Shown in pieces: positions 1 to 64,000 of a stretch of 64,000 nt of DNA. This DNA is from Stutzerimonas stutzeri (GTDB taxonomy: Bacteria; Pseudomonadota; Gammaproteobacteria; Pseudomonadales; Pseudomonadaceae). Every line of letters starts with the position of its first letter. The first letter of the stretch is position 1. The notes below the pieces were generated by a model. That model was given only the letters and a program-made list of their open reading frames with translations. It had not been told where the DNA came from and ran no database searches. The DNA is taken from positions 3,534,001-3,598,000 of the forward strand of contig NZ_CP073105.1 of the NCBI RefSeq assembly GCF_018138085.1, written 5' to 3'. The position numbers and the translations under genes were made by a program.

Positions 1-416
1 GCATCGGGCGGGCGCTGCGCAACGGGCCGAACTATCTGGTGACCTTCATCGTCTTGTTCACTATGACCCAGAGCCTCGGCGGCCTGGCGGCGCCAGCGCT
101 GTTCGGTACCTATCAGGTGATGCGCGAGAAATACCACTCCAGTCACCTGACCGAACAGGTGGTGCCCGGCGACCCCCGCGTCGCCGCGCGCCTGCAAGCC
201 CAGAGCCAGGCGCTGACGCCGCGCCAGACCGACCCGCGCCTGCGCCAGGCACAGAGTGCGGCGCAGTTGAGCCAGGCGGCCACGCGTGAAGCCAACGTGC
301 TGGCCTTCAATGACGTTTTCCGGCTGATCGGCATACTTGCCATCGCGGTATTCGGCTGGACGCTCTATCGCACCCTGCGCATCGCGCAGCAGAACAGGAA
401 CGCGGCCTCTCCATGA
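1..416 (+). CDS. MFS efflux pump of the DHA2/EmrB type, C-terminal end only
   Basis: The open frame runs in from the left window edge (first full codon at base 3) and ends at 416, so only the last ~138 residues are visible. They show one hydrophobic helix (NYLVTFIVLFTMTQSLGG), a hydrophilic Gln/Ala/Arg-rich loop of about 70 residues, then a final helix (LIGILAIAVFGWTLYRTL) and a short cytoplasmic tail. A long loop before the last helix is usual in 14-TM DHA2 pumps that work with HlyD-type adaptors. The stop overlaps the next start as ATGA, so translation is probably coupled to the adaptor gene. The family call rests on this topology and on the neighbours, because the diagnostic N-terminal motifs lie outside the window. 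Confidence 0.75.
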   Translation, partial: IGRALRNGPNYLVTFIVLFTMTQSLGGLAAPALFGTYQVMREKYHSSHLTEQVVPGDPRVAARLQAQSQALTPRQTDPRLRQAQSAAQLSQAATREANVLAFNDVFRLIGILAIAVFGWTLYRTLRIAQQNRNAASP

Positions 417-1597
417 GTGAACGTACCCAAACCGAGGACCCGGAAAACCTCCAGCCCGCCCAGCCGCCGCAACCGTCGGCGGCCGCGACCGATGCCGGCC
501 CGGCACCTGACGACCCGCCGAAGACCATCAAGCCGAGCCGTCGCTCGGTCATCCTGATGGTGGTGGTCGCACTGGTCGGCGTGCTGGCGATCCTCTATGC
601 CTGGCAGCTGTGGCCGTTCAGCGGCCGCGTGGCGGTCACCGAGAACGCCTACGTGCGCGGGCAGATCACGGTTCTCGCACCGCAGGTCAACGGCTACGTG
701 ACCGAAGTCCTGGTGCAGGATTTCGAACGGGTCGCCCAGGGGCAGACACTGGTGCGCATCGACGATCGCCAGTACCGCCAGACCGTCGAGCAGCGCCGTG
801 CCGAACTGGCCGCACGACGCTTCGATCTGGAAAACCTCGAGCAGACCCTGGCCTCGAACGAGGCGACGCTGGCTTCTCGTCGTGCCGAACTGTCCTCCGC
901 CGAGGCCGAGCTGCAACGCGCCCTGGCCGACGAAAAGCGCGTCAACGAGCTGGCCCAGCGCGGTTCGGTCTCGATCCGCGAGCGCGACCAGATCCGCGCC
1001 GGTGCCCGGGCCGCAGCGGCCCGGGTGAAGCAGGCGCAGGCGGCGATCGCCATCGCCGAGCAGACGCTCAAGGCCAGCGAAGTCTCCCGCGGCGGCCTGC
1101 AGGCGCAGGTCGAAATCGCCGAAGCCGCGCTGCAACGGGCGCGGATCGACCTGGATAACACGGTGATCGAGGCGCCACGCGACGGCCAGGTCAGCGAGGT
1201 CACGGTACGCCAGGGCCAGTACGTGACCGCCGGTTCGCAACTGCTCTATCTGGTGCCGGAACAGCTCTGGGTGATCGCCAATTACAAGGAGACCCAGACG
1301 TTCGCCATGCGGCCCGGCCAGCCGGTGCAGATCGAGGTCGACGCACTGGACGGCGCGCGCCTGAGCGGACACGTCCAGCGGCTGGCGCCGGCCACCGGTT
1401 CGGAATTCAGCGTGTTGCGCCCGGACAACGCCACCGGCAACTTCACCAAGGTGGTCCAGCGCGTCCCGGTGCGTATTTCCATCGATCCGGACCAGCCTTT
1501 GGCCCAGCGTTTGCGCCCGGGGCTCTCGGTGGTGACCCACGTCGACACCGGCGCCGCCGTGCCAACCGAGCAACCGGTCGCGGACGACGCGCAATGA
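413..1597 (+). CDS. HlyD/EmrA-family periplasmic adaptor of an efflux pump
   Basis: A 394-residue membrane fusion protein. A Pro-rich cytoplasmic tail (1-45) is followed by one membrane anchor (about 46-65), then the biotinyl-lipoyl half motif (AYVRGQITVLAPQVNGYV), a long alpha-helical hairpin rich in Ala, Glu, Gln and Arg (about 110-245), the second lipoyl half (APRDGQVSEVTVRQGQYV) and a beta-barrel domain. This is the EmrA/FusA-like order. It bridges the inner-membrane pump encoded upstream and the outer-membrane channel encoded downstream, overlapping both genes by 4 bp. The substrate cannot be read from the sequence; family members export hydrophobic drugs, phenolic acids or siderophores. 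Confidence 0.9.
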   Translation: MSERTQTEDPENLQPAQPPQPSAAATDAGPAPDDPPKTIKPSRRSVILMVVVALVGVLAILYAWQLWPFSGRVAVTENAYVRGQITVLAPQVNGYVTEVLVQDFERVAQGQTLVRIDDRQYRQTVEQRRAELAARRFDLENLEQTLASNEATLASRRAELSSAEAELQRALADEKRVNELAQRGSVSIRERDQIRAGARAAAARVKQAQAAIAIAEQTLKASEVSRGGLQAQVEIAEAALQRARIDLDNTVIEAPRDGQVSEVTVRQGQYVTAGSQLLYLVPEQLWVIANYKETQTFAMRPGQPVQIEVDALDGARLSGHVQRLAPATGSEFSVLRPDNATGNFTKVVQRVPVRISIDPDQPLAQRLRPGLSVVTHVDTGAAVPTEQPVADDAQ

Positions 1598-3000
1598 GCC
1601 GTCGCCCCTGCGCCCTGCCCTGCCTGCTGACAGCGCTGTTGCTGCTGCCGCTGGCCGGCTGCATGCCGCCCCGAAAACCGCTGCCACCCGAGGCCACGTT
1701 CGCCCCGCCGGCCGACTGGCGCGAGCCAAGGGCGAAACCGGCGGAGATTTCCGTAACCTGGTGGGAAGCCTTCGCCGACCCGCAGCTGACCGCGCTGGTC
1801 GAGGCCGCCCTGGCCAACAACACCGATGTGCTGAGCGCCGCCTCGCGGGTCGAGCAGGCGCGCGAGCAGATCCAGCTGTCGCATGCCGCCCTGCTGCCAT
1901 CGCTGGACGCCGTGCTGGGTGCACAACGCCAGCGCGAGCTGAGCGTGCTGGGCATCACGCATACCACCGCCGTGCAGCCTTCGCTGCAGGTGTCCTACGA
2001 AGTCGATCTTTGGGGACGGCTACGGCGCCTGCGCGACGCGGCCGAACTGCAGTTCCAGGCCAGCGAAGCCGAACGCGACGCGGTGCGTCTGGCGGTGGCC
2101 AGCACCACCGCCCGGGCCTACGTCTCGCTGCTGTCGTTGGATCGGCAGCTGTACGTGACCCGAGAGACGGTCAAGTCCCGGCAGGAGGCGCTACGCGTTG
2201 CTGAAGACCGCGCCGGCCTCGGCTACACCTCGCAACTGGAGCTGACCCAGGCGCAGTCGGAGTACGAAGCCGCGGCCGAACTGCTGCCGCGCTTGCAGCA
2301 GGCGATCCGCGAGCAAGAAAACGCCCTGCGCCTGCTCACTGGGCGCCTGCCTGGCCAGATCGAACGCGGCGCCGGCCTCTTGGCCCTCGAGCCGCCAGCG
2401 GTGCCCGGCGTACTGCCGTCCAGCCTGCTGCGCCGCCGCCCGGACATTCAGCAGGCCGAGTTGCTGCTGGCTGCCAGCAGCCTGAACCTGCAAGCCCAAC
2501 GTGACCGTTTCTTGCCCCAGGTTCAGCTGTCGGCCAGCCTCGGCCAGCTGTTCGTCAACTCGCTGGATTACGACCCGGTGCGGGTCTGGGACCTGGGCGC
2601 CAGCGTACTGGCGCCGATCTTCAACGCCGGTCGGCTGGAAGCCGGTGTGAACATTGCCACCGCTCAGCGCGATCAGGCGGCGTTCGCTTACCGCGCCACA
2701 GCCCTGCAAGCCTTCAATGAAGTGGAGAACAGCCTGGCCGCGGTCGGCAACCTGCGCCAGCAGCTCGCGCGCGTCTCCGCACGGCGCGCCGTACTGGCGC
2801 GCTCACTGACCTACGCCGAAGACCGCTACCGCGCGGGTTATTCGTCCTACCTGGAAACCCTCGATGCCCAGCGCAACCTGTTCAACACCGAGCTGGCCGT
2901 CGTGCAATTGCGCGAAAGCCAGCTCAATGCGCTGATCCGCCTGTACCAGGTGCTCGGGGGCGGCTGGCGAGCCAGCCGCGAACCGCCTCAGCCCGGCTGA
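1594..3000 (+). CDS. Outer-membrane efflux lipoprotein, NodT family
   Basis: A 468-residue TolC-like outer-membrane factor. The N-terminus has a lipoprotein signal peptide with lipobox LAGC (Cys at about residue 23), followed by the family feature 'WWEAFADPQLTALVEAAL' and two repeated halves of long amphipathic helices ending near QRNLFNTELAVVQLRESQLNALIRLYQVLGGGW, typical of NodT/OprM-type channels. It completes a tripartite pump with the two genes upstream and overlaps the adaptor gene by 4 bp. Its 3' end overlaps the convergent PepSY gene by 13 bp. Substrate unknown. Confidence 0.92.
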   Translation: MSRRPCALPCLLTALLLLPLAGCMPPRKPLPPEATFAPPADWREPRAKPAEISVTWWEAFADPQLTALVEAALANNTDVLSAASRVEQAREQIQLSHAALLPSLDAVLGAQRQRELSVLGITHTTAVQPSLQVSYEVDLWGRLRRLRDAAELQFQASEAERDAVRLAVASTTARAYVSLLSLDRQLYVTRETVKSRQEALRVAEDRAGLGYTSQLELTQAQSEYEAAAELLPRLQQAIREQENALRLLTGRLPGQIERGAGLLALEPPAVPGVLPSSLLRRRPDIQQAELLLAASSLNLQAQRDRFLPQVQLSASLGQLFVNSLDYDPVRVWDLGASVLAPIFNAGRLEAGVNIATAQRDQAAFAYRATALQAFNEVENSLAAVGNLRQQLARVSARRAVLARSLTYAEDRYRAGYSSYLETLDAQRNLFNTELAVVQLRESQLNALIRLYQVLGGGWRASREPPQPG

Positions 3001-4379
3001 TCGACTCGCAGCCGGCGCGACCGCACCAAGCCGTCGAGCACCACCTCGCCGATCACGAACAGCAGCAAACTGACGCCCAGCACCGGCAGGAAGATGCAGA
3101 ACAGCACGGTCAAGGCCAGCGTCATCAACCGCGCCGACGGCGACAGCGCCGCCAGCGACTGCACCAGGCCAATGCGCTGCGCCGTAGCGCGCCGCAACCC
3201 CATCACATAACCGAAGGCCACCAGCGTCGCCAGTCCCAGCGCCGTGGCTGCCAGCAACAACTGGTTGGCCAGGCCGAACAGCGCGCCCATGTGCGCGTCG
3301 ATACCCCAGCGCGTGAGCTTGGCGGCCAGCGGGAAGGTGGCGAAGTCGATGCGGTCGGTGATGCGCAAAGTGCGCGGGTCGACCGCCACGGCATCGACCT
3401 GGGTCGGCCAACTGCGGTCGATCTCGGTCACCGTCCAGGCACGATCCGGCGCGCTGGCCGGTAGGATTTCCAGCTTGCCGGCGTCGATACCGGCCTTACG
3501 CGCGGCGGCGAGCACGGCGTCGAACAGCGTTGAATCCTGTGGTTGCGGCGCCGGCATCGCCATCCCCGCGTGGTGGGCGTGCTCGCCGAGCGGCGCGGCG
3601 GTCGCACCATCCAGCGCGGTGGAAACACTCGGCGTCGACATGCCCAGCGCGGCACGGGCGACGCCGATGTTGTCGCCGGCCCAGCGCGACCAGGTCAGCC
3701 CCGTGGCAGAAAAGAACAACAGGCCGATCGACAGACACAGCCCCAGGGTCGCATGCCAGTGACGCACCCCCTGCCGGCGTGGCCGCGCCGTACCGCGTGG
3801 CCGGCGGCGAATCCACCATAGCGCCAGCCCGCCCAACACGGCGACCCAGAGCCAGGACGCGGCCAGCTCGCTGTACAGCCGGCCGGGCTCGCCCAGCAGC
3901 AGGCTGCGGTGAAACTGATCGAGCCAGGTGCGCAGCGGCAGCACGCCGCTGGTGCCGTACACCGGCAGGTCACCGCGGATGTCGGCGGTGACCGGATCGA
4001 TGAACACGGCGCGGCTTTCCGAATCGCCCAGCGCGGCCGTCCTGAACATCACCCGCGTCGTGCTGCCCGGCTGGGGTGCCGGACGCACCGCCGACAGGGT
4101 CGCGGCCTCTCCGACGTAGGCCTGGGCCACCTCGACCTGGCGCGCCAGCGGCAGCGCCGTGCCGGTGCTGTCGGTGTACAGCTGCGCCGCATACAGGCGG
4201 TTCTCCAGTTGCGGGGTCAGGGCGTAGACCAAGCCGCTCAAGGCCGCGACGAAGATGAACGGGCCGACCAGCAGCCCGACATACAGATGCAGACGAATCA
4301 ACAAGCCGAGCAGCGGTTGTTGCGTTCGGGACAACGAAGATGGCGCCTCGGAACGGGCGCCGGAAATTGGTGCAGACAT
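2988..4379 (-). CDS. PepSY-associated membrane protein (possible metal/siderophore reductase)
   Basis: A 463-residue protein with the PepSY_TM architecture: helix 1 near residues 25-50 (LLIRLHLYVGLLVGPFIFVAALSG), a periplasmic PepSY region, the His-containing segment DQFHRSLLLGEPGR before helix 2, RHWHATLGLCLSIGLLFFSATGL as helix 3, a second periplasmic loop rich in His/Met (HAHHAGMAMPAP), and a C-terminal helix. The start at 4379 (MSAPISGAR) is chosen over an in-frame start at 4757, because the extra 126 residues are low-complexity Arg/Pro sequence that overlaps the next gene. Relatives are linked to ferric-siderophore or copper reduction; the His/Met loop and the DUF2946 neighbour suggest copper or iron, but this is inference. 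Confidence 0.8.
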   Translation of the reverse strand: MSAPISGARSEAPSSLSRTQQPLLGLLIRLHLYVGLLVGPFIFVAALSGLVYALTPQLENRLYAAQLYTDSTGTALPLARQVEVAQAYVGEAATLSAVRPAPQPGSTTRVMFRTAALGDSESRAVFIDPVTADIRGDLPVYGTSGVLPLRTWLDQFHRSLLLGEPGRLYSELAASWLWVAVLGGLALWWIRRRPRGTARPRRQGVRHWHATLGLCLSIGLLFFSATGLTWSRWAGDNIGVARAALGMSTPSVSTALDGATAAPLGEHAHHAGMAMPAPQPQDSTLFDAVLAAARKAGIDAGKLEILPASAPDRAWTVTEIDRSWPTQVDAVAVDPRTLRITDRIDFATFPLAAKLTRWGIDAHMGALFGLANQLLLAATALGLATLVAFGYVMGLRRATAQRIGLVQSLAALSPSARLMTLALTVLFCIFLPVLGVSLLLFVIGEVVLDGLVRSRRLRVDQPG

Positions 4380-4482
4380 GGGTGTTCGCTCGATCGGGGG
4401 CCGCGGCCGAACAAGGCCAGCGGCAGGCAAGCCAGCGACGCGCAACGCGACCGCCGGCCATGGGCAAACCGGGAGTGATCGA

Positions 4483-4899
4483 TCAGACGACTGGGGACGC
4501 GCGCGGATTGAGGCTCGGCCAGCAGTACCGCGGCGAAGCGTGCACGGCGTTGGCCAGCGGCAGCAGGCCCAGGGCGGCGCGGCGCAGCAGCGGCAACTGC
4601 GGTGTGCTGGGTGTGATCGCCGCCAGCGCCGCGGCGCCTGCGGCACAGCAGCAAGGCATCCCGAGCGCATGGGCAGCGGGTTTCGGCTCGGACTGATCGC
4701 TATGCGCGGCGTGCTCCTTCTGCCCCGTCTCGACCTGAGCGGCGAGAGGATGCCCACCGTGCTGGCGAGCCTCGGCCGCTGCGCAGTGTCCCGCCATGCC
4801 CATCATCGGCGCAGCGTTGCCCATCAGCGGCATCGCCAACAGATGCAGCAACACCGCGAAGGTGGCCAACCAGACCGGGGCGCGACGGGAGCGGAACAT
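4483..4899 (-). CDS. DUF2946-family protein
   Basis: About 138 residues. It has a hydrophobic N-terminal segment (VWLATFAVLLHLLAMPLMGNAAP), a His/Met/Cys-rich middle (MMGMAGHCAAAE, HALGMPCCC) and a second hydrophobic stretch, the layout of DUF2946. Such proteins often lie beside PepSY_TM, TonB receptor or copper-homeostasis genes, and here the gene is immediately upstream of the PepSY gene on the same strand (103 bp gap). The ATG at 4899 is preferred to the TTG at 4905 two codons earlier. The Cys/His/Met content suggests metal binding, which is not proven. Function unknown. Confidence 0.65.
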   Translation of the reverse strand: MFRSRRAPVWLATFAVLLHLLAMPLMGNAAPMMGMAGHCAAAEARQHGGHPLAAQVETGQKEHAAHSDQSEPKPAAHALGMPCCCAAGAAALAAITPSTPQLPLLRRAALGLLPLANAVHASPRYCWPSLNPRASPVV

Positions 4900-5092
4900 G
4901 GTCAATGCGGGGCTCCGATGGACGAGAAGGCGACACGCCAGGACAGGCGCAGCCGGATACCCGATCGGCTCGCGATGCGGCTGTGGCGCGGATTGTAGGT
5001 GCGCGCGGCGCCGACTGCCATGGCGCGATTGCTGAGGGTGCTCGACGGCAGGCGTCCGATGTTGCTACAGCCCTGCCCTGCCTCGCGCCTGC

Positions 5093-6352
5093 TCACCGAG
5101 TCGAGGCGGCCAGCGGCTGCGGCATCCCCAGCAGGAAGCCCTGGGCATTGGTCACCTGCAAGCCGCGCAATACCGCCAGTTCGCCATCCGTTTCGACGCC
5201 CTCGGCGACCACCTTGCTGCCCGTCTGCTCGGCGAAGCGGATGAGCGCCGCGGCCATGGCGCAGCAGTCGCTGTCGTGGTCGACGTTGTTGATCAGGCTC
5301 CGATCGAGCTTGATGACGTCCGGTTTGAGTTTGAGGATGTGCCGGAAGCTGGCATAACCGGCGCCCGCATCGTCGACCGCCAGGCGCAGGCCGGCGCGGC
5401 GCAGCGGCTCGAGAATCTCCGCGATCAGGCTGTAGTCGACGATGGAGCGGTGTTCGGTCACCTCGAGCATCAAGCGGTGCAGCGGCTGACTGGCAAGCAG
5501 CTCCACCACCGAACCGTCCACCAGGGCATCCGGACAGACGTTCAACGACAGGTAGACGTTATCAGGAATCAGTGGCAGGCCGGTCAGCGCTGCCTCCAGC
5601 AACATGCGCTCGAGCTCCGTGCGCAGCCCGACCTCACCGGCCTCGTCGAACCAGCGATCAGGCGACCGGTAGGGCTCCGGACGAAACCGGGCCAGCGCTT
5701 CGTAGCCGACGATGGTGTCGTTGGCCAGGTGGAAGATCGGCTGGTAGACACTCCGAAAATCGCGTTTTTTCATCACTGTCCTGATGCGCTCGAGCTTCTC
5801 GCCGTGCTGCCGCTGGCTGAGGGCGTGCCGCTCGAGCAAGCCCCCTGCGAAGCGGGCGAACAGGCGCAAGGCGGTCAGATCGCAGCCATCCAGGGTTCTG
5901 TCAGGTTGCGTTGCGAAGCAGCAGAAGGTCCCGTACAGCGACCCATCGCTGAAGCGAATCGGCACGCTGGCATGCGCGCCGATCGGCACACTGAGCGTCT
6001 GCGGCAGTGTCAGCGCTTCCTGAATCCCTGCCGCATCCTGAATCAGTTCCGGCAGGCGGCCGTCGACGATTCGCTGGCAATAGCTCTCCTCCAGCGGACC
6101 ACTCTCCCCGACCGCCAGAGCCAGCGGCATGGCGCGTGGGTCCCCCTCGACATGGCGGAATATCCGCCGCCCCTCGCGGAACTCGCCGATGAAGGCGACC
6201 TCCATGCGCAGGTGCCGCCGTACCACGCCCAGGGCCTCGACCAACATCTCGTCGATGGACAGATTGATCGACTCCTCGCCGCCGAGTTTCAAGGGCGATA
6301 GGCTGCTGTAATCCAGATCGGTATCCCGGCTCATGGTGGGTACTCCGCTCAT
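5093..6352 (-). CDS. GAF-EAL cyclic-di-GMP phosphodiesterase
   Basis: A 419-residue soluble protein with an N-terminal GAF-like sensor (about 35-175) and an EAL domain (about 195-415). The catalytic set looks intact: YEALARF, SLNVCP, LEVTEH, VDDAGAGYASF (the usual DDFGTGYSS varied), IKLDRSLI, AEGVE and QGFLLG. It should therefore hydrolyse c-di-GMP, with the GAF domain sensing an unidentified small molecule or redox state. No membrane segment is present. The start may be 6352 or 6334 (MSRDTDL). It stands alone between the DUF2946 gene and xthA, all on the minus strand. The ligand is unknown. Confidence 0.88.
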   Translation of the reverse strand: MSGVPTMSRDTDLDYSSLSPLKLGGEESINLSIDEMLVEALGVVRRHLRMEVAFIGEFREGRRIFRHVEGDPRAMPLALAVGESGPLEESYCQRIVDGRLPELIQDAAGIQEALTLPQTLSVPIGAHASVPIRFSDGSLYGTFCCFATQPDRTLDGCDLTALRLFARFAGGLLERHALSQRQHGEKLERIRTVMKKRDFRSVYQPIFHLANDTIVGYEALARFRPEPYRSPDRWFDEAGEVGLRTELERMLLEAALTGLPLIPDNVYLSLNVCPDALVDGSVVELLASQPLHRLMLEVTEHRSIVDYSLIAEILEPLRRAGLRLAVDDAGAGYASFRHILKLKPDVIKLDRSLINNVDHDSDCCAMAAALIRFAEQTGSKVVAEGVETDGELAVLRGLQVTNAQGFLLGMPQPLAASTR

Positions 6353-6449
6353 TCAACCAGCGCACTAGAATCGTAGGCGTCTCAACGTTGGCGGCACTGG
6401 CCGGAACGGTTGCAAAGCCTCATGTTTGAGCCTAGCGCCGATTCAGCCG

Positions 6450-7289
6450 CTACTCGGCGGCGGACGACGGCCGGCGCTTGGTTGGCCTTTTGGGCGCATC
6501 GCTGCCGGCGGCTGCCAAGGTGATCCAGGTCGGTGCGTGGTCACTGGCATGGTCCTGATCGCGCACCCAGCGGTCGACGCCCGCATCGAGCAGGCGAGGC
6601 GCCACATCGGCACTGAGCAGGAGGTGGTCGATGCGCAGACCGGAGTTCTTTTGCCAATGCTGTCGAAAGTAATCCCAGAAGGTGTAGATGCGCTCGTCGG
6701 GATATTTCGCGCGCAGCGCATCGGTCCAGCCCTGCTGCAGAAGGCGCTGGTAACAGGCGCGGCTTTCCGGCTGCAGCAGCGCATCCTTGGTCCAGGAGCG
6801 CGGGTTGTAGATGTCCTCGTCGGTGGGCACCACGTTGTAGTCGCCGGCCAGCACCACGGGGTGGCCATTGTCGAACAGCCCCGCCGCATGCTCGATCAGG
6901 CGCTCGAACCAGGCCAGCTTGTAGTCGAACTTCGGCCCCGGCTGCGGGTTGCCGTTGGGCAGGTAAAGACAGGCGACGATGATGCCGTGCGCTGCGGCCT
7001 CCAGATAACGGCTGTGGCTGTCGTCCGAGTCACCGGGCAGGCCGCGGCGGATCTCCAGCGGATCGTCGCCGCGTGACAGGATCGCCACGCCATTCCAGGA
7101 CTTCTGCCCGAGCCAGATCGCACCGTAACCGGCCGCACGGATGTCATCGATGGGAAAGTCGGCGTCCTGCGCCTTCAGCTCTTGCAGGCAAACCACGTCG
7201 GGCTGCTCTCGCTCCAGCCATTCGAGCAGATTGCTCCGCCGCGCGCGGATACCGTTGATGTTGAAAGTGGCGATTTTCAGGGAGTCCAC
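6450..7289 (-). CDS. xthA: Exodeoxyribonuclease III
   Basis: A 279-residue AP endonuclease/exonuclease of the endonuclease-exonuclease-phosphatase fold. Visible motifs are KIATFNINGIRAR at the N-terminus, LQELKAQ (metal-binding Glu), LAGDYNVVPTDEDIYNP (catalytic Asp/Asn), RIDHLLLS and DHAPTW (catalytic His). The last 20 residues (KRPTKRRPS) are a basic extension. It repairs abasic sites and 3' blocks during base-excision repair. The gene starts just after the long REP array that lies upstream of it, so its promoter must sit within or beside that array. Confidence 0.93.
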   Translation of the reverse strand: MDSLKIATFNINGIRARRSNLLEWLEREQPDVVCLQELKAQDADFPIDDIRAAGYGAIWLGQKSWNGVAILSRGDDPLEIRRGLPGDSDDSHSRYLEAAAHGIIVACLYLPNGNPQPGPKFDYKLAWFERLIEHAAGLFDNGHPVVLAGDYNVVPTDEDIYNPRSWTKDALLQPESRACYQRLLQQGWTDALRAKYPDERIYTFWDYFRQHWQKNSGLRIDHLLLSADVAPRLLDAGVDRWVRDQDHASDHAPTWITLAAAGSDAPKRPTKRRPSSAAE

Positions 7290-7329
7290 GGGTAGCCTCG
7301 CGCCGATACATGACCCTTGTTGTGACTCG

Positions 7330-8400
7330 CACCGGGGCGGCGTGGTTCGGCATATGCAAGATCGCGTTCAAGACCGTTCCCACAATAGCCGAGCGGACGC
7401 CATACCCCCGTGGGAGCGGTCTCGACCGCGAATGAGGACCAAGTGACCGTCCAGGCTATGTGCTAGCTAGCGATTCCCTGTCGCCATCCGCCCGGGGGCG
7501 GCGTGGTTCGACATATTCAAGATCGCGGTCAAGACCGCTCCCACAATAGCCGAGCGGACACCATCCCCCGTGGGAGCGGTCTTGACCGCGAATGAGAGCC
7601 AAGTGGACCGTCCAGGCTATGCGCTAGCTAGCGATCCCTTGTCTCCATTCGCCCTGGGTGAAGTAGCTCGGCATATCCAAGATCGCGGTCAAGACCGCTC
7701 CCACAATAGCCGAGCGGACACCTCCCCTGTGGGAGCGGTCTTGACCGCGAATGAGAGCCAAGGTGGACCGTCCAGGCTGTGCGCAAGCTAGCGACCCATT
7801 GTCTCCATTCGCCCGGGGCGGCGTGGTTCGACATATGCAAGATCGCGGTCAAGACCGCTCCCACAATAGCCGAGCGGACGCCATACCCCCGTGGGAGCGG
7901 TCTCGACCGCGAATGGGAGCCAAATGACCGTCCAGGCTATGCGCTAGCTAGCGACCCCTTGTTGCCACCCGCCCCGGGGCAGCGTGGTTCGACATATCCA
8001 AGATCGCGGTCAAGACCGCTCCCACAATAGCCGAGCGGACACCTCCCCCGTGGGAGCGGTCTTGACCGCGAATGAGAGCCAAGTGGACCGTCCAGGCTGT
8101 GCGCAAGCTAGCGATCCCTTGTCGTCATTCGCCCTGGGCGGTGTGGTTCGGCATATGCAAGATCGCGGTCAAGACCGCTCCCACAATAGCCGAGCGGACA
8201 CCATCCACCGTGGGAGCGGTCTCGACCGCGAATGGAAGCCAAGTGGACCGGCCAGGCTATGTGCTAGCTAGCGATCCCCTGTCGCCATCCGCCCGGGGGG
8301 GGCGTGGTTCGACACATGCAAGATCGCGGTCAAGACCGCTCCCACAATAGCCGAGCGGACACCTCCCCCGTGGGAGCGGTCTTGACCGCGAATGAGAGCC
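7330..8400. repeat. Tandem array of seven REP doublets (REPIN-like), period about 160 bp
   Basis: The sequence GATCGCG begins near 7360, 7521, 7681, 7841, 8002, 8161 and 8322, giving steps of 159-161 bp. Each unit holds a left arm (GATCGCGGTCAAGACCGCTC), a short loop with AGCCGAGCGGACACC, and an inverted right arm (GTGGGAGCGGTCTTGACCGC), so each unit can fold into a long hairpin. Each arm also has a small internal palindrome, GGTCAAGACC. The roughly 70-bp spacer carries CTAGCTAGC or CAAGCTAGC and a G/C run. Unit 1 is the most decayed (GATCGCGTTCAAGACCGTTC). Units 3, 5 and 7 share the shorter loop ACACCTCCC; the spacers after units 1 and 6 are nearly alike. No RAYT transposase gene lies in the window. 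The array fills the gap between a LysR gene and xthA. Confidence 0.92.
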
Positions 8401-8462
8401 CGATAGCTGCTCAGGCTATATGCAAAAAACCGGGCACCGCATGACCTACAGCCCAGTCCGCC

Positions 8463-9371
8463 TCAGCGGTTTTCCCAGTAACCCGGCGCGTTGTAGATCG
8501 TCTTCAGGTAATCGATGAAGAAGCGCACCTTCGCCGGCAGGTAGCGCTGCTGTGGGTACACCGCCTGGATGTCGTAGGCCGGTAGTGCGTACTCGTCGAG
8601 GACCGTCACCAGCTCGCCGCGCTTGAGCTCGGCCTGGATCTCCCAGGTCGAGCGCCAGCCGATCCCCAGCCCCTGCTTGACCCAACCGAACAGCAACTCG
8701 CCGTCGTTGCAGTCCAGGTTGCCGGCCACGCGGATCGCCACCTGTTTGCCGTCACGCAGGAAGGTCCAGCCACGCTGCTGCCCGCCTTGCAGGTTGAAGG
8801 CCAGGCAATTGTGCCGCGTGAGGTCTTCCAGGGTCCGTGGCACACCCTGGCGCTCGAAATAATCCGGCGAGCCGCAGACCACGCGGCGGTTGGGGAACAG
8901 CTTAATGGCGACGTAGTTGGGGTCGGTCACCTCGCCGATGCGGATGCCCATGTCATAGCCGTGGCGCACCAGATCGACCACGCTGTCGGTGAAGTTGAAC
9001 GACAGCTGCAGGTCCGGATATCGCGCCTGGAACGCCGGGGCATGCGGGCCGATATGCCGGCGACCGAACGCCGCCGGCGCCGAGACCACCAGGTGTCCGC
9101 GTACCGAGGTGCGGTCGTGGCTGATGCTCGCATCCGCTTCGTCGAAATCCTTGAGCAGCCCGCGGGCGCGTTCCAGGTACTGCTCGCCCAGATCGGTCAA
9201 CGCCAGCCCGCGCGTGGAACGGTGCATCAGCTTGACGCCCAGGTGCCGCTCCAGCGCATCGAGCCGGCGCCCCATCACCACCGGCGTCACGCCTTCCTTC
9301 AGCGCAGCGGCGGCAAAACTACCGTTCTCGGCCACCAGCACGAAGCTGTGCAAGGTTGTGTAGCGATCCAT
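8463..9371 (-). CDS. LysR-type regulator divergent from the glyoxylate operon
   Basis: A 302-residue LTTR. The winged helix-turn-helix is at 1-60 (FVLVAENGSFAAAALKEGVT, LDALERHLGVKLMHRSTRG), followed by the periplasmic-binding-like effector domain (CrgA/AaeR-like subgroup with SVRGHLVVSAP and GIRIGEV). It is divergent from gcl with about 170 bp between the starts, the usual layout for a regulator of the adjacent operon, so control of gcl-hyi-glxR-ttuD is likely. Its inducer is unknown; a glyoxylate or tartronate-related metabolite is a guess. The HTH sequence lacks the common SQPALS core but keeps the length and spacing. Confidence 0.85.
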   Translation of the reverse strand: MDRYTTLHSFVLVAENGSFAAAALKEGVTPVVMGRRLDALERHLGVKLMHRSTRGLALTDLGEQYLERARGLLKDFDEADASISHDRTSVRGHLVVSAPAAFGRRHIGPHAPAFQARYPDLQLSFNFTDSVVDLVRHGYDMGIRIGEVTDPNYVAIKLFPNRRVVCGSPDYFERQGVPRTLEDLTRHNCLAFNLQGGQQRGWTFLRDGKQVAIRVAGNLDCNDGELLFGWVKQGLGIGWRSTWEIQAELKRGELVTVLDEYALPAYDIQAVYPQQRYLPAKVRFFIDYLKTIYNAPGYWENR

Positions 9372-9541
9372 TCGATACTCCTGATATCGACAGAACTGAA
9401 GTTTCGACCAATTCCCTCATTTCTTCCAGGCCTTCATCCTTGGGCCACGTATAAAAACTATCGAACAAGAACCAGACACGCTGTTGCGAGAGAGACACGC
9501 AGCAGATCGTGAACAAATCCAAGAGTCAGGAGGAAAGACCC

Positions 9542-11323
<1,782 letters not shown>

Positions 11324-11350
11324 CCGTTACACCGAGCGCGACCTGCCACC

Positions 11351-11440
11351 AACGCGTGGAAGAGGCTTCGCCGTCTTCCACCCTACGGCAGGAACCCCTC
11401 GGGATCGTAGGGTGGATGTCGCGAAGCACATCCACCGCAT
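11351..11440. repeat. REP-type doublet in the gcl-hyi gap
   Basis: Two hairpins lie head to head: GTGGAAGAGG/GTCTTCCAC closed by CTTCGCC-type loops, then GTGGATGTCG with CACATCCAC. They are linked by an outer inverted repeat CCACCCTACG ... CGTAGGGTGG. The TAGGGTGGA core differs from the GTGGGAG core of the 7.3-8.4 kb array, so this is a separate REP family. It occupies most of the 189-bp gap inside the operon and could stabilise the gcl mRNA end or lower hyi expression. Confidence 0.75.
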
Positions 11441-11512
11441 GCAGTACCAAGGTGGTTACCGCACCACCGCAAAGCAACACATAAGTGTCCCTACAGACAG
11501 AAGGAAATCCAT

Positions 11513-12295
<783 letters not shown>

Positions 12296-12324
12296 CTCGA
12301 ACTGAATGAAAAAGGAGAACACTC

Positions 12325-13215
12325 ATGGCTAAGATCGGATTTATCGGCACCGGCATCATGGGCCTGCCCATGGCTCAGAACCTCCAGAAAGCGGGCCACA
12401 GCCTGTTCTTGTCCGAACACCACGACCCGGCACCCGCCGTGCTGGTCGAAGCGGGCGCGGTCGCCCTTCCCACACCAAAAGACGTGGCTCAGGAAGCCGA
12501 GTTCATCATCATCATGGTGCCCGACACGCCCCAGGTCGAAGACGTCCTGTTCCGCGAGAACGGCGTCGCTGAAGGCGTCGGCCAGGGCAAGCTGGTGATC
12601 GACATGAGCTCGATCTCCCCCAGCGCCACCAAAGGCTTCGCCGAGAAGATCAACGCCACTGGCGCCCGCTACCTCGACGCGCCGGTGTCCGGCGGTGAAG
12701 TCGGTGCCAAGGCCGCGAGCCTGTCGATCATGGTCGGTGGTAGCGAAGAAAGCTTCGCCCGCGCCCTGCCGCTGTTCCAGGTGATGGGCAAGAACATCAC
12801 CCTGGTCGGTGAAAACGGCGCCGGCCAGACGGCCAAGGTGGCCAACCAGATCATCGTTGCGCTGAATATCCAGGCGGTCGGCGAGGCCTTGCTGTTCGCC
12901 GCCAAGAACGGTGCTGATCCGGCGCGTGTTCGTGAAGCCCTGATGGGTGGTTTCGCCAGTTCGAAGATTCTCGAAGTACACGGCGAGCGCATGGTCAAGG
13001 GCACCTTCGATCCGGGCTTCCGCATCAGCCTGCACCAGAAGGACCTCAACCTCGCCCTGGCCGGCGCTCGCGAGCTGGGCCTGAACCTGCCCAACACCGC
13101 CAATGCCCAGCAGGTCTTCAGCACCTGCGCGGCCATCGGCGGCAGCAACTGGGACCATTCGGCGCTGATCAAGGGTCTGGAACACATGGCCAACTTCTCG
13201 ATCCGCAAGGACTGA
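12325..13215 (+). CDS. glxR: Tartronate semialdehyde reductase (2-hydroxy-3-oxopropionate reductase)
   Basis: A 296-residue beta-hydroxyacid dehydrogenase that reduces tartronate semialdehyde to D-glycerate with NAD(P)H. It has the N-terminal Rossmann motif IGFIGTGIMGLPMAQNL, the substrate-binding DAPVSGGEVGAK, and the catalytic Lys in GAGQTAKVANQ. The gene starts 29 bp after hyi, with AAAAAGGAGAA as ribosome site. It takes the product of Gcl and supplies the glycerate used by the kinase encoded next. Confidence 0.95.
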   Translation: MAKIGFIGTGIMGLPMAQNLQKAGHSLFLSEHHDPAPAVLVEAGAVALPTPKDVAQEAEFIIIMVPDTPQVEDVLFRENGVAEGVGQGKLVIDMSSISPSATKGFAEKINATGARYLDAPVSGGEVGAKAASLSIMVGGSEESFARALPLFQVMGKNITLVGENGAGQTAKVANQIIVALNIQAVGEALLFAAKNGADPARVREALMGGFASSKILEVHGERMVKGTFDPGFRISLHQKDLNLALAGARELGLNLPNTANAQQVFSTCAAIGGSNWDHSALIKGLEHMANFSIRKD

Positions 13216-13585
13216 AACAGCTCCGAGCCCGAGGAATCGAGCTAGCGCGCCCACTTTTCGGACAGACAGAATCCAAGTGGTGGGATAGCGCAAGCCCGAG
13301 GCCGCGACGCTCCGAGAGTTGGACCACCGGTACACAGGCATCGCGGTATTACGCTTCGGCGAACCCAGGCCGCGAGCAGGATGGAATCGCCACAAGCGCT
13401 TCCGTCAGCAGGCTTACGCCAAGCCGGTGTTTCAACTGCTGCCCTCGGGCGGCCCCCCTTTTCGACCTGCCCGGCACGAGGAGTCACGGCCCGACTGCCG
13501 GGTGGGTCGATTCCAGACCTTAGCGCTTGCATTGCCGAGCTCTAAGGTCTGGAATCGGCTCCAGACCCATTAGAAGGAGCAGTAC
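13216..13585 (+). other. 370-bp gap between glxR and ttuD
   Basis: No convincing gene is visible. The stretch has lower coding character than its neighbours and only short chance frames (for example an 84-codon frame from 13319) without a family match or good ribosome site. Its one clear element is the perfect inverted repeat at 13509-13556, described separately. The gap is unusually long for an operon, so a promoter or processing site for ttuD may lie here. Confidence 0.6.
13509..13556 (+). promoter_or_regulatory. Perfect 15-bp inverted repeat upstream of ttuD
   Basis: GATTCCAGACCTTAG (13509-13523) and CTAAGGTCTGGAATC (13542-13556) are exact reverse complements, with an 18-base spacer. The right arm ends about 30 bp before the ttuD start and is followed by a second partial copy (GGCTCCAGACC). 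No T-run follows, so it is not a standard terminator. It could be a regulator operator, a REP-like relic or an mRNA-processing hairpin. Confidence 0.55.
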
Positions 13586-14857
13586 ATGAGCCTCGACCCG
13601 CAAGCCTTTCTACGCGACCTGTTCTGCGCCGCCATCGACGCCGCCCATCCGCGCCAGGTACTGGCCGACCATCTGCCCGCCGACCGTAGCGGCCGCGCCA
13701 TCGTCATCGGCGCCGGCAAGGCGGCCGCGGCCATGGCCGAAGCCATCGAAGCGGCCTGGGAGGGCGAGCTTTCCGGCCTGGTGGTGACGCGCTACGGTCA
13801 TGGCGCCGATTGCCGCAAGATCGAGGTGGTCGAAGCCGCGCACCCCGTCCCTGACGACGCAGGCGAGCGAGTTGCCCGCCGAGTGCTGGAGATGGTCAGC
13901 AACCTTGAGGAAAGCGACCGGGTGATCTTCCTGCTCTCCGGCGGCGGCTCGTCCTTGCTGGCGCTGCCGGCCGAAGGCATCAGCCTTGCCGACAAACAGG
14001 CGATCAACAAGGCGCTGCTGCGCTCCGGTGCCCACATCGGCGAGATGAACTGCGTGCGCAAGCACCTCTCGGCGATCAAGGGCGGTCGCCTGGCCAAGGC
14101 CTGCTGGCCGGCCAGCGTCTACACCTACGCGATTTCCGATGTGCCCGGCGATGAAGCCACAGTGATCGCCTCTGGCCCGACCGTGGCCGACCCGACCACC
14201 TCGGCCGAGGCGCTGGCGATTCTGGCGCGCTACGACATCGAGATCCCTGAGAACGTCCGCGCCTGGCTGGAAGATCCCCGCTCGGAAACCGTCAAGCCGA
14301 ACGATCCCTGCCTGTCCCGCAGCCATTTCCAACTGATCGCCAAACCGCAGCAGTCCCTCGATGCCGCAGCCGAGAAAGCGCGAGCCGCCGGCATTACGCC
14401 GCTGATTCTCGGTGATCTGGAAGGCGAGTCGCGGGAAGTGGCCAAGGTGCACGGCGGCATCGCACGTCAGGTGGTCCTGCACGGCCAGCCGATCACCCCG
14501 CCCTGCGTGATCCTCTCCGGCGGTGAAACCACGGTGACGGTGCGCGGCAACGGCCGTGGCGGCCGCAATGCCGAGTTCCTCCTGAGCCTCACGGAGAACC
14601 TGCAAGGCCTGCCCAACGTCTATGCGCTGGCCGGCGACACCGACGGCATCGACGGTTCGGAAGACAATGCCGGCGCCCTGATGACGCCAGACAGTTATGC
14701 ACGCGCCGAAGCCCTCGGGCTCAGCGCGGCGGACGAGCTGGCCAACAACAATGGCTACGGCTATTTCCAGGCGCTCGACGCCCTGCTGATGACCGGCCCG
14801 ACGCGCACCAACGTCAACGACTTCCGCGCGATCCTGATTCTGCCGCCGTCCCGCTAG
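13586..14857 (+). CDS. ttuD: Glycerate 2-kinase (MOFRL family, often named hydroxypyruvate reductase TtuD)
   Basis: A 423-residue protein with the N-terminal DUF4147 domain and the C-terminal MOFRL domain. Visible signatures are VIGAGKAAAAMAEA, LLSGGGSSLLALP, GAHIGEMNCVRKHLSAIKGG, SDVPGD, SGPTVADPTT and, near the end, RGNGRGGRNAEFLLSL and ALAGDTDGIDG. The family phosphorylates glycerate to 2-phosphoglycerate; older annotations call it hydroxypyruvate reductase. An AAGGAGCAGTAC site precedes ATG 13586. It completes the path from glyoxylate into lower glycolysis. Confidence 0.93.
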   Translation: MSLDPQAFLRDLFCAAIDAAHPRQVLADHLPADRSGRAIVIGAGKAAAAMAEAIEAAWEGELSGLVVTRYGHGADCRKIEVVEAAHPVPDDAGERVARRVLEMVSNLEESDRVIFLLSGGGSSLLALPAEGISLADKQAINKALLRSGAHIGEMNCVRKHLSAIKGGRLAKACWPASVYTYAISDVPGDEATVIASGPTVADPTTSAEALAILARYDIEIPENVRAWLEDPRSETVKPNDPCLSRSHFQLIAKPQQSLDAAAEKARAAGITPLILGDLEGESREVAKVHGGIARQVVLHGQPITPPCVILSGGETTVTVRGNGRGGRNAEFLLSLTENLQGLPNVYALAGDTDGIDGSEDNAGALMTPDSYARAEALGLSAADELANNNGYGYFQALDALLMTGPTRTNVNDFRAILILPPSR

Positions 14858-14870
14858 GGGCGGCGCGACG

Positions 14871-14935
14871 CGCGTCTGCTGCACGCGCCTGTTACACGCG
14901 TCTGTTACACGCGTCTGTTACACGCGTCTGCTACG
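14871..14935 (+). repeat. Five tandem 13-bp repeats between ttuD and pyk
   Basis: The unit CGCGTCTGTTACA occurs five times head to tail (14871, 14884, 14897, 14910, 14923). Units 3 and 4 are identical and the others differ at one to three positions. The block begins 14 bp after the ttuD stop and ends about 36 bp before the pyk start. Thirteen base pairs is not a multiple of three or of the helical turn. It looks like a slippage-prone minisatellite; copy-number change would alter the ttuD-pyk spacing. Confidence 0.9.
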
Positions 14936-14971
14936 CACGTTTCATAAAAACAACTGCCGATAGAGCCTGCC

Positions 14972-16387
14972 ATGACACCCGACAAGAAGGTCAAGATCCT
15001 CGCCACCCTGGGCCCTGCCACCCGCAGCATCGATGATGTACGCGAACTGGTGGAGAACGGCGTCAACCTGTTCCGCCTCAACTTCAGCCATGGCGAGCAC
15101 GCCGATCATGCCGAGCGCTTTGGCTGGATTCGCGAAGTGGAGCGCCAGCTGAACCAGCCGATCGGCATCCTCATGGATCTGCAAGGGCCGAAGCTGCGTG
15201 TCGGTCGCTTTGCCGAAGGCAAGGTGCAGCTGACCCGCGGCCAGACCCTGCGCCTCGACCTCGACCCGACACCAGGCGATGCCACACGGGTCAACCTGCC
15301 GCACCCGGAGATCATCGACGCGCTTCAGCCGGGCATGAGCCTGCTGGTGGACGACGGTCGCCTGCGTCTGACGGTGATCGCCAAGCACGCCGACGCCATC
15401 GATACGCGGGTGGTGGCCGGTGGCGAGCTGTCCGATCGCAAGGGCGTCAACGTGCCCGAAGCGGTGCTCGAATTGAGCCCCCTGACCGAGAAGGACCGCC
15501 GCGACCTGGCCTTCGGGCTGGAGCTGGGTGTCGACTGGGTGGCGCTGTCGTTCGTCCAGCGCCCGCAGGACATTCACGAAGCCCGCGAGCTGATCGGCGG
15601 CCGCGCCTTCCTCATGGCCAAGATCGAAAAGCCGTCGGCCGTGCAGCATCTGCGGGAAATCGCTCGTTTGAGCGATGCAATCATGGTGGCGCGCGGAGAC
15701 CTGGGCGTCGAGGTACCCGCCGAGAACGTTCCGCGCATCCAGAAAAACATCGTTCGCACCTGCCGCCAGCTGGGGCGGCCGGTGGTGGTGGCCACGCAGA
15801 TGCTCGAGTCGATGCGCTTCTCCCCGGCCCCGACCCGCGCCGAGGTCACAGACGTCGCCAATGCCGTAGCCGAGGGGGCCGATGCGGTGATGCTCTCGGC
15901 GGAAACCGCGTCAGGCGACTATCCGCTGGAGGCGGTCAGCATGATGAGCAAGATCATCCGTCAGGTGGAAAGCGGTCCGGAGTTCCAGGCCCAGCTGGAC
16001 GTTCATCGCCCGAATGCCGAAGCGACACTGCCCGACGCCATCAGCTGCGCCATTCGCCGTATCAGCAGCATCCTTCCGGTCGCGGCGCTGGTGAACTACA
16101 CCGAATCGGGTCGATCCAGCCTGCGTGCCTCTCGTGAGCGGCCGAGCTCGCCGATTCTCAGCCTGACGCCCAACGTGGCGACGGCGCGCAAGCTGACCGT
16201 GGCCTGGGGCGTGTATTCGGTGATCGACGCGCCGATGCACGACATGGAGCAGGTCTGCCTGAACGCGCTCGACCTGGCGCGGGCCCAGGGCATGGCAGGC
16301 ACCGGGGACACCGTGGTGATCACGGCCGGTGTGCCTCTGGGGCAACCCGGCACGACCAACTCGTTGCGTATCGAGACACTTAACTGA
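14972..16387 (+). CDS. pyk: Pyruvate kinase
   Basis: A 471-residue type I/II pyruvate kinase converting phosphoenolpyruvate and ADP to pyruvate and ATP. It has the N-terminal KILATLGPATRSIDDVR and FRLNFSHG, the active-site lysine in MAKIEKPSAV, MVARGDLGVEVP, and PAPTRAEVTDVANAVAEGADAVMLSAETASGDYP. It follows the glyoxylate operon in the same direction, after the 13-bp repeats, so it would drain 2-phosphoglycerate (via enolase) made by that pathway. The start MTPDKKVKIL fits family length. Confidence 0.96.
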   Translation: MTPDKKVKILATLGPATRSIDDVRELVENGVNLFRLNFSHGEHADHAERFGWIREVERQLNQPIGILMDLQGPKLRVGRFAEGKVQLTRGQTLRLDLDPTPGDATRVNLPHPEIIDALQPGMSLLVDDGRLRLTVIAKHADAIDTRVVAGGELSDRKGVNVPEAVLELSPLTEKDRRDLAFGLELGVDWVALSFVQRPQDIHEARELIGGRAFLMAKIEKPSAVQHLREIARLSDAIMVARGDLGVEVPAENVPRIQKNIVRTCRQLGRPVVVATQMLESMRFSPAPTRAEVTDVANAVAEGADAVMLSAETASGDYPLEAVSMMSKIIRQVESGPEFQAQLDVHRPNAEATLPDAISCAIRRISSILPVAALVNYTESGRSSLRASRERPSSPILSLTPNVATARKLTVAWGVYSVIDAPMHDMEQVCLNALDLARAQGMAGTGDTVVITAGVPLGQPGTTNSLRIETLN

Positions 16388-16393
16388 CCGTAC

Positions 16394-16423
16394 CCTCGCC
16401 TGTATCCATCGATGCAGGCGAGG
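16394..16423 (+). terminator. Hairpin after pyk, weak terminator candidate
   Basis: CCTCGCCTG (16394-16402) pairs exactly with CAGGCGAGG (16415-16423) across a 12-base loop, directly after the pyk stop. There is no T-run downstream, so rho-independent termination is doubtful; it may partly separate pyk from the urea transporter gene. Confidence 0.4.
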
Positions 16424-16455
16424 CCGACTTCCCCCGCCCTCGCCAGACCCAGCCC

Positions 16456-17343
16456 ATGCGACATCCCCACCTGCGGTATTCAGCACAGGCTGCGCTCAAC
16501 GGAGTCAGCCAGATCTTTCTGCAGGCGAACCCGATCTGCGGGTTGCTGATCGTGGCGACCATCGCCCTGTATGCTCCTGCACTGCTGGTTGGCGCCCTCC
16601 TCGGCCTGCTCAGCGGCACCGTCACCGCGTGGCGACTGGGCTATGCGCGCCAGGATATCGAGGCCGGACTTTACGGTTACAACGCAACGCTGCTGGGCTT
16701 GCTGATCACGCTCGTGCTGGGCACCGGGGCATCGGCGCTGCTGCTGGTGGTGCTGAGCGGCGCGCTGTCGAGCCTGTTGCAACGACACCTGTTGCGGCTG
16801 ATGCGTGAGTATGGCGGCCCTGCGGTATTTACCCTGGCCTTCGTACTGCTTGGCTGGCTGGCGCTGGCCCTGGCCGGGGTGCTCGACACGGTTGCGGATG
16901 CTCGGCTACCCGACCCGGCGGTAGACGGCTGGGGAGCACTCGGCGCAATGGCCAGCGGCATGGGCCAGGTCATGTTTCTCGGAGCGCCGGAGGCGGGGCT
17001 GGGCCTGCTGACGGCGATACTGGTGGCCGACCGACGCGCCGGGTTGTGGGCGCTCTGCGGTTCAGGCGTGGGCGTCTATTGTTCGCTGCTGATGGGGCTC
17101 AGCACGCCACAGGCCTTGGCCGGCCTCAATGGTTACAACCCGGCTTTAGCGGCATTGGCGCTGAGCCAGGTACACCGCTCGGCGCTGGCGCCCGCGCTGG
17201 GAATCGCACTGGCGATCGCCTGCCGGTTGGCCTTCGATCGGCTGGGTCTTGCACCATTGACCATGCCGTTCATCCTGGCCTGCTGGGCCGTGGCACTGGG
17301 CACGCGTCTGGCCCAGTGCCGCTTCGGCGTGCGGCACGCCTGA
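16456..17343 (+). CDS. Urea transporter (UT family)
   Basis: A 295-residue integral membrane protein with about ten hydrophobic helices arranged as two similar halves. The UT-type signature recurs as GLYGYNATLLGLLI in the first half and GLNGYNPALAALAL in the second, both forming the selectivity filter in the family. It should be an inner-membrane facilitator for urea. It lies 68 bp after pyk on the same strand. Urea and glyoxylate are both products of ureide (purine) breakdown, which could explain its place beside gcl; no ureidoglycolate or urease genes are in the window, so this link is inference. Confidence 0.85.
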   Translation: MRHPHLRYSAQAALNGVSQIFLQANPICGLLIVATIALYAPALLVGALLGLLSGTVTAWRLGYARQDIEAGLYGYNATLLGLLITLVLGTGASALLLVVLSGALSSLLQRHLLRLMREYGGPAVFTLAFVLLGWLALALAGVLDTVADARLPDPAVDGWGALGAMASGMGQVMFLGAPEAGLGLLTAILVADRRAGLWALCGSGVGVYCSLLMGLSTPQALAGLNGYNPALAALALSQVHRSALAPALGIALAIACRLAFDRLGLAPLTMPFILACWAVALGTRLAQCRFGVRHA

Positions 17344-17344
17344 C

Positions 17345-17569
17345 TCAGCCCTTGGTCGCGCGTGGATCCTGGTCCCGCGGGTAGGTGCGCTCTTCCTCGA
17401 TCTGGCCATCGAGCGTGTGGATCTTCACCGAGGCGGTGCGCAGCTTCATGTAGTCGCGGGTCTCGTTGATGATGTCCTCTTTGGTAGAAGCTTCGAGCAG
17501 TGCCCGCTTGTCTCCTTCCTCGCGCAATACCCAGCGATCGCCGTCGTGGGTGATGTGGTAGTTGTCCAT
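17345..17569 (-). CDS. Small DUF2188-like protein
   Basis: About 74 residues starting at MDNYHITHDGDRWVLREEGDKRA. The pattern of one strand with a conserved W, an acidic/basic middle and a C-terminal strand (SVKIHTLDGQIEEERTYPRDQDP) is that of DUF2188 proteins. The start at 17569 has a strong GGAGGG site just upstream; the longer frame to 17656 adds sequence without family character. It is convergent with the urea transporter gene (1-bp gap). Function unknown; charged and probably cytoplasmic. Confidence 0.7.
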   Translation of the reverse strand: MDNYHITHDGDRWVLREEGDKRALLEASTKEDIINETRDYMKLRTASVKIHTLDGQIEEERTYPRDQDPRATKG

Positions 17570-17852
17570 GTAGCCCTCCCTCTGGTCATCGATAGTCAGA
17601 GCTATAGAACACGGGCCGGCGCAGCGGTTCGATCGATCGTTCCGGCGGAGCAGCATGGTTCTGCTTACCGCGCAGGGTTCTTTCGACCCTGATCAGCAGG
17701 GTCGTCTGCACCCTACCCCGTCCCGACGCCCTTGATTTCGGTCAATTCCAGGCTGGAACGGTTATTGAAAGGCTTCAGGTGACCTGTCCGCGACGCGCGA
17801 GCAAACGCGCTGTTCAATAGAGGCAGGCCTCCCAGTCAATTGGAGCCTATCC

Positions 17853-19031
17853 ATGCTTTGTGCCGAACAACGTGCCCTGATCAAAGCCACCGTACCGCTG
17901 CTGGAAACCGGTGGTGAAGCCCTCACCCAACACTTCTATCGGTTGATGCTGGCCGAGCATCCCGAGGTACGCCCGCTCTTCAACCAGGCTCACCAGGCCA
18001 GCGGCGACCAGCCCCGTGCCCTGGCCAACGGCGTGTTGATGTATGCCAAGCACATCGACCGCCTCGACCAACTGGGCGGGCTGGTCTCCCAGATCGTCAA
18101 CAAGCATGTGGCACTGCAGGTGTTGCCCGAGCACTACCCCATCGTCGGTGACTGCTTGCTGCGCGCCATCCGCGAGGTGCTCGGTGACGAAATTGCCACC
18201 GACGAGGTGATCGCAGCCTGGGCCGCCGCCTATGGCCAGCTCGCCGACATTCTCATCGGCACCGAGGAGCAGCTGTACAGCGCCACGGCAGAAGCGCCGG
18301 GCGGCTGGCGCGGCGCACGGCCGTTCCGAATCGCACGCAAGGTCATCGAGAGCGCAGAGATCACCTCGTTCTATCTGGAACCGGAAGACGGCGGTGAGGT
18401 GGTCGCGCACAAGCCGGGCCAGTACATCGGCCTGCGCCTGCGCATCGACGGCGAGGAGATTCGCCGCAACTATTCGCTGTCCTCGGCCAGCAACGGTCGT
18501 GGCTACCGGATCAGCGTCAAGCGCGAGCCAGGCGGTGTCGCCTCCAGCGCACTGCACCGCATGGACGTGGGCGAGCGCCTCGAACTGTTCGCCCCAGCCG
18601 GCGAATTCACGCTGCAACCCGGCGACAAGCCGCTGGTGCTGATCAGCGGCGGCGTCGGCATCACGCCGACGTTGGCGATGCTCGAAGACGCGCTGAAAAC
18701 CGAGCGGCCGATTCATTTCATCCACTGCGCACGCAACGCCGACGCCCATGCGTTCCGCCAGATGGTCGATACGCTGGCCGAGCGACATGGCCAGCTCAAG
18801 CGCTTCTACTGCTATGACGAACACCGCGGGGACGAGCCGCAACCGGACGCCGTCGGCCTGATCACAGAGGAGCGGCTGGATGCATGGCTGCCGGCAGACC
18901 GCGACCTGGATGCCTACTTCCTCGGCCCCAAGCCGTTCATGGCGGCGATTCGCCGGCAGTTGCGCGCCCTCGGCGTGCCGGAGCAGCAGGCCCGCTACGA
19001 ATTCTTCGGCCCGGCTTCGGCGCTGGAGTGA
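17853..19031 (+). CDS. hmp: Flavohemoglobin, nitric oxide dioxygenase
   Basis: A 392-residue cytoplasmic enzyme that oxidises NO to nitrate with O2 and NAD(P)H. The globin domain (1-140) has Tyr29 and Gln53 as distal residues and proximal His85 (NKHVALQ) with Tyr95, exactly at the family positions. The FAD domain has RNYSLSSA and the NAD domain has GGVGITPTLAMLED; the C-terminus ends YEFFGPAS. The PpyR-like gene follows, as at the P. aeruginosa fhp locus, but the divergent FhpR regulator gene found there is absent here. A clean sigma-54 promoter was not found in the 283-bp upstream gap, so control is open. Confidence 0.96.
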   Translation: MLCAEQRALIKATVPLLETGGEALTQHFYRLMLAEHPEVRPLFNQAHQASGDQPRALANGVLMYAKHIDRLDQLGGLVSQIVNKHVALQVLPEHYPIVGDCLLRAIREVLGDEIATDEVIAAWAAAYGQLADILIGTEEQLYSATAEAPGGWRGARPFRIARKVIESAEITSFYLEPEDGGEVVAHKPGQYIGLRLRIDGEEIRRNYSLSSASNGRGYRISVKREPGGVASSALHRMDVGERLELFAPAGEFTLQPGDKPLVLISGGVGITPTLAMLEDALKTERPIHFIHCARNADAHAFRQMVDTLAERHGQLKRFYCYDEHRGDEPQPDAVGLITEERLDAWLPADRDLDAYFLGPKPFMAAIRRQLRALGVPEQQARYEFFGPASALE

Positions 19032-19036
19032 GCCCC

Positions 19037-19063
19037 GGTGGGCCGGCTCCACGTCGGCCCACC
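19037..19063 (+). promoter_or_regulatory. Hairpin between hmp and the PpyR-like gene
   Basis: GGTGGGCCG (19037-19045) is the exact complement of CGGCCCACC (19055-19063), with a 9-base loop. It begins five bases after the hmp stop codon and lacks a T-run, so it is better read as an mRNA-stabilising or attenuating stem that would lower expression of the next gene relative to hmp. Confidence 0.5.
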
Positions 19064-19086
19064 ATCCCACCTGATGAGGTGATCCT

Positions 19087-19320
19087 ATGCTTGCACATCC
19101 ACGTGATCCGCATCGCCTGCTGGCCGTCGCCAGCCTGACCATGGCCCTCGGCATCGTGCTGTTGCTGTTCGGCGTTGCTGGCGCCTATGTCTTCGACCGG
19201 CACTTGAGCCTCGGCGCGGTGGTCGCCTGCCACGCACTGGTGATTCTCGGCCCTACGGCACTCAAGATCGGCTACGTGATGCGCCTGCTCGCCCAGCGCC
19301 AGCTCACACTGAGCGCCTGA
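19087..19320 (+). CDS. ppyR: Small two-helix membrane protein, PpyR-like
   Basis: A 77-residue protein with two hydrophobic segments (about 13-33, LLAVASLTMALGIVLLLFGV, and 40-65, SLGAVVACHALVILGPTALKI) and short charged ends. It follows hmp by 55 bp in the same direction. In P. aeruginosa the gene next to fhp is ppyR (PA2663), a small membrane protein reported to affect psl and pyoverdine genes. The assignment rests on position, size and topology as I recall them, so the symbol is tentative. No catalytic motif is visible. Confidence 0.5.
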   Translation: MLAHPRDPHRLLAVASLTMALGIVLLLFGVAGAYVFDRHLSLGAVVACHALVILGPTALKIGYVMRLLAQRQLTLSA

Positions 19321-19529
19321 GTTCGCCACTACAACTTCCATAGTTGCGGGCAACTGCCGTTTCGCTGCGCTTTCATAACGCCATTACTTCATTGGGCGAC
19401 ACGAACCATTCGTCTGCCGCTTGTTCGCTTCTGGAAACTCCTGAGACACAACCGAACTCTGAAATCTTGAAGGCTGATGAAGTTGTTTCAGTCCCGCAGA
19501 AAGTCTCTATCCATCGAGGAGAAAAAGAC

Positions 19530-19706
19530 ATGGCAAACAAGAATCCGGGCAACTTTGCCAACGATCGCGAAAAGGCGTCCGAGGCTGGTAAGAAGGGTGG
19601 CCACAACAGCGGCGGCAACTTCGCCAACGACCGCGAGAAGGCTTCCGAAGCTGGCCGCAAAGGCGGACAGAACAGTCACGGCGGTGGACGTAACAGCAAC
19701 AGCTGA
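19530..19706 (+). CDS. KGG-repeat stress-induced small protein (YciG/GsiB-like)
   Basis: A 58-residue, highly hydrophilic protein. It contains two near-identical copies of GNFANDREKASEAG followed by KKGG or RKGG, the KGG motif of bacterial stress-induced (general stress, hydrophilin-like) proteins; the tail is Gly/Asn/Ser-rich. The start at 19530 has GAGGAGAAAAAG just upstream; a longer in-frame start at 19344 adds non-homologous sequence. Predicted to be largely disordered. Family members are induced by desiccation, stationary phase or osmotic stress. A strong terminator follows. Confidence 0.88.
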   Translation: MANKNPGNFANDREKASEAGKKGGHNSGGNFANDREKASEAGRKGGQNSHGGGRNSNS

Positions 19707-19718
19707 TATGTCTCTTAT

Positions 19719-19756
19719 AAAAAAGGCAAAGGTTTAAAAGCCTTTGCCTTTTTTAT
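19719..19756 (+). terminator. Rho-independent terminator after the KGG gene
   Basis: AAAAGGCAAAGG (19721-19732) pairs perfectly with CCTTTGCCTTTT (19741-19752) across an 8-base loop. A-runs and T-runs flank both sides, so it can work on either strand. Confidence 0.93.
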
Positions 19757-19886
19757 TGCCGTTTCTTTCTCGGCTAGTTTTCTCGCAACCTCCACCGCGA
19801 CAATAAGCCGGCGCCGTAAGTGAGGCGATATTTATTATCGAGGCCTATATCCGCACGATGAATAAACTACGAGAAGAGCAACGAGC

Positions 19887-20066
19887 ATGAACGATAGCGA
19901 TAAGCAGAAAACGCCGATCAATCCCGGCGACGAAGCGGCGCCAGGCACACCCGGCACTGGCGAGAATGTCTGCCCGGTGTGTAACGGTAGCGGGCGCATC
20001 GACACAGAGGAATGCCAAAACTGCGGCGGTACCGGTAAGGTGATCGAAGGCATCGGCGGCGCCTGA
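19887..20066 (+). CDS. Microprotein with a DnaJ-type zinc-binding motif
   Basis: A 59-residue frame, [10 protein letters not shown] at the start. After a Pro/Gly-rich acidic arm it has [10 protein letters not shown], six residues, then [10 protein letters not shown]: two CxxCxGxG repeats that form one zinc site in DnaJ cysteine-rich domains. ATG 19887 follows AGAAGAGCAACGAGC. The gene ends 27 bp before pncB on the same strand and may be cotranscribed with it. Whether it helps proteins fold or binds metal or nucleic acid is unknown. It is short enough to be missed by many gene callers. Confidence 0.8.
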
Positions 20067-20092
20067 AGCCGTCATGGAATCGGGAGCACCTC

Positions 20093-21292
20093 ATGGGCGT
20101 CAGCGCGTTTACCAACCGGATCATCCAGAGCTTGATGGATACCGACTACTACAAGCTGACGATGATGCAGGCGGTGCTGCATCACTACCCGAACGCGGAG
20201 GTCGAATGGGCCTTTCGCAGCCGCTCCGAGGAGGATCTGTCGCCCTACCTCGACGCCATCCGCGAGCAGATGGAGGCGCTGGCAGAGCTCCGGTTCGAGC
20301 CGGCGGAACTGGCGTTTCTGGAAAACATCCCCTACATGCAGCCGGACTTCATCCGGTTTCTCGGCCTGTTTCGCTTCGACCCGCGCTATGTGCGCGTGGA
20401 GCTCGAGGCCGGGGAACTGGTGGTCTATCTGCGCGGCCCCTGGTTGCATGTGATCCTGTTCGAGGTACCGCTGCTGGCGATCATCAGCGAGGTGCGCAAT
20501 CGCGTCCGCTATCCTCACGTGACGCTGGAGCAGGCCGAAGCACGTCTTGACGAAAAACTCGAGTGGCTGAGAACCGAGGCCAGCGAACAGGAGCTAGCGG
20601 GCTTCAACCTCGCCGACTTCGGGACCCGCAGGCGCTTCTCGTTTGCCGTGCAGGCCCAGGTCGTCGAGCGGCTTAAAACCAGTTTTCCCGGCAACTTCGT
20701 CGGCACCAGCAATCTTCATCTGGCGCACAAACTGAAACTCAAGCCCATGGGCACCATGGCGCACGAGTGGATTATGGCTCATCAGCAACTGGGCCCGAGG
20801 CTGATCGACAGCCAGAGCGCCGCGCTCGACTGCTGGGCCCGTGAATACCGGGGCGCGCTGGGCATCGCCATCACCGATTGCATCACCATGGACGCCTTCA
20901 CCGCCGACTTCGATCTGTACCTGGCCAAGTTGTTCGACGGTTTGCGCCACGACTCGGGCGACCCGATCGAATGGGCGGAGAAGGCGATTGTCCATTACCG
21001 TCGGCTGGGGATCGATCCGATGACCCGGCAGCTGGTCTTCTCCGATGGCCTGGATTTCCCCAAGGCCCTGGGCATCTATCGGGCGCTGGCCGGGCGCAGC
21101 AATACCAGCTACGGCATCGGTACTCAGCTGACTTGCGACATTCCCGGCGTCGAGCCCACCAACATGGTGATCAAGATGACCAGCTGCAACGGCCAGCCGG
21201 TGGCCAAGATCTCAGACTCGCCGGGCAAAACCATGTGCCGGGACGAGGCGTTCGTGGCCTATCTCAAGCACGTGTTCTCGGTAACGCACTAG
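20093..21292 (+). CDS. pncB: Nicotinate phosphoribosyltransferase
   Basis: A 399-residue enzyme of the NAD salvage pathway, making nicotinate mononucleotide from nicotinate and PRPP with ATP. Family stretches include [34 protein letters not shown] at the start, [32 protein letters not shown] (with the regulatory phosphorylated His region), and [19 protein letters not shown]. The length matches gammaproteobacterial PncB. A GGAGCACCTC site lies just before ATG 20093. The zinc-finger microprotein gene is immediately upstream. Confidence 0.96.
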
Positions 21293-21299
21293 GGCGCAC

Positions 21300-22508
21300 T
21301 CAGGCCGATGGAAGGCCGGCGCCGGGCATCTCCATCTCGTCCGACGCGAAGCACAGACGGTTGCGACCGGCGGCCTTGGCCAGATACATCCGCCTGTCGG
21401 CGATGTCGAGCAGCTCCTGGGCGCTCTCGGCGAAGTCGACGCAGCGTTCCGCCAGACCAATGCTGGCGGTCAGGCTGCTGCCGTCCGGGCGCAGCCCCAA
21501 ACCACTGCGCACCATGCGATCCAAGGCCAGGCGCGCCTGCTCCAGGTCCGTATCGGGCATGATCACGACGAACTCCTCGCCGCCCCAGCGCAGCAGCGTG
21601 TCGGTGCTGCGCAGGCTGGCGAACATGTTCTGCGTGCATTCGCGCAGGGCCCGGTCGCCGGCGTCGTGGCCGTAGGTATCGTTTATCGCCTTGAAGTGAT
21701 CCAGGTCGATGAAGGCGACGGCGAGCCCCGTATCGTGTCGACGTGCCGTATCCCACTGCAGCTTGAGAATCTCCTGACCGCTACCCCGGGAAAAAACACC
21801 CGTGAGAGGGTCACGGATCGCCTGGCGAACCAGCGCGATCATGAACGCCAACTGGCTGAGGCTTGCCAGCACCGCGACCCCGGCGATCAGCATCAGCAAC
21901 CAGAAGCCGCCGGCGAACGATGGCCAGTTCAGCGTCGACCAGGAGAGATAGCCCGCCACCACCTGAGCCAACAGCAGGAGGCAGGCCATAACGGTGTTTT
22001 CCAGCAGCGTCAGTGGAAATATCGCCAGGCCGGCCATCAGCACGAAGGGCAGGAAGGCGTAGCCGGAAGCCACGGCAGCGGAAAAGGCTGTCAGCTGATA
22101 GTTGCCCAGCAGTGTGTGCGAGGCGATGTAGAAGGCTGTCGGGATCGCGAACAGCAGCGCAAGGGCGCGGTACGCATCGAACAGGTTGCCGCTGGGGCGA
22201 TAGAACAGCAGCAGGCATGCAAAGGCGGCGCAGGCGAGCAGGCGAAACGTTGCCAGCCCGAGCCAGAGCGGATAGCTGAAGGCCATCAGATCGATCACGC
22301 CCCATACCGGAGTCAGTATCGCGAACAGGAAGGCGAACAGCCTGACCCGATTGACGATCAAGGTCGCGCGGCGCTGGGTCAGTAGCAGCGGATGCCGATG
22401 CGGAGTGGCCAGTTTCACCCACTCTTTGGGCCGCAACTCGCTGGGCAGCAGGATGGCCAGGCGGCTCGACAGCAGGTCGATCAAGGACGGCATTTCTCTA
22501 TTCACCAT
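21300..22508 (-). CDS. Membrane-bound diguanylate cyclase (GGDEF)
   Basis: About 402 residues. The N-terminal half has six or so hydrophobic helices (about 50-240), then a GGDEF domain (about 245-400). The signature is GGEEF, and the inhibitory I-site RSTD lies five residues before it, so an active enzyme with product feedback is expected: it makes c-di-GMP from two GTP. DLDHFKAINDTYGHDAGD is the metal-binding region. The ATG at 22508 is preferred over the TTG at 22514. It is convergent with pncB (8-bp gap) and divergent from estA. The membrane signal is unknown. Confidence 0.9.
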   Translation of the reverse strand: MVNREMPSLIDLLSSRLAILLPSELRPKEWVKLATPHRHPLLLTQRRATLIVNRVRLFAFLFAILTPVWGVIDLMAFSYPLWLGLATFRLLACAAFACLLLFYRPSGNLFDAYRALALLFAIPTAFYIASHTLLGNYQLTAFSAAVASGYAFLPFVLMAGLAIFPLTLLENTVMACLLLLAQVVAGYLSWSTLNWPSFAGGFWLLMLIAGVAVLASLSQLAFMIALVRQAIRDPLTGVFSRGSGQEILKLQWDTARRHDTGLAVAFIDLDHFKAINDTYGHDAGDRALRECTQNMFASLRSTDTLLRWGGEEFVVIMPDTDLEQARLALDRMVRSGLGLRPDGSSLTASIGLAERCVDFAESAQELLDIADRRMYLAKAAGRNRLCFASDEMEMPGAGLPSA

Positions 22509-22900
22509 GAGCAATGGACGGGCGCGCCACGCCCGGGTGTCAGTCGGCAGCGGATGATATCACCATGACATCAACCCGAAACATTGCGCTCCCCCTCCGG
22601 TCGTCGCCATCCGGTGGCGAGCACAGGCCCATCAAGTCGGCGGCTCTCGTGTTGCATCAACGTCACGGCACTCTCCAGCGTTACGGCCGAAACGGCCAAG
22701 CCACGAGTCGGCAACCGGGAAAATTTTGTAACAAGACACCAAGTCGCACGGATACGGGCCGTCACTCATCCGTTCGAGCGACAAACCGCCAGGCCGACAA
22801 ATGGCGCTTAAGAGCGCTTATGCCAGTGCCCCCTGGCAGCTAGCGTAGATGTACCGGAGCCTTGACTCCGGAAGCCAAGAACAACAATAAGGAGAAGCTT
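22509..22900. other. Divergent control region between the cyclase gene and estA
   Basis: About 390 bp with no supported gene. It should carry promoters for both directions; I cannot single out convincing -35/-10 pairs. An AATAAGGAG ribosome site at its right end serves estA. Confidence 0.55.
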
Positions 22901-24865
22901 GTGCAGAGCGTTCTAAAGCCCCTTGCTCTGGCGGTGCTACTGGCGGCCGTACCGGTTGCGGCAGACGCGGCGACCAGCCCGTACAGTCAGTTCGTGACCT
23001 TCGGTGACTCGCTGAGCGACGCCGGAAACTTTCCCGACATGGGCAGTCCGCTGCTTGCCACCGGTAGCCTGCTGGATGGCAATCCCACCGGCGGCCTGCG
23101 CTTTACCAACCGCACCGGCCCAAACTACGCCGCTGATAACAGCGAGTACTTCGGCCAGGTTGTTACCCAGATACTCGCCAACCGCCTGGGCTTGCAATCG
23201 CTCCCCTCCACACCCTTGCTACCCGGCGCCCTGACCGGGAACCCGGACGGCACCAACTATGCGGTCGGGGGTTACCGTTCGGATCAGATTCTCAAATCGC
23301 TGACCGAGACCTCGACCGTCACGGCTCCCGGTGGCGCGACACGCAGCCGTCTGGGCTATCTGGTGGAGAACCCCCAGGTCGACCCGGACGGTTTGTACTA
23401 CCTCAACGGCGGGGCCAACGACATCTTCCAGCTCGTCAACGGGACTGCTCCCCTACCGATCACCATGGCGCAATCCGCCGCCAACATGGTTGAGGCTGTG
23501 GGAGTGCTGCAGGCCGCAGGCGCTCGCTACATCGTGATTTCCGACCTGCCAAATGTCGGCGACACGCCGCTGGGCAACAGCATGCCCGGCTTCGGTGCGT
23601 ACCTGAACGGTCTGAGCGACTCCTTCAACGCCGAACTTGCCGCGGGCCTTCAGGCGCAGGGCGGCAACTACGTGTTGCTGAACAATCGCCTGCTGCTGTC
23701 GGAAGTTCGCGCCGACCTCGCCCGCTTCGGCTTCGACCCGACGATCGACCAGGCGACCGTATGCTTCAGCGGTGACGGCTGCGTGAGCGACCCCACCTAC
23801 GGTTTGACCAGCCTCGTGGGCAACACCAATACCAACGCCGATCCGAACCGCTTGCTGTTCAACGATGCGGTGCATCCGACCACTGCGGTTCACCAGATCA
23901 GCGCCGACTACGTCTACTCGATTCTCGCCGCCCCGGCAGAGATTTCGCGGTTGCCGGAGATGGGCCGCTCGGCTTTGCGCAGCCACCTGCAGATGCTCGA
24001 CAACGAGCTGGAGGCGCAGCGCGGTCGCTGGCAGCCGGTCGGTCGCTGGCGCACCTTCGTGCAGGGTGGCTACGACCGCCCCGAATACGATGGTTTCGGC
24101 GGCGGCGATGGCGACAGCCCAACGCTGGCAATCGGCGCAACCAACAGGGTCAGCGAATCCTGGTTGGCGGGGCTCAGCCTGGGCCTGGCGCAGAACTCCC
24201 TGAGCCTGGGCGAAGGCGATTCGGACTACGACATGCGCAGCTATCTGGCCAGCGCGTTCGCCAGCTTCCAGCAGGACCGCCTTTTCGCCGACTTCAGCGT
24301 CAGCGCCGGTTACCTCGACTACGACTCGCTGGATCGCACCTTCGCGCTGGGCGTCACGGAGCGCTCGGAGAAAGGCAGCACCGAAGGCACGCTCTGGGGC
24401 GTATCGGCCAAGTCCGGCTTCAACCTGATGCAGATCGGCGACCCGTTGCAGTTCGGCCCGTTCATCGGTGCCAGCTACCAGAAGGTCGAGGTGGACGGCT
24501 ACAGCGAGAAAGGCGCCAGCTCGACGGCGCTGAGTTTCGAGGATCAAGAGCTGGAGTCGCTGCGCCTGTCGGTCGGCGTGTTCGGCAACTATGCGCTGAC
24601 CGATCGCACTCGCCTGTTTGCCAATGTGGCCCGCGAGGTCGAGCGCAAGGACGATGAACGCGAAGACCTGCGGATGTCACTCAACAGCGTGGCGAACAAC
24701 ACCTTTGCGCTGCCCGGTGCCGCCCCCACTGGCGACCAAACCCGGTTCAGCGTGGGAGTCGCCCATCATTTGACGCCCGGGCTGAGCCTGCGCGCCAACT
24801 ACAACTACCAGGGCAACGATAACCGCAACCAGGGAGTCGGCGTTTCCCTCGCCCTGGATCTGTAA
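22901..24865 (+). CDS. estA: Autotransporter GDSL esterase
   Basis: A 654-residue outer-membrane esterase, close in length to P. aeruginosa EstA. A signal peptide (LKPLALAVLLAAVPVAADA) is followed by a GDSL lipase domain with the nucleophile in VTFGDSLSDAGNF, GANDIFQL (block III Asn) and DAVHPTTAVH (catalytic Asp/His). After a helical linker (about 355-385) comes an autotransporter beta-barrel to the end. GTG 22901 is chosen because AAGGAG sits 7-12 bases upstream; a TTG at 22862 would add 13 residues before the signal peptide. In P. aeruginosa the protein affects rhamnolipid production and motility. Confidence 0.95.
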   Translation: MQSVLKPLALAVLLAAVPVAADAATSPYSQFVTFGDSLSDAGNFPDMGSPLLATGSLLDGNPTGGLRFTNRTGPNYAADNSEYFGQVVTQILANRLGLQSLPSTPLLPGALTGNPDGTNYAVGGYRSDQILKSLTETSTVTAPGGATRSRLGYLVENPQVDPDGLYYLNGGANDIFQLVNGTAPLPITMAQSAANMVEAVGVLQAAGARYIVISDLPNVGDTPLGNSMPGFGAYLNGLSDSFNAELAAGLQAQGGNYVLLNNRLLLSEVRADLARFGFDPTIDQATVCFSGDGCVSDPTYGLTSLVGNTNTNADPNRLLFNDAVHPTTAVHQISADYVYSILAAPAEISRLPEMGRSALRSHLQMLDNELEAQRGRWQPVGRWRTFVQGGYDRPEYDGFGGGDGDSPTLAIGATNRVSESWLAGLSLGLAQNSLSLGEGDSDYDMRSYLASAFASFQQDRLFADFSVSAGYLDYDSLDRTFALGVTERSEKGSTEGTLWGVSAKSGFNLMQIGDPLQFGPFIGASYQKVEVDGYSEKGASSTALSFEDQELESLRLSVGVFGNYALTDRTRLFANVAREVERKDDEREDLRMSLNSVANNTFALPGAAPTGDQTRFSVGVAHHLTPGLSLRANYNYQGNDNRNQGVGVSLALDL

Positions 24866-24895
24866 TTCCGACGCTCCTCGTTTGGCTGTTTTGCC

Positions 24896-24930
24896 AAGCC
24901 GCTGCACGCACTGTGCAGCGGCTTTTTTAT
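24896..24930 (+). terminator. Rho-independent terminator of estA
   Basis: AAGCCGCTGCAC and GTGCAGCGGCTT pair across a 4-base loop, followed by TTTTTATTT. It lies about 30 bp after the estA stop. Confidence 0.92.
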
Positions 24931-24945
24931 TTGCCGCGTAACGCG

Positions 24946-25857
24946 TTAGCGCTGGTCGAGCTGCTGCTGCAGATTGGCGACCTGGCCCTGCAGCGAATTG
25001 ATGGTGCGCGTCACCTGGGCGCGGAACGAATCGAACTCCGCCGTCTTGACGCCCGGGGCCGCTGCCGGAGCCGATGGCCGGTTGTCCAGCTCGCTACGCA
25101 GCACCAGCAGATCCTGTTCGAGTCGGCTGACCGCCTGGCTGGCGTCTCCTCGCTGTTTCAATGCGGCGATATCCTTGCTCAACCCATCGACCCGAGCCGA
25201 CAGTTTGCTCATTTCGTCCGCGGCCCCTTTCAGGCCGGCCACCGACGACTTGAGCGCTGCCTGCTCATCGTTGAGGTTCTTGACCGTCTCGGCGAGCGTC
25301 GCGGTACTGGCCTGATGCTCGCGCAGGTCGGTGGCGACACGCCCGACACGGATGCCCTGTTCATCGAGGCGTTTGTCCTGATTGCCCTGCCTGCCGAGCA
25401 GGCTCTGTTGCTCGGTGGCCATCGCGCGCTGCTGCTCGACCAGGTCCAGCGCCTGCTTCTCCAACTGCTTGATGCGCAGCTTCAACGCCTCACCTTCGGT
25501 GGTCACGTTGGACTCAGTCGCTACGATCTTGCCGGAGATATCCTGCAGCCGACCGGTGGCGTCCTCGCTGATACGGGCAAAACTTTCCTGGGTCGCGACC
25601 AGCTGGGCCTCGAGCCGGGAAACCTGTTGCTGGCTCCACCAGCCCAGCGCACCCAGCGCGCAAAACAGCGCCACAATCATGATCCACAGCGGCGCGGTAC
25701 CCGCCGCGCGGCGCTTCTGCCGTGAACGAGGGCCATTCGGCTCACGATCCGCAGGCCGCTGGATCGGCTCGAGCTCAGGCGCAGGATAGGGATCGCGGTC
25801 ACGACCAGCAGTCAGGCTCGGTACGTGGTCCAGTTCGTCGTGGGCATCGTTGCGCAT
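24946..25857 (-). CDS. Membrane-anchored coiled-coil protein of unknown function
   Basis: A 303-residue protein. An acidic/Pro-rich then basic cytoplasmic head (1-55, RSRQKRRAAG) leads to one membrane helix (about 57-75, LWIMIVALFCALGALGWW), then an almost unbroken heptad-type coiled coil to the end (VSRLEAQLVATQ, LKLRIKQLEKQALDLVEQQ, SKLSARVDGLSKDIAALKQ, INSLQGQVANLQQQLDQR). The topology is type II, with the coil in the periplasm. No enzyme motif is seen. Such proteins are often wrongly called 'ATPase'. It is convergent with estA and has its own promoter region upstream. Confidence 0.75.
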   Translation of the reverse strand: MRNDAHDELDHVPSLTAGRDRDPYPAPELEPIQRPADREPNGPRSRQKRRAAGTAPLWIMIVALFCALGALGWWSQQQVSRLEAQLVATQESFARISEDATGRLQDISGKIVATESNVTTEGEALKLRIKQLEKQALDLVEQQRAMATEQQSLLGRQGNQDKRLDEQGIRVGRVATDLREHQASTATLAETVKNLNDEQAALKSSVAGLKGAADEMSKLSARVDGLSKDIAALKQRGDASQAVSRLEQDLLVLRSELDNRPSAPAAAPGVKTAEFDSFRAQVTRTINSLQGQVANLQQQLDQR

Positions 25858-26221
25858 GGGGTACCTTTGGCGGCGCGAGGCGAAAAACAGCGCGCAGTAT
25901 AACGATTCAGCAGCACCACTTCAGCGGCATCGACCGGCGAGGCTGCACCTCGAACAGGCGTGGAAGCCCTTCAGCGGCTCAAGACCGTGCAAACCCTGAG
26001 CGACAAACGGTGCAACCGTGGTTAGGACGTGCCGTTACGGCAGGCCCTTCTCGGGTACGAATGCAGGCAAACCGGCGCTTTAGCGACACCTCGCATGGCC
26101 GCGGCGGCGAACCCGAAAGAGTGGTACGGCTATTGCTCTACACAACAGGCCAGCGGACAGCATTTTCCGACAGGGATGTCGGGCCAGGAACGGGAACACG
26201 AAGCGATGGGGAGAGCGAATC
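25858..26221 (+). other. 364-bp gap, no feature recognised
   Basis: The stretch lies between two divergently oriented genes and should contain their promoters. I see short chance frames only, and no hairpin, RNA or repeat that I can support. Confidence 0.5.
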
Positions 26222-26503
26222 ATGGAGATCAACAAGGCGGTGCTTGATTGCATGCAGCATCTGCGGCGCCGACTGCGCGACGAACAGCAGCTCGACATTC
26301 GCTTGAGCCAGCCCGATGCGGTCCAGGCAATGCTGATGGCCTGTCTCCGTTCGAACAATGAAACGACTCGCGACCTCGGCAAGCAGCTGGCCACCTATAG
26401 CGACCTACCCACCCCAACCGCGACCAAGCCACCAGCATCCGAACATCACGACAGGCATGTGCCCTCGGTCCGTATCTATCGCGGCCAGCGTGTCATGAGC
26501 TAG
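26222..26503 (+). CDS. Small hypothetical protein
   Basis: A 93-residue frame: an N-terminal amphipathic helical part (MEINKAVLDCMQHLRRRLRDEQQLDIRLSQPDAVQAMLMACLRSNN), then a Thr/Pro-rich tail ending RIYRGQRVMS. GGGGAGAG lies nine bases before the ATG, a plausible ribosome site. Its 3' end overlaps the convergent argP gene by 11 bp. I do not recognise a family. Codon use resembles the neighbours, so it is probably real, but the evidence is modest. Confidence 0.55.
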   Translation: MEINKAVLDCMQHLRRRLRDEQQLDIRLSQPDAVQAMLMACLRSNNETTRDLGKQLATYSDLPTPTATKPPASEHHDRHVPSVRIYRGQRVMS

Positions 26504-27398
26504 GGCCCTGCGCGGCGATCAGCCAGCGCCCCACCGATCTTGTCAGTTGGCGAGTGAGTTCGGCGAGTAGCTCGCCACCGTTGCGCCAGTGATGCCAGTA
26601 CAGCGGCACATCGATCGGCGGGCCTTGAAACACGTTAACCAGCGCCCCGCTGGCCAGCTCGGCCTCCACCTGCAACTCAGGCACCAAGCCCCATCCGAGA
26701 TCGCTCTGCAGCAAGCGGACGAAGCCCTCCGAGGACGGGCACAGGTGATGGCTGAAGGCACCGTTCAGGCCCAGTGACGCCAGGAAGCGATGCTGCAGTT
26801 GGTCGTCCGGACCGAACACGATCGCCGGGGCGCGCAACAGGGCCTGCGCCGACGCTCCTGGCGCAAGATGGCGCGCAACGAACGCCGGGCTGGCCAAGGC
26901 GCGATAGCGCATGGCCCCGAGAAACAGACTGCGCGCGCCCGCCAGCGGACGCTCCACGGCACATACGCAGGCGGCCACCTCACCTGCCCGCATGCGCTTG
27001 AGGCCCACGTCCTGGTCCTCCACCAGATGATCGAGCACCACGGCATTGGCCGTGCAGAACGGCGCGACCGCCTGCGCCCACCAGGTCGACAGGCTGTCGG
27101 CATTCAGGGCGATACGTAAGCGTTCGGGTAACCGCCCCTCGTCCAGCTCCGGCACCTGGCCCTGTAGATCACGCTCCAGCAGGCGCACCTGCTGGACGTG
27201 GTTGAGCAGGCGCCGGCCAACCTCGGTCGGCTGCGGCGGAGTGGCACGCAACAGCACTGGTTGCCCGAGCCTCGCCTCGAGCAACTTGATGCGCTGGGAT
27301 ACCGCCGACTGCGACAAGCCCAGCGCCCGCGCGGCCCGATCGAACCCCGCCTGCTCAACCACCGCGGCTAAAGCGTTCAGCAGCTTGTAATCGAACAT
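26493..27398 (-). CDS. argP: LysR-type regulator ArgP/LysG
   Basis: A 301-residue LTTR with the HTH at 1-60 (FDRAARALGLSQSAVSQRIKLLEARLGQPVLLR), characteristic of the ArgP/IciA subgroup, and PPQPTEVGRRLLNHVQQVRLLE after it. The divergent neighbour, 96 bp away, is a LysE/ArgO amino-acid exporter, the standard target of ArgP, which responds to arginine or lysine. Effector-domain segments ALNADSLSTWW and SDLGWGLVPELQV are family-like. Confidence 0.93.
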   Translation of the reverse strand: MFDYKLLNALAAVVEQAGFDRAARALGLSQSAVSQRIKLLEARLGQPVLLRATPPQPTEVGRRLLNHVQQVRLLERDLQGQVPELDEGRLPERLRIALNADSLSTWWAQAVAPFCTANAVVLDHLVEDQDVGLKRMRAGEVAACVCAVERPLAGARSLFLGAMRYRALASPAFVARHLAPGASAQALLRAPAIVFGPDDQLQHRFLASLGLNGAFSHHLCPSSEGFVRLLQSDLGWGLVPELQVEAELASGALVNVFQGPPIDVPLYWHHWRNGGELLAELTRQLTRSVGRWLIAAQGPSS

Positions 27399-27426
27399 TA
27401 GATTTCCTTATGAGGCATAACGCGAA

Positions 27427-27445
27427 TTCGTTTTTCTTATACGAA
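27427..27445. promoter_or_regulatory. Candidate ArgP operator dyad
   Basis: TTCGT (27427-27431) and ACGAA (27441-27445) form an inverted repeat with a 9-base AT-rich spacer, in the middle of the 96-bp argP-lysE gap. LysR-type regulators bind such T-N(11)-A-like dyads. The match is by eye. Confidence 0.4.
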
Positions 27446-27494
27446 ACAACCGCCGAGACTGCGAGCATTCATTCAACGGAACAGGCAAACACCG

Positions 27495-28097
27495 ATGTGG
27501 CAGAGCTATGTGAACGGGCTGTTGGTCGCCGCGGGGCTGATCATCGCAATCGGCGCGCAGAATGCATTCGTCCTGGCGCAGAGCCTGCGCCGCGAACATC
27601 ACCTGCCCGTTGCCGCCCTCTGCATTCTGTGCGACGTGGTACTGGTGAGTGCCGGGGTGTTCGGCCTCGCCGCGGTCCTCGCGGCGAACCCTCTGCTGCT
27701 GCAGATCACGCGTTGGGGCGGCGTGGCGTTTCTGCTGTTCTACGGTGTCGTCGCACTGCGTCGTGCGGCGCATCCGCAGGCGCTGCAAGAAGAGACACAG
27801 CGGGGCCCGCGCTCACTGCAGAGCGTTCTGCTCGCCGCACTGGCGGTGACCTTGCTCAACCCGCACGTCTATCTGGACACGGTTTTGCTGATCGGTTCGC
27901 TCGGCGCTCAGCAACCCGAACCCGGCGCCTACACCCTGGGCGCCGCCAGCGCTTCGACGCTCTGGTTCCTGATTCTCGCGCTCGGCGGGGCCTGGCTTGC
28001 GCCCTGGCTGGCGCGCCCGCTGACCTGGCGGCTGATCGACCTCGGCGTGGCAGCGATGATGTTCACCGTTGCGGCCCAACTGGTTTTCGTCGCCTGA
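27495..28097 (+). CDS. argO: LysE/ArgO-family basic amino-acid exporter
   Basis: A 200-residue inner-membrane protein with about six hydrophobic helices. The N-terminus carries the LysE family signature (LIIAIGAQNAFVLAQSLRREH), and ALAVTLLNPHVYLDTVLLIGSLG matches the second conserved region. It exports arginine or lysine when these reach excess. It is divergent from argP, which probably activates it. Substrate choice between Arg and Lys cannot be fixed here. Confidence 0.92.
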   Translation: MWQSYVNGLLVAAGLIIAIGAQNAFVLAQSLRREHHLPVAALCILCDVVLVSAGVFGLAAVLAANPLLLQITRWGGVAFLLFYGVVALRRAAHPQALQEETQRGPRSLQSVLLAALAVTLLNPHVYLDTVLLIGSLGAQQPEPGAYTLGAASASTLWFLILALGGAWLAPWLARPLTWRLIDLGVAAMMFTVAAQLVFVA

Positions 28098-28455
28098 GGA
28101 ACGCCGCCGGGGATTCGCGGTCCACGCAAGGGGACTCAGTACCCGAGCCCGCACAAGCCTCGGTTGCCGGGGCCCTGGCCTCGGCTTTTCCCACACAGTT
28201 GCCGCGTGGTTTTGCCGTAGGCTGGGTGCTATGATCCTTGGTCCGCGGGCATGGAGTGGAACGCTTCAGCCCGCCACAACGGCCGCCCGTGAACGGCCGA
28301 AGAATGCGCATGCATGCAGCGCGAAGGGAAAGACAGGCGTAAACGGATGAGCATCGGTGCAGTAGTTTTCTCCGTTCCGCGAAGCGTTGGCCACCAGCGC
28401 AGACTGCCTCCTCCCGAGCCGCATCTATTCTCGACACCTGAGCAGGAGATACACC
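28098..28455 (+). other. 358-bp gap before sodB, with a possible extended -10 promoter
   Basis: No gene is supported. TGCTATGAT at 28227-28235 fits an extended -10 element, about 220 bp before the sodB start, but I see no good -35 and no Fur-box-like sequence. A transcript from there would have a long leader or be a separate short RNA. The sodB ribosome site is AGCAGGAGA just before 28456. Confidence 0.35.
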
Positions 28456-29037
28456 ATGGCTTTCGAATTGCCGCCGCTTCCGTTTGAAAAGAACGCCCTC
28501 GAGCCGCACATTTCCGCCGAGACCTTCGAATATCACCATGGCAAGCATCACCAGGCCTACGTGACCAACCTGAACAACCTGATCCCGGGCACCGAGTTCG
28601 AAGGCAAGGATCTGGAAACCATCATCAAGACCTCGTCCGGTGGCATCTTCAACAACGCCGCCCAGGTCTGGAACCACACCTTCTTCTGGAACTGCATGGC
28701 ACCGAATGCCGGCGGCCAACCGACTGGCGCCCTGGCCGATGCCATCAACGCCGCGTTCGGCTCCTTCGACAAGTTCAAGGAAGAATTCACCAAGACCGCC
28801 ATCGGCACCTTCGGCTCGGGCTGGGCCTGGCTGGTGAAGAAATCCGACGGTAGCGTCGGCCTGGCCAGCACCATCGGTGCAGGCAACCCGATGACCGCTG
28901 GCGACAAGCCGCTGCTGACCTGCGATGTCTGGGAACACGCCTACTACATCGATTACCGCAACGCGCGCCCGAAATTCGTCGAAGCGTTCTGGAACATCGT
29001 TAACTGGGACTTCGTCGCGAAGAACTTCGCTGGCTGA
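28456..29037 (+). CDS. sodB: Iron superoxide dismutase
   Basis: A 193-residue cytoplasmic enzyme that dismutates superoxide. Metal ligands are visible as His27 in EYHHGKHH, His in VWNHTFFWN, and Asp/His in [12 protein letters not shown]. The Fe-type marks are [14 protein letters not shown] and FGSGWAWLV. Length and N-terminus ([20 protein letters not shown]) match Pseudomonas SodB. It is monocistronic, with a strong terminator after it. Confidence 0.97.
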
Positions 29038-29085
29038 GTTACAGGCCTGCTCACGGGACGGCTCGCCGGCCCGTAGCAAGCGAAT

Positions 29086-29122
29086 CGAAAAAGCCCGCAT
29101 CAGACGATGCGGGCTTTTTTTC
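29086..29122 (+). terminator. Rho-independent terminator of sodB
   Basis: AAAAAGCCCGCATC (29088-29101) pairs with GATGCGGGCTTTTTTT (29106-29121) across a short loop; the right arm runs into the T tract. Confidence 0.94.
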
Positions 29123-29213
29123 GTCGGTTCACCCCGCCCGGCCTCGACCGACCGCCCCGTGCCGGTATGGCCGACTATGCTTGCGCAACCATTCCCGTCG
29201 GAGGCTTTGCCCC

Positions 29214-29897
29214 ATGTCCAAAACAGTTCTGATCATCGGCGCGTCACGCGGCCTTGGCCTCGGCCTGGCCAAACAGGTTTCCAGTCAGGGATGGCAGGTC
29301 ATCGCGACAGTGCGTGACCCACAGCGCGCGGATGCCCTGGCGTCCGTCGCCAACATGCGCATCGAGCAGCTCGATATAGACGATGCGGCCAACGTCGACG
29401 CCCTCGCCCAACAGCTATCCGGCACGTCGCTCGACGCGCTTTTCATCAATGCAGGCATTTCCGGTTCCCGCACACTCTCGGCCGACACGGCCACGCCCGG
29501 TGAGCTCAGCCAACTGTTCATGACCAACGCCGTCGCGCCGGTGCGTTTGGCCAAGCGGATGCTGCCTCTGGTCGATCCGCAGGCCGGCGTCATCACCTTC
29601 ATGAGTTCGATCATGGGCAGCGTGGAAACCGGACCCGGCATGGGCATGCCGCTTTACGGCGCGAGCAAGGCGGCGCTCAACCACCTGACTCGAACCTTCG
29701 TCGCCGAACTCGGGGATGACACCGGGATTACCGTGCTGTCGATGCATCCGGGCTGGGTCAAGACCGACATGGGCGGAGCGGAAGCGCCACTGGATATCGA
29801 GACCAGTTGCGCCGGCATGGTCGAACAGGTTCGTCGCGCTGCCGGCCAGGGCGGCCATCGCTTCATCGACTACCAGGGCGAACAGTTGCCCTGGTGA
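29214..29897 (+). CDS. Short-chain dehydrogenase/reductase
   Basis: A 227-residue SDR. The cofactor motif is TVLIIGASRGLGLGLAKQ (the classical TGxxxGxG, with Thr replaced by Ile-Gly), NAGIS follows strand 4, and the active site is MSSIMGSVETG...YGASKAALN (Ser, Tyr, Lys). HPGWVKTDMGG after strand 6 is common in SDRs of the C-factor/sniffer type. ATG 29214 is chosen for the GGAGG at 29200 and the match to SDR N-termini. Substrate unknown. It is convergent with dcd. Confidence 0.85.
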   Translation: MSKTVLIIGASRGLGLGLAKQVSSQGWQVIATVRDPQRADALASVANMRIEQLDIDDAANVDALAQQLSGTSLDALFINAGISGSRTLSADTATPGELSQLFMTNAVAPVRLAKRMLPLVDPQAGVITFMSSIMGSVETGPGMGMPLYGASKAALNHLTRTFVAELGDDTGITVLSMHPGWVKTDMGGAEAPLDIETSCAGMVEQVRRAAGQGGHRFIDYQGEQLPW

Positions 29898-29929
29898 TGA
29901 GTTGGCCGTGGCAAGCCAGCCCTTGAATG

Positions 29930-29966
29930 AAAATGCGGGTGGCCGCCTCAGCTACCACCCGCACTC
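29930..29966 (-). terminator. Probable terminator of dcd
   Basis: TGCGGGTGG (29934-29942) and CCACCCGCA (29955-29963) form a 9-bp stem. Read on the minus strand the stem is followed by TTTTCATTC, as expected about 30 bp after the dcd stop. Confidence 0.6.
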
Positions 29967-29993
29967 ATATGGGCCCGGAGAATCCCGAACGGC

Positions 29994-30560
29994 TTACGCC
30001 TTGGGCAAGGTCACGCCACGCTGCCCCTGGTATTTCCCGCCACGATCACGGTATGAGGTTTCGCACTCTTCATCCGACTCGAGGAACAGCATCTGCGCCA
30101 CCCCTTCGTTGGCGTAGATCTTCGCCGGCAGCGTAGTCGTGTTGGAGAACTCCAGCGTCACGTGGCCCTCCCACTCGGGCTCGAGCGGCGTCACGTTGAC
30201 GATGATGCCGCAGCGGGCATAGGTGCTCTTGCCGAGACAGATGGTCAGGACATTGCGCGGAATACGGAAGTATTCGACGGTGCGCGCCAGGGCAAAGGAG
30301 TTCGGCGGGATGATGCAGACGTCGCTCTTGATGTCGACGAAGCTCTTCTCGTCGAAGTTCTTCGGATCGACCGTGGCCGAATTGATGTTGGTGAACACCT
30401 TGAATTCGTCAGCGCAGCGCACGTCGTAACCATAGCTGGACACGCCGTAAGAAATCAGGCGCTCATTGCCCTCGGTGCGCACCTGGCGCTCGACGTAAGG
30501 CTCGATCATGCCGTGCTCCTGGGCCATCCGGCGAATCCACTTGTCCGATTTGATGCTCAT
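29994..30560 (-). CDS. dcd: dCTP deaminase
   Basis: A 188-residue enzyme making dUTP from dCTP for thymidylate synthesis. [13 protein letters not shown] starts the protein at 30560; the longer frame to 30620 is not homologous. Key segments are [66 protein letters not shown] (substrate and catalytic Glu) and [19 protein letters not shown]. The length is the usual one. Confidence 0.97.
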
Positions 30561-30877
30561 GGCGGGCGTCCTGATTTGGCTGGTAGGGTCAAAGAAAGGC
30601 ATGCATCTTACCGAGCCCAAGGGGTGGGTTCAAAGCCCGCCACCTGGGACCGTGCGCCACGCCCATCGGGCGTTGGGAAGAAACTGAAAATAATGCTCGC
30701 ATTGCTGCGGAAATGCGGTATCTTTCATTGGCTGCTGCTGCATGTGTCACCGTGAATCGCTACATGTTTAGATTTCGATCCGATCATTGCTACGACTCCT
30801 TTAACTCCTTGCACACAGTCACCGTTCGGGGTAGTTGCCCGTTCAATCACATCTACATTGTTCAAGGAGACATTCAA
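30561..30877 (+). promoter_or_regulatory. Leader region of the cold-shock gene
   Basis: The 317 bp between dcd and the cold-shock gene are AT-richer than the surroundings (CTTTAACTCCTTGCACACAG, CATCTACATTGTTCAAGGAG). Cold-shock genes usually have a long, structured 5' leader of 100-160 nt that controls translation, and the absence of any gene here fits that. AAGGAGA just before the ATG is the ribosome site. I could not place the transcription start. Confidence 0.5.
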
Positions 30878-31087
30878 ATGTCCAATCGCCAAACCGGTAC
30901 CGTTAAGTGGTTCAACGATGAAAAAGGCTTCGGCTTCATCACTCCGCAATCCGGTGACGACCTCTTCGTACACTTCCGTGCCATCCAGGGCGACGGTTTC
31001 AAGAGCCTGAAAGAAGGCCAGCAAGTTTCCTTCGTCGCTACCCGCGGCCAGAAGGGCATGCAAGCTGAGGAAGTTCAGGTTATCTAA
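30878..31087 (+). CDS. Cold-shock domain protein (CspA family)
   Basis: A 69-residue OB-fold RNA chaperone. RNP1 (KGFGFITP) and RNP2 (LFVHFRAI) are intact, as is the N-terminal [16 protein letters not shown]. It binds single-stranded RNA/DNA and resolves RNA structure. The start at 30878 matches the family; a longer in-frame start at 30713 covers the leader. It is flanked by a long leader and a strong terminator, so monocistronic. Whether it is cold-induced or constitutive (CapB/CspD-like) cannot be told. Confidence 0.96.
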
Positions 31088-31103
31088 CCTGAAGCTTCAC
31101 TGC

Positions 31104-31136
31104 TGAAAAAGCCCCGCTTCGGCGGGGCTTTTTTAT
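31104..31136 (+). terminator. Rho-independent terminator of the cold-shock gene
   Basis: AAAAAGCCCCGC pairs with GCGGGGCTTTTTT around the loop TTCG, starting about 18 bp after the stop. Confidence 0.95.
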
Positions 31137-31279
31137 GCCTGTAGTTTTTGTAAGCACCGCTGGAGCAGACCTGACGCCTCGCAACGCCGCATGGATCGAG
31201 CAGGCGAACTCTCGTCGCACAGATTGAGAGCCCGGCCATCCCGGCCATTCCAGGTCGCCACCAGGTTGAAAAGATCCGC

Positions 31280-31340
31280 CTCTAGGAGCGAGCTTGCCCC
31301 GCGAATGCCCTAGCGCTTGCGAGCGGGCTCACTCCTACAG
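31280..31340. repeat. REP-type inverted pair between the cold-shock gene and apbC
   Basis: TAGGAGCGAGCTTGCCCCGC at the left and GCGAGCGGGCTCACTCCTA at the right are imperfect inverted copies, about 20 bases apart. The TAGGAGCGAGC core is a common Pseudomonas REP type. It sits in the gap between two convergent genes (31088-31405); nothing else is recognisable in that gap apart from the terminator. Confidence 0.7.
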
Positions 31341-31405
31341 GGTTGCGTGGATGGCGCCGGACAATGCCACCTCGCGGGCTGCATCCAAGCGCCGCCAAGC
31401 AGCGA

Positions 31406-32500
31406 TCAGTCGTCGGTCACCATGATGTTCGGCATCGACTGCGCCACGATTTGCCCGCTCTGGGAAATCCGCGCTCCGACGCTGCGCGCCATCTGCTGAT
31501 AGATCATGGCAATCTGGCTTTCCGGATCGGCAATCGCGGTCGGCTTGCCGGCGTCGGCCTGGGTGCGGATCGCCATCGACAGCGGCAGGGATGCCAACAG
31601 CTCGACGTTGTACTGCGCCGCCAGCTTCTCGCCGCCGCCTTCGCCGAACAGGTGCTCGGCATGACCGCAATTCGAGCAGATGTGGATGGCCATGTTCTCC
31701 ACCACACCCAGCACCGGAATGTTTACCTTGCGGAACATTTCGACGCCCTTCTTCGCGTCCAGCAGCGCCAGGTCCTGCGGCGTGGTGACGATCACGGCAC
31801 CCACCACCGGCACCTTCTGCGCCAGGGTCAGCTGAATGTCACCGGTGCCCGGCGGCATATCCACGACGAGATAGTCGAGATCGTTCCACGCCGTCTGGGT
31901 GATCAGCTGTAACAGCGCGCCGGAAACCATCGGGCCGCGCCAGACCATCGGCGTCTTGTCGTCTGCCAGAAAGGCCATCGACATGATCTGCACGCCATGC
32001 GCCTCGAGCGGAATGAACGCCTTGCCGTCACGGATCTGCGGCCGTGTGCCTTCGGGAATGCCGAACATGATGCCCTGGCTCGGCCCGTAGATATCGGCAT
32101 CCAGCACGCCGACACGCGCCCCTTCCCGCGCCAGCGCCAGCGCCAAGTTGGCCGCGGTGGTGGATTTGCCCACTCCGCCCTTGCCAGACGCGACGGCAAT
32201 GATGTTCTTCACATTGCCCAGGGCTTCCACTTGGTCCTGCGCCTTGTGCGAGCGAATCACGCAGTCGACCTGCACGTCCGCGCGGGTCACGCCTTCGAGC
32301 CCTTCGATGGCCATGGCAAGCATCTGCGCCCAACCACTGCGGAACAGTCCTGCCGCGTAGCCCAGCTCGATCTGGACGCTGACCCGATCGCCCTCGACAT
32401 CGATCGAACGCACGCAACCGGCACTCACCGGATCCTGGTTCAGGTTAGGGTCGGTGTACTGACGCAGTACGGCTTCGACAGCTTCGCGTGTGACGGTCAT
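31406..32500 (-). CDS. apbC: Iron-sulfur cluster carrier ATPase ApbC/Mrp
   Basis: A 364-residue P-loop protein that loads Fe-S clusters on target enzymes. The N-terminal DUF59 domain (1-85) is followed by the deviant Walker A IIAVASGKGGVGKSTTAANLA, YGPSQGIMFG, DYLVVDMPPGTGDIQLTL, and the cluster-binding CxxC in HICSNCGHAEHLFG. ATG 32500 (MTVTREAVEAVL) is preferred to 32512. Divergent from metG, as in many gammaproteobacteria. Confidence 0.95.
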   Translation of the reverse strand: MTVTREAVEAVLRQYTDPNLNQDPVSAGCVRSIDVEGDRVSVQIELGYAAGLFRSGWAQMLAMAIEGLEGVTRADVQVDCVIRSHKAQDQVEALGNVKNIIAVASGKGGVGKSTTAANLALALAREGARVGVLDADIYGPSQGIMFGIPEGTRPQIRDGKAFIPLEAHGVQIMSMAFLADDKTPMVWRGPMVSGALLQLITQTAWNDLDYLVVDMPPGTGDIQLTLAQKVPVVGAVIVTTPQDLALLDAKKGVEMFRKVNIPVLGVVENMAIHICSNCGHAEHLFGEGGGEKLAAQYNVELLASLPLSMAIRTQADAGKPTAIADPESQIAMIYQQMARSVGARISQSGQIVAQSMPNIMVTDD

Positions 32501-32693
32501 GACTACTCCCAAAGAAACCTAGTAAAACAGACGGGCATCTTACCTCGCGACACCGCCTGAGCTCATCAAGCGCGGCAATCAGGCGCGGCGCAGGCCATTC
32601 GACCCTCGCCGCCCGCGCCAGTGCGGATGAAAAAAAACCGCCGCACCTTTATAGTGGCCGACTCACTTCGCAACCTCGACTGCAGATTTCCCA

Positions 32694-34736
32694 ATGTCCG
32701 AAGCCCGCCAGATCCTCGTTACCAGTGCCCTGCCCTACGCCAACGGTTCGATCCACCTTGGCCACATGCTCGAGTACATCCAGACGGACATGTGGGTGCG
32801 GTTCCAGAAGCTGCGCGGCAACCAGTGCATCTATGTCTGTGCGGACGACGCCCATGGCTCGGCCATCATGCTGCGCGCCGAAAAGGAAGGCATCACGCCC
32901 GAGCAGCTGATCGCCAACGTGCAAGCCGAACACAGCGCCGACTTCGCCGACTTTCTGGTGGACTTCGACAATTTCTATTCGACCCACTCGGAAGAAAACC
33001 GCGAGCTGTCCAGCCTGATCTATACCAAGCTGCGCGATGCCGGCCACATCGCCACTCGCTCGGTGACCCAGTATTTCGACCCCGAAAAAGGCATGTTCCT
33101 CGCCGACCGCTTCATCAAGGGCACCTGCCCGAAGTGCGCGGCCGAAGACCAGTACGGCGACAACTGCGAAAAGTGCGGCGCCACCTACGAGCCCACCGAG
33201 CTTAAGAACCCGCGCTCGGCCATCTCCGGCGCCACACCGGTGCTGCGCGACTCCAAGCACTTCTTCTTCAAATTGCCCGACTTCGAGGCGATGCTCAAAG
33301 AGTGGACCCGCAGCGGCAGCCTGCAGGACTCGGTAGCCAACAAGATCGCCGAGTGGCTCGACGGCGGCCTGCACGAGTGGGACATCTCCCGCGATGCGCC
33401 CTACTTCGGCTTCGAGATCCCCGATGAGCCCGGCAAGTACTTCTACGTCTGGCTGGACGCGCCCATCGGCTACATGGCCAGCTTCAAGAACCTTTGCGCC
33501 CGCCGCCCGGAACTGGACTTCGACGCTTTCTGGAATAAGGATTCCAGCGCCGAGCTGTATCACTTCATCGGCAAGGACATCATCAACTTCCATACCCTGT
33601 TCTGGCCCGCCATGCTCGAAGGCGCCGGCTTCCGCAAGCCCACTGCCGTCGCGGTGCATGGCTACCTGACGGTGAACGGGCAGAAGATGTCCAAGTCGCG
33701 CGGCACCTTCATCAAGGCGCGCACCTACCTCGAGCACCTGAACCCGGAATACCTGCGCTACTACTATGCCGCCAAGCTGGGTCGTGGCGTGGATGACCTG
33801 GACCTCAACCTCGAAGACTTCGTGCAGAAGGTCAATTCGGACCTGGTGGGCAAGGTCGTCAACATCGCCAGCCGCTGCGCCGGCTTCATCCACAAGGGCA
33901 ACGGCGGCGTGATGGTCGATCCCAACGCCGCACCGGAACTGACCGACGCCTTCCAGACCGCCGCGCCGTCCATCGCCGAGGCCTACGAGAGCCGCGATTT
34001 CGCCCGCGCCATGCGCGAGATCATGGCCCTGGCCGACCGCGCCAATGCCTGGATCGCCGACAAGGCACCCTGGGCGCTCAACAAACAGGAAGGCATGCAG
34101 GATGAAGTCCAGGCGATCTGCGCCACCGGCATCAACCTGTTCCGCCAGCTAGTGATCTTCCTCAAGCCGGTGCTGCCCAACCTGGCCGCTGACGCCGAGC
34201 GCTTCCTCAATGTCGAGCCGCTGCGCTGGACTGACATAGGGACGCTGCTCACCAACCATCAGCTCAACGCCTTCACCCCGCTACTGACCCGTATCGAGCC
34301 TGCGAAAATCGAAGCCATGATCGAATCATCCAAGGAAGACCTCGCCTCCACCGAAACCGCCGCGCCTGCCCAAGGCAACGGCGAGCTGACCAAGGAGCCC
34401 ATCGCCGCCGAAATCGCCTTCGACGCCTTTGCTGCGGTCGACCTGCGCATCGCGCTGATCGAGAAGTGCGAGTTCGTCGAAGGCGCCGACAAGCTGCTGC
34501 GCCTGACGCTGGACATCGGCGACGCCAAGCGCAACGTATTCTCCGGCATCAAGAGCGCCTACCCGGACCCGAGCAAGTTGGAAGGCCGTCTGACTCTCTA
34601 CGTCGCCAACCTCGCCGCGCGCAAGATGAAGTTCGGCGTCTCCGAAGGCATGGTGCTGGCCGCAGGCCCTGGCGGTGAAGAGATCTACCTGCTCAGCCCG
34701 GACAGCGGCGCCAAGCCCGGTCAGCGCGTCAAGTAA
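32694..34736 (+). CDS. metG: Methionyl-tRNA synthetase
   Basis: A 680-residue class I synthetase charging tRNA-Met. HIGH motif as [13 protein letters not shown], zinc knuckle CPKC...CEKC in the connective peptide (about residues 143-161), KMSKSRGTF as the KMSKS loop, and the C-terminal tRNA-binding OB fold ([22 protein letters not shown], about 580-680) that mediates dimerisation. The length is that of E. coli-type MetG. Divergent from apbC. Confidence 0.98.
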
Positions 34737-34834
34737 GGATGCGACAGCAGGCGTCCAGCGCAATGCCGGGCGCCTGTTTCGAGGCAAAATAACCGCTCCA
34801 CCGCATCACGCGCTGCCACTGAACCGAGGCGGTT

Positions 34835-35044
34835 ATGACCGATTCACCTGACGCCAGCCGCTGCCCGATTTGCGGCGAACCCAACCAATGCGCTCTCAGC
34901 GATCCAGCTACCGCCACACAGCCTTGCTGGTGCTTCACCGCCGAGATCGCACCCGATGCCCGCGAACGGATTCCCGCAGACGCGCTGAATAAAGCCTGCA
35001 TCTGCCTGCGCTGCGCGTGCGGCGAGTCGCCTGCAAACCCGTAA
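34835..35044 (+). CDS. Cysteine-rich CWC-family protein
   Basis: A 69-residue protein with nine Cys: CPICGEPNQCAL, CWCF and CICLRCACG. The CWC signature and the spacing CxxC...CxC...CxxCxC match the small 'cysteine-rich CWC' family, probably a zinc-binding protein. The stop TAA shares its last base with the rsuA start (TAATG), so the two are translationally coupled. A link to rRNA modification is suggested by this coupling only. Confidence 0.8.
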   Translation: MTDSPDASRCPICGEPNQCALSDPATATQPCWCFTAEIAPDARERIPADALNKACICLRCACGESPANP

Positions 35045-35736
35045 TGCGCCTCGACCGCTTCCTCGCCAACCTGCCCCACTGCGGCCATCGCCAGGCGCGC
35101 TTGCTGTTGGCCTCGGGCCGTGCATCGGTAAATGGCGAGACGGTCTGCAACGGCACCCATGACGTTCGCATCTTCGACCGTATCGAGCTGGACGGCGAGT
35201 TGCTACAGGCCGGCAAACCGGCGCGTTTCTTTATGCTCAACAAACCCGCCGGCTGTGTCAGCGCCACCGCCGATCCGCAACACCCTACGGTGCTGGATCT
35301 GCTGAACGAGCCGGACAAGCAAGAGCTGCATATAGCCGGGCGCCTGGACTTCAACACCACCGGCCTGCTGATCATCACCAACGACGGCCTTTGGTCCCGC
35401 CGCCTCACCCAACCGGAAAGCCTGCTGGGCAAAACCTATCTGGTGGAAACCGAAGACCCCATCGACCCCCTCTGCGTCGAGCGCTTTGCCGAAGGGCTGT
35501 ATTTCCGCTTCGAAAACCTTACCACCCTGCCCGCCGAGCTCGAGCTGCTCGCCCCCCATCAGGCACGCCTGACCCTGCATGAAGGCCGCTATCATCAGGT
35601 CAAACGCATGTTCGGCCACTTCAACAACAAGGTCACCGCCCTGCACCGCGATCGCATGGGCCCGCTTACCCTCACCCCCAGCCTCGCACCTGGCGAGTAC
35701 CGCAGCCTGACCGCCAGCGAAATCGCCCAGATCTAA
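35044..35736 (+). CDS. rsuA: 16S rRNA pseudouridine synthase RsuA
   Basis: A 230-residue pseudouridine synthase expected to modify U516 of 16S rRNA. An S4-like N-terminus (MRLDRFLANLPHCGHRQARLLLASGRASVNG) is followed by the catalytic domain with LNKPAGCVSATADPQHPTVLDLL and the catalytic Asp in IAGRLDFNTTGLLIITNDG; YHQVKRMFGHFNNKVTALHR is typical of RsuA. ATG 35044 overlaps the CWC gene stop; a start at 35017 adds nine residues within that gene. Confidence 0.92.
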   Translation: MRLDRFLANLPHCGHRQARLLLASGRASVNGETVCNGTHDVRIFDRIELDGELLQAGKPARFFMLNKPAGCVSATADPQHPTVLDLLNEPDKQELHIAGRLDFNTTGLLIITNDGLWSRRLTQPESLLGKTYLVETEDPIDPLCVERFAEGLYFRFENLTTLPAELELLAPHQARLTLHEGRYHQVKRMFGHFNNKVTALHRDRMGPLTLTPSLAPGEYRSLTASEIAQI

Positions 35737-35776
35737 GCCTTTCGCCGAATAGCCCCCTCGCCCGCTTCAATTCCCC

Positions 35777-35800
35777 GCTGCCTTCTGGTACAAAGGCAGC
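35777..35800 (+). promoter_or_regulatory. 8-bp hairpin just upstream of tRNA-Gly
   Basis: GCTGCCTT (35777-35784) and AAGGCAGC (35793-35800) are exact complements with an 8-base loop, four bases before the tRNA. It may be the 3' hairpin of the rsuA message or part of a tRNA precursor leader. Confidence 0.45.
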
Positions 35801-35804
35801 CTTC

Positions 35805-35878
35805 GCGGGCGTCGTATAATGGCATTACCTGAGCTTCCCAAGCTCATGACGAGGGTTCGATTCCCTTCGCCCGCTCCA
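35805..35878 (+). tRNA. tRNA-Gly (anticodon CCC)
   Basis: A full cloverleaf: acceptor GCGGGCG (35805-35811) with CGCCCGC (35868-35874), anticodon stem TGAGC/GCTCA around loop TTCCCAA, anticodon CCC reading GGG, T-arm with GGTTCGATTCC, and an encoded CCA (35876-35878). The D-arm contains the usual GGC. Total 74 nt. A terminator follows directly. Confidence 0.96.
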
Positions 35879-35883
35879 GATCC

Positions 35884-35914
35884 CAAAAAGCCCTGCACCT
35901 GCAGGGCTTTTTCG
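35884..35914 (+). terminator. Rho-independent terminator of tRNA-Gly
   Basis: AAAAGCCCTGCA (35886-35897) pairs with TGCAGGGCTTTTT (35900-35912), with the T-run inside the right arm. Confidence 0.92.
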
Positions 35915-35976
35915 TTTGGGGTTCGGCTTGTTGCCGGTGAGATCATCGTCGTGCCTGGAGCACGCTCGCTGGGGTC

Positions 35977-36663
35977 CTACATCGCCTCTTTGATCCCCTT
36001 GCGGATCAGCCACGCGTTGACCGGGTAGGCCACTACCAGCCCGCAGAGCATGGCGATCTGCATCATGAACCAGAACGCTGCGCTGGTTTTCGGCAGGGTT
36101 TGTTCGGAGAACCAGACGAACAGGCAGAGCGCCATCCAGCCGTACATGCCGAGCTGCCAGGCGGTCAGCGACAGGGTGTCGGCCTTCAGCGAGGCGACCA
36201 GACCCTGGCCAGGGCTGAGGTTGCGCATCGGCTTGATGCTGAAATACTGGAAGGCGACGCCGAACAGGAAGGCCAGGCAGAAATCTAGCGCCCAGGTGCC
36301 GAACACATGGTGGCCGAACAGGCTGAGCGGCACCGCCAGCGTGAAGGTTTCAGCAACGATATCGCCCAAGGTGCAGCCGCTGCCACAGTGGGTCGCGCCC
36401 TTGAAGGTGCTGTGCCAGGCGGGCATCTGCATGTCGTCCATGAATTTGCCCTGCTGCTTCATGATCGCATGCGGCCGGCCCATGCGCCGATAGGCCCAGA
36501 TGCCGATCGGACCGGCCCAGAGCATGGTGATGGGCCAGACCAGGTTCATGATCTTCATCGGCTGTGGGTGGCGACGCAGATCGACGATTACCCAGATCGC
36601 GCAGACGAGCGCGACTAGTAGCGAGATCCAGGCCAGGACGGTGAGCCAGGCAGGCACGGTCAT
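35977..36663 (-). CDS. DUF4396 membrane protein
   Basis: A 228-residue protein with about six helices. It has the DUF4396 hallmark KGATHCGSGCTLGDIVAE, with His and two Cys that could bind a metal, flanked by helices (MNLVWPITMLWAGPIGIWAYRRMG; LDFCLAFLFGVAFQYFSI). The cytoplasmic loop is basic. Function unknown; the HCGSGC motif within a membrane region suggests metal handling. It is convergent with the tRNA-Gly unit and monocistronic. Confidence 0.8.
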   Translation of the reverse strand: MTVPAWLTVLAWISLLVALVCAIWVIVDLRRHPQPMKIMNLVWPITMLWAGPIGIWAYRRMGRPHAIMKQQGKFMDDMQMPAWHSTFKGATHCGSGCTLGDIVAETFTLAVPLSLFGHHVFGTWALDFCLAFLFGVAFQYFSIKPMRNLSPGQGLVASLKADTLSLTAWQLGMYGWMALCLFVWFSEQTLPKTSAAFWFMMQIAMLCGLVVAYPVNAWLIRKGIKEAM

Positions 36664-36962
36664 TCGGCTTTCCTCCTTTCGGACAGTTGTTACAAAAAGC
36701 GACCGCTGTCGTCCGGAGGGATTCCTTTTTTTTGTGATAACGCGGGCCCGGGCAAGGCGCTGCTGTAGCTGGGCGAATGCATCTCGACAGGTCAGCGCCG
36801 GTCTGGCGAAGGCGACACTGGGGGATCGTCGGTGGGGTATGGGCGTATTACCGGCCGCGCCGTTGGCATACCCGGCTTGGGGCTTACCGGGTACAGGGTA
36901 CGGACGGCGATAATGCGCGGGCCGTCAGCGCCCCGGGACTACGGGGCGCCAGCAGCACAGCT

Positions 36963-38369
36963 TCAGCGCTCAGGGCAGGCTGGCAGCGAGGCTCGCGTCG
37001 GTACGCCTTCGTTACGCGTGAACCGGCAACCGTAGGCCGGATCGGCCACGACGCGGGGATTCAGCACCTCGTCGCCTGCGGGTTTGATGCCCTTCTGCTC
37101 CCAACGCAGCATGTCAGCCATTGCTTCGACCTGTTCCTGGTAGCTGAAATCGCAGTGGCTGGGCGCACGGATGGCGCGTTGTACCAGGAGGTCGCCGTTG
37201 CCGTTGGCGATCGCGTTGCGCCGGTAGATCTGCTCGTGCTTGAACGGCACGTAGAGGTCACCCAGCGTGTGGATGCTGACGACGGGAACGTTGAATTGGC
37301 CGTTGACCACTGGAATCCAGCGCAGGCCGTCCGGGCGGATGCTGTTGGCCGGCGGATGGCCGATCACGCGGATGATCGAGTCGTTGAATTCGCGTTCCTC
37401 GCGGGACATCGCCTTGTTGGTATCGAACTGATAGCGGGTGGTGAGGTTGCCGGAGAGCGAGTCGGCGAGGATGCCGTCCACCGAGCCATCGCGCCCACCG
37501 GTGCCAAGCACGACGCTTTGCAGGCTGGTACGGAAGCCTTCGGCGAAGATTGGCCGCTCACCTCCGCTGAGCTCGCGAACGATGCCCTCGAGCTTCTCGC
37601 CCTGGGCCGACGGGTCGGTCGGGTAGCTGTCCCACAGCGTGCCGATGATCTGCGGTAGCTTGGCCTGGAAGTCCGTCGCCGGGAAGCTGGTCGGGCCCTG
37701 CCCTGCCAAGTGCTGCGCGGCCAGCGTGAAGTTCATCAGGTATTCGAATTCATAGACGTCGCCCGTAACGCCGCACATCGGCACCGAGCCGCTGTAGCGC
37801 ACCGGATTGTTGGCCGTGGCGTAGGTTTCCGCCTCCACCGCTGCCGCTGCGACATGGCCGCCCATGGAATGGCCGGTAATGTAGGTCTTGGTCGGCTGCG
37901 CCTTGCCGGTCAGGCTGCTGAAGGCCAGCGCCAGGGCGTTGGTGTCTTCGATACCGGCGCGCACATCGTAGTAGTTCTTGCTGTAACTGGAGGCGGCCCA
38001 GGCGTAGCCCTGCTGCAGCAACCATGGGCGGATCGGTGGCGGCCCGACCGTCAGCTCAGGACCCGTGCCGCGATAGCCGTGGGCGTACATGACCAGCATG
38101 CCGTTCCAGTTGGGCGGTACCTCGATCTGATAGGACGAACCTTGGTAGATGCCCGTCCAGCGTTCGCTGGGCAGTCCGGGGAACGGATCCAGCGGCGACA
38201 CGATCGGTACGAAGATGCGTGCATCCTGAAGGCGAGATTCGCTGCCTGATACCGGTGGTTTGATCGGTTTCGATCGTGCCTGGGCATCGGCTGCCATTGC
38301 GATGGTACTTACCAGCATGACGCCGGCGATGGCACGCGTGCATGCTGAAGCCAACTTGCTTGGGAGCAT
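36963..38369 (-). CDS. Secreted alpha/beta-hydrolase (esterase-like)
   Basis: A 468-residue protein. Signal peptide (about 1-32, AIAGVMLVSTIAMAADAQA), then an alpha/beta-hydrolase fold with the nucleophile elbow GHSMGGHVAA, preceded by LVMYAHGYRGTGPEL (oxyanion strand) and followed by SIHTLGDLYVPFKHEQIY (likely acid residue Asp) and APSHCDFSYQEQ (likely catalytic His). Cys pairs may form disulfides in the periplasm. ATG 38369 is preferred to 38672, which lacks a signal peptide. Substrate unknown; relatives include carboxylesterases and peptidases. Confidence 0.8.
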   Translation of the reverse strand: MLPSKLASACTRAIAGVMLVSTIAMAADAQARSKPIKPPVSGSESRLQDARIFVPIVSPLDPFPGLPSERWTGIYQGSSYQIEVPPNWNGMLVMYAHGYRGTGPELTVGPPPIRPWLLQQGYAWAASSYSKNYYDVRAGIEDTNALALAFSSLTGKAQPTKTYITGHSMGGHVAAAAVEAETYATANNPVRYSGSVPMCGVTGDVYEFEYLMNFTLAAQHLAGQGPTSFPATDFQAKLPQIIGTLWDSYPTDPSAQGEKLEGIVRELSGGERPIFAEGFRTSLQSVVLGTGGRDGSVDGILADSLSGNLTTRYQFDTNKAMSREEREFNDSIIRVIGHPPANSIRPDGLRWIPVVNGQFNVPVVSIHTLGDLYVPFKHEQIYRRNAIANGNGDLLVQRAIRAPSHCDFSYQEQVEAMADMLRWEQKGIKPAGDEVLNPRVVADPAYGCRFTRNEGVPTRASLPACPER

Positions 38370-38843
38370 GGGTGGTTCCTCAGTTGTTTTTTGTTTTTGT
38401 TCTAGCGATGCGAGCTTTGCCGGATTGGCCGCGCCAAGCACTACGCGCACTGCGACTAACCGTGGCAGAAAGTTAAGACCTGTCAAAAGAGGCGACTGTT
38501 CAGGAGACGAGCGGTACCCAGGCTTCGGGAATGTCTCGTCTGTCGTCTGGCTTATGAAGTGAGGCTGAGGGCGAAATGCAGCGGGCGGCCTGGTTAGGCA
38601 AGTGTTGACTGCCGACCATTGCGCCAGATTAGCCGGCGTCGAACTGCAATGACGTTCGGCGAGCCTAACCATTCAACGCAGCACCGCTGCAATTTTTTAA
38701 CGATGCCTTGAGTAATTCTTGAGCCAGCGAGGCTCGCCGGAGAAACGCAGGTGAGGCTGGAGAGCCTGGGACAAGCCCGAACGATCGGCGGGAGCAGCCC
38801 GGGTGCGACAGCCGCTCAGCCCGCCGCGTTAGTTAGGCCCGTG
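38370..38843. other. 474-bp gap, no feature recognised
   Basis: The stretch is somewhat AT-richer near 38690-38730 and should hold the hydrolase promoter. I find no gene, RNA, hairpin or repeat that I can support. Confidence 0.5.
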
Positions 38844-39008
38844 TCAGCAATTTCCCTTCTTGGCCTGGCCTGGCGGGCAGTGGTTACCGCCGTGGCCGCC
38901 GTCGCCGATATCGATACCAACGCCTGGCAAGCGCAGGCTGCAGCCGGTCGCCAAGAGTGCCGCCAGCACGACGGCCGCGGTGCGAGTCATGATGGATTGC
39001 GCTTTCAT
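38844..39008 (-). CDS. Very small lipoprotein
   Basis: A 54-residue frame that starts MKAQSIMTRTAAVVLAALL and has the lipobox LATGC (Cys about residue 24). The mature part is about 31 residues: Gly/Asp/His-rich (GIDIGDGGHGGNHCPPGQAKKGNC) with two Cys that may bridge. AGGAGTATTCC precedes the ATG. The Gly-His-rich part resembles other pseudomonad mini-lipoproteins, but I know no function. Confidence 0.65.
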   Translation of the reverse strand: MKAQSIMTRTAAVVLAALLATGCSLRLPGVGIDIGDGGHGGNHCPPGQAKKGNC

Positions 39009-39132
39009 TGGAATACTCCTGAATTTCCCGATGGACACCACACTGTGCGCCTGAACGCCCATGACCACCGCGCGGCCGGTACAGGTTCCTCAGGGGCATC
39101 GCAGGCGGGCGAAGCCCCTGAGGAAGACCGGC

Positions 39133-40617
39133 TCACCCCGCGTGATATTCCGCGTCAGCCGCTTCGAAGCGCTGCTGAATGGACGCTGCAGGCTCCTTGC
39201 TCATGAGGCTGACAACGTAGATGGCAAGGCTGGCGAGGATGAAGCCGGGGATGATTTCGTACAGTCCGAGGCCAATGAATTCCTTCCAGACGACTACGGT
39301 AACGGCACCAACCAGCATGCCCGCCAGCGCACCGTTGCGGGTCATGCGCTTCCACACCAGCGAAATCAGCACCACCGGACCGAAGGCAGCGCCAAAGCCC
39401 GCCCAGGCGTAGGACACCAGGCCCAGCACCTTGCTGTCCGGATTCGAGGCGATACCGATGGCGATCAGCGCGATCAACAGCACCATGCCGCGGCCAACCC
39501 AGACCAGCTCGGTCTGCGATGCGCCCTTGCGCAGGAAGGCCTTGTAGAAGTCCTGTGTCAATGCGCTGGAGCTGACCAGCAGTTGCGCGCTGAGGGTACT
39601 CATGACCGCTGCCAGTACGCCGGAGAGGATGATCCCGGCAATCCATGGATTGAACATCAGCTTGACCAGCTCCATGAACACACGCTCACCGTTCTCGGTG
39701 ACCGCACCGGCCAGGGTCGGGTTGTCAGCGAAGTAGGCGATGCCGAGGAAGCCCACGGTGACGGCACCAGCCAGGGTCAGAATCATCCAGGCCATGCCGA
39801 TGCGGCGGGCGTTGGGAATGGTCTTCACCGAGTCGGCTGCCATGAAGCGCACCAGGATGTGCGGCTGGCCGAAATAGCCGAGCCCCCAGCCGAGCAGCGA
39901 GATGATGGCGATAAAGGACAGTCCCTTGAACATGTCGAAATTGGAGGGATCCTGAGCGGCGATGGTGTCCATCACGGTACCCATGTCACCCAGCGAGAGG
40001 ATGACGAATATCGGCGTGATCAGCAGCGCGAAGATCATCAGCGTCGCCTGCACGGTATCGGTCCAGCTCACGGCAAGAAAGCCACCGACGAACACGTAGA
40101 CGATGGTCGCCGCCGCGCCGACCCAAAGCGCCGTGTCGTACGACATACCGAAGGTCGATTCGAACAGGCGTGCTCCCGCGACGATGCCCGAAGCGCAATA
40201 GATGGTGAAGAACACCAGAATCACCAGCGCCGAGAAGATCCGCAGCAGGCGGCTGGTGTCCTCGAAACGATGAGAGAAATAGTCCGGCAGGGTCAGCGCG
40301 TTGTGGTTGTGCTCGGTGTGTACGCGCAGTCGCCCGGCGACGAAGATCCAGTTGAGCCAGGCACCAGCGATCAGGCCGATGGCGATCCAGCTTTCCGACA
40401 GACCGGCGACGAACACCGCCCCGGGCAGGCCCATCAGCAGCCAGCCGCTCATGTCCGACGCGCCGGCGGACAGCGCGGTAACGAAGCTGCCAAGGCTGCG
40501 GCCGCCGAGGATGTAGTCGTCGAAGTTCTTGGTAGCTCGGTAGGCGGTGAAACCGATGAGGATCATCGCCGCGATGTAGATCACGAACGTGATCAGGGTT
40601 GGGGTAGACACATTCAT
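39133..40617 (-). CDS. putP: Sodium/proline symporter, copy 1
   Basis: A 494-residue member of the solute:sodium symporter family with about 13 helices. Signatures include ILGGRSLGSFVTALSAGASDMSGWLLMGLPGA (Na+ site) and GLGYFGQPHILVRFMAADS. It imports proline with Na+. A close paralogue lies at 45670-47154 in the same orientation; the two differ mainly in scattered positions and at the C-terminus. This copy is separated from putA by the copper/hemoglobin unit, so it is probably expressed independently. Confidence 0.94.
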   Translation of the reverse strand: MNVSTPTLITFVIYIAAMILIGFTAYRATKNFDDYILGGRSLGSFVTALSAGASDMSGWLLMGLPGAVFVAGLSESWIAIGLIAGAWLNWIFVAGRLRVHTEHNHNALTLPDYFSHRFEDTSRLLRIFSALVILVFFTIYCASGIVAGARLFESTFGMSYDTALWVGAAATIVYVFVGGFLAVSWTDTVQATLMIFALLITPIFVILSLGDMGTVMDTIAAQDPSNFDMFKGLSFIAIISLLGWGLGYFGQPHILVRFMAADSVKTIPNARRIGMAWMILTLAGAVTVGFLGIAYFADNPTLAGAVTENGERVFMELVKLMFNPWIAGIILSGVLAAVMSTLSAQLLVSSSALTQDFYKAFLRKGASQTELVWVGRGMVLLIALIAIGIASNPDSKVLGLVSYAWAGFGAAFGPVVLISLVWKRMTRNGALAGMLVGAVTVVVWKEFIGLGLYEIIPGFILASLAIYVVSLMSKEPAASIQQRFEAADAEYHAG

Positions 40618-40813
40618 TGTTGTTTATTCCTTGTGTGCTGCCGATACATGGTCGGCTTAACAGGCAAGGATAGCGGCTAGACGGGCTCTTGGCTCGTGAC
40701 CGGGCGGTTTTGCCCGAGCAGATGACGACCAGCAACGGGAATCGCGACATCGACATCGTTTCGCTCACCGACGAACTGGCTGGCGCCGGCAGCAGCCCGC
40801 TGACGGGACAGGG

Positions 40814-41233
40814 TTACTGATCGATCACCTGGCTGCGCATGGGTGCCAGGCGCGCCAACAAGCGGTTCTGCGTAGGGATCGGCACGCCCTCGGCGGTCAT
40901 GGCTGCCTGCAGGTCCTCTACCAGCGCGTTGAAGTCGCTGGGCGTCAGGGCCAGGCCTTTGTGGCTCTCCTGCATGCTGTCGCCGGTGTAGACGCAGGGG
41001 CCGCCCGCCTCGACGCAGAACTGCTCGATCAGCTTGTCGCGCAGGCGCTGGATATCGATGTCCTGAAAATGCTCGACGATACGAGGGTCCGCGGCGATGC
41101 GCAGCAGCATGCCCTCGACGATCCGGGTGACGCCGGGCTCGCCACCGAGCTGGCGATACAGGCTGTCTTCTTCAGGCACCTGCCCAGCGCAGGCACCGAG
41201 CAACAGACAGAACAACAGGGCGAACCGACGCAT
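40814..41233 (-). CDS. Lipoprotein with a group I truncated-hemoglobin domain
   Basis: A 139-residue protein with a lipoprotein signal (FALLFCLLLGACAG, Cys about 15). The mature part is a truncated globin: SLYRQLGGEPGVTRIVEGML (helices A/B), QFCVEAGGPCVYTGDSM (FG region) and the proximal His in MQESHKGLALTPSDFNALVEDL. Truncated globins bind O2, NO or CO; most are cytoplasmic, so export as a lipoprotein is unusual. The start overlaps the DUF3034 stop by one base. It is the last gene of a four-gene overlapping unit. Confidence 0.88.
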   Translation of the reverse strand: MRRFALLFCLLLGACAGQVPEEDSLYRQLGGEPGVTRIVEGMLLRIAADPRIVEHFQDIDIQRLRDKLIEQFCVEAGGPCVYTGDSMQESHKGLALTPSDFNALVEDLQAAMTAEGVPIPTQNRLLARLAPMRSQVIDQ

Positions 41234-42090
41234 CAGAAGCTCCCCTGCACGGACAGGTACAGGCCGTCCTGATTGTCCAGCGTGGCGATCTCGCCCAGCC
41301 GTGCATACGCCAGGACTACCGCCAGGCGCTTGTTGGGGAAGTAGCCCAGGAATAGATCGGCCCAGTCGCTTTCGCCCGCAAAGGAAAGGTTGTCCGGCTT
41401 TTCCCGGTACTCGACACCGAGCGCCCAGTTCGGGTTGAACAGCACGGCAGCCGAGCCTTCCTTGAGCAGGCTGCGGCTGTCGCGACGATCACCGCCGAAC
41501 CCAAGCAGCCCCAGCTCGTTGGCGCGGCTGTAGCGCACCCCGCCGTTGAGCAGAAGGTTGTAGCCAAAGGCGCCACCGAGAATCAGGCGGCTGGCGGTCA
41601 GATAGGCTTCGGTGTCTTCATCGCGCCGCGCGCCGATCAGTGACGGAATCAGAAAGTCCTTCTGACGTTTGTGCTGCACGCCCAGTGCCACCTGCGGCAG
41701 ACGGTCGTAGACAAGGTCGCCGAACAGTCGCAGTTTGGCGCCAAAGATGTCTTGGCTGAGGCTGTTCTCCGGCAGCGACAGATTCCGCGCCAAGGTGCCG
41801 AGATCGAAGCGCTGCCGCGCAAAGGACAACTCCAGGCGGTTATCGAAGGCAAACGCTACACCGGCGACGTCCAGTCGGTAGTCGCCGGTCTCAACGCGAG
41901 TGGCGAAGACGTCGCCGCCCCACTCGCCCCGCTCGCCATAACCCGCCAGCACGGCCCAGGGCGTGATACCGCCACCGGCCGCGCCTTCGATGCTGGTAGC
42001 GCCGCCGGTGGCCAATAAACGCCCCGCGTCTGCGCTGGCCAACATCGGTGCGCAGCAGGCGGCGAGCAGCAGGGTTCGCAAACGTCTCAT
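41233..42090 (-). CDS. DUF3034-family protein, probable outer-membrane barrel
   Basis: A 285-residue protein with a signal peptide (RRLRTLLLAACCAPMLASA). The mature part alternates polar and aromatic strands (YRLDVAGVAFAFDNRLELSFARQRFDL, GGAFGYNLLLNGGVRYSRANELG, ALGVEYREKPDNL, RLAVVLAYARLGEIATLDNQDGLYLSVQGSF) and ends in Phe, as outer-membrane barrels do. SIEGAAGGGITPWAVLAGYG is the DUF3034 signature. ATG 42090 overlaps the upstream EAL gene stop as ATGA. Function unknown. Confidence 0.8.
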   Translation of the reverse strand: MRRLRTLLLAACCAPMLASADAGRLLATGGATSIEGAAGGGITPWAVLAGYGERGEWGGDVFATRVETGDYRLDVAGVAFAFDNRLELSFARQRFDLGTLARNLSLPENSLSQDIFGAKLRLFGDLVYDRLPQVALGVQHKRQKDFLIPSLIGARRDEDTEAYLTASRLILGGAFGYNLLLNGGVRYSRANELGLLGFGGDRRDSRSLLKEGSAAVLFNPNWALGVEYREKPDNLSFAGESDWADLFLGYFPNKRLAVVLAYARLGEIATLDNQDGLYLSVQGSF

Positions 42091-44465
42091 GAGCGCTCCT
42101 TGAGCGGCCGCGCGGCCAGGTGGGGTTGTTGCCTGAGCCAGGCCTCGAAAGCATCGGCCGGAAGCGGCCGGCTGAAGAAATAACCTTGCAGGGTGTCGCA
42201 ACCCCAGGTGCGCAGCAGGTCACGCGTTTCGCCATGCTCGACGCCTTCAGCCACGACCTTGAGGCCCAGCGCATGGCTCATGTCGATGGTCGAACGGACG
42301 ATCACCGCATCGCCACAGGTGTCATCCAGCTCACGGATGAACGACTGGTCGATCTTCAGCTCCTGCACCGGCATGCGACGCAGCTGGGCGAGCGACGAGT
42401 AGCCGGTGCCGAAATCATCCACCGATAGCCGAATGCCCAGCGAGCGCAACCGATGCAGCATCGCCAGGGCACGCTCCGGATCGCGCATCATGGCGCTTTC
42501 GGTGATTTCGAAGACCAGCTGGTCGCCGGGAATCAGGTAGCGTTGCAGCAGCTCGCCAACCCGCTGCTCCAAGGTCAGGCTGGTCAGGTCTTCGGCGGAA
42601 ATGTTCAACGACACTTCCACGTACAGTCCACGCCCGTTCCAGACGTGCAGTTGCCGCAGCACCGCCTCGATGACCCAGGCGGTCAGCAGTTGAATGCTGC
42701 CCGTGCGCTCGGCCAAGGGTATGAACTCTCCCGGCGATACCATGCCGTAGACCGGGTGATGCCAGCGCAGCAGCGCCTCGGCCTGATAGACACGGCCTTG
42801 TTCCAGATCGACCTTCGGCTGGAAATGCAGGTGCAAGCCGCCGACCTGGGCCGCGCGACGCAGGTCCCGGATCAGGGTTATCTGTCGCTGATGGGCGTCG
42901 TCCCGGCCGTGCTGGTAAAGCTGCAAGCCGTCCGGCATCTGCGCGGCGTCCTGCATGGCGATCCGGGCACGCCGCAGCAATTCGTCGACGCTGCCGGCAT
43001 CGTCCGGGTAACCGGCTACCCCAATGTGCGCCTCGATACGCATCTCGAGTTCAGCAACGCGCACCGGCAAGGCCAGCGCCTGCTGCACGGCGACTGCAGC
43101 GCTGAAGGCGTTGTCGGCCGAGGTGTCGCTGACGATCAGCAGGAACTCGTCGCTAAGCATCCGCGCCAGGTGGTCACCGGGTTGCAAGCCTGCCTGTAAT
43201 CGCTGGGTCAGCTCGCGCAGGGCCTGATCGACCCCTTCGGCTCCGCCGCTGTCCTGCACGCCGGCCAGATTGCCGATGCCGATATGCAGCACTGCGGTGG
43301 TACGCCCGGCGCCGATGGCATTGGACAGCAGCTCGGCAACCAGCGAACGGTTCGGCAGGCCGGTCACGTCATCGTGGAGCATGTTGTGGGCGATCAGTTG
43401 TTCACGCTCGGCGATGCCCCGCTGCATCTGGTTGAGGGCGCTGGCCAGCGCGCCCAGTTCGTCGCCGCGATCCAGCTCGATCGGCGTCTGGTAATCACCG
43501 CGCCCGACCCGCTCGGCCGCCTCGGCCAGTGTGTTGACCGGCCCGGACAGGCTGCGCGCAAGGAGCAGCGCCCCGATCAGCGACGCGATCAGGCCGACGA
43601 AAGCGATCAGCAGGATTCGGGAATCGAGCTGGTGGAAGCCGGCCAGGGCATCGTCCAGTGAACTGTGAAGCAGCGCGACAACGCTGTAGTCGGCACCTTG
43701 CGAGAGCACGATGTCCTCGTTGAGGTAGCGCTCACCGCCAAGCATCAGCTCCTGGATACCCTTGGCATGATCGTGCCGACGCCAACCATCGATCAGCTCC
43801 TCGTGCCCCGCGGAGGCCAGCGTGGTGGCCAACCGGCCCCTGCGGTCCGCCTCCCGCGCCAGAAAGGACACCTCCAGGCCGGTCAACTGCTTGAGCTCGC
43901 TGGCCAGCGCCTCGTCCATCGCGAAGCCCATTACCACACGAGCGATGGGCAACGGCGCGCGGACCTCGGCCTCGACCATCAGGTGCGCCTGTTGATCCAG
44001 CGACACCACCAACATCGCCTGGCCCTGCTGGCGCGCCTCACGCAACTCGTCGGCATAGCGGAAGGTATCGCCCGGCCTTGCGCTGGACAGGCTCGACGCT
44101 AATACCTTGCCGTTCAGGTCCAGCAGCATCGCCTCGCTGGCGTTAATGCGCGCCGCCTGGTTTGCCATGGCTGACTGCAGGGTGAGCGTGTCCCCGCTGG
44201 AGACGGCATCCTTGAAGCCGAAGTCGGCGGCGAGCACCTGAATCCCATCGCGCAGTTGGCGGCCGCGCATGTCCAGCAATCGCTCGAACACCCGCAGGCC
44301 CGATTCCAGCCGCTCGGCAGCCTGGTTGCTTACAGCTGATTCGGTGACCAGGCGCACGGAAAAATACAAGGTGGCGATTACCACCAGCAGAAAGGCGGCG
44401 AGGATGCACGACAGGCGCGCGTGGAAGCTAAGGCTGCGCGTCACGGGTGGCTTTCCTGAAAGCAT
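42087..44465 (-). CDS. Membrane sensor with degenerate GGDEF and intact EAL domains
   Basis: A 792-residue protein: TM helix (about 18-38), a periplasmic sensor domain of some 230 residues, a second TM (about 272-298), HAMP, GGDEF (about 360-510) and EAL (about 525-775). The GGDEF signature has become LSDEF, so cyclase activity is unlikely. The EAL domain keeps AEALLRW, SLNIS, FEITES, VDDFGTGYSSL, LKIDQSFI, AEGVEH and LQGYFFSRP, so c-di-GMP hydrolysis is expected. Its start overlaps the copper-protein gene by 38 bp (or 17 bp if the GTG at 44444 is used). Confidence 0.9.
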   Translation of the reverse strand: MLSGKPPVTRSLSFHARLSCILAAFLLVVIATLYFSVRLVTESAVSNQAAERLESGLRVFERLLDMRGRQLRDGIQVLAADFGFKDAVSSGDTLTLQSAMANQAARINASEAMLLDLNGKVLASSLSSARPGDTFRYADELREARQQGQAMLVVSLDQQAHLMVEAEVRAPLPIARVVMGFAMDEALASELKQLTGLEVSFLAREADRRGRLATTLASAGHEELIDGWRRHDHAKGIQELMLGGERYLNEDIVLSQGADYSVVALLHSSLDDALAGFHQLDSRILLIAFVGLIASLIGALLLARSLSGPVNTLAEAAERVGRGDYQTPIELDRGDELGALASALNQMQRGIAEREQLIAHNMLHDDVTGLPNRSLVAELLSNAIGAGRTTAVLHIGIGNLAGVQDSGGAEGVDQALRELTQRLQAGLQPGDHLARMLSDEFLLIVSDTSADNAFSAAVAVQQALALPVRVAELEMRIEAHIGVAGYPDDAGSVDELLRRARIAMQDAAQMPDGLQLYQHGRDDAHQRQITLIRDLRRAAQVGGLHLHFQPKVDLEQGRVYQAEALLRWHHPVYGMVSPGEFIPLAERTGSIQLLTAWVIEAVLRQLHVWNGRGLYVEVSLNISAEDLTSLTLEQRVGELLQRYLIPGDQLVFEITESAMMRDPERALAMLHRLRSLGIRLSVDDFGTGYSSLAQLRRMPVQELKIDQSFIRELDDTCGDAVIVRSTIDMSHALGLKVVAEGVEHGETRDLLRTWGCDTLQGYFFSRPLPADAFEAWLRQQPHLAARPLKERS

Positions 44466-45099
44466 CGGCGAACGGTGTGGCCGTCGGAGGCGAGGGCTGC
44501 AGCGCGGCGGTCACCGCAACCGGCAGCTTCAGCTCGACCGGATCTTCACCCAACAACAGCGTGCCCGCATCCATTGGTTGCATATCGACCAGGGCCGGGT
44601 GCCAGAGCGTCGCCGGGTACTGTCCGGCTGGGGCATCCAGATTGATGAGACCTTGCGCGTCGCTGACGCCAAACCAGGGATCGTCGGAAACGTAGATATA
44701 ACCCAGCATCCAGTCATGGATGTTACAGCCCAGCACCACCAGCCCGGGTTGATCGAAGCCTACCGGCGCGCTCGGCGTACCCTCGTAGAGGCGCAGTTCG
44801 AAGCGTTTGGCCGGCGAGAATGAATAGACCTGGTGGCGGATATCATCGCTGTTGGGGAAGCTCACCGCCGTGCCAGTCGCCACAGCGAGTACTGCCGGCA
44901 CGAACTGCTTGTCGAGCTGATCCATGATCGCAACGGGCGCTGGCTTGCGTTGCGCCTGACCCGCCACGCTGAGCACGGCACCGGCAATCGGCCGTCCCTG
45001 CGCATCGGTCACTCGCACGCTGACAGGCTCTGCCCGTAATGGCACGACGAGTATGCACAGCAGTAGAAAACAGCTGGACCGCAAGACACCCTTGAACAT
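44428..45099 (-). CDS. Periplasmic cupredoxin-like protein (methylamine-utilisation-like)
   Basis: A 223-residue protein with a signal peptide (FLLLCILVVPLRA). The N-terminal half has a carboxypeptidase-regulatory-like strand set (VTDAQGRPIAGAVLSV). The middle is a cupredoxin: AVSFPNSDDIRHQVYSFSP gives one His ligand and LGCNIHDWMLGYI gives Cys-X2-His-X2-Met, the type-1 copper spacing of amicyanin. A C-terminal WHP-containing part follows. ATG 45099 (MFKGVLRSS) is preferred to 45153. It is the first gene of the unit; relatives are labelled 'methylamine utilization protein', although no methylamine genes are here. Confidence 0.85.
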   Translation of the reverse strand: MFKGVLRSSCFLLLCILVVPLRAEPVSVRVTDAQGRPIAGAVLSVAGQAQRKPAPVAIMDQLDKQFVPAVLAVATGTAVSFPNSDDIRHQVYSFSPAKRFELRLYEGTPSAPVGFDQPGLVVLGCNIHDWMLGYIYVSDDPWFGVSDAQGLINLDAPAGQYPATLWHPALVDMQPMDAGTLLLGEDPVELKLPVAVTAALQPSPPTATPFADAFRKATRDAQP

Positions 45100-45337
45100 A
45101 ACGCTGACTCCGCCATCGTGGCTTACCGTTGGACTACAGCCATTCCCTGGCAACCTCTTGGCCTCGTCAGGCTAGCCCATTGCCATCACCTGATCAGCAA
45201 AAATTTCGCTAGCGAGCCGGATTCCGTAGCGGATATCTGGCGTGTCGTCGCCACCGCCAAACAGATCGCCACCTCGACTGTCTCAATCATTACGGCTGCC
45301 CCTGTCGGCGGCCCCTCGCAGCCCAAGGAGATCCGCC

Positions 45338-45562
45338 ATGTCAGTCAGCATCGATACCGCTACCGGCACCTGCTCCACCACGCTCGAAGGCACTACGTAC
45401 CGCAGTGCGATCATGGACGTTCGGGTCAGCACTGATCCGGCGGCCCGCATGTCCATGGCCCACATCGACGGCCATAGCACCCACGTCACCGAGGACATGG
45501 CCGAGCACCTCATTGCCGCGGGCGCCAAAGACGACCGCGAGAATCTGGTTGTCGACGATTAA
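45338..45562 (+). CDS. Small DUF3203-like protein
   Basis: A 74-residue acidic protein starting MSVSIDTATGTCSTTLEG and ending with HVTEDMAEHLIAAGAKDDRENLVVDD. It resembles the DUF3203 family of pseudomonad proteins (from memory). The start at 45338 has AAGGAGATC upstream; a longer frame from 45242 lacks family character. It is divergent from the copper-protein gene and stands alone. Function unknown. Confidence 0.6.
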   Translation: MSVSIDTATGTCSTTLEGTTYRSAIMDVRVSTDPAARMSMAHIDGHSTHVTEDMAEHLIAAGAKDDRENLVVDD

Positions 45563-45611
45563 CCGCGCGGCATGAGCCGAAGCCGACCGGTGGTCGGCAT
45601 TCTCACCAAAC

Positions 45612-45647
45612 AAAAAACCCGCTGCCGGAGCACCGGCAGCGGGGTTC
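45612..45647 (-). terminator. Rho-independent terminator of putP copy 2
   Basis: Read on the minus strand, AACCCCGCTGCCGG pairs with CCGGCAGCGGGTT around a short loop and runs into TTTTTTG. It lies about 25 bp beyond the putP stop. Confidence 0.88.
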
Positions 45648-45669
45648 ATCGTGTTACGGCAGCGGTGAA

Positions 45670-47154
45670 TCAGCGGCCCTGGTACTCGTTCTCAGCGTCT
45701 TCGAAGCGCTTGATCATGCTCGGCGAGGCGCCCGCGCCGACCTTGCTGAAGACCACGATGGCGAGGCTGGCGAGGATGAAGCCCGGGATGATTTCGTACA
45801 GTCCCAGCCCAATGAACTCCTTCCAGACCACCACGGTGACCGCGCCGACGATCATGCCGGCCAGCGCGCCGTTACGGGTCATGTGCTTCCACAGCAGGGA
45901 GATCAGCACTACCGGACCGAAGGCAGCGCCGAAGCCCGCCCAGGCGTAGGACACCAGGCCCAGGACCTTGCTGTCCGGGTTCGAGGCGATACCCAGCGCG
46001 ATAAAGGCGATCAGCAGCACCATCGCGCGGCCGACCCAGACCAGCTCGGTCTGCGAGGCATTCTTGCGCAGCATGGCCTTGTAGAAGTCCTGCGTCAGGG
46101 CGCTGGAGCTGACCAGCAGTTGCGCGCTCAGGGTACTCATGACGGCCGCGAGCACACCGGAGAGGATCACGCCGGCAACCCAGGGGTTGAAGAGGATCTT
46201 CACCAGCTCCATGAACACCCGCTCACCGTTGGCCGTGACGGGACCAGCCTGGTCCGGATGCCCGGCAAAGTAGGCGATGCCGAAAAAGCCCACCGCGACG
46301 GCGCCGGCCAGGGTCAGGATCATCCACGCCATGCCGATGCGGCGGGCGTTGGGGATGGTCTTCACCGAGTCGGCGGCCATGAAGCGCACCAGGATATGCG
46401 GCTGGCCGAAATAGCCGAGACCCCAGGCCAGCAGCGAAATGATCGCGACGAAGGACAGGCCGTTGAACATGTCGAAAGCGGCCGGTTTCAGCGTCTCGAT
46501 GGTATCCATCGCCGCGCCCATGTCGCCCAGTGCCAGGATCACGAAGACCGGCGTGATCAGCAGCGCGAAGATCATCAGCGTCGCCTGCACGGTGTCGGTC
46601 CAGCTGACCGCGAGGAAGCCGCCGATAAATACATAGAGGATGGTCGCTGCCGCACCGATCCACAGCGCGACGTCGTAGGGCACGCCGAAGCTGCTCTCGA
46701 ACAGGCGCGCGCCGGCCACCACGCCCGAGGCGCAGTAGATGGTGAAGAACACCAGCACCACCAGCGCCGAGAAGATCCGCAGCAGGCGGCTCTCGTCTTC
46801 GAAGCGGTGCGAGAAATAGTCAGGCAGCGTGAGCGCGTTCTTGTTGCGCTCGGTGTGCACGCGCAGGCGTCCGGCGACGAACAGCCAGTTCAGCCAGGCG
46901 CCGGCGATGAGGCCGATGGCAATCCAGCTTTCCGACAACCCCGCCGCGTAGATGGCGCCCGGCAGGCCCATCAGCAACCAGCCACTCATGTCCGAAGCAC
47001 CGGCCGACAAGGCCGTGACGAAACTTCCGAGGCTGCGTCCCCCAAGGATGTAGTCGTCGAAGTTCTTGGTGGCACGGTAGGCGATAAAGCCGATCAACAG
47101 CATGGCGCCGATGTAGATCACGAAGGTGATCAGGGTGGGTGTACTGATGCTCAT
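45670..47154 (-). CDS. putP: Sodium/proline symporter, copy 2
   Basis: A 494-residue solute:sodium symporter almost colinear with the copy at 39133-40617; long blocks are identical (for example GGRSLGSFVTALSAGASDMS and FGQPHILVRFMAADSVKT). The C-terminus differs (VVFSKVGAGASPSMIKRFED). This copy follows putA on the same strand, separated by the REP array, and is the likely partner in a putA-putP unit. It would feed proline to PutA. The DNA of the two copies diverges at many third-codon positions, so the duplication is not recent. Confidence 0.95.
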   Translation of the reverse strand: MSISTPTLITFVIYIGAMLLIGFIAYRATKNFDDYILGGRSLGSFVTALSAGASDMSGWLLMGLPGAIYAAGLSESWIAIGLIAGAWLNWLFVAGRLRVHTERNKNALTLPDYFSHRFEDESRLLRIFSALVVLVFFTIYCASGVVAGARLFESSFGVPYDVALWIGAAATILYVFIGGFLAVSWTDTVQATLMIFALLITPVFVILALGDMGAAMDTIETLKPAAFDMFNGLSFVAIISLLAWGLGYFGQPHILVRFMAADSVKTIPNARRIGMAWMILTLAGAVAVGFFGIAYFAGHPDQAGPVTANGERVFMELVKILFNPWVAGVILSGVLAAVMSTLSAQLLVSSSALTQDFYKAMLRKNASQTELVWVGRAMVLLIAFIALGIASNPDSKVLGLVSYAWAGFGAAFGPVVLISLLWKHMTRNGALAGMIVGAVTVVVWKEFIGLGLYEIIPGFILASLAIVVFSKVGAGASPSMIKRFEDAENEYQGR

Positions 47155-47843
47155 TTTGTTCCCTCGTTAGTTGTTGTTGATGGGCGCGAGGGTTATCCCG
47201 ATCCCACCTGGCAGAGGGCGACGGCGGATCACGCCATCACCGGGACGGGTCCAACTGGACCCATCAGTGGCGGAAGAGCGATCCGCCGACTGTTCTGATT
47301 GTTGTTGTCATCCGTTCGCCTGAGCGTTCGGGGTGAAACCATGTACGGCAAATCAAACGCTTCGCCCCGAGGGCGGGCCTCCCACAAATAAAGCAGTGCA
47401 CACCGCTCCCAATGCGGGAGGCGCGACCCGCGGCGAATGGCGCCATCCCGGTGCCCGGAAAAGCTTCGCCCCGGGTCGGGCTTCCCACAAAAACCGCAGT
47501 GCAGGCCGCTCCCAATGTGGGAGCGCCCTTGCGGCGAATGGCGCCGGCCCGGTGCCCGAAAAGCTTCGCCCCGGGTCGGGCCTCCCACAAATACAGCAGT
47601 GCACACCGCCCCCAATGTAGGAGGCGCGCCCTCGCGGCGAATGGCGCCGTCCCGGTGCCCGAAAAGCTTCGCCCCGGGTCGGGCCTCCTACAAAAAACAG
47701 CAGTGCACGCCGTTCCCAATGTGGGAGGCGCGTCCTCGCGGCGAATGGCGCCATCCCGGTGCCCGGAAAAGCTTCGCCCCGGGTCGGGCCTCCCACAAAG
47801 AACAGCAGTGCGTGCCGTCAGGCCTGCCAGAGCCCCATCCCTG
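47155..47843 (-). other. 689-bp gap between putA and putP copy 2
   Basis: No gene is supported. The gap is mostly the five-unit repeat array at 47350-47830, described separately. The 195 bp nearest putP (47155-47349) are non-repetitive and could hold a putP promoter; GTAGTTGTTGTTGATGGGCG and CTGATTGTTGTTGTCATCCG are short TTG-rich runs of unknown role. Confidence 0.6.
47350..47830. repeat. Tandem array of five REP doublets, period about 104 bp
   Basis: TTCGCCCC starts near 47361, 47465, 47565, 47669 and 47773, giving steps of 100-104 bp. Each unit has CTTCGCCCCGGGTCGGGCCT, then CCTCCCACA, a short loop, and an inverted TGTGGGAGG followed by CGCGGCGAATGGCGCC. So each unit can form a hairpin of two REP-like arms with a GTGGGAGG core. 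The first unit differs most (CCCGAGGGCGGGCC). It is a different sequence from the 7.3-8.4 kb array but has the same design, and it lies inside the putA-putP operon gap. Confidence 0.9.
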
Positions 47844-50800
47844 TCAGTCGTCGACCAGCGACAGCAAGGACGCGTTACCACCAACCGCCGTGGTGTTGGT
47901 CGAGGTGGTGCGTTCGTTGACGAAGCGCAGCAGATAGCTCGGGCCGCCCGCCTTCGGGCCGGTGCCGGACAGGCCGCAACCGCCGAACGGCTGCACGCCC
48001 ACCACCGCGCCAACCTGGTTGCGGTTGACATAGAGGTTGCCGACCCGCGCCAGCGCTTCGATGCGCTCGGCGGTTTCCTCGTTGCGGCTGTGCACGCCGA
48101 GCGTCAGGCCGTAGCCGGTGGCATTGATGTCGGCAACGACCTTCTCAAGGTCGGCCGCGTCGAAACGCACCACATGCAGGACCGGACCGAACTGCTCCTT
48201 CTTCAGCTCAAGGATGCTGCCGATCTCGAACGCCACTGGCGCAACGAAATGCCCGTTCAGGCTGCCCGGCAGCTTGGCTTCGGCGATCAGCTTGCCTTCT
48301 GCCTTGAGCTGCTGAATGTGCGCCAGCAGGCCTTCGCGCGCTTCGGCATCGATCACCGGGCCCAGGTCGTTTTCGCGCAAGTGGGTCGGGCCGACCTTCA
48401 GCTCGGCCATCGCGCCCTTGAGCAACTCGATGACGCGGTCGGCGATGTCGCGCTGCACATAGAGCACGCGCAGGGCCGAGCAACGCTGGCCGGCGCTGGT
48501 GAAGGCCGAACCGACGGCATCCTTGACCACCTGCTCAGGCAGTGCGGTGGAATCGACGATCATGGCGTTCTGGCCACCGGTCTCGGCGATCAGGGCGGCG
48601 ATTGCGCCCTCCTTCTCGGCCAGCTGGCGGTTGATGATGCGCGCGGTGTCGGTGGAACCGGTAAAGCACACGCCGACCACGCGCGGGTCGCGGCAGAACA
48701 CGCCGCCGAGGGTGGCGCCGTCGCCTGGCAGGAAGGCAATCGCCTCTTTTGGCAGGCCGGCTTCGAACATCAGCTCCAGCGCGCGCGCGGCGATCAGGCT
48801 GGTCTGCTCGGCGGGCTTGGCCAGCACGGTGTTGCCGGCGACCAGCGCCGCGGTGATCTGCCCGAGATAGATCGCTAGCGGGAAGTTCCAGGGGCTGATG
48901 CAGACGAACACGCCGCGGCCTTCATGGAACAGCTCGTTGCGCTCGCCGGTCGGCCCCTTGAGTTCTTCACGGCCGAGCTTCAGGCGCGCCTGCAGCGCGT
49001 AGTAACGGCAGAAGTCCACGGCTTCACGGACTTCGTCGATGCCGTCCTGCAGGGTCTTGCCGGCTTCCAGGGTGCACATCGCCATCAGCTCGGCGCGGTT
49101 GGCTTCCAGCAAGTCACCGAGGCGCTCGAGGATCTGTGCACGCTGCTCGATGGGCGTCGCGTTCCAGCGCGGCCAGAAGGCGGACAGGCCGTCGATGGCC
49201 TGCCTGGCCTGCTCGGCGGTGGCGAACTGGGCGGTGCCCACTTCCTGGCTGAGCTGATACGGGCAATGCACCTTGTGCGGCGCGCCGGTGAGCTTCTGCC
49301 CGCCGATCACCGGGGCAGCCTGCCACTGGCGGTCGAGGAAAGTCTGGTAGGCGCTGGACAGTTCGTTCCACTGAGTCTGGATGTTCATGTTGATGCCTTG
49401 CGAGTTGGTCCGGTTGCCGTACAGCGCCGGCGGTAGCGGGATGCGATGGTTGCCGAGGGTTTTGAACTGGCGCAGCTGGGTAACCGGGTGATCGATCAGG
49501 GTCTCGACCGGCACGCGCGGGTCGACCAGCTGGTGGACGAACGAGGAGTTCGCACCGTTTTCCAGAAGGCGGCGCACCAGGTACGGCAGCAGGTCCTTGT
49601 GAGCGCCGACCGGTGCATAGATGCGCACGTTCTTGCGGTACTTCTCGATCACCGTGTCGTACAGCGCATCGCCCATGCCATGCAGGCGCTGGAACTCGAA
49701 CTCGCGCGGCGTCTTCAGCTCGCCGACCATCGACAGGATGCAGCTGACGGTGTGCGCGTTGTGACTGGCGAACTGCGGGTAGATCACGCCACGGGTCTGC
49801 TCCGACAGCAGGTAGCGCGCGCAGGCAAGATACGAGGTGTCGGTGCCTTCCTTGCGGGTGTAGACCGGGTAGCCGTCGAGGCCCTGGACCTGGCACTGCT
49901 TGATCTCGCTGTCCCAGTAAGCGCCCTTGACCAGCCGCAGCGGAATCCGCGCGCCGAGTTCCTTGCCCAGCAGGGTCAGCCACACCAGCACCGGCAGGCA
50001 GCGCTTGGAGTAGGCCTGAATGACCAGGCCGAACTCGCCCCAGCCGGCGATGGCCGGGTCGCGCATCAGCTTTTCATAGAGTTCTAGCGACAGCTCGAGA
50101 CGGTCGGCTTCCTCGGCGTCGATGGTGATGCCGACATCCAGGCGGCGGGCCAGGATCGCCAGCTCGCGGACGCTGGCGAACAGCTCGGTGAGCACGCGCT
50201 CACGCTGGGCCACTTCATACCGCGGATGCAGTGCGGAAAGCTTGATCGACACCGACGGGCGCGGGCCGGGACCGACCTGCGGCTCGGCACCGACGATTTC
50301 CACGGCCTGACGGTAGTCGGCCATGTACTTGCGCGCGTCTTCGGCGGTCAAGGCCGCTTCGCCGAGCATGTCGAAGGAATAGGTGTAGCCCTTCTCGCGC
50401 TCGGGACGGCCGTTCTTCAGCGCCTCGGAAATGGTCCGACCCAGCACGAATTGCTTGCCCATCAGCTTCATGGCTTGATTCATCGCGGCGCGGATGACCG
50501 GCTCGCCCGAGCGCTTGATCAATCGGCCGATGACATTCTTCGGGCGGCCGTCAGCGTTTTCCGGATCGACCACCTTGCCGGTCATCACCAGACCCCAGGC
50601 GGCGAAATTGACCAGCACGTTGTCGCTCTGACCCAGGTGGCGTTCCCACTCGGCGGCGTTGAGCTTGTCGCGAATCAGTGCGTCGGCGGTGGCCGAGTCC
50701 GGCACGCGCAGCAGCGCCTCGGCCAGGCACATCAGCATCAGGCCCTCGTGAGTATCGAGGCTGTACTGGCGCAGCAGCGCATCGAGGGTATCGACGGCAT

Positions 50801-51005
50801 TGTCACGGCCGCGCACCGCTTCGATCAGATTACGGGCTTCGCGACGAATGGCTTCAATACCCGCTTCGCCGGGATCGGCCAGCTGCAAGAGCTCGTTCAG
50901 GTAGGCCGCCTCGTCAACGCTGTAATTCGCGCTGATGGCGGGGAAAAATTCGGCGGCTTTCAGGTTGGCGAAATCGCCCTGCAAGACTTGACCGGCTTTG
51001 AACAT
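47844..51005 (-). CDS. putA: Bifunctional proline dehydrogenase / P5C dehydrogenase
   Basis: A 1053-residue enzyme oxidising proline to glutamate. An N-terminal arm is followed by the FAD-binding proline dehydrogenase barrel (about 190-500; SIKLSALHPRYE, RLVKGAYWDSEIK, YPQFASHNAHT) and the aldehyde dehydrogenase domain (about 545-1050) with LIAETGGQNAMIVDSTALPEQVV (Glu) and the catalytic Cys in SAGQRCSALRVLYVQ. No ribbon-helix-helix DNA-binding domain is present at the N-terminus, so it is not the autorepressor form; control falls to the adjacent AraC-type PruR. A short alternative C-terminus of longer PutAs is absent. Confidence 0.97.
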   Translation of the reverse strand: MFKAGQVLQGDFANLKAAEFFPAISANYSVDEAAYLNELLQLADPGEAGIEAIRREARNLIEAVRGRDNAVDTLDALLRQYSLDTHEGLMLMCLAEALLRVPDSATADALIRDKLNAAEWERHLGQSDNVLVNFAAWGLVMTGKVVDPENADGRPKNVIGRLIKRSGEPVIRAAMNQAMKLMGKQFVLGRTISEALKNGRPEREKGYTYSFDMLGEAALTAEDARKYMADYRQAVEIVGAEPQVGPGPRPSVSIKLSALHPRYEVAQRERVLTELFASVRELAILARRLDVGITIDAEEADRLELSLELYEKLMRDPAIAGWGEFGLVIQAYSKRCLPVLVWLTLLGKELGARIPLRLVKGAYWDSEIKQCQVQGLDGYPVYTRKEGTDTSYLACARYLLSEQTRGVIYPQFASHNAHTVSCILSMVGELKTPREFEFQRLHGMGDALYDTVIEKYRKNVRIYAPVGAHKDLLPYLVRRLLENGANSSFVHQLVDPRVPVETLIDHPVTQLRQFKTLGNHRIPLPPALYGNRTNSQGINMNIQTQWNELSSAYQTFLDRQWQAAPVIGGQKLTGAPHKVHCPYQLSQEVGTAQFATAEQARQAIDGLSAFWPRWNATPIEQRAQILERLGDLLEANRAELMAMCTLEAGKTLQDGIDEVREAVDFCRYYALQARLKLGREELKGPTGERNELFHEGRGVFVCISPWNFPLAIYLGQITAALVAGNTVLAKPAEQTSLIAARALELMFEAGLPKEAIAFLPGDGATLGGVFCRDPRVVGVCFTGSTDTARIINRQLAEKEGAIAALIAETGGQNAMIVDSTALPEQVVKDAVGSAFTSAGQRCSALRVLYVQRDIADRVIELLKGAMAELKVGPTHLRENDLGPVIDAEAREGLLAHIQQLKAEGKLIAEAKLPGSLNGHFVAPVAFEIGSILELKKEQFGPVLHVVRFDAADLEKVVADINATGYGLTLGVHSRNEETAERIEALARVGNLYVNRNQVGAVVGVQPFGGCGLSGTGPKAGGPSYLLRFVNERTTSTNTTAVGGNASLLSLVDD

Positions 51006-51258
51006 CGCGCCGCTCCTCTCGTGGAGTGTTGTTGTACTGGCACGGCGTGCTTGCGCTCGAAAGACGCAGCAGCTGCCGAACGGGTAGGCGAATCTAAGGC
51101 GGGGGCGTTTCGCGTTGTTGCAGGAAGCTACGGAACTTTTACGAAAAACTACGGCGTTTGCGGGTCGTCAAAAGGCTGTCACGCAAATTCGCTAAAGGGG
51201 TGCAGAAATACTGGCGTTTTGTCAGCAACGCACCCCAATGGTGCACTTTTCGCCATTC

Positions 51259-52014
51259 TCACTCGTCGTGCTTGCGCAGGCGCTTGGGCGTCAGCCCCAG
51301 GTAGCGGCGAGTGGCCGTGGTCAATGCACTCTGGCTGGAAAAACCACACTCCTCGGCGATACGCACCAACGGCAACGGACTTTCCCGAAGCAAGCGGGTG
51401 GCACGGTCCAGGCGGCTCTTGAGCAGGTATTGATGCGGGGTCAGGCCGACGCTGTCCTTGAACTGCGCGTGAAAATGGCTGGGGCTCAGGCAGGCGACCT
51501 GGGCGAGCTCGGCGACGGTGATCCGTCGCGCCAGATTGCTTTCGATATGGGCATCGAGTCGAGCGATGTCCAACGAGCCATTTGGCTGCCGCTTCGCCTC
51601 GCCGAATACCCGCAAGTGCAGCGCCCTGAGAAGAACGCCACCCAACGCCCGCGCCAGCAGCGGATCGCTGCCATAGCGCGCCAGCTCGGCACCGGCGTAG
51701 TTGAGCAGGTTGTGGAAATCGGCATCCAGCGCCGGGTAGCGCGGCGTCTCGAACAGTTGCGCCAGCAGGCGCGGATCGTCGTCGCTGACGTCCTGATCAT
51801 CCAGATCGATGATCAGCATGCGATTGTCGCCCTTGCCGGCAAATTCGTGCTCGGCATGCCCGGGCACCAGGCAGGCGCGCATGCGGCAAACCTCGCCACC
51901 TGAACCATCCACCTCGAACTCGGCACTACCCGACAGCGACAGGACCAACTGATGGTAGTCGTGCGCGTGTTCGTGGGCCTTGTCATCGAGGCGAAGCAGA
52001 CGTGCGTTGAGCAT
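51259..52014 (-). CDS. pruR: AraC-family regulator of proline use
   Basis: A 251-residue protein with an N-terminal cupin sensor (HEHAHDYHQLVLSLSGSAEFEVDG) and a C-terminal double HTH (RITVAELAQVACLSPSHFHAQFKDSVGLTPHQYLLKSRLDRATRLLR...IAEECGFSSQSALTTATRRYLGLTPKRLRKH). It lies 253 bp upstream of putA in the same direction. P. aeruginosa PruR, an AraC/XylS-type activator of putA-putP, has the same position, so the call is by family and synteny. ATG 52014 is preferred over 52122. Confidence 0.85.
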   Translation of the reverse strand: MLNARLLRLDDKAHEHAHDYHQLVLSLSGSAEFEVDGSGGEVCRMRACLVPGHAEHEFAGKGDNRMLIIDLDDQDVSDDDPRLLAQLFETPRYPALDADFHNLLNYAGAELARYGSDPLLARALGGVLLRALHLRVFGEAKRQPNGSLDIARLDAHIESNLARRITVAELAQVACLSPSHFHAQFKDSVGLTPHQYLLKSRLDRATRLLRESPLPLVRIAEECGFSSQSALTTATRRYLGLTPKRLRKHDE

Positions 52015-52153
52015 GGCGGGGTACCTGAAGTGTCCGGGCACTCTACCGAAGGCCGGTGTTTTTTTACAGCGATCGGCCATCCGTTGCGGTGATCGGATTG
52101 AAATCATTTGGCGGATACCCATCTAAAGAGCACGTACTCGCAACAGGTGCCGC

Positions 52154-54535
52154 ATGAACGACGACATCCATCAGGAATTCGAACAGGACCCCTCCTCCAC
52201 GGGTCTGGTGCTGCCGGATCAGAACCTGCCCGACAAGCTGTACATCATTCCCGTGCACAACCGGCCTTTCTTCCCGGCCCAGGTACTGCCGATCATCGTC
52301 AATGAAGATCCGTGGTCCGAGACGCTGGAGCTGGTCGCCAAGACGCCGCACCAGCGCCTGGCTCTGTTCTACATGGATGCGCCGGCAGCGGACGCCACCA
52401 CCTTCGATCCCGACAGCCTGCCCGAGCACGGCACCATGGTCCGTGTGCACCACGCCTCCAAGGAAGGCGGCAAGCTGCAGTTCGTGGCCCAGGGCATGAC
52501 CCGGGTGCGCATTCGCGGCTGGCTGCGGCGCAAGCCTCCCTACCTGGTGGAAGTGGAATACCCGCAGAGCGACGAAGACCCGCGCGACGAGGTCAAGGCG
52601 TACGGCATGGCGCTGATCAACGCGATCAAGGAACTGCTGCCGCTCAACCCGCTGTACAGCGAGGAGCTGAAGAATTACCTCAATCGCTTCAGCCCGAACG
52701 CACCCTCGCCGCTGACCGATTTCGCCGCCGCGCTGACCACCGCACCCGGGGCGGAGCTGCAGGAAGTGCTCGACACCGTGCCGGTGCTCAAGCGGATGGA
52801 AAAGGTCCTGCCGTTGCTGCGCAAGGAAGTCGAGGTCGCCAAGCTGCAGAAAGAGCTGACCGGAGAGGTGAACCGCAAGATCGGCGAACGCCAGCGCGAG
52901 TTCTTCCTAAAGGAACAGCTGAAGATCATCCAGCAGGAGCTGGGCATCACCAAGGACGACCGCAGCGCCGATGCCGACGAATTCCGCTCGCGCCTGGAAG
53001 GCAAGGTGGTGCCGCCCGCCGCGCAAAGACGCATCGACGACGAGCTGCAAAAGTTGTCGGTGCTGGAAACCGGATCGCCCGAATACGCGGTAACGCGCAA
53101 CTACCTGGACTGGGCCACCTCCATGCCCTGGGGCCTGTACAGCGAGGACAAGCTTGACCTGGAACACGCGCGCAAGGTGCTCAACGCGCACCACGCCGGG
53201 CTCGACGACATCAAGGATCGCATCATCGAGTTCCTCGCCGTCGGGGCCTTCCGTGGCGAGATCGCCGGTTCCATCGTGCTGCTGGTGGGCCCGCCGGGAG
53301 TGGGCAAGACCAGCATCGGCAAGTCCATCGCCGAATCCCTGGGCCGCCGGTTCTACCGGTTCAGTGTCGGCGGCATGCGCGACGAGGCGGAAATCAAGGG
53401 GCACCGGCGCACCTACATCGGCGCCCTGCCCGGCAAGCTGGTGCAGGCGCTGAAAGAAGTCGAGGTGATGAACCCGGTGATCATGCTCGACGAGGTCGAC
53501 AAGCTCGGCAGCAGCCATCAGGGCGATCCGGCCTCGGCGCTACTGGAAACCCTCGATCCGGAGCAGAACGTCGGCTTTCTCGATCACTATCTCGACCTGC
53601 GCCTGGACCTGTCCAAGGTGCTGTTCGTCTGCACCGCCAATAGCCTCTATTCGATCCCCGGCCCGCTGCTCGATCGCATGGAGATCATCCGGCTGTCCGG
53701 CTATATCACCGAAGAGAAGCTGGCCATCGCCAAGCGCCACCTCTGGCCGCGTCAGCTGCAGCGCGCCGGGGTGCCGAAGAATCGCCTGACGATCAGCGAC
53801 AGTGCCTTGCGCAGCCTGATCGAAGGCTATGCCCGGGAAGCCGGGGTGCGGCAGCTGGACAAGCAACTCGGCAAGGTGGTGCGCAAGGCCGTGGTCAAGC
53901 TGCTGGACGAGCCCGAAAGCAAGATCAAGATCGGCCCGAAGGACGTCGAGAGCTACCTGGGCATGCCGTTCTGGCATCCCGAGCAGTTGCTCACCGGGGT
54001 CGGCGTGGTCACTGGCCTTGCCTGGAACAGCATGGGCGGCGCCACGCTACCGATCGAGGCGACGCGCATCCACACGCTTAACCGTGGCTTCAAACTCACC
54101 GGCAAGCTCGGCGATGTCATGAAGGAGTCGGCCGAAATCGCCTTCAGCTACGTCAACTCGCACCTGAAGGAATTCAAGGGCGACCCGAGCTTCTTCGACC
54201 AGGCCTTCGTCCACATGCATGTGCCGGAAGGCGCCACGCCCAAGGACGGCCCCAGCGCCGGCATCAGCATGGCCAGCGCGTTGCTGTCGCTGGCCCGTAA
54301 CCAGGCACCGAAGAAAGGCGTGGCCATGACCGGCGAGCTGACCCTCACCGGGCTGGTGCTGCCCATTGGCGGCCTGCGTGAAAAAGTCATCGCCGCGCGC
54401 CGTTTGAAGCTCTACGAGCTGATCATCCCTGAACTGAACCGGGGCGACTTCGAAGAGTTGCCGGACTATCTGAAAGAAGGCCTGACGATGCATTTCGCCA
54501 AGCGTTTCAGCGACGTGGTCAAGGTATTGTTCTGA
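52154..54535 (+). CDS. asrA: Lon-type ATP-dependent protease (AsrA-like second Lon)
   Basis: A 793-residue Lon: N-terminal LON substrate domain (IIPVHNRPFFPAQVLPIIV), coiled region, AAA+ module with Walker A GPPGVGKTSIGKS and Walker B VIMLDEVDKLG, and the C-terminal protease with Ser in PKDGPSAGISMASALLS and Lys in GLREKVIAARR. In P. aeruginosa the Lon paralogue AsrA (PA0779) sits between pruR and the icp-like gene, as here, and is induced by aminoglycoside stress. It degrades misfolded and regulatory proteins. The main lon gene is not in the window. Confidence 0.9.
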   Translation: MNDDIHQEFEQDPSSTGLVLPDQNLPDKLYIIPVHNRPFFPAQVLPIIVNEDPWSETLELVAKTPHQRLALFYMDAPAADATTFDPDSLPEHGTMVRVHHASKEGGKLQFVAQGMTRVRIRGWLRRKPPYLVEVEYPQSDEDPRDEVKAYGMALINAIKELLPLNPLYSEELKNYLNRFSPNAPSPLTDFAAALTTAPGAELQEVLDTVPVLKRMEKVLPLLRKEVEVAKLQKELTGEVNRKIGERQREFFLKEQLKIIQQELGITKDDRSADADEFRSRLEGKVVPPAAQRRIDDELQKLSVLETGSPEYAVTRNYLDWATSMPWGLYSEDKLDLEHARKVLNAHHAGLDDIKDRIIEFLAVGAFRGEIAGSIVLLVGPPGVGKTSIGKSIAESLGRRFYRFSVGGMRDEAEIKGHRRTYIGALPGKLVQALKEVEVMNPVIMLDEVDKLGSSHQGDPASALLETLDPEQNVGFLDHYLDLRLDLSKVLFVCTANSLYSIPGPLLDRMEIIRLSGYITEEKLAIAKRHLWPRQLQRAGVPKNRLTISDSALRSLIEGYAREAGVRQLDKQLGKVVRKAVVKLLDEPESKIKIGPKDVESYLGMPFWHPEQLLTGVGVVTGLAWNSMGGATLPIEATRIHTLNRGFKLTGKLGDVMKESAEIAFSYVNSHLKEFKGDPSFFDQAFVHMHVPEGATPKDGPSAGISMASALLSLARNQAPKKGVAMTGELTLTGLVLPIGGLREKVIAARRLKLYELIIPELNRGDFEELPDYLKEGLTMHFAKRFSDVVKVLF

Positions 54536-54674
54536 GATTGCGCCGACAGCCTCCGAGATCACGGAGCGCTGTCGGCGGCCGTATTGCCGCATCCCGATCG
54601 GGCACGCTTTACGATGGGCGCCTGGCGCCTTATGGTTCGATTCAGACCCATCCCGACCAGAGCCGCCCACGCCG

Positions 54675-55070
54675 ATGCCTACCGCCCTGCCCCGCCTACT
54701 GTCCTTCGTACCGCTATTGCTGCTTGCTGGCTGCGCCAGTGCGCCGTCCGGCACCGTCGCGCTGAGCGACGAAGCCGAGTGTCCGGTAACCCTGCGGCCG
54801 GGGCAGAAACTGATCGTCAGCCTACCCAGCAACCCGACCACGGGCTACCGCTGGCATGCCCGGGAAATTTCGGGTGAACAGCTGAAAAGCCTCGGCCCGG
54901 AAGTGTTCAGTTCGCCGAAGAACGACCTCGTCGGCGGCGAGGGCATCTCGACCTGGCGCTTTCAGGCGGATCAGCCGGGCAGCGGACGGCTCTACCTCAC
55001 CTATGAGCGCCCCTGGGAAACCGAAGGCGAGCCAGCCGGGCTGTTCGACTGCCGCATTGAGGTGCAATAG
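54675..55070 (+). CDS. icp: Chagasin-like protease inhibitor lipoprotein (I42 family)
   Basis: A 131-residue lipoprotein (LLLLAGCAS, Cys about 19). The mature domain has the chagasin loops [12 protein letters not shown] (L2, the I42 signature), [22 protein letters not shown] and YERPWE (L6). These loops plug cysteine-peptidase active sites. It follows the Lon gene as in P. aeruginosa (PA0778). The target is unknown: a periplasmic or host cysteine protease is likely from the family. Confidence 0.9.
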
Positions 55071-55168
55071 CCTCAGCGGGCACAACCCCGGCTGTCCTTC
55101 GGCGACGGCGTTCGAGTCGGCTTTCCGCTACAATGCCGCCCCTGTTTTCAGCCTGCCCAGACGTTACC

Positions 55169-55912
55169 GTGAGCCACGAACCCGACCGCCTGTTCGCCCA
55201 GCCCCTTGCCCAACCCCAGGACTTCGTTTTCAACGAAGACGTTGTGCGGGTGTTCCCCGACATGATCAAACGCTCGGTCCCGGGCTACCCCACCATCGTC
55301 GAGAACATCGGCGTGCTGGCTGCGCAGTTCGCCCAGCCGAACACCTGCCTGTACGACCTCGGCTGCTCGCTGGGCGCGGTGACCCAGGCGCTGCGTCGGC
55401 ACGTCAAGGCCGACAACTGCCAGGTCATTGCCGTGGACAATTCCACGGCCATGGTCGAGCGCTGCCGTGAATACCTGCATGGGCAGGACTCGATGTTTCA
55501 GGAACTACTTCCGGTCCAAGTGATCGAGGCCGATGTACTCGCACTCGAATTTCAACCCGCCTCGCTGGTCGCGCTGAATTTCACCTTGCAGTTCATCCCG
55601 CCGAAACAGCGGCCCGCGCTATTGGGTGCCATCCGCCAGGCGCTGGTGCCAGGCGGCGCGCTGATCCTCTCGGAAAAGCTGCGTTTCGAGGACGAGGAGG
55701 AGCAGCAATTGCTCACCGATCTGCACATCGCCTTCAAGCGCGCCAATGGCTACAGCGAGCTGGAAATCGCACAGAAGCGCAGTGCCATCGAGAACGTGAT
55801 GAAGCCCGACAGCCTGGAAACCCACCGTCAGCGCTTGCTGGACGCTGGTTTCTCCAAAGTGGTGCCCTGGTTCCAGTGCCTGAATTTCGCCTCGCTGATC
55901 GCCCTGCCATGA
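55169..55912 (+). CDS. cmoA: Carboxy-S-adenosyl-L-methionine synthase
   Basis: A 247-residue SAM-fold enzyme making carboxy-SAM from SAM and prephenate. [26 protein letters not shown] is family-typical, as are [15 protein letters not shown] and [14 protein letters not shown] 55169 (SHEPDRLF) gives exactly the usual length; a longer frame from 55133 adds no homology. The stop overlaps the cmoB start (ATGA). Together they make the cmo5U tRNA wobble base. Confidence 0.96.
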
Positions 55913-56871
55913 ATCTCGACCTGACTCCCCTCGCCTGGCGCCTGGCCGGCACCCCGCTGGCCGCCTGGGCCAACGGCCTGCAGCAGCAACTGGACGCCAA
56001 GCTCGCCGTCGGGCATGGCGATCTGCCGCGCTGGCGGCGGGCAGTCGATGCGCTGCCGAACATTCAGCCCGAGGCGGTCGAGCTGCGCGATGCCTTTCGG
56101 CTGGATGCCGATTGCGACGAGGCGACACGCGCCACCACCCGTGACGCACTGTTCGGCCTGTCGCCCTGGCGCAAAGGGCCCTTCGATGTGTTCGGTGTGC
56201 ACGTCGACACCGAATGGCGCTCGGACTGGAAGTGGGAACGCGTATCGCCGCACCTGAACCTGACCGGCAAGCGCATCCTCGATGTTGGCTGTGGCAATGG
56301 CTATTACATGTGGCGCATGCTCGGCGCCGGCGCCGACTCGGTCGTCGGTATCGATCCGAACTGGCTGTTCTTCTGCCAGTTCCACGCGATGAAACGCTAC
56401 CTTGCCGAGCACCCCGTCTGGCACCTGCCGATGGCCCTGGAAGAACTGCCGGCGAAGCTCGAAGGCTTCGATACGGTGTTCTCCATGGGCGTGCTCTATC
56501 ACCGCCGCTCGCCCATCGATCATCTGCTGGAACTCAAGGACTGTCTGCTCAAGGGCGGCGAGCTGGTACTGGAAACCCTGGTGATCGAAGGCAACGAGCA
56601 CACCGCATTGGTCCCCGAGGATCGTTACGCGCAGATGCGCAACGTCTGGTTCCTGCCCTCGGTGGCCGCGCTGGAATGCTGGTTGCGTCGGGCGGGGTTC
56701 ATTGATGTGCGCTGCGTCGATATCAGCGTCACCAGCGTCGAGGAACAGCGCAGTACCGACTGGATGCGCTATCAGTCGCTACCTGACTTCCTCGACCCTG
56801 ATGACCACAGCAAGACCATCGAAGGGTTGCCAGCGCCGATGCGCGCCGTCCTGGTCGCGCGCAAACCCTAG
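55909..56871 (+). CDS. cmoB: tRNA U34 carboxymethyltransferase
   Basis: A 320-residue enzyme transferring the carboxymethyl group from carboxy-SAM to ho5U34 of several tRNAs. The N-terminal half is specific to the family ([43 protein letters not shown]), then [27 protein letters not shown] binds the cofactor and [21 protein letters not shown] follows. Start at 55909 ([12 protein letters not shown]). Convergent with the next small gene (4-bp overlap). Confidence 0.96.
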
Positions 56872-57143
56872 CGCTGGCAACGCTGCTCCTCGATCAATTG
56901 CCGCAGCGGCATCTGCAGCTTCTCCAGAAGTCGCGGCCGGCTCAGGTCACGCATCCGCAGTTGCCTGTCACTGAGCCTGAGCAGGCGCTTGTACAGGCGC
57001 CGCTTGCGCCAGGCGACGAACCGGTCGATCACCACCTGCTGAAGTTCGAATGGCCACATCGCTGGCATGTAGAAGTCCGGCATCGCCGGGCGGGGACGGT
57101 CGTCGACCTTATCGCACTGTTGCTGCCGTTCAGAATGACGCAT
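56868..57143 (-). CDS. Small basic protein with a DUF1127-like region
   Basis: Up to 91 residues. The C-terminal half, [47 protein letters not shown], resembles DUF1127 (W-R-rich helix, then LSDRQL and LSR), found in small RNA-binding or phosphate-related proteins. The N-terminus could start later ([10 protein letters not shown]). It is divergent from the LysR gene. Function unknown. Confidence 0.55.
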
Positions 57144-57292
57144 CGCATCCTCCTGTCTTCGCGAGGGTGCTATGGGCGCACCCGATGCCCGCCGACCGAC
57201 TCGTGGTCGGCAGAATCAGCTTGAGCGCCCTTGACGATTCAGACAAACGACTACAATGAAATCTACGATTCAACAAAATTGAAGGCGGCCCC

Positions 57293-58195
57293 ATGCCAGG
57301 TATGCCCGAAGAACTTCCCCAGTCCGCCATGCCCCTGCTTGAAATCGATGTGCTGCGCACCTTCGTCTCTATCGCCGAAAGCGGAAGCTTCACGCGCGCG
57401 GCCGGGCAGGTCTTTCGCACCACCTCGGCCGTCAGCATGCAGATCAAACGGCTCGAGACCATGCTCGATTGCGCCCTGTTCGTCCGCGAGGCCCGGCGCA
57501 TCACACTCACCGATGACGGCGAACGGCTGCTCGGTTACGCCCGGCGCCTGCTCAAGCTCAATGAAGAGACGGTCAGTGCGTTCATCTCGCCGCGGCTGAA
57601 CGGGCGGGTTCGTTTCGGTACCCCCGCCGACATCGGCACGCACATCCTGCCTGGCCTGTTGTCGCTGTTCGCCCGTACCCACCCGGGGATCGAGGTGAAT
57701 GTGTCGGTGGGCCGCAGTGTCGACATGATCCAGCGCATCGACGCCGGCGAGCTGGACGTCGCGCTCATCAGCGTCGGCAACCTCGGCCAGGACGACTCGC
57801 GCGGCGAAGTCATCCACAGCGAGCCGCTGGTCTGGGCCGGCCGAGCCGGTGGCGTCGCGGTCGAGCGCAACCCGTTGCCGCTGGCCCTGTCGAGCCCCGA
57901 ATGCGCGTGGCGACGCCAGGCGATGGACGCACTGGACCGCGCCGGTCGCCCCTACCGCATTGCCTACTCCAGCGAGCAGTGCGCCGGGCAAGAAGCGGCG
58001 ATGATCGCTGACCTGGCGGTGGCGCCGTATCCGTTGAGCCTGATCAGGCCTCCGCTCAAGCGCCTGGAGGAAGGCGATAGCCTGCCCAGCCTCGGCGAAT
58101 ACCAGATCAAGTTGCTTTGCGCCGCTGGCCGCAGCGAGGCGGTAGAGGTGCTGTCCCGGCACGTCATCGCGGCGTTCGCCGCTTATCACAAATGA
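57293..58195 (+). CDS. LysR-type regulator
   Basis: A 300-residue LTTR. HTH at about 14-72 (LEIDVLRTFVSIAESGSFTRAAGQVFRTTSAVSMQIKRLE), close in style to LrhA/HexA/NodD-type regulators, followed by an effector domain (VRFGTPADIGTHILPGLLSLFAR). AAGGCGG precedes ATG 57293. It is divergent from the DUF1127-like gene and upstream of the DUF2905 gene. Target and inducer are unknown. Confidence 0.85.
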   Translation: MPGMPEELPQSAMPLLEIDVLRTFVSIAESGSFTRAAGQVFRTTSAVSMQIKRLETMLDCALFVREARRITLTDDGERLLGYARRLLKLNEETVSAFISPRLNGRVRFGTPADIGTHILPGLLSLFARTHPGIEVNVSVGRSVDMIQRIDAGELDVALISVGNLGQDDSRGEVIHSEPLVWAGRAGGVAVERNPLPLALSSPECAWRRQAMDALDRAGRPYRIAYSSEQCAGQEAAMIADLAVAPYPLSLIRPPLKRLEEGDSLPSLGEYQIKLLCAAGRSEAVEVLSRHVIAAFAAYHK

Positions 58196-58217
58196 TCGAT
58201 TCGGCAGCGTAGACAGC

Positions 58218-58424
58218 ATGGCGAAATGGTTGATGGCGGCAGGCTTGCTCCTGCTGGTGCTCGGCGCGGTCCTGCATTATGCGCCTGGGCTGCTGAGCTG
58301 GTTCGGCAAGCTGCCGGGAGATATCCGCATCGAATCGGAACGCAGCCGGGTGTTCATTCCCGTCACCTCGATGATCATTCTCAGCGTGATCCTGACAGTG
58401 CTGATCAACATCTTCCGCCGCTAG
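58218..58424 (+). CDS. DUF2905 small membrane protein
   Basis: A 68-residue protein with two helices: LMAAGLLLLVLGAVLHYAPGLLSW and FIPVTSMIILSVILTVLINIF, joined by the conserved FGKLPGDIRIESERSRVF. This is the DUF2905 pattern. It starts 22 bp after the LysR gene and ends just before convergent pdxJ. Function unknown. Confidence 0.85.
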   Translation: MAKWLMAAGLLLLVLGAVLHYAPGLLSWFGKLPGDIRIESERSRVFIPVTSMIILSVILTVLINIFRR

Positions 58425-58469
58425 CTGTTTGACGAGGCGAGCCGTAGGCAACCGGAACGCCTCGATCGA

Positions 58470-59216
58470 TCAACCGCGCGCGGCAGCGCTGAGGATCAGG
58501 TGCTTCATTTCCTTCACGGCCTGCTTGAAGCCGACGAACAGCGCGTGCGCGACGATGGCGTGACCGATGTTCAGCTCATTGACGCCGCGGATCGCGGCGA
58601 CGGCTTCGGCGTTGTGGTAATGCAGGCCATGGCCGGCATTGACGATCAGGCCGTGGCTCAGACCAGCCTCGACGCCGTCACGAATTCGCGCCAGCTCGCA
58701 GGCGCGTTCAGCGACGCCGTGCGCATCGGCATAGCGCCCGGTATGCAGCTCGATGGCCGGCGCACCGATGCGTGCCGCAGCTTCGATCTGCCGTGGATCG
58801 GCATCTATGAACAGCGAGACCTCGGCACCGCAGGCGGTCAGCCGGTCGACCGCTTCGCGAATGCGCGCTTCCTGCCCCGCCACATCCAGGCCGCCCTCGG
58901 TGGTGAGTTCCTGCCGCGTCTCCGGCACCAGACAAACATGCTCCGGACGTAGCCGTTCGGCGAATGCGAGCATCGCTTCGGTCACGCCCATTTCGAAGTT
59001 CATTCGCGTCTGCAGCGCGTCCTTCATCATCAGCACGTCACGCTCCTGGATGTGCCGACGATCTTCGCGAAGATGAACGGTGATGCCATCGGCGCCGGCC
59101 TCCTCCGCATCCAGCGCGGCCTTGACCGGGTCCGGATAGCGGGTGCCGCGCGCCTGGCGCAGGGTGGCAACGTGATCGACATTGACGCCGAGCAGGATTC
59201 GATTGGCTTCAGTCAC
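58470..59216 (-). CDS. pdxJ: Pyridoxine 5'-phosphate synthase
   Basis: A 248-residue TIM-barrel enzyme that makes pyridoxine phosphate from 3-amino-2-oxopropyl phosphate and deoxyxylulose phosphate. Signatures are [76 protein letters not shown] and [15 protein letters not shown]. It overlaps recO by 8 bp, as in E. coli and Pseudomonas. Confidence 0.97.
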
Positions 59217-59901
59217 GCGGGACCTCCTTGATGTTCATGAACAGTTCGCGGCTGACCAGTGGCCGGCCACCCAGATGTGGCGCCAGCGCCTGGCGCATCA
59301 GCCTTTTCGCTGCCGCCAGCGTGCCGGGTACTTCCCAGTCAGCCTCGGCCATGGCCAAGAGTTCCGCGCCGTTGAAAAGGCCGGGCTGGAACTGCCCCAC
59401 GGCCTCGAGGCCTGCCTCGGGCAACAAACGATAAAGCCCGCCGCAGGCAATCGGTTGATCATCGATATCCTTGTCGAGGGCGAAGCCGTAACCCAGCTCG
59501 GTCAACAGTCGCCATTCGAAGGAGCGCAGGATCGGCTCCAGCGGGCGCTTGGCGGCCAGCGCGGGCAGGGTCGCGACGTAGTGTTCGAACAGGGCGGGAT
59601 GGGCGTCTTCGGTCGGGAGCAGGCGAATCAGCAGCTCATTGAGATACATGCCGCTGAACAACGCATTGCCGTCGAGCCAGTACGCCAATCCCGCACCCTC
59701 GAGACGCGCTACGGACTTCAGCTCACTTCGACCACGAAACTCGACGTCGAGCGGCACGAAGGGACGGGCCAGCGTGCCGGACCGCCCCCGTGCGCCGCGA
59801 AGCACTGCACGCAGACGCCCTTCGGGCGTGAAGAAATCCACCAACGCGCTGCTTTCGCGGTAGGGTCGGCTATGCAGGACGAAGGCGGTCTGGATGGTCA
59901 T
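59209..59901 (-). CDS. recO: DNA repair protein RecO
   Basis: A 230-residue protein that helps load RecA with RecF/RecR. N-terminal OB fold ([33 protein letters not shown]), then the helical domain with [14 protein letters not shown] and [13 protein letters not shown]. The zinc-binding Cys set of some RecOs is not present, which is usual for this group. ATG 59901 ([10 protein letters not shown]) is preferred to 60027, whose extra residues encode repetitive Leu/Pro/Ser sequence. It precedes pdxJ. Confidence 0.94.
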
Positions 59902-59907
59902 GGGTTT

Positions 59908-59962
59908 GGGCTGGAGGCTGGAGGCTGGAGGCTGGATAAGCGTAGGGCGGGTGAAACCCGCC
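59908..59962. repeat. 7-bp tandem repeats and a hairpin upstream of recO
   Basis: GCTGGAG is repeated about four times (near 59910-59937), followed at 59946-59962 by the hairpin GGCGGGT-GAA-ACCCGCC. The block lies in the 186-bp gap between era and recO, just before the recO start, and could affect recO translation or mark an old REP element (the TAGGGCGGG core resembles the repeat at 11.4 kb). Confidence 0.7.
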
Positions 59963-60087
59963 ATCCGTAGGCCGCCCTCGATCAGGGCGAGTTCCCAGCA
60001 CCTGGGTTCACGATGCGGCAGAGCCACGCGCTTTGAGCTCAGAGCCGCTTTTGCCGTCCGGTGTCCAGCGCTCCTGTAGTCCCTTGC

Positions 60088-60996
60088 CTACTGGTAGCCC
60101 AGCGAATGCAGCGCGCGCTCGTCATCGGACCAGCCGCTCTTCACCTTCACCCAGAGGTTGAGCATGACCTTGGAATCGAACAGCACTTCCATGTCCTTGC
60201 GCGCCTCCTGGCCGATACGCTTGATGCGCTCGCCCTTGTCGCCAATGATGATTTTTTTCTGCCCGTCTCGCTCGACCAGAATCAGCGCATGGATATGCAG
60301 GACGTGCCCCTGCTGCTTGAAATCCTCGATCTCGACCGTGATCTGGTAAGGCACTTCGGCGCCCAGCTGGCGCATGATTTTCTCGCGCACCAACTCAGCC
60401 GCCAGGAACCGGCTGCTGCGGTCGGTGATCTGGTCTTCAGGGAAAAAGTGCGCGCCCTCGGGCAGATGCGAGGCGACCAGCTTCTCGAACACGTCCAGAT
60501 TCTGTCCGTGCTGGGCGGAAATCGGCACGATCTCGGCTTTCGGAAGCTGCTGTGCCAGCCATTCGAAATGGGGCAGCAGCTCACCCTTATCCTCGACGCG
60601 ATCGGTCTTGTTGACGGCGACGATCACCGGCCCTTCGACGTATTGAACGCGTTCCAGAACCAGTTGATCTTCATCGGTCCAGCGTGTGCGATCGACCACA
60701 AAGACAACCACGTCAACGTCCTTCAGAGCCGACGACGCGGTGCGGTTCATGTAGCGGTTAAGCGCGGTTTCGCCATTCTTGTGCAGGCCGGGGGTATCTA
60801 CATAAACCGCCTGGACCGCACCTTCGGTCTTGATACCGAGCATATTGTGGCGGGTGGTCTGTGGCTTGCGCGAAGTGATTGCAAGTTTCTGCCCAAGCAC
60901 ATGATTGAGCAGCGTTGACTTGCCGACGTTGGGGCGGCCGACAATAGCCACGTAGCCGCAGCGGCTCACTTCGTCCTGCAGATGTTCATCAGTCAT
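60088..60996 (-). CDS. era: GTPase Era
   Basis: A 302-residue GTPase for 16S rRNA maturation and 30S assembly. G1 is [13 protein letters not shown]2 QTTRH, G3 DTPGL, G4 NKTD and G5 SAQHG. The C-terminal KH domain has [35 protein letters not shown]. It overlaps rnc by 8 bp, the usual arrangement. Confidence 0.98.
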
Positions 60997-61678
60997 GACC
61001 GTTCTCCACGCCCAGCGCTATGAGTGCCGAGGCAGCGGCAACCTGTTCGGCGATGCGCCGGCTGGCGCCCTGCCCTTGCGTCTTCTCGTTGAGCAGTGAC
61101 ACCTGACATTCGACAAAGAAGGTCCGGCAATGCGGCTCTCCCTGGATCGCCACGACTTCGTACTTCGGCAATTCACAGGCACGCGACTGCAGAAATTCCT
61201 GCAAGCGCGTTTTTGGATCCTTGTTGGTGTCGACCAGAGTCAACCCTTCCAGTTCGTTGGCGAGCCAGGCGAGCACGCGATCGCGCGCGATCTCCATGCC
61301 CCCGTCCAGATAGATTGCGCCAATCAGTGCTTCAAGCGTGTCGGCCAGAATGGACTCGCGGCGGAAACCGCCGCTTTTCAGCTCCCCCGAACCTAGGCGC
61401 AGATATTCCCCGAGCTCGAAGCCTCTGGCGAGTACCGCCAGGGTTTCCCCCTTGACCAGGCGCGCGCGCAAGCGCGACAGCTGCCCTTCCTTGGCCTGGG
61501 GGAAATGACTGAACAGCGCCTCACCGGCGATGAAATTGAGAATGGCATCGCCGAGAAACTCCAGACGCTCATTGTTACGTCCGGCATAGCTACGATGCGT
61601 CAAGGCCAGCAGCATGAGCTCCTGATCCTTGAATTGATACCCGAGCCTACGCTCGAGACGGGCTAACGAAGTGCTCAC
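60989..61678 (-). CDS. rnc: Ribonuclease III
   Basis: A 229-residue double-strand RNA endonuclease. The catalytic signature is [21 protein letters not shown], with downstream acidic residues in [15 protein letters not shown]. The dsRNA-binding domain (about 155-225) has [21 protein letters not shown] and AASALIALG. It processes rRNA precursors and some mRNAs. It lies between the DUF4845 gene and era, overlapping both. Confidence 0.98.
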
Positions 61679-62052
61679 GGCATCCTTAGGCGATATTCTT
61701 TGTCGAAGTTCGCCACCAGATCGAGGTTACGGATCAGGGGCTCGCGTTTTTCGTAATCCAGGTGGACTTTGAACTCGTTGTTCTCGATGACGACCTTCAG
61801 TGCCTTCTCAAGATCGAGATCGCGAATGCCGTTCACGTCCATCCCTTTGCGGACATGGCTATAGAAATCCCGCACGGTGCGGATTTCCAGCGCCGGTTCA
61901 CTTTCCACCCCTGAGATGATCTTGTCCATGGACATATAGTCGAAGTAGTGCGGCAGCATCTTGAATGCGGTGCTGGCAAAAAACGCGACCAGCGCGAGCA
62001 CCATGATCCAGCTCAGCATGGACAGCCCTTTTTGCGAACGAGCGAAACTCAT
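61675..62052 (-). CDS. DUF4845 membrane protein
   Basis: A 125-residue protein. One N-terminal TM ([30 protein letters not shown]) leads to a small periplasmic domain ([32 protein letters not shown]). It is the usual gene between lepB and rnc in pseudomonads and overlaps rnc by 4 bp. The pilin-like N-terminus is noted in the family; function unknown. ATG 62052 ([11 protein letters not shown]) is chosen over 62097. Confidence 0.85.
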
Positions 62053-62141
62053 GTCGACCTCTATGTCGTACGACACCCACGGATCGGGGCAACTCAAATA
62101 TAGCGAGCCGGACCGGAGGAACCGGGCCCTGATTCACAGAC

Positions 62142-62996
62142 TCAGTGAATCAGCCCGACTCGGGAAAAATTCGGCAGGTTGCTGAACTTGGGATCCGGCC
62201 AGCTCATCCATACGGCAAACGCCTTGCCGACGATGTTGCGATCAGGAACCATCCCGGCAAGCTCGGCCGGAATCGCCGGATCGTGCCAGTAGCGGCTGTC
62301 GTTGGAGTTATCGCGATTGTCGCCCATCATGAAGTAATGGCCGGCGGGCACGTGCCATTCACGATTGGGCTCGACCCGATAGCGTCCCATCTCCTTGCGG
62401 ATCAGGTGCTCCACCTCGCCCAGCTTCTCGCGGTACAGCTTGGCACTGCCCAGGCTTCCCGGCTCTTCGCCGATCAGCATCTCGGCAACGGGGTTGCCGT
62501 TGATGCTCAGGTGCTTGTCGCTGCTGTAGCGAATCACGTCACCTGGCAGCCCGATGACGCGCTTGATGTAATTGATGTTCGGGTCGCTTGGATAGCGAAA
62601 CACCATGACATCGCCACGCTGCGGATCGCTGACATCGATGACCTTGGTATCGACGACCGGCAAACGGATGCCGTAGGCAAACTTGTTCACCAGAATGAAG
62701 TCGCCGACTTCGAGCGTTGGAATCATCGATCCCGAAGGAATCTGAAAGGGCTCGATCAGAAACGACCGCAGGACCAGCACGATCGCCAATACTGGAAAGA
62801 ACGATTTGCCGTACTCGATCAGCACCGGCTCCTTGTTCAAGGCATCGAGCGTCGATTGGTCCGGCTCGCCGGTCCGCCCTTCGTAATTCGCTATCGCAGC
62901 CCGACGACGCGGCGCGAAGAACACCAGGTCGAGCAGTGAAAGGAAGCCGCAGACCGCAACGGCAATCACCAGCAACAGCGGAAAATTGATCGACAT
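62142..62996 (-). CDS. lepB: Signal peptidase I
   Basis: A 284-residue inner-membrane protease removing signal peptides. Two N-terminal TM segments are present. Catalytic Ser in IPSGSMIPTLEVGD and Lys in DVMVFRYPSDPNINYIKRVIGLPGD; MMGDNRDNSNDSRYW is box E. It cleaves exported proteins such as EstA and the hydrolase in this window. Its ATG shares a base with the lepA stop (TGATG). Confidence 0.97.
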   Translation of the reverse strand: MSINFPLLLVIAVAVCGFLSLLDLVFFAPRRRAAIANYEGRTGEPDQSTLDALNKEPVLIEYGKSFFPVLAIVLVLRSFLIEPFQIPSGSMIPTLEVGDFILVNKFAYGIRLPVVDTKVIDVSDPQRGDVMVFRYPSDPNINYIKRVIGLPGDVIRYSSDKHLSINGNPVAEMLIGEEPGSLGSAKLYREKLGEVEHLIRKEMGRYRVEPNREWHVPAGHYFMMGDNRDNSNDSRYWHDPAIPAELAGMVPDRNIVGKAFAVWMSWPDPKFSNLPNFSRVGLIH

Positions 62997-64000
62997 CAGC
63001 TATCTACCTTCAGCACTGCGAGGAAAGCTTCCTGCGGTATCTCAACGTTACCGACCTGCTTCATCCGCTTCTTACCGGCCTTCTGCTTTTCCAGCAGCTT
63101 GCGCTTGCGGCTCACGTCACCGCCGTAGCACTTGGCCAGAACGTTCTTGCGCAACGCCTTGACAGTGCTTCGCGCAACGATCTGACCGCCCAGCGCGGCC
63201 TGGATCGCGACGTCGAACATCTGCCGAGGAATCAGCTCTTTCATCTTCTCGACCAGAATGCGGCCTTTATAGTGGGCGTTATCCCGGTGCACGATGAGCG
63301 CCAAGGCATCGACCTTGTCGCCGTTGATCAGGATGTCGAGACGAGTCAGGTTAGCCGACTGGAAACACTCGAAGCTGTAATCCAGCGAGGCATAGCCGCG
63401 ACTGACCGACTTCAGGCGGTCGAAGAAATCCAGTACCACTTCGCTCATGGGCAGGTCATAGCGCACCTGAACCTGCGTGCCGAGGAATTGCAGATCCCGC
63501 TGAACGCCGCGCTTCTCGATACACAGGGTGATCACGCTGCCCAGATGCTCCTGCGGCACCAGAATATTGGCGCGCACGATGGGCTCGCGCATGTCCTCGA
63601 TCGACGACAGGTCCGGCAGCTTGGACGGGCTGTCGACGTAAATGACCTCGCCGTTCTTCAGCGCCAGCTCGTAAACCACGGTCGGTGCGGTGGTGATCAG
63701 GTCCAGATCGTACTCACGCTCGAGTCGCTCCTGGATGATCTCCATGTGCAACATGCCGAGAAAGCCGATACGGAAACCAAAGCCCAGGGCATCGGAACTC
63801 TCGGGTTCGTACTGCAGCGCGGCGTCATTCAGCGTCAGCTTCTGCAAGGCCTCGCGGAAATCTTCGAAATCATCGGAGCTGACCGGAAACAGGCCCGCAT
63901 AAACCTGCGGCTTGACGCGCTTGAAGCCGGGCAGCATCTCGACGTCGGGGGTGTTGGCGAGCGTCAGGGTGTCGCCCACAGGCGCACCGTGAATATCCTT
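62996..64000 (-). CDS. lepA: Elongation factor 4 (LepA), C-terminal part
   Basis: The frame is open to the right window edge; 334 residues are visible, which is the C-terminal half of a protein of about 600. Characteristic segments are [116 protein letters not shown] and [26 protein letters not shown] at the C-terminal tail. It is a ribosome-associated GTPase; the G domain lies outside the window. First gene of the lepA-lepB-DUF4845-rnc-era-recO-pdxJ cluster as far as visible. Confidence 0.97.

What the first reader, a model, noticed from the sequence alone, without database searches (positions are those of the whole stretch)
40814..45099. Overlapping four-gene unit: copper protein, c-di-GMP phosphodiesterase, DUF3034 barrel and lipidated hemoglobin
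Four genes overlap by 1 to 38 bp and are clearly one operon. Their products would cover every envelope layer: a periplasmic protein with a complete His...Cys-X2-His-X2-Met copper set, an inner-membrane sensor with a periplasmic domain and an intact EAL phosphodiesterase, a probable outer-membrane DUF3034 protein and a lipoprotein truncated hemoglobin. Seen directly: the motifs and overlaps. Inference: the unit senses a diatomic gas or redox state in the envelope (heme and/or copper) and lowers c-di-GMP. I know of no described system with this gene set.
Basis: partly seen in the sequence, partly recalled or inferred. Interest (0 to 1): 0.8.

Follow-up and report, generated by a model that had tools for sequence, protein, structure and literature searches.

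The report
Copper-protein c-di-GMP envelope signalling operon
Four overlapping bacterial genes (a copper protein, a membrane enzyme that probably destroys the messenger c-di-GMP, an outer-membrane barrel and an exported haemoglobin) form a conserved, apparently undescribed unit that may report the chemistry of the cell envelope to the cell interior.

Summary
In detail: four minus-strand genes at 40814-45099 overlap by 38, 4 and 1 bp. Of 398 sampled Pseudomonadota genomes, 39 carry DUF3034; all 39 have the globin beside it, and 30 keep all four genes in one locus, in at least three gene orders. Copper ligands are invariant in 54 of 54 cupredoxins, the proximal haem histidine in 39 of 39 globins, and nine EAL active-site positions in 40 of 40 sensors.

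The larger finding: the unit is two modules, DUF3034+globin and cupredoxin+Cache sensor. The cupredoxin travels with related Cache-HAMP sensors whose output varies: EAL phosphodiesterase, adenylate/guanylate cyclase, histidine kinase or Ser/Thr kinase, often beside an outer-membrane barrel gene. Sensor and cupredoxin co-occur in 50 genomes, against 1 with only the sensor and 3 with only the cupredoxin (the profile was built from linked sensors). This suggests the cupredoxin is the sensor's periplasmic input partner.

The signal (redox state, gas, copper, haem) is not shown. The globin lacks the usual O2-stabilising Tyr/Gln, which argues against plain O2 storage. No description was found in the open-access papers searched.

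The parts
44428..45099 (-). cup: exported cupredoxin (223 aa; relatives are annotated 'methylamine utilization protein')
44683..44940 (-). cupredoxin domain, residues 54-139; type-1 copper ligands H89 (44833-44835), C125 (44725-44727), H128 (44716-44718), M131 (44707-44709)
42087..44465 (-). membrane protein, predicted c-di-GMP phosphodiesterase: TM, periplasmic dCache_3, TM, HAMP, degenerate GGDEF, EAL
43725..44327 (-). periplasmic dCache_3 sensor domain, residues 47-247
   Evidence: related domain in sensors with other outputs
43416..43565 (-). HAMP domain, residues 301-350
42939..43379 (-). degenerate GGDEF domain (LSDEF), residues 363-509
42165..42869 (-). EAL domain, residues 533-767, nine active-site positions intact
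41233..42090 (-). DUF3034 protein, predicted 12-strand outer-membrane beta-barrel (285 aa)
   Evidence: PF11231, 371 bits; AlphaFold2 pLDDT 84.3, 12 strands
41941..42021 (-). conserved N-terminal Gly-rich segment of DUF3034 (residues 24-50), low-confidence in the model, possibly a barrel plug
40814..41233 (-). group I truncated globin with lipoprotein signal (lipobox C15 at 41189-41191)
40826..41164 (-). globin domain, residues 24-136; proximal H91 (40961-40963), conserved C73 (41015-41017) and C80 (40994-40996)
45169..45196 (-). promoter-like element TGA[AT]C-N13..19-[CT]TANNCT upstream of cup
   Evidence: 35 of 79 loci (window plus 78) against a resampled mean of 0.12, maximum 2; motif chosen after viewing

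Best explanation
The four genes encode an envelope-spanning sensory unit with a c-di-GMP output. SHOWN by comparison: two conserved gene pairs (DUF3034+globin; cupredoxin+Cache-EAL) that are kept together in several gene orders, with intact copper, haem and phosphodiesterase sites. INFERRED: (1) the type-1 copper protein is the dedicated periplasmic input partner of the Cache domain, docking in one redox or metal state as solute-binding proteins do on LuxQ-type sensors; (2) the DUF3034 barrel and the OM-anchored globin supply or condition that state, most likely by reacting with a small redox-active ligand (NO or another gas, or an envelope oxidant), with electrons passing between haem and copper; (3) docking switches the EAL phosphodiesterase and lowers c-di-GMP, favouring a change from attached to motile life. 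Step 1 is the best supported; steps 2 and 3 are inference.
For: Adjacency kept through several gene orders: cup-EAL-DUF3034-glb; DUF3034-glb-cup-EAL (L123; Caballeronia plasmid L184); divergent pairs (six loci such as L142; Novosphingobium plasmid L185); glb-cup-EAL with divergent DUF3034 (L196). Of 84 cupredoxin loci at 100 bits or more, 72 hold a Cache-type sensor on the locus, 63 of them less than 100 bp downstream on the same strand. Output class varies: EAL, PF00211 cyclase (6 loci), histidine kinase (3), Ser/Thr kinase (5 scanned, plus L210 by resemblance); 7 output changes by parsimony on the cupredoxin tree as drawn. Profile: sensor and cupredoxin both 50, sensor only 1, cupredoxin only 3, neither 344 of 398 genomes. 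Mirror-tree: cupredoxin follows the periplasmic domain (r 0.59, partial 0.51) more than the EAL domain of the same protein (0.41, 0.23) in 55 loci. Invariant copper, haem and active-site residues.
Against: No direct evidence of binding, redox chemistry or signalling. In the 36 loci with all five domains the mirror-tree contrast is small (0.35 against 0.29). Of 84 cupredoxin loci, 12 have no sensor on the locus, five of them with a barrel410 gene instead, and all 12 further loci under 100 bits lack one. Of 58 sensor places, 12 are not within 500 bp of a cupredoxin, some with GGDEF only. Only one Asp is invariant in the periplasmic domain across output classes; a His at residue 103 is in 26 of 40 EAL-type sensors but is Gln in the window, so there is no obvious docking or metal site. 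The kinase sensors are distant: Ser/Thr kinases 31-63 bits, L181 and L182 45 and 32 bits, and Pfam's Cache models miss or stay under cut-off in L181, L182, L193, L199, L208 and L209. The sensor profile was built from cupredoxin-linked sensors, and related genomes are not independent. Well-supported tree branches force fewer output changes (3 for EAL, 2 each for the others). L204 has DUF3034 without a detectable globin; G078 has DUF3034+globin and no cupredoxin.
Confidence: 0.5

Rival explanations
1. Copper reading: the signal is copper itself. The barrel admits copper, the cupredoxin binds it, and the loaded protein docks on the Cache domain; the globin is a haem-based helper or protectant.
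Against: Type-1 sites normally transfer electrons (recalled). At the DUF3034 loci no gene beyond the four families is conserved, so no copper-efflux neighbour recurs. No CueR-type box upstream of cup in 79 loci. The reading gives the globin no natural role.
Confidence: 0.2
2. Enzymatic reading: cupredoxin, globin and barrel form a periplasmic redox or NO-detoxifying (or haem-handling) pathway, and the phosphodiesterase is only co-regulated with it, without physical coupling.
For: DUF3034+globin is a module of its own (39 of 39 genomes; five loci with only this pair). MauG-type peroxidase genes lie between cupredoxin and sensor in L181 and L182. L159 and L163 sit beside genes resembling a TonB receptor and a hydroxylase (own reading, not scanned).
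Against: The cupredoxin follows the periplasmic half of the sensor through four classes of cytoplasmic output, which co-regulation alone does not predict. In 4 of the 5 genomes whose DUF3034+globin pair stands alone, a cupredoxin+EAL pair lies elsewhere.
Confidence: 0.22
3. Haem or iron reading: DUF3034 and the lipoprotein globin scavenge haem at the outer membrane, and the unit reports haem availability.
For: Invariant proximal His with an apolar distal pocket suits holding haem; the OM location is inferred from lipobox and barrel.
Against: No further conserved gene such as a TonB receptor or haem transporter at the DUF3034 loci, no Fur box in 79 leaders; DUF3034 is modelled as a small barrel, not a TonB receptor. 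It does not explain the copper protein.
Confidence: 0.08

Closest known systems
Solute-binding-protein-coupled sensors (LuxP-LuxQ; NspS-MbaA; SBP-activated histidine kinases)
   Same: A periplasmic partner encoded beside a transmembrane sensor whose periplasmic domain it engages. The abstract of PMC11113362 says many such kinases are encoded adjacent to their sbp gene; LuxPQ and NspS-MbaA were seen there only as reference titles, the rest is recalled.
   Different: The partner here is a type-1 copper protein, not a solute-binding protein; one family serves four output classes; an OM barrel gene is often a third partner.
YfiB-YfiR-YfiN / HmsC-HmsD
   Same: c-di-GMP enzyme of the inner membrane with a periplasmic redox-responsive partner. 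HmsC/HmsD are listed as redox in review PMC8846402 (passages); YfiBNR is recalled.
   Different: Different protein families; output here is an EAL domain, not a cyclase; copper and haem instead of disulfides.
Haem-based c-di-GMP sensors (DosP/PdeO, globin-coupled sensors, H-NOX, NosP)
   Same: Haem protein linked to c-di-GMP turnover (PMC8846402, passages).
   Different: Those haem domains are cytoplasmic (recalled) and mostly fused or directly partnered; this globin is exported, separate and of the truncated group I type.
Amicyanin, pseudoazurin and NirK-fused cupredoxin domains
   Same: Cupredoxin fold; the Cys-X2-His-X2-Met loop is like amicyanin's (recalled).
   Different: Here the cupredoxin may be inserted into a CarboxypepD_reg-like domain (24.3 bits when the two flanks are joined, against 17.6 for the N-terminal flank; cut-off 32.3) and its gene sits beside sensors.
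Group I truncated haemoglobin HbN
   Same: Nearest solved relatives, proximal His F8, Phe CD1.
   Different: Exported; two conserved Cys; no Tyr B10 (0 of 39) and no Gln E11 (0 of 39).

Membership tests
EAL-type c-di-GMP phosphodiesterase | EAL domain with metal- and substrate-binding residues | tested here: met
   PF00563 250 bits; nine positions invariant in 40 of 40; their roles are recalled
EAL-type c-di-GMP phosphodiesterase | hydrolyses c-di-GMP | not testable with these tools
   needs an enzyme assay
Diguanylate cyclase | intact GG(D/E)EF | tested here: not met
   LSDEF in the window; GGDEF in 12 of 40 homologues
dCache_3 sensor | PF14827 between two TM segments, followed by HAMP | tested here: met
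   60 bits against cut-off 25.7; hydrophobic stretches at about residues 11-42 and 279-308
Type-1 copper cupredoxin | cupredoxin fold with His, Cys, His, Met ligands | tested here: met
Amicyanin (methylamine utilisation) | co-encoded with methylamine dehydrogenase | tested here: inconclusive
   PF02975 found nothing in the own genome, but the control genomes were silent too
Group I truncated haemoglobin | 2/2 globin family with proximal His F8 and Phe CD1 | tested here: met
   39 of 39; best solved matches are HbN
Group I truncated haemoglobin | distal Tyr B10 / Gln E11 that stabilise O2 (recalled for HbN) | tested here: not met
   B10 Leu/Ile/Val/Met in 38 and Asn in 1 of 39; E11 Leu/Phe in 39 of 39
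DUF3034 | PF11231 over its cut-off | tested here: met
   371 bits against cut-off 25
Outer-membrane beta-barrel | even-numbered antiparallel barrel with C-terminal aromatic residue | tested here: met
YfiBNR / HmsCDE | periplasmic YfiR/HmsC-type partner and a diguanylate cyclase | tested here: not met
   Pfam finds none of these families in the four proteins; the partner is a cupredoxin and GGDEF is degenerate
SBP-coupled sensor (LuxPQ, NspS-MbaA) | periplasmic partner is a solute-binding protein | tested here: not met
   no SBP family match; cupredoxin fold
SBP-coupled sensor (LuxPQ, NspS-MbaA) | partner physically docks on the periplasmic domain | not testable with these tools
   only indirect support from co-occurrence and mirror-tree

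The most novel reading that the evidence does not exclude
A general, undescribed signalling principle: a type-1 copper protein is the periplasmic receptor or adaptor for a family of Cache-HAMP transmembrane transducers, and evolution has plugged in at least four outputs behind it (c-di-GMP phosphodiesterase, adenylate/guanylate cyclase, histidine kinase, Ser/Thr kinase) and several outer-membrane barrels in front of it. The redox state of one copper atom would be read across the inner membrane. In the version found here, an exported haemoglobin and a DUF3034 barrel feed that copper centre.
Probability: 0.42. Interest if true: 0.9.

Novelty: new variant of a known kind. Interest (0 to 1): 0.76.

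Why it matters
Many periplasmic Cache sensors of c-di-GMP enzymes have no known input (recalled). A cupredoxin that follows the sensor domain through changes of output gives a concrete, testable candidate receptor, and would make copper-redox signalling a class of bacterial transmembrane signalling. It would also give DUF3034, an exported haemoglobin family and a probably misnamed 'methylamine utilization protein' family a common function.

Tried and rejected
Chance or purely vertical linkage: rejected, because several gene orders keep the genes together and separated pairs mostly still co-occur. Methylamine metabolism: the test was inconclusive. Mobile cargo: DUF3034 is on 13 of 72,556 plasmid records, all Caballeronia, Paraburkholderia or Novosphingobium; ten of the 13 are typed non-mobilizable, so mobility is not the theme. 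RNA leader: one chance-level Rfam match only (11.5 bits against a cut-off of 50). ANR/FNR, Fur, CueR, OxyR-like and RpoN boxes upstream of cup: no clear excess over one shuffle per leader in 79 loci. Fusions of globin and DUF3034: by my reading the long ORFs are overlapping frames in GC-rich DNA. Conserved fifth gene at the DUF3034 loci: none; the next cluster occurs in 4 of 40 loci against 27-32 for the four families, whose counts are lowered by a crude gene picker. Literature (open-access library only): DUF3034 occurs in 2 papers; one seen as a listing, one read in passage, where a retron figure legend otherwise about DUF3037 names it. The searches gave listings without a description of the unit; (purple cupredoxin) and one search were listings too. 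Passages read that do not concern it: PMC3770913, PMC11976967, PMC4320434.

Full report
WHAT IS THERE. The reading of the sequence is correct. Four minus-strand genes overlap by 38, 4 and 1 bp: a cupredoxin with signal peptide (44428-45099), a membrane protein with dCache_3, HAMP, GGDEF and EAL domains (42087-44465), a DUF3034 protein (41233-42090) and a globin with a lipobox (40814-41233). The 80 DUF3034 relatives kept from named records are Pseudomonas or Stutzerimonas, or MAGs called Gammaproteobacteria. Two putP-type genes, 86% identical in protein, flank the unit.

CONSERVATION OF THE UNIT. Of those 80 loci (80 kept of 192 found), 78 carry all four genes in the same order; L018 is cut by its contig end, and L035 shows no cupredoxin or EAL gene in the 2.2 kb its contig holds upstream. 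In 398 genomes spread over the phylum, 39 (27 of 212 genera) carry DUF3034 and none of 14 control genomes does. I fetched the loci of the other 38 genomes and one extra fragmentary copy; the window is the 39th. By my count, 30 of 39 have all four genes in one locus: 23 collinear including the window, 1 in the order DUF3034-globin-cupredoxin-EAL (L123), and 6 as divergent pairs (L125, L131, L142, L144, L145, L147). The other nine: L132 lacks cup on the locus (it lies elsewhere in that genome, L150); L117, L135 and L140 lack the EAL gene (L117 has a different EAL protein 1.7 kb away on the other strand); L115, L141, L143, L146 and L148 have DUF3034 and globin only, L148 with a truncated DUF3034. 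No other gene recurs: the four families fall in 27-32 of 40 neighbourhoods, the next cluster in 4. Named plasmids show two of the other arrangements: Caballeronia sp. SBC2 (DUF3034-globin-cupredoxin-EAL) and Novosphingobium sp. EMRT-2 (divergent). L196 shows a further one.

TWO MODULES. The globin subfamily scores 143 bits or more at 42 places, then drops to 93. All 39 DUF3034 genomes have it, against 2 of 359 without DUF3034. In the second sample L204 has DUF3034 but no detectable globin. The cupredoxin also occurs without DUF3034, often directly followed by its own EAL sensor. Of the five genomes where DUF3034+globin stands alone, four have a cupredoxin+EAL pair elsewhere (G213, G389, G225, G261); the fifth, G078, has no cupredoxin match.

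THE CUPREDOXIN-SENSOR PARTNERSHIP. I fetched all 26 cupredoxin matches of 100 bits or more that lie away from DUF3034, one weaker one, and, from a second and partly overlapping sample (369 genomes of the class), the 33 not yet held of 91 bits or more. Neighbours showed that the gene beside the cupredoxin often encodes a sensor with a related periplasmic domain but varying output: EAL; adenylate/guanylate cyclase PF00211 (L157, L160, L188, L197, L199, L202); histidine kinase (L193; L181 and L182, where a MauG-type peroxidase gene intervenes); Ser/Thr kinase PF00069 (L172, L204, L207, L208, L209 by Pfam; L210 by resemblance). Of 96 cupredoxin loci above 70 bits, 84 reach 100 bits; 72 of these 84 hold a sensor, 63 within 100 bp downstream on the same strand. 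The 12 without are L117, L135, L140, L150, L155, L156, L159, L163, L164, L165, L180 (contig end) and L205; all 12 loci under 100 bits lack one too. The sensors were found with a profile of the EAL-type periplasmic domain; the kinase versions are distant (31-63 bits; L193 151), and Pfam's Cache models miss or stay under cut-off in L181, L182, L193, L199, L208 and L209. Barrel genes recur: DUF3034 in 42 and a roughly 410-residue barrel-like family in 17 of 85 tree rows. That second family is called a barrel only from weak, sub-threshold porin matches.

RECIPROCAL TEST. A profile of the periplasmic domain (24 cupredoxin-linked sensors) was run on the 398 genomes: 58 places in 51 genomes; 46 of 58 lie within 500 bp of a cupredoxin. 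At genome level: both 50, sensor only 1, cupredoxin (100 bits or more) only 3, neither 344 (Fisher p about 9e-59). Cautions: related genomes are not independent; the profile was trained on linked sensors; the search scored at most six candidates per genome. Sensors without a neighbouring cupredoxin exist, three of them with GGDEF and no EAL detected. On the cupredoxin tree the output changes 7 times by parsimony among labelled rows (L195 was labelled EAL by assumption, its reading frames being broken); 37 of 82 inner branches have support under 80, and well-supported branches force fewer changes. The mirror-tree comparison favours cupredoxin-periplasmic domain over cupredoxin-EAL in 55 loci (partial 0.51 against 0.23), weakly in the 36 loci with all five domains (0.35 against 0.29).

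REGULATION. Upstream of cup, 35 of 79 loci (the window and 78) carry TGA[AT]C-N13..19-[CT]TANNCT against a resampled mean of 0.12 and maximum of 2. The motif was framed after looking, and the loci are related. The -10 part resembles RpoS-type promoters (recalled).

MECHANISM AND RIVALS. The constant pair is cupredoxin and periplasmic sensor domain; what varies is the cytoplasmic output and the outer-membrane partner. The simplest reading is that the cupredoxin is the input component. Precedent for partner-assisted sensors encoded beside their partner exists for solute-binding proteins (PMC11113362, abstract and passages). A 2022 census of c-di-GMP stimuli (PMC8846402, passages only) contains no occurrence of 'copper' in its main text, and the haem sensors in the passages seen are other kinds. 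What the copper centre reports is open: redox state or a gas with help from the globin (preferred), copper itself, or haem.

VERDICT. Observation confirmed; interpretation partly supported; the unit is real, conserved and, in the library searched, undescribed. It works like partner-assisted envelope sensors but meets the defining features of none of the described systems compared here.

Noticed in passing
window 39133-40617 and 45670-47154: Two putP-type transporter genes, 86% identical in protein and on the same strand, flank the four-gene unit; the related locus L119 has genes of the same cluster on both sides.
   Followed up: partly
window 47355-47811: Tandem array of 4.4 copies of a 103-bp unit beside the second putP.
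   Followed up: no
L148:9676-10658 and L149:9676-10161: Decaying copies: a 5'-truncated DUF3034 with an intact globin (G261), and a fragmented second DUF3034 copy near a stop-interrupted globin match (G078).
   Followed up: no
L111:4765-7200, L112:13451-15847, L118:13553-15646: A second EAL gene lies in tandem on the other side of the cupredoxin gene.
   Followed up: no
L159:3883-7621 and L163:3497-7380: The cupredoxin gene follows genes that look like a TonB-dependent receptor and a PKHD-type hydroxylase, an apparent iron-uptake setting (own reading of the sequences, not scanned).
   Followed up: no
L181:5681-6694 and L182:7401-7739: A MauG/cytochrome c peroxidase-type gene (in L182 a 112-residue frame) sits between cupredoxin and hybrid histidine kinase.
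   Followed up: partly
L186:3991-4947: On a Comamonas aquatica plasmid a DUF4394 protein gene precedes the cupredoxin-EAL pair.
   Followed up: no
L197:6970-8274 and L202:7855-9156: A further membrane protein of about 434 residues (HAMP found in L197) follows the cupredoxin-linked cyclase.
   Followed up: no
L226:5000-6481, L227:4774-6834, L228:5050-7173: Sensors with the related periplasmic domain and GGDEF but no EAL detected, without a cupredoxin nearby.
   Followed up: no
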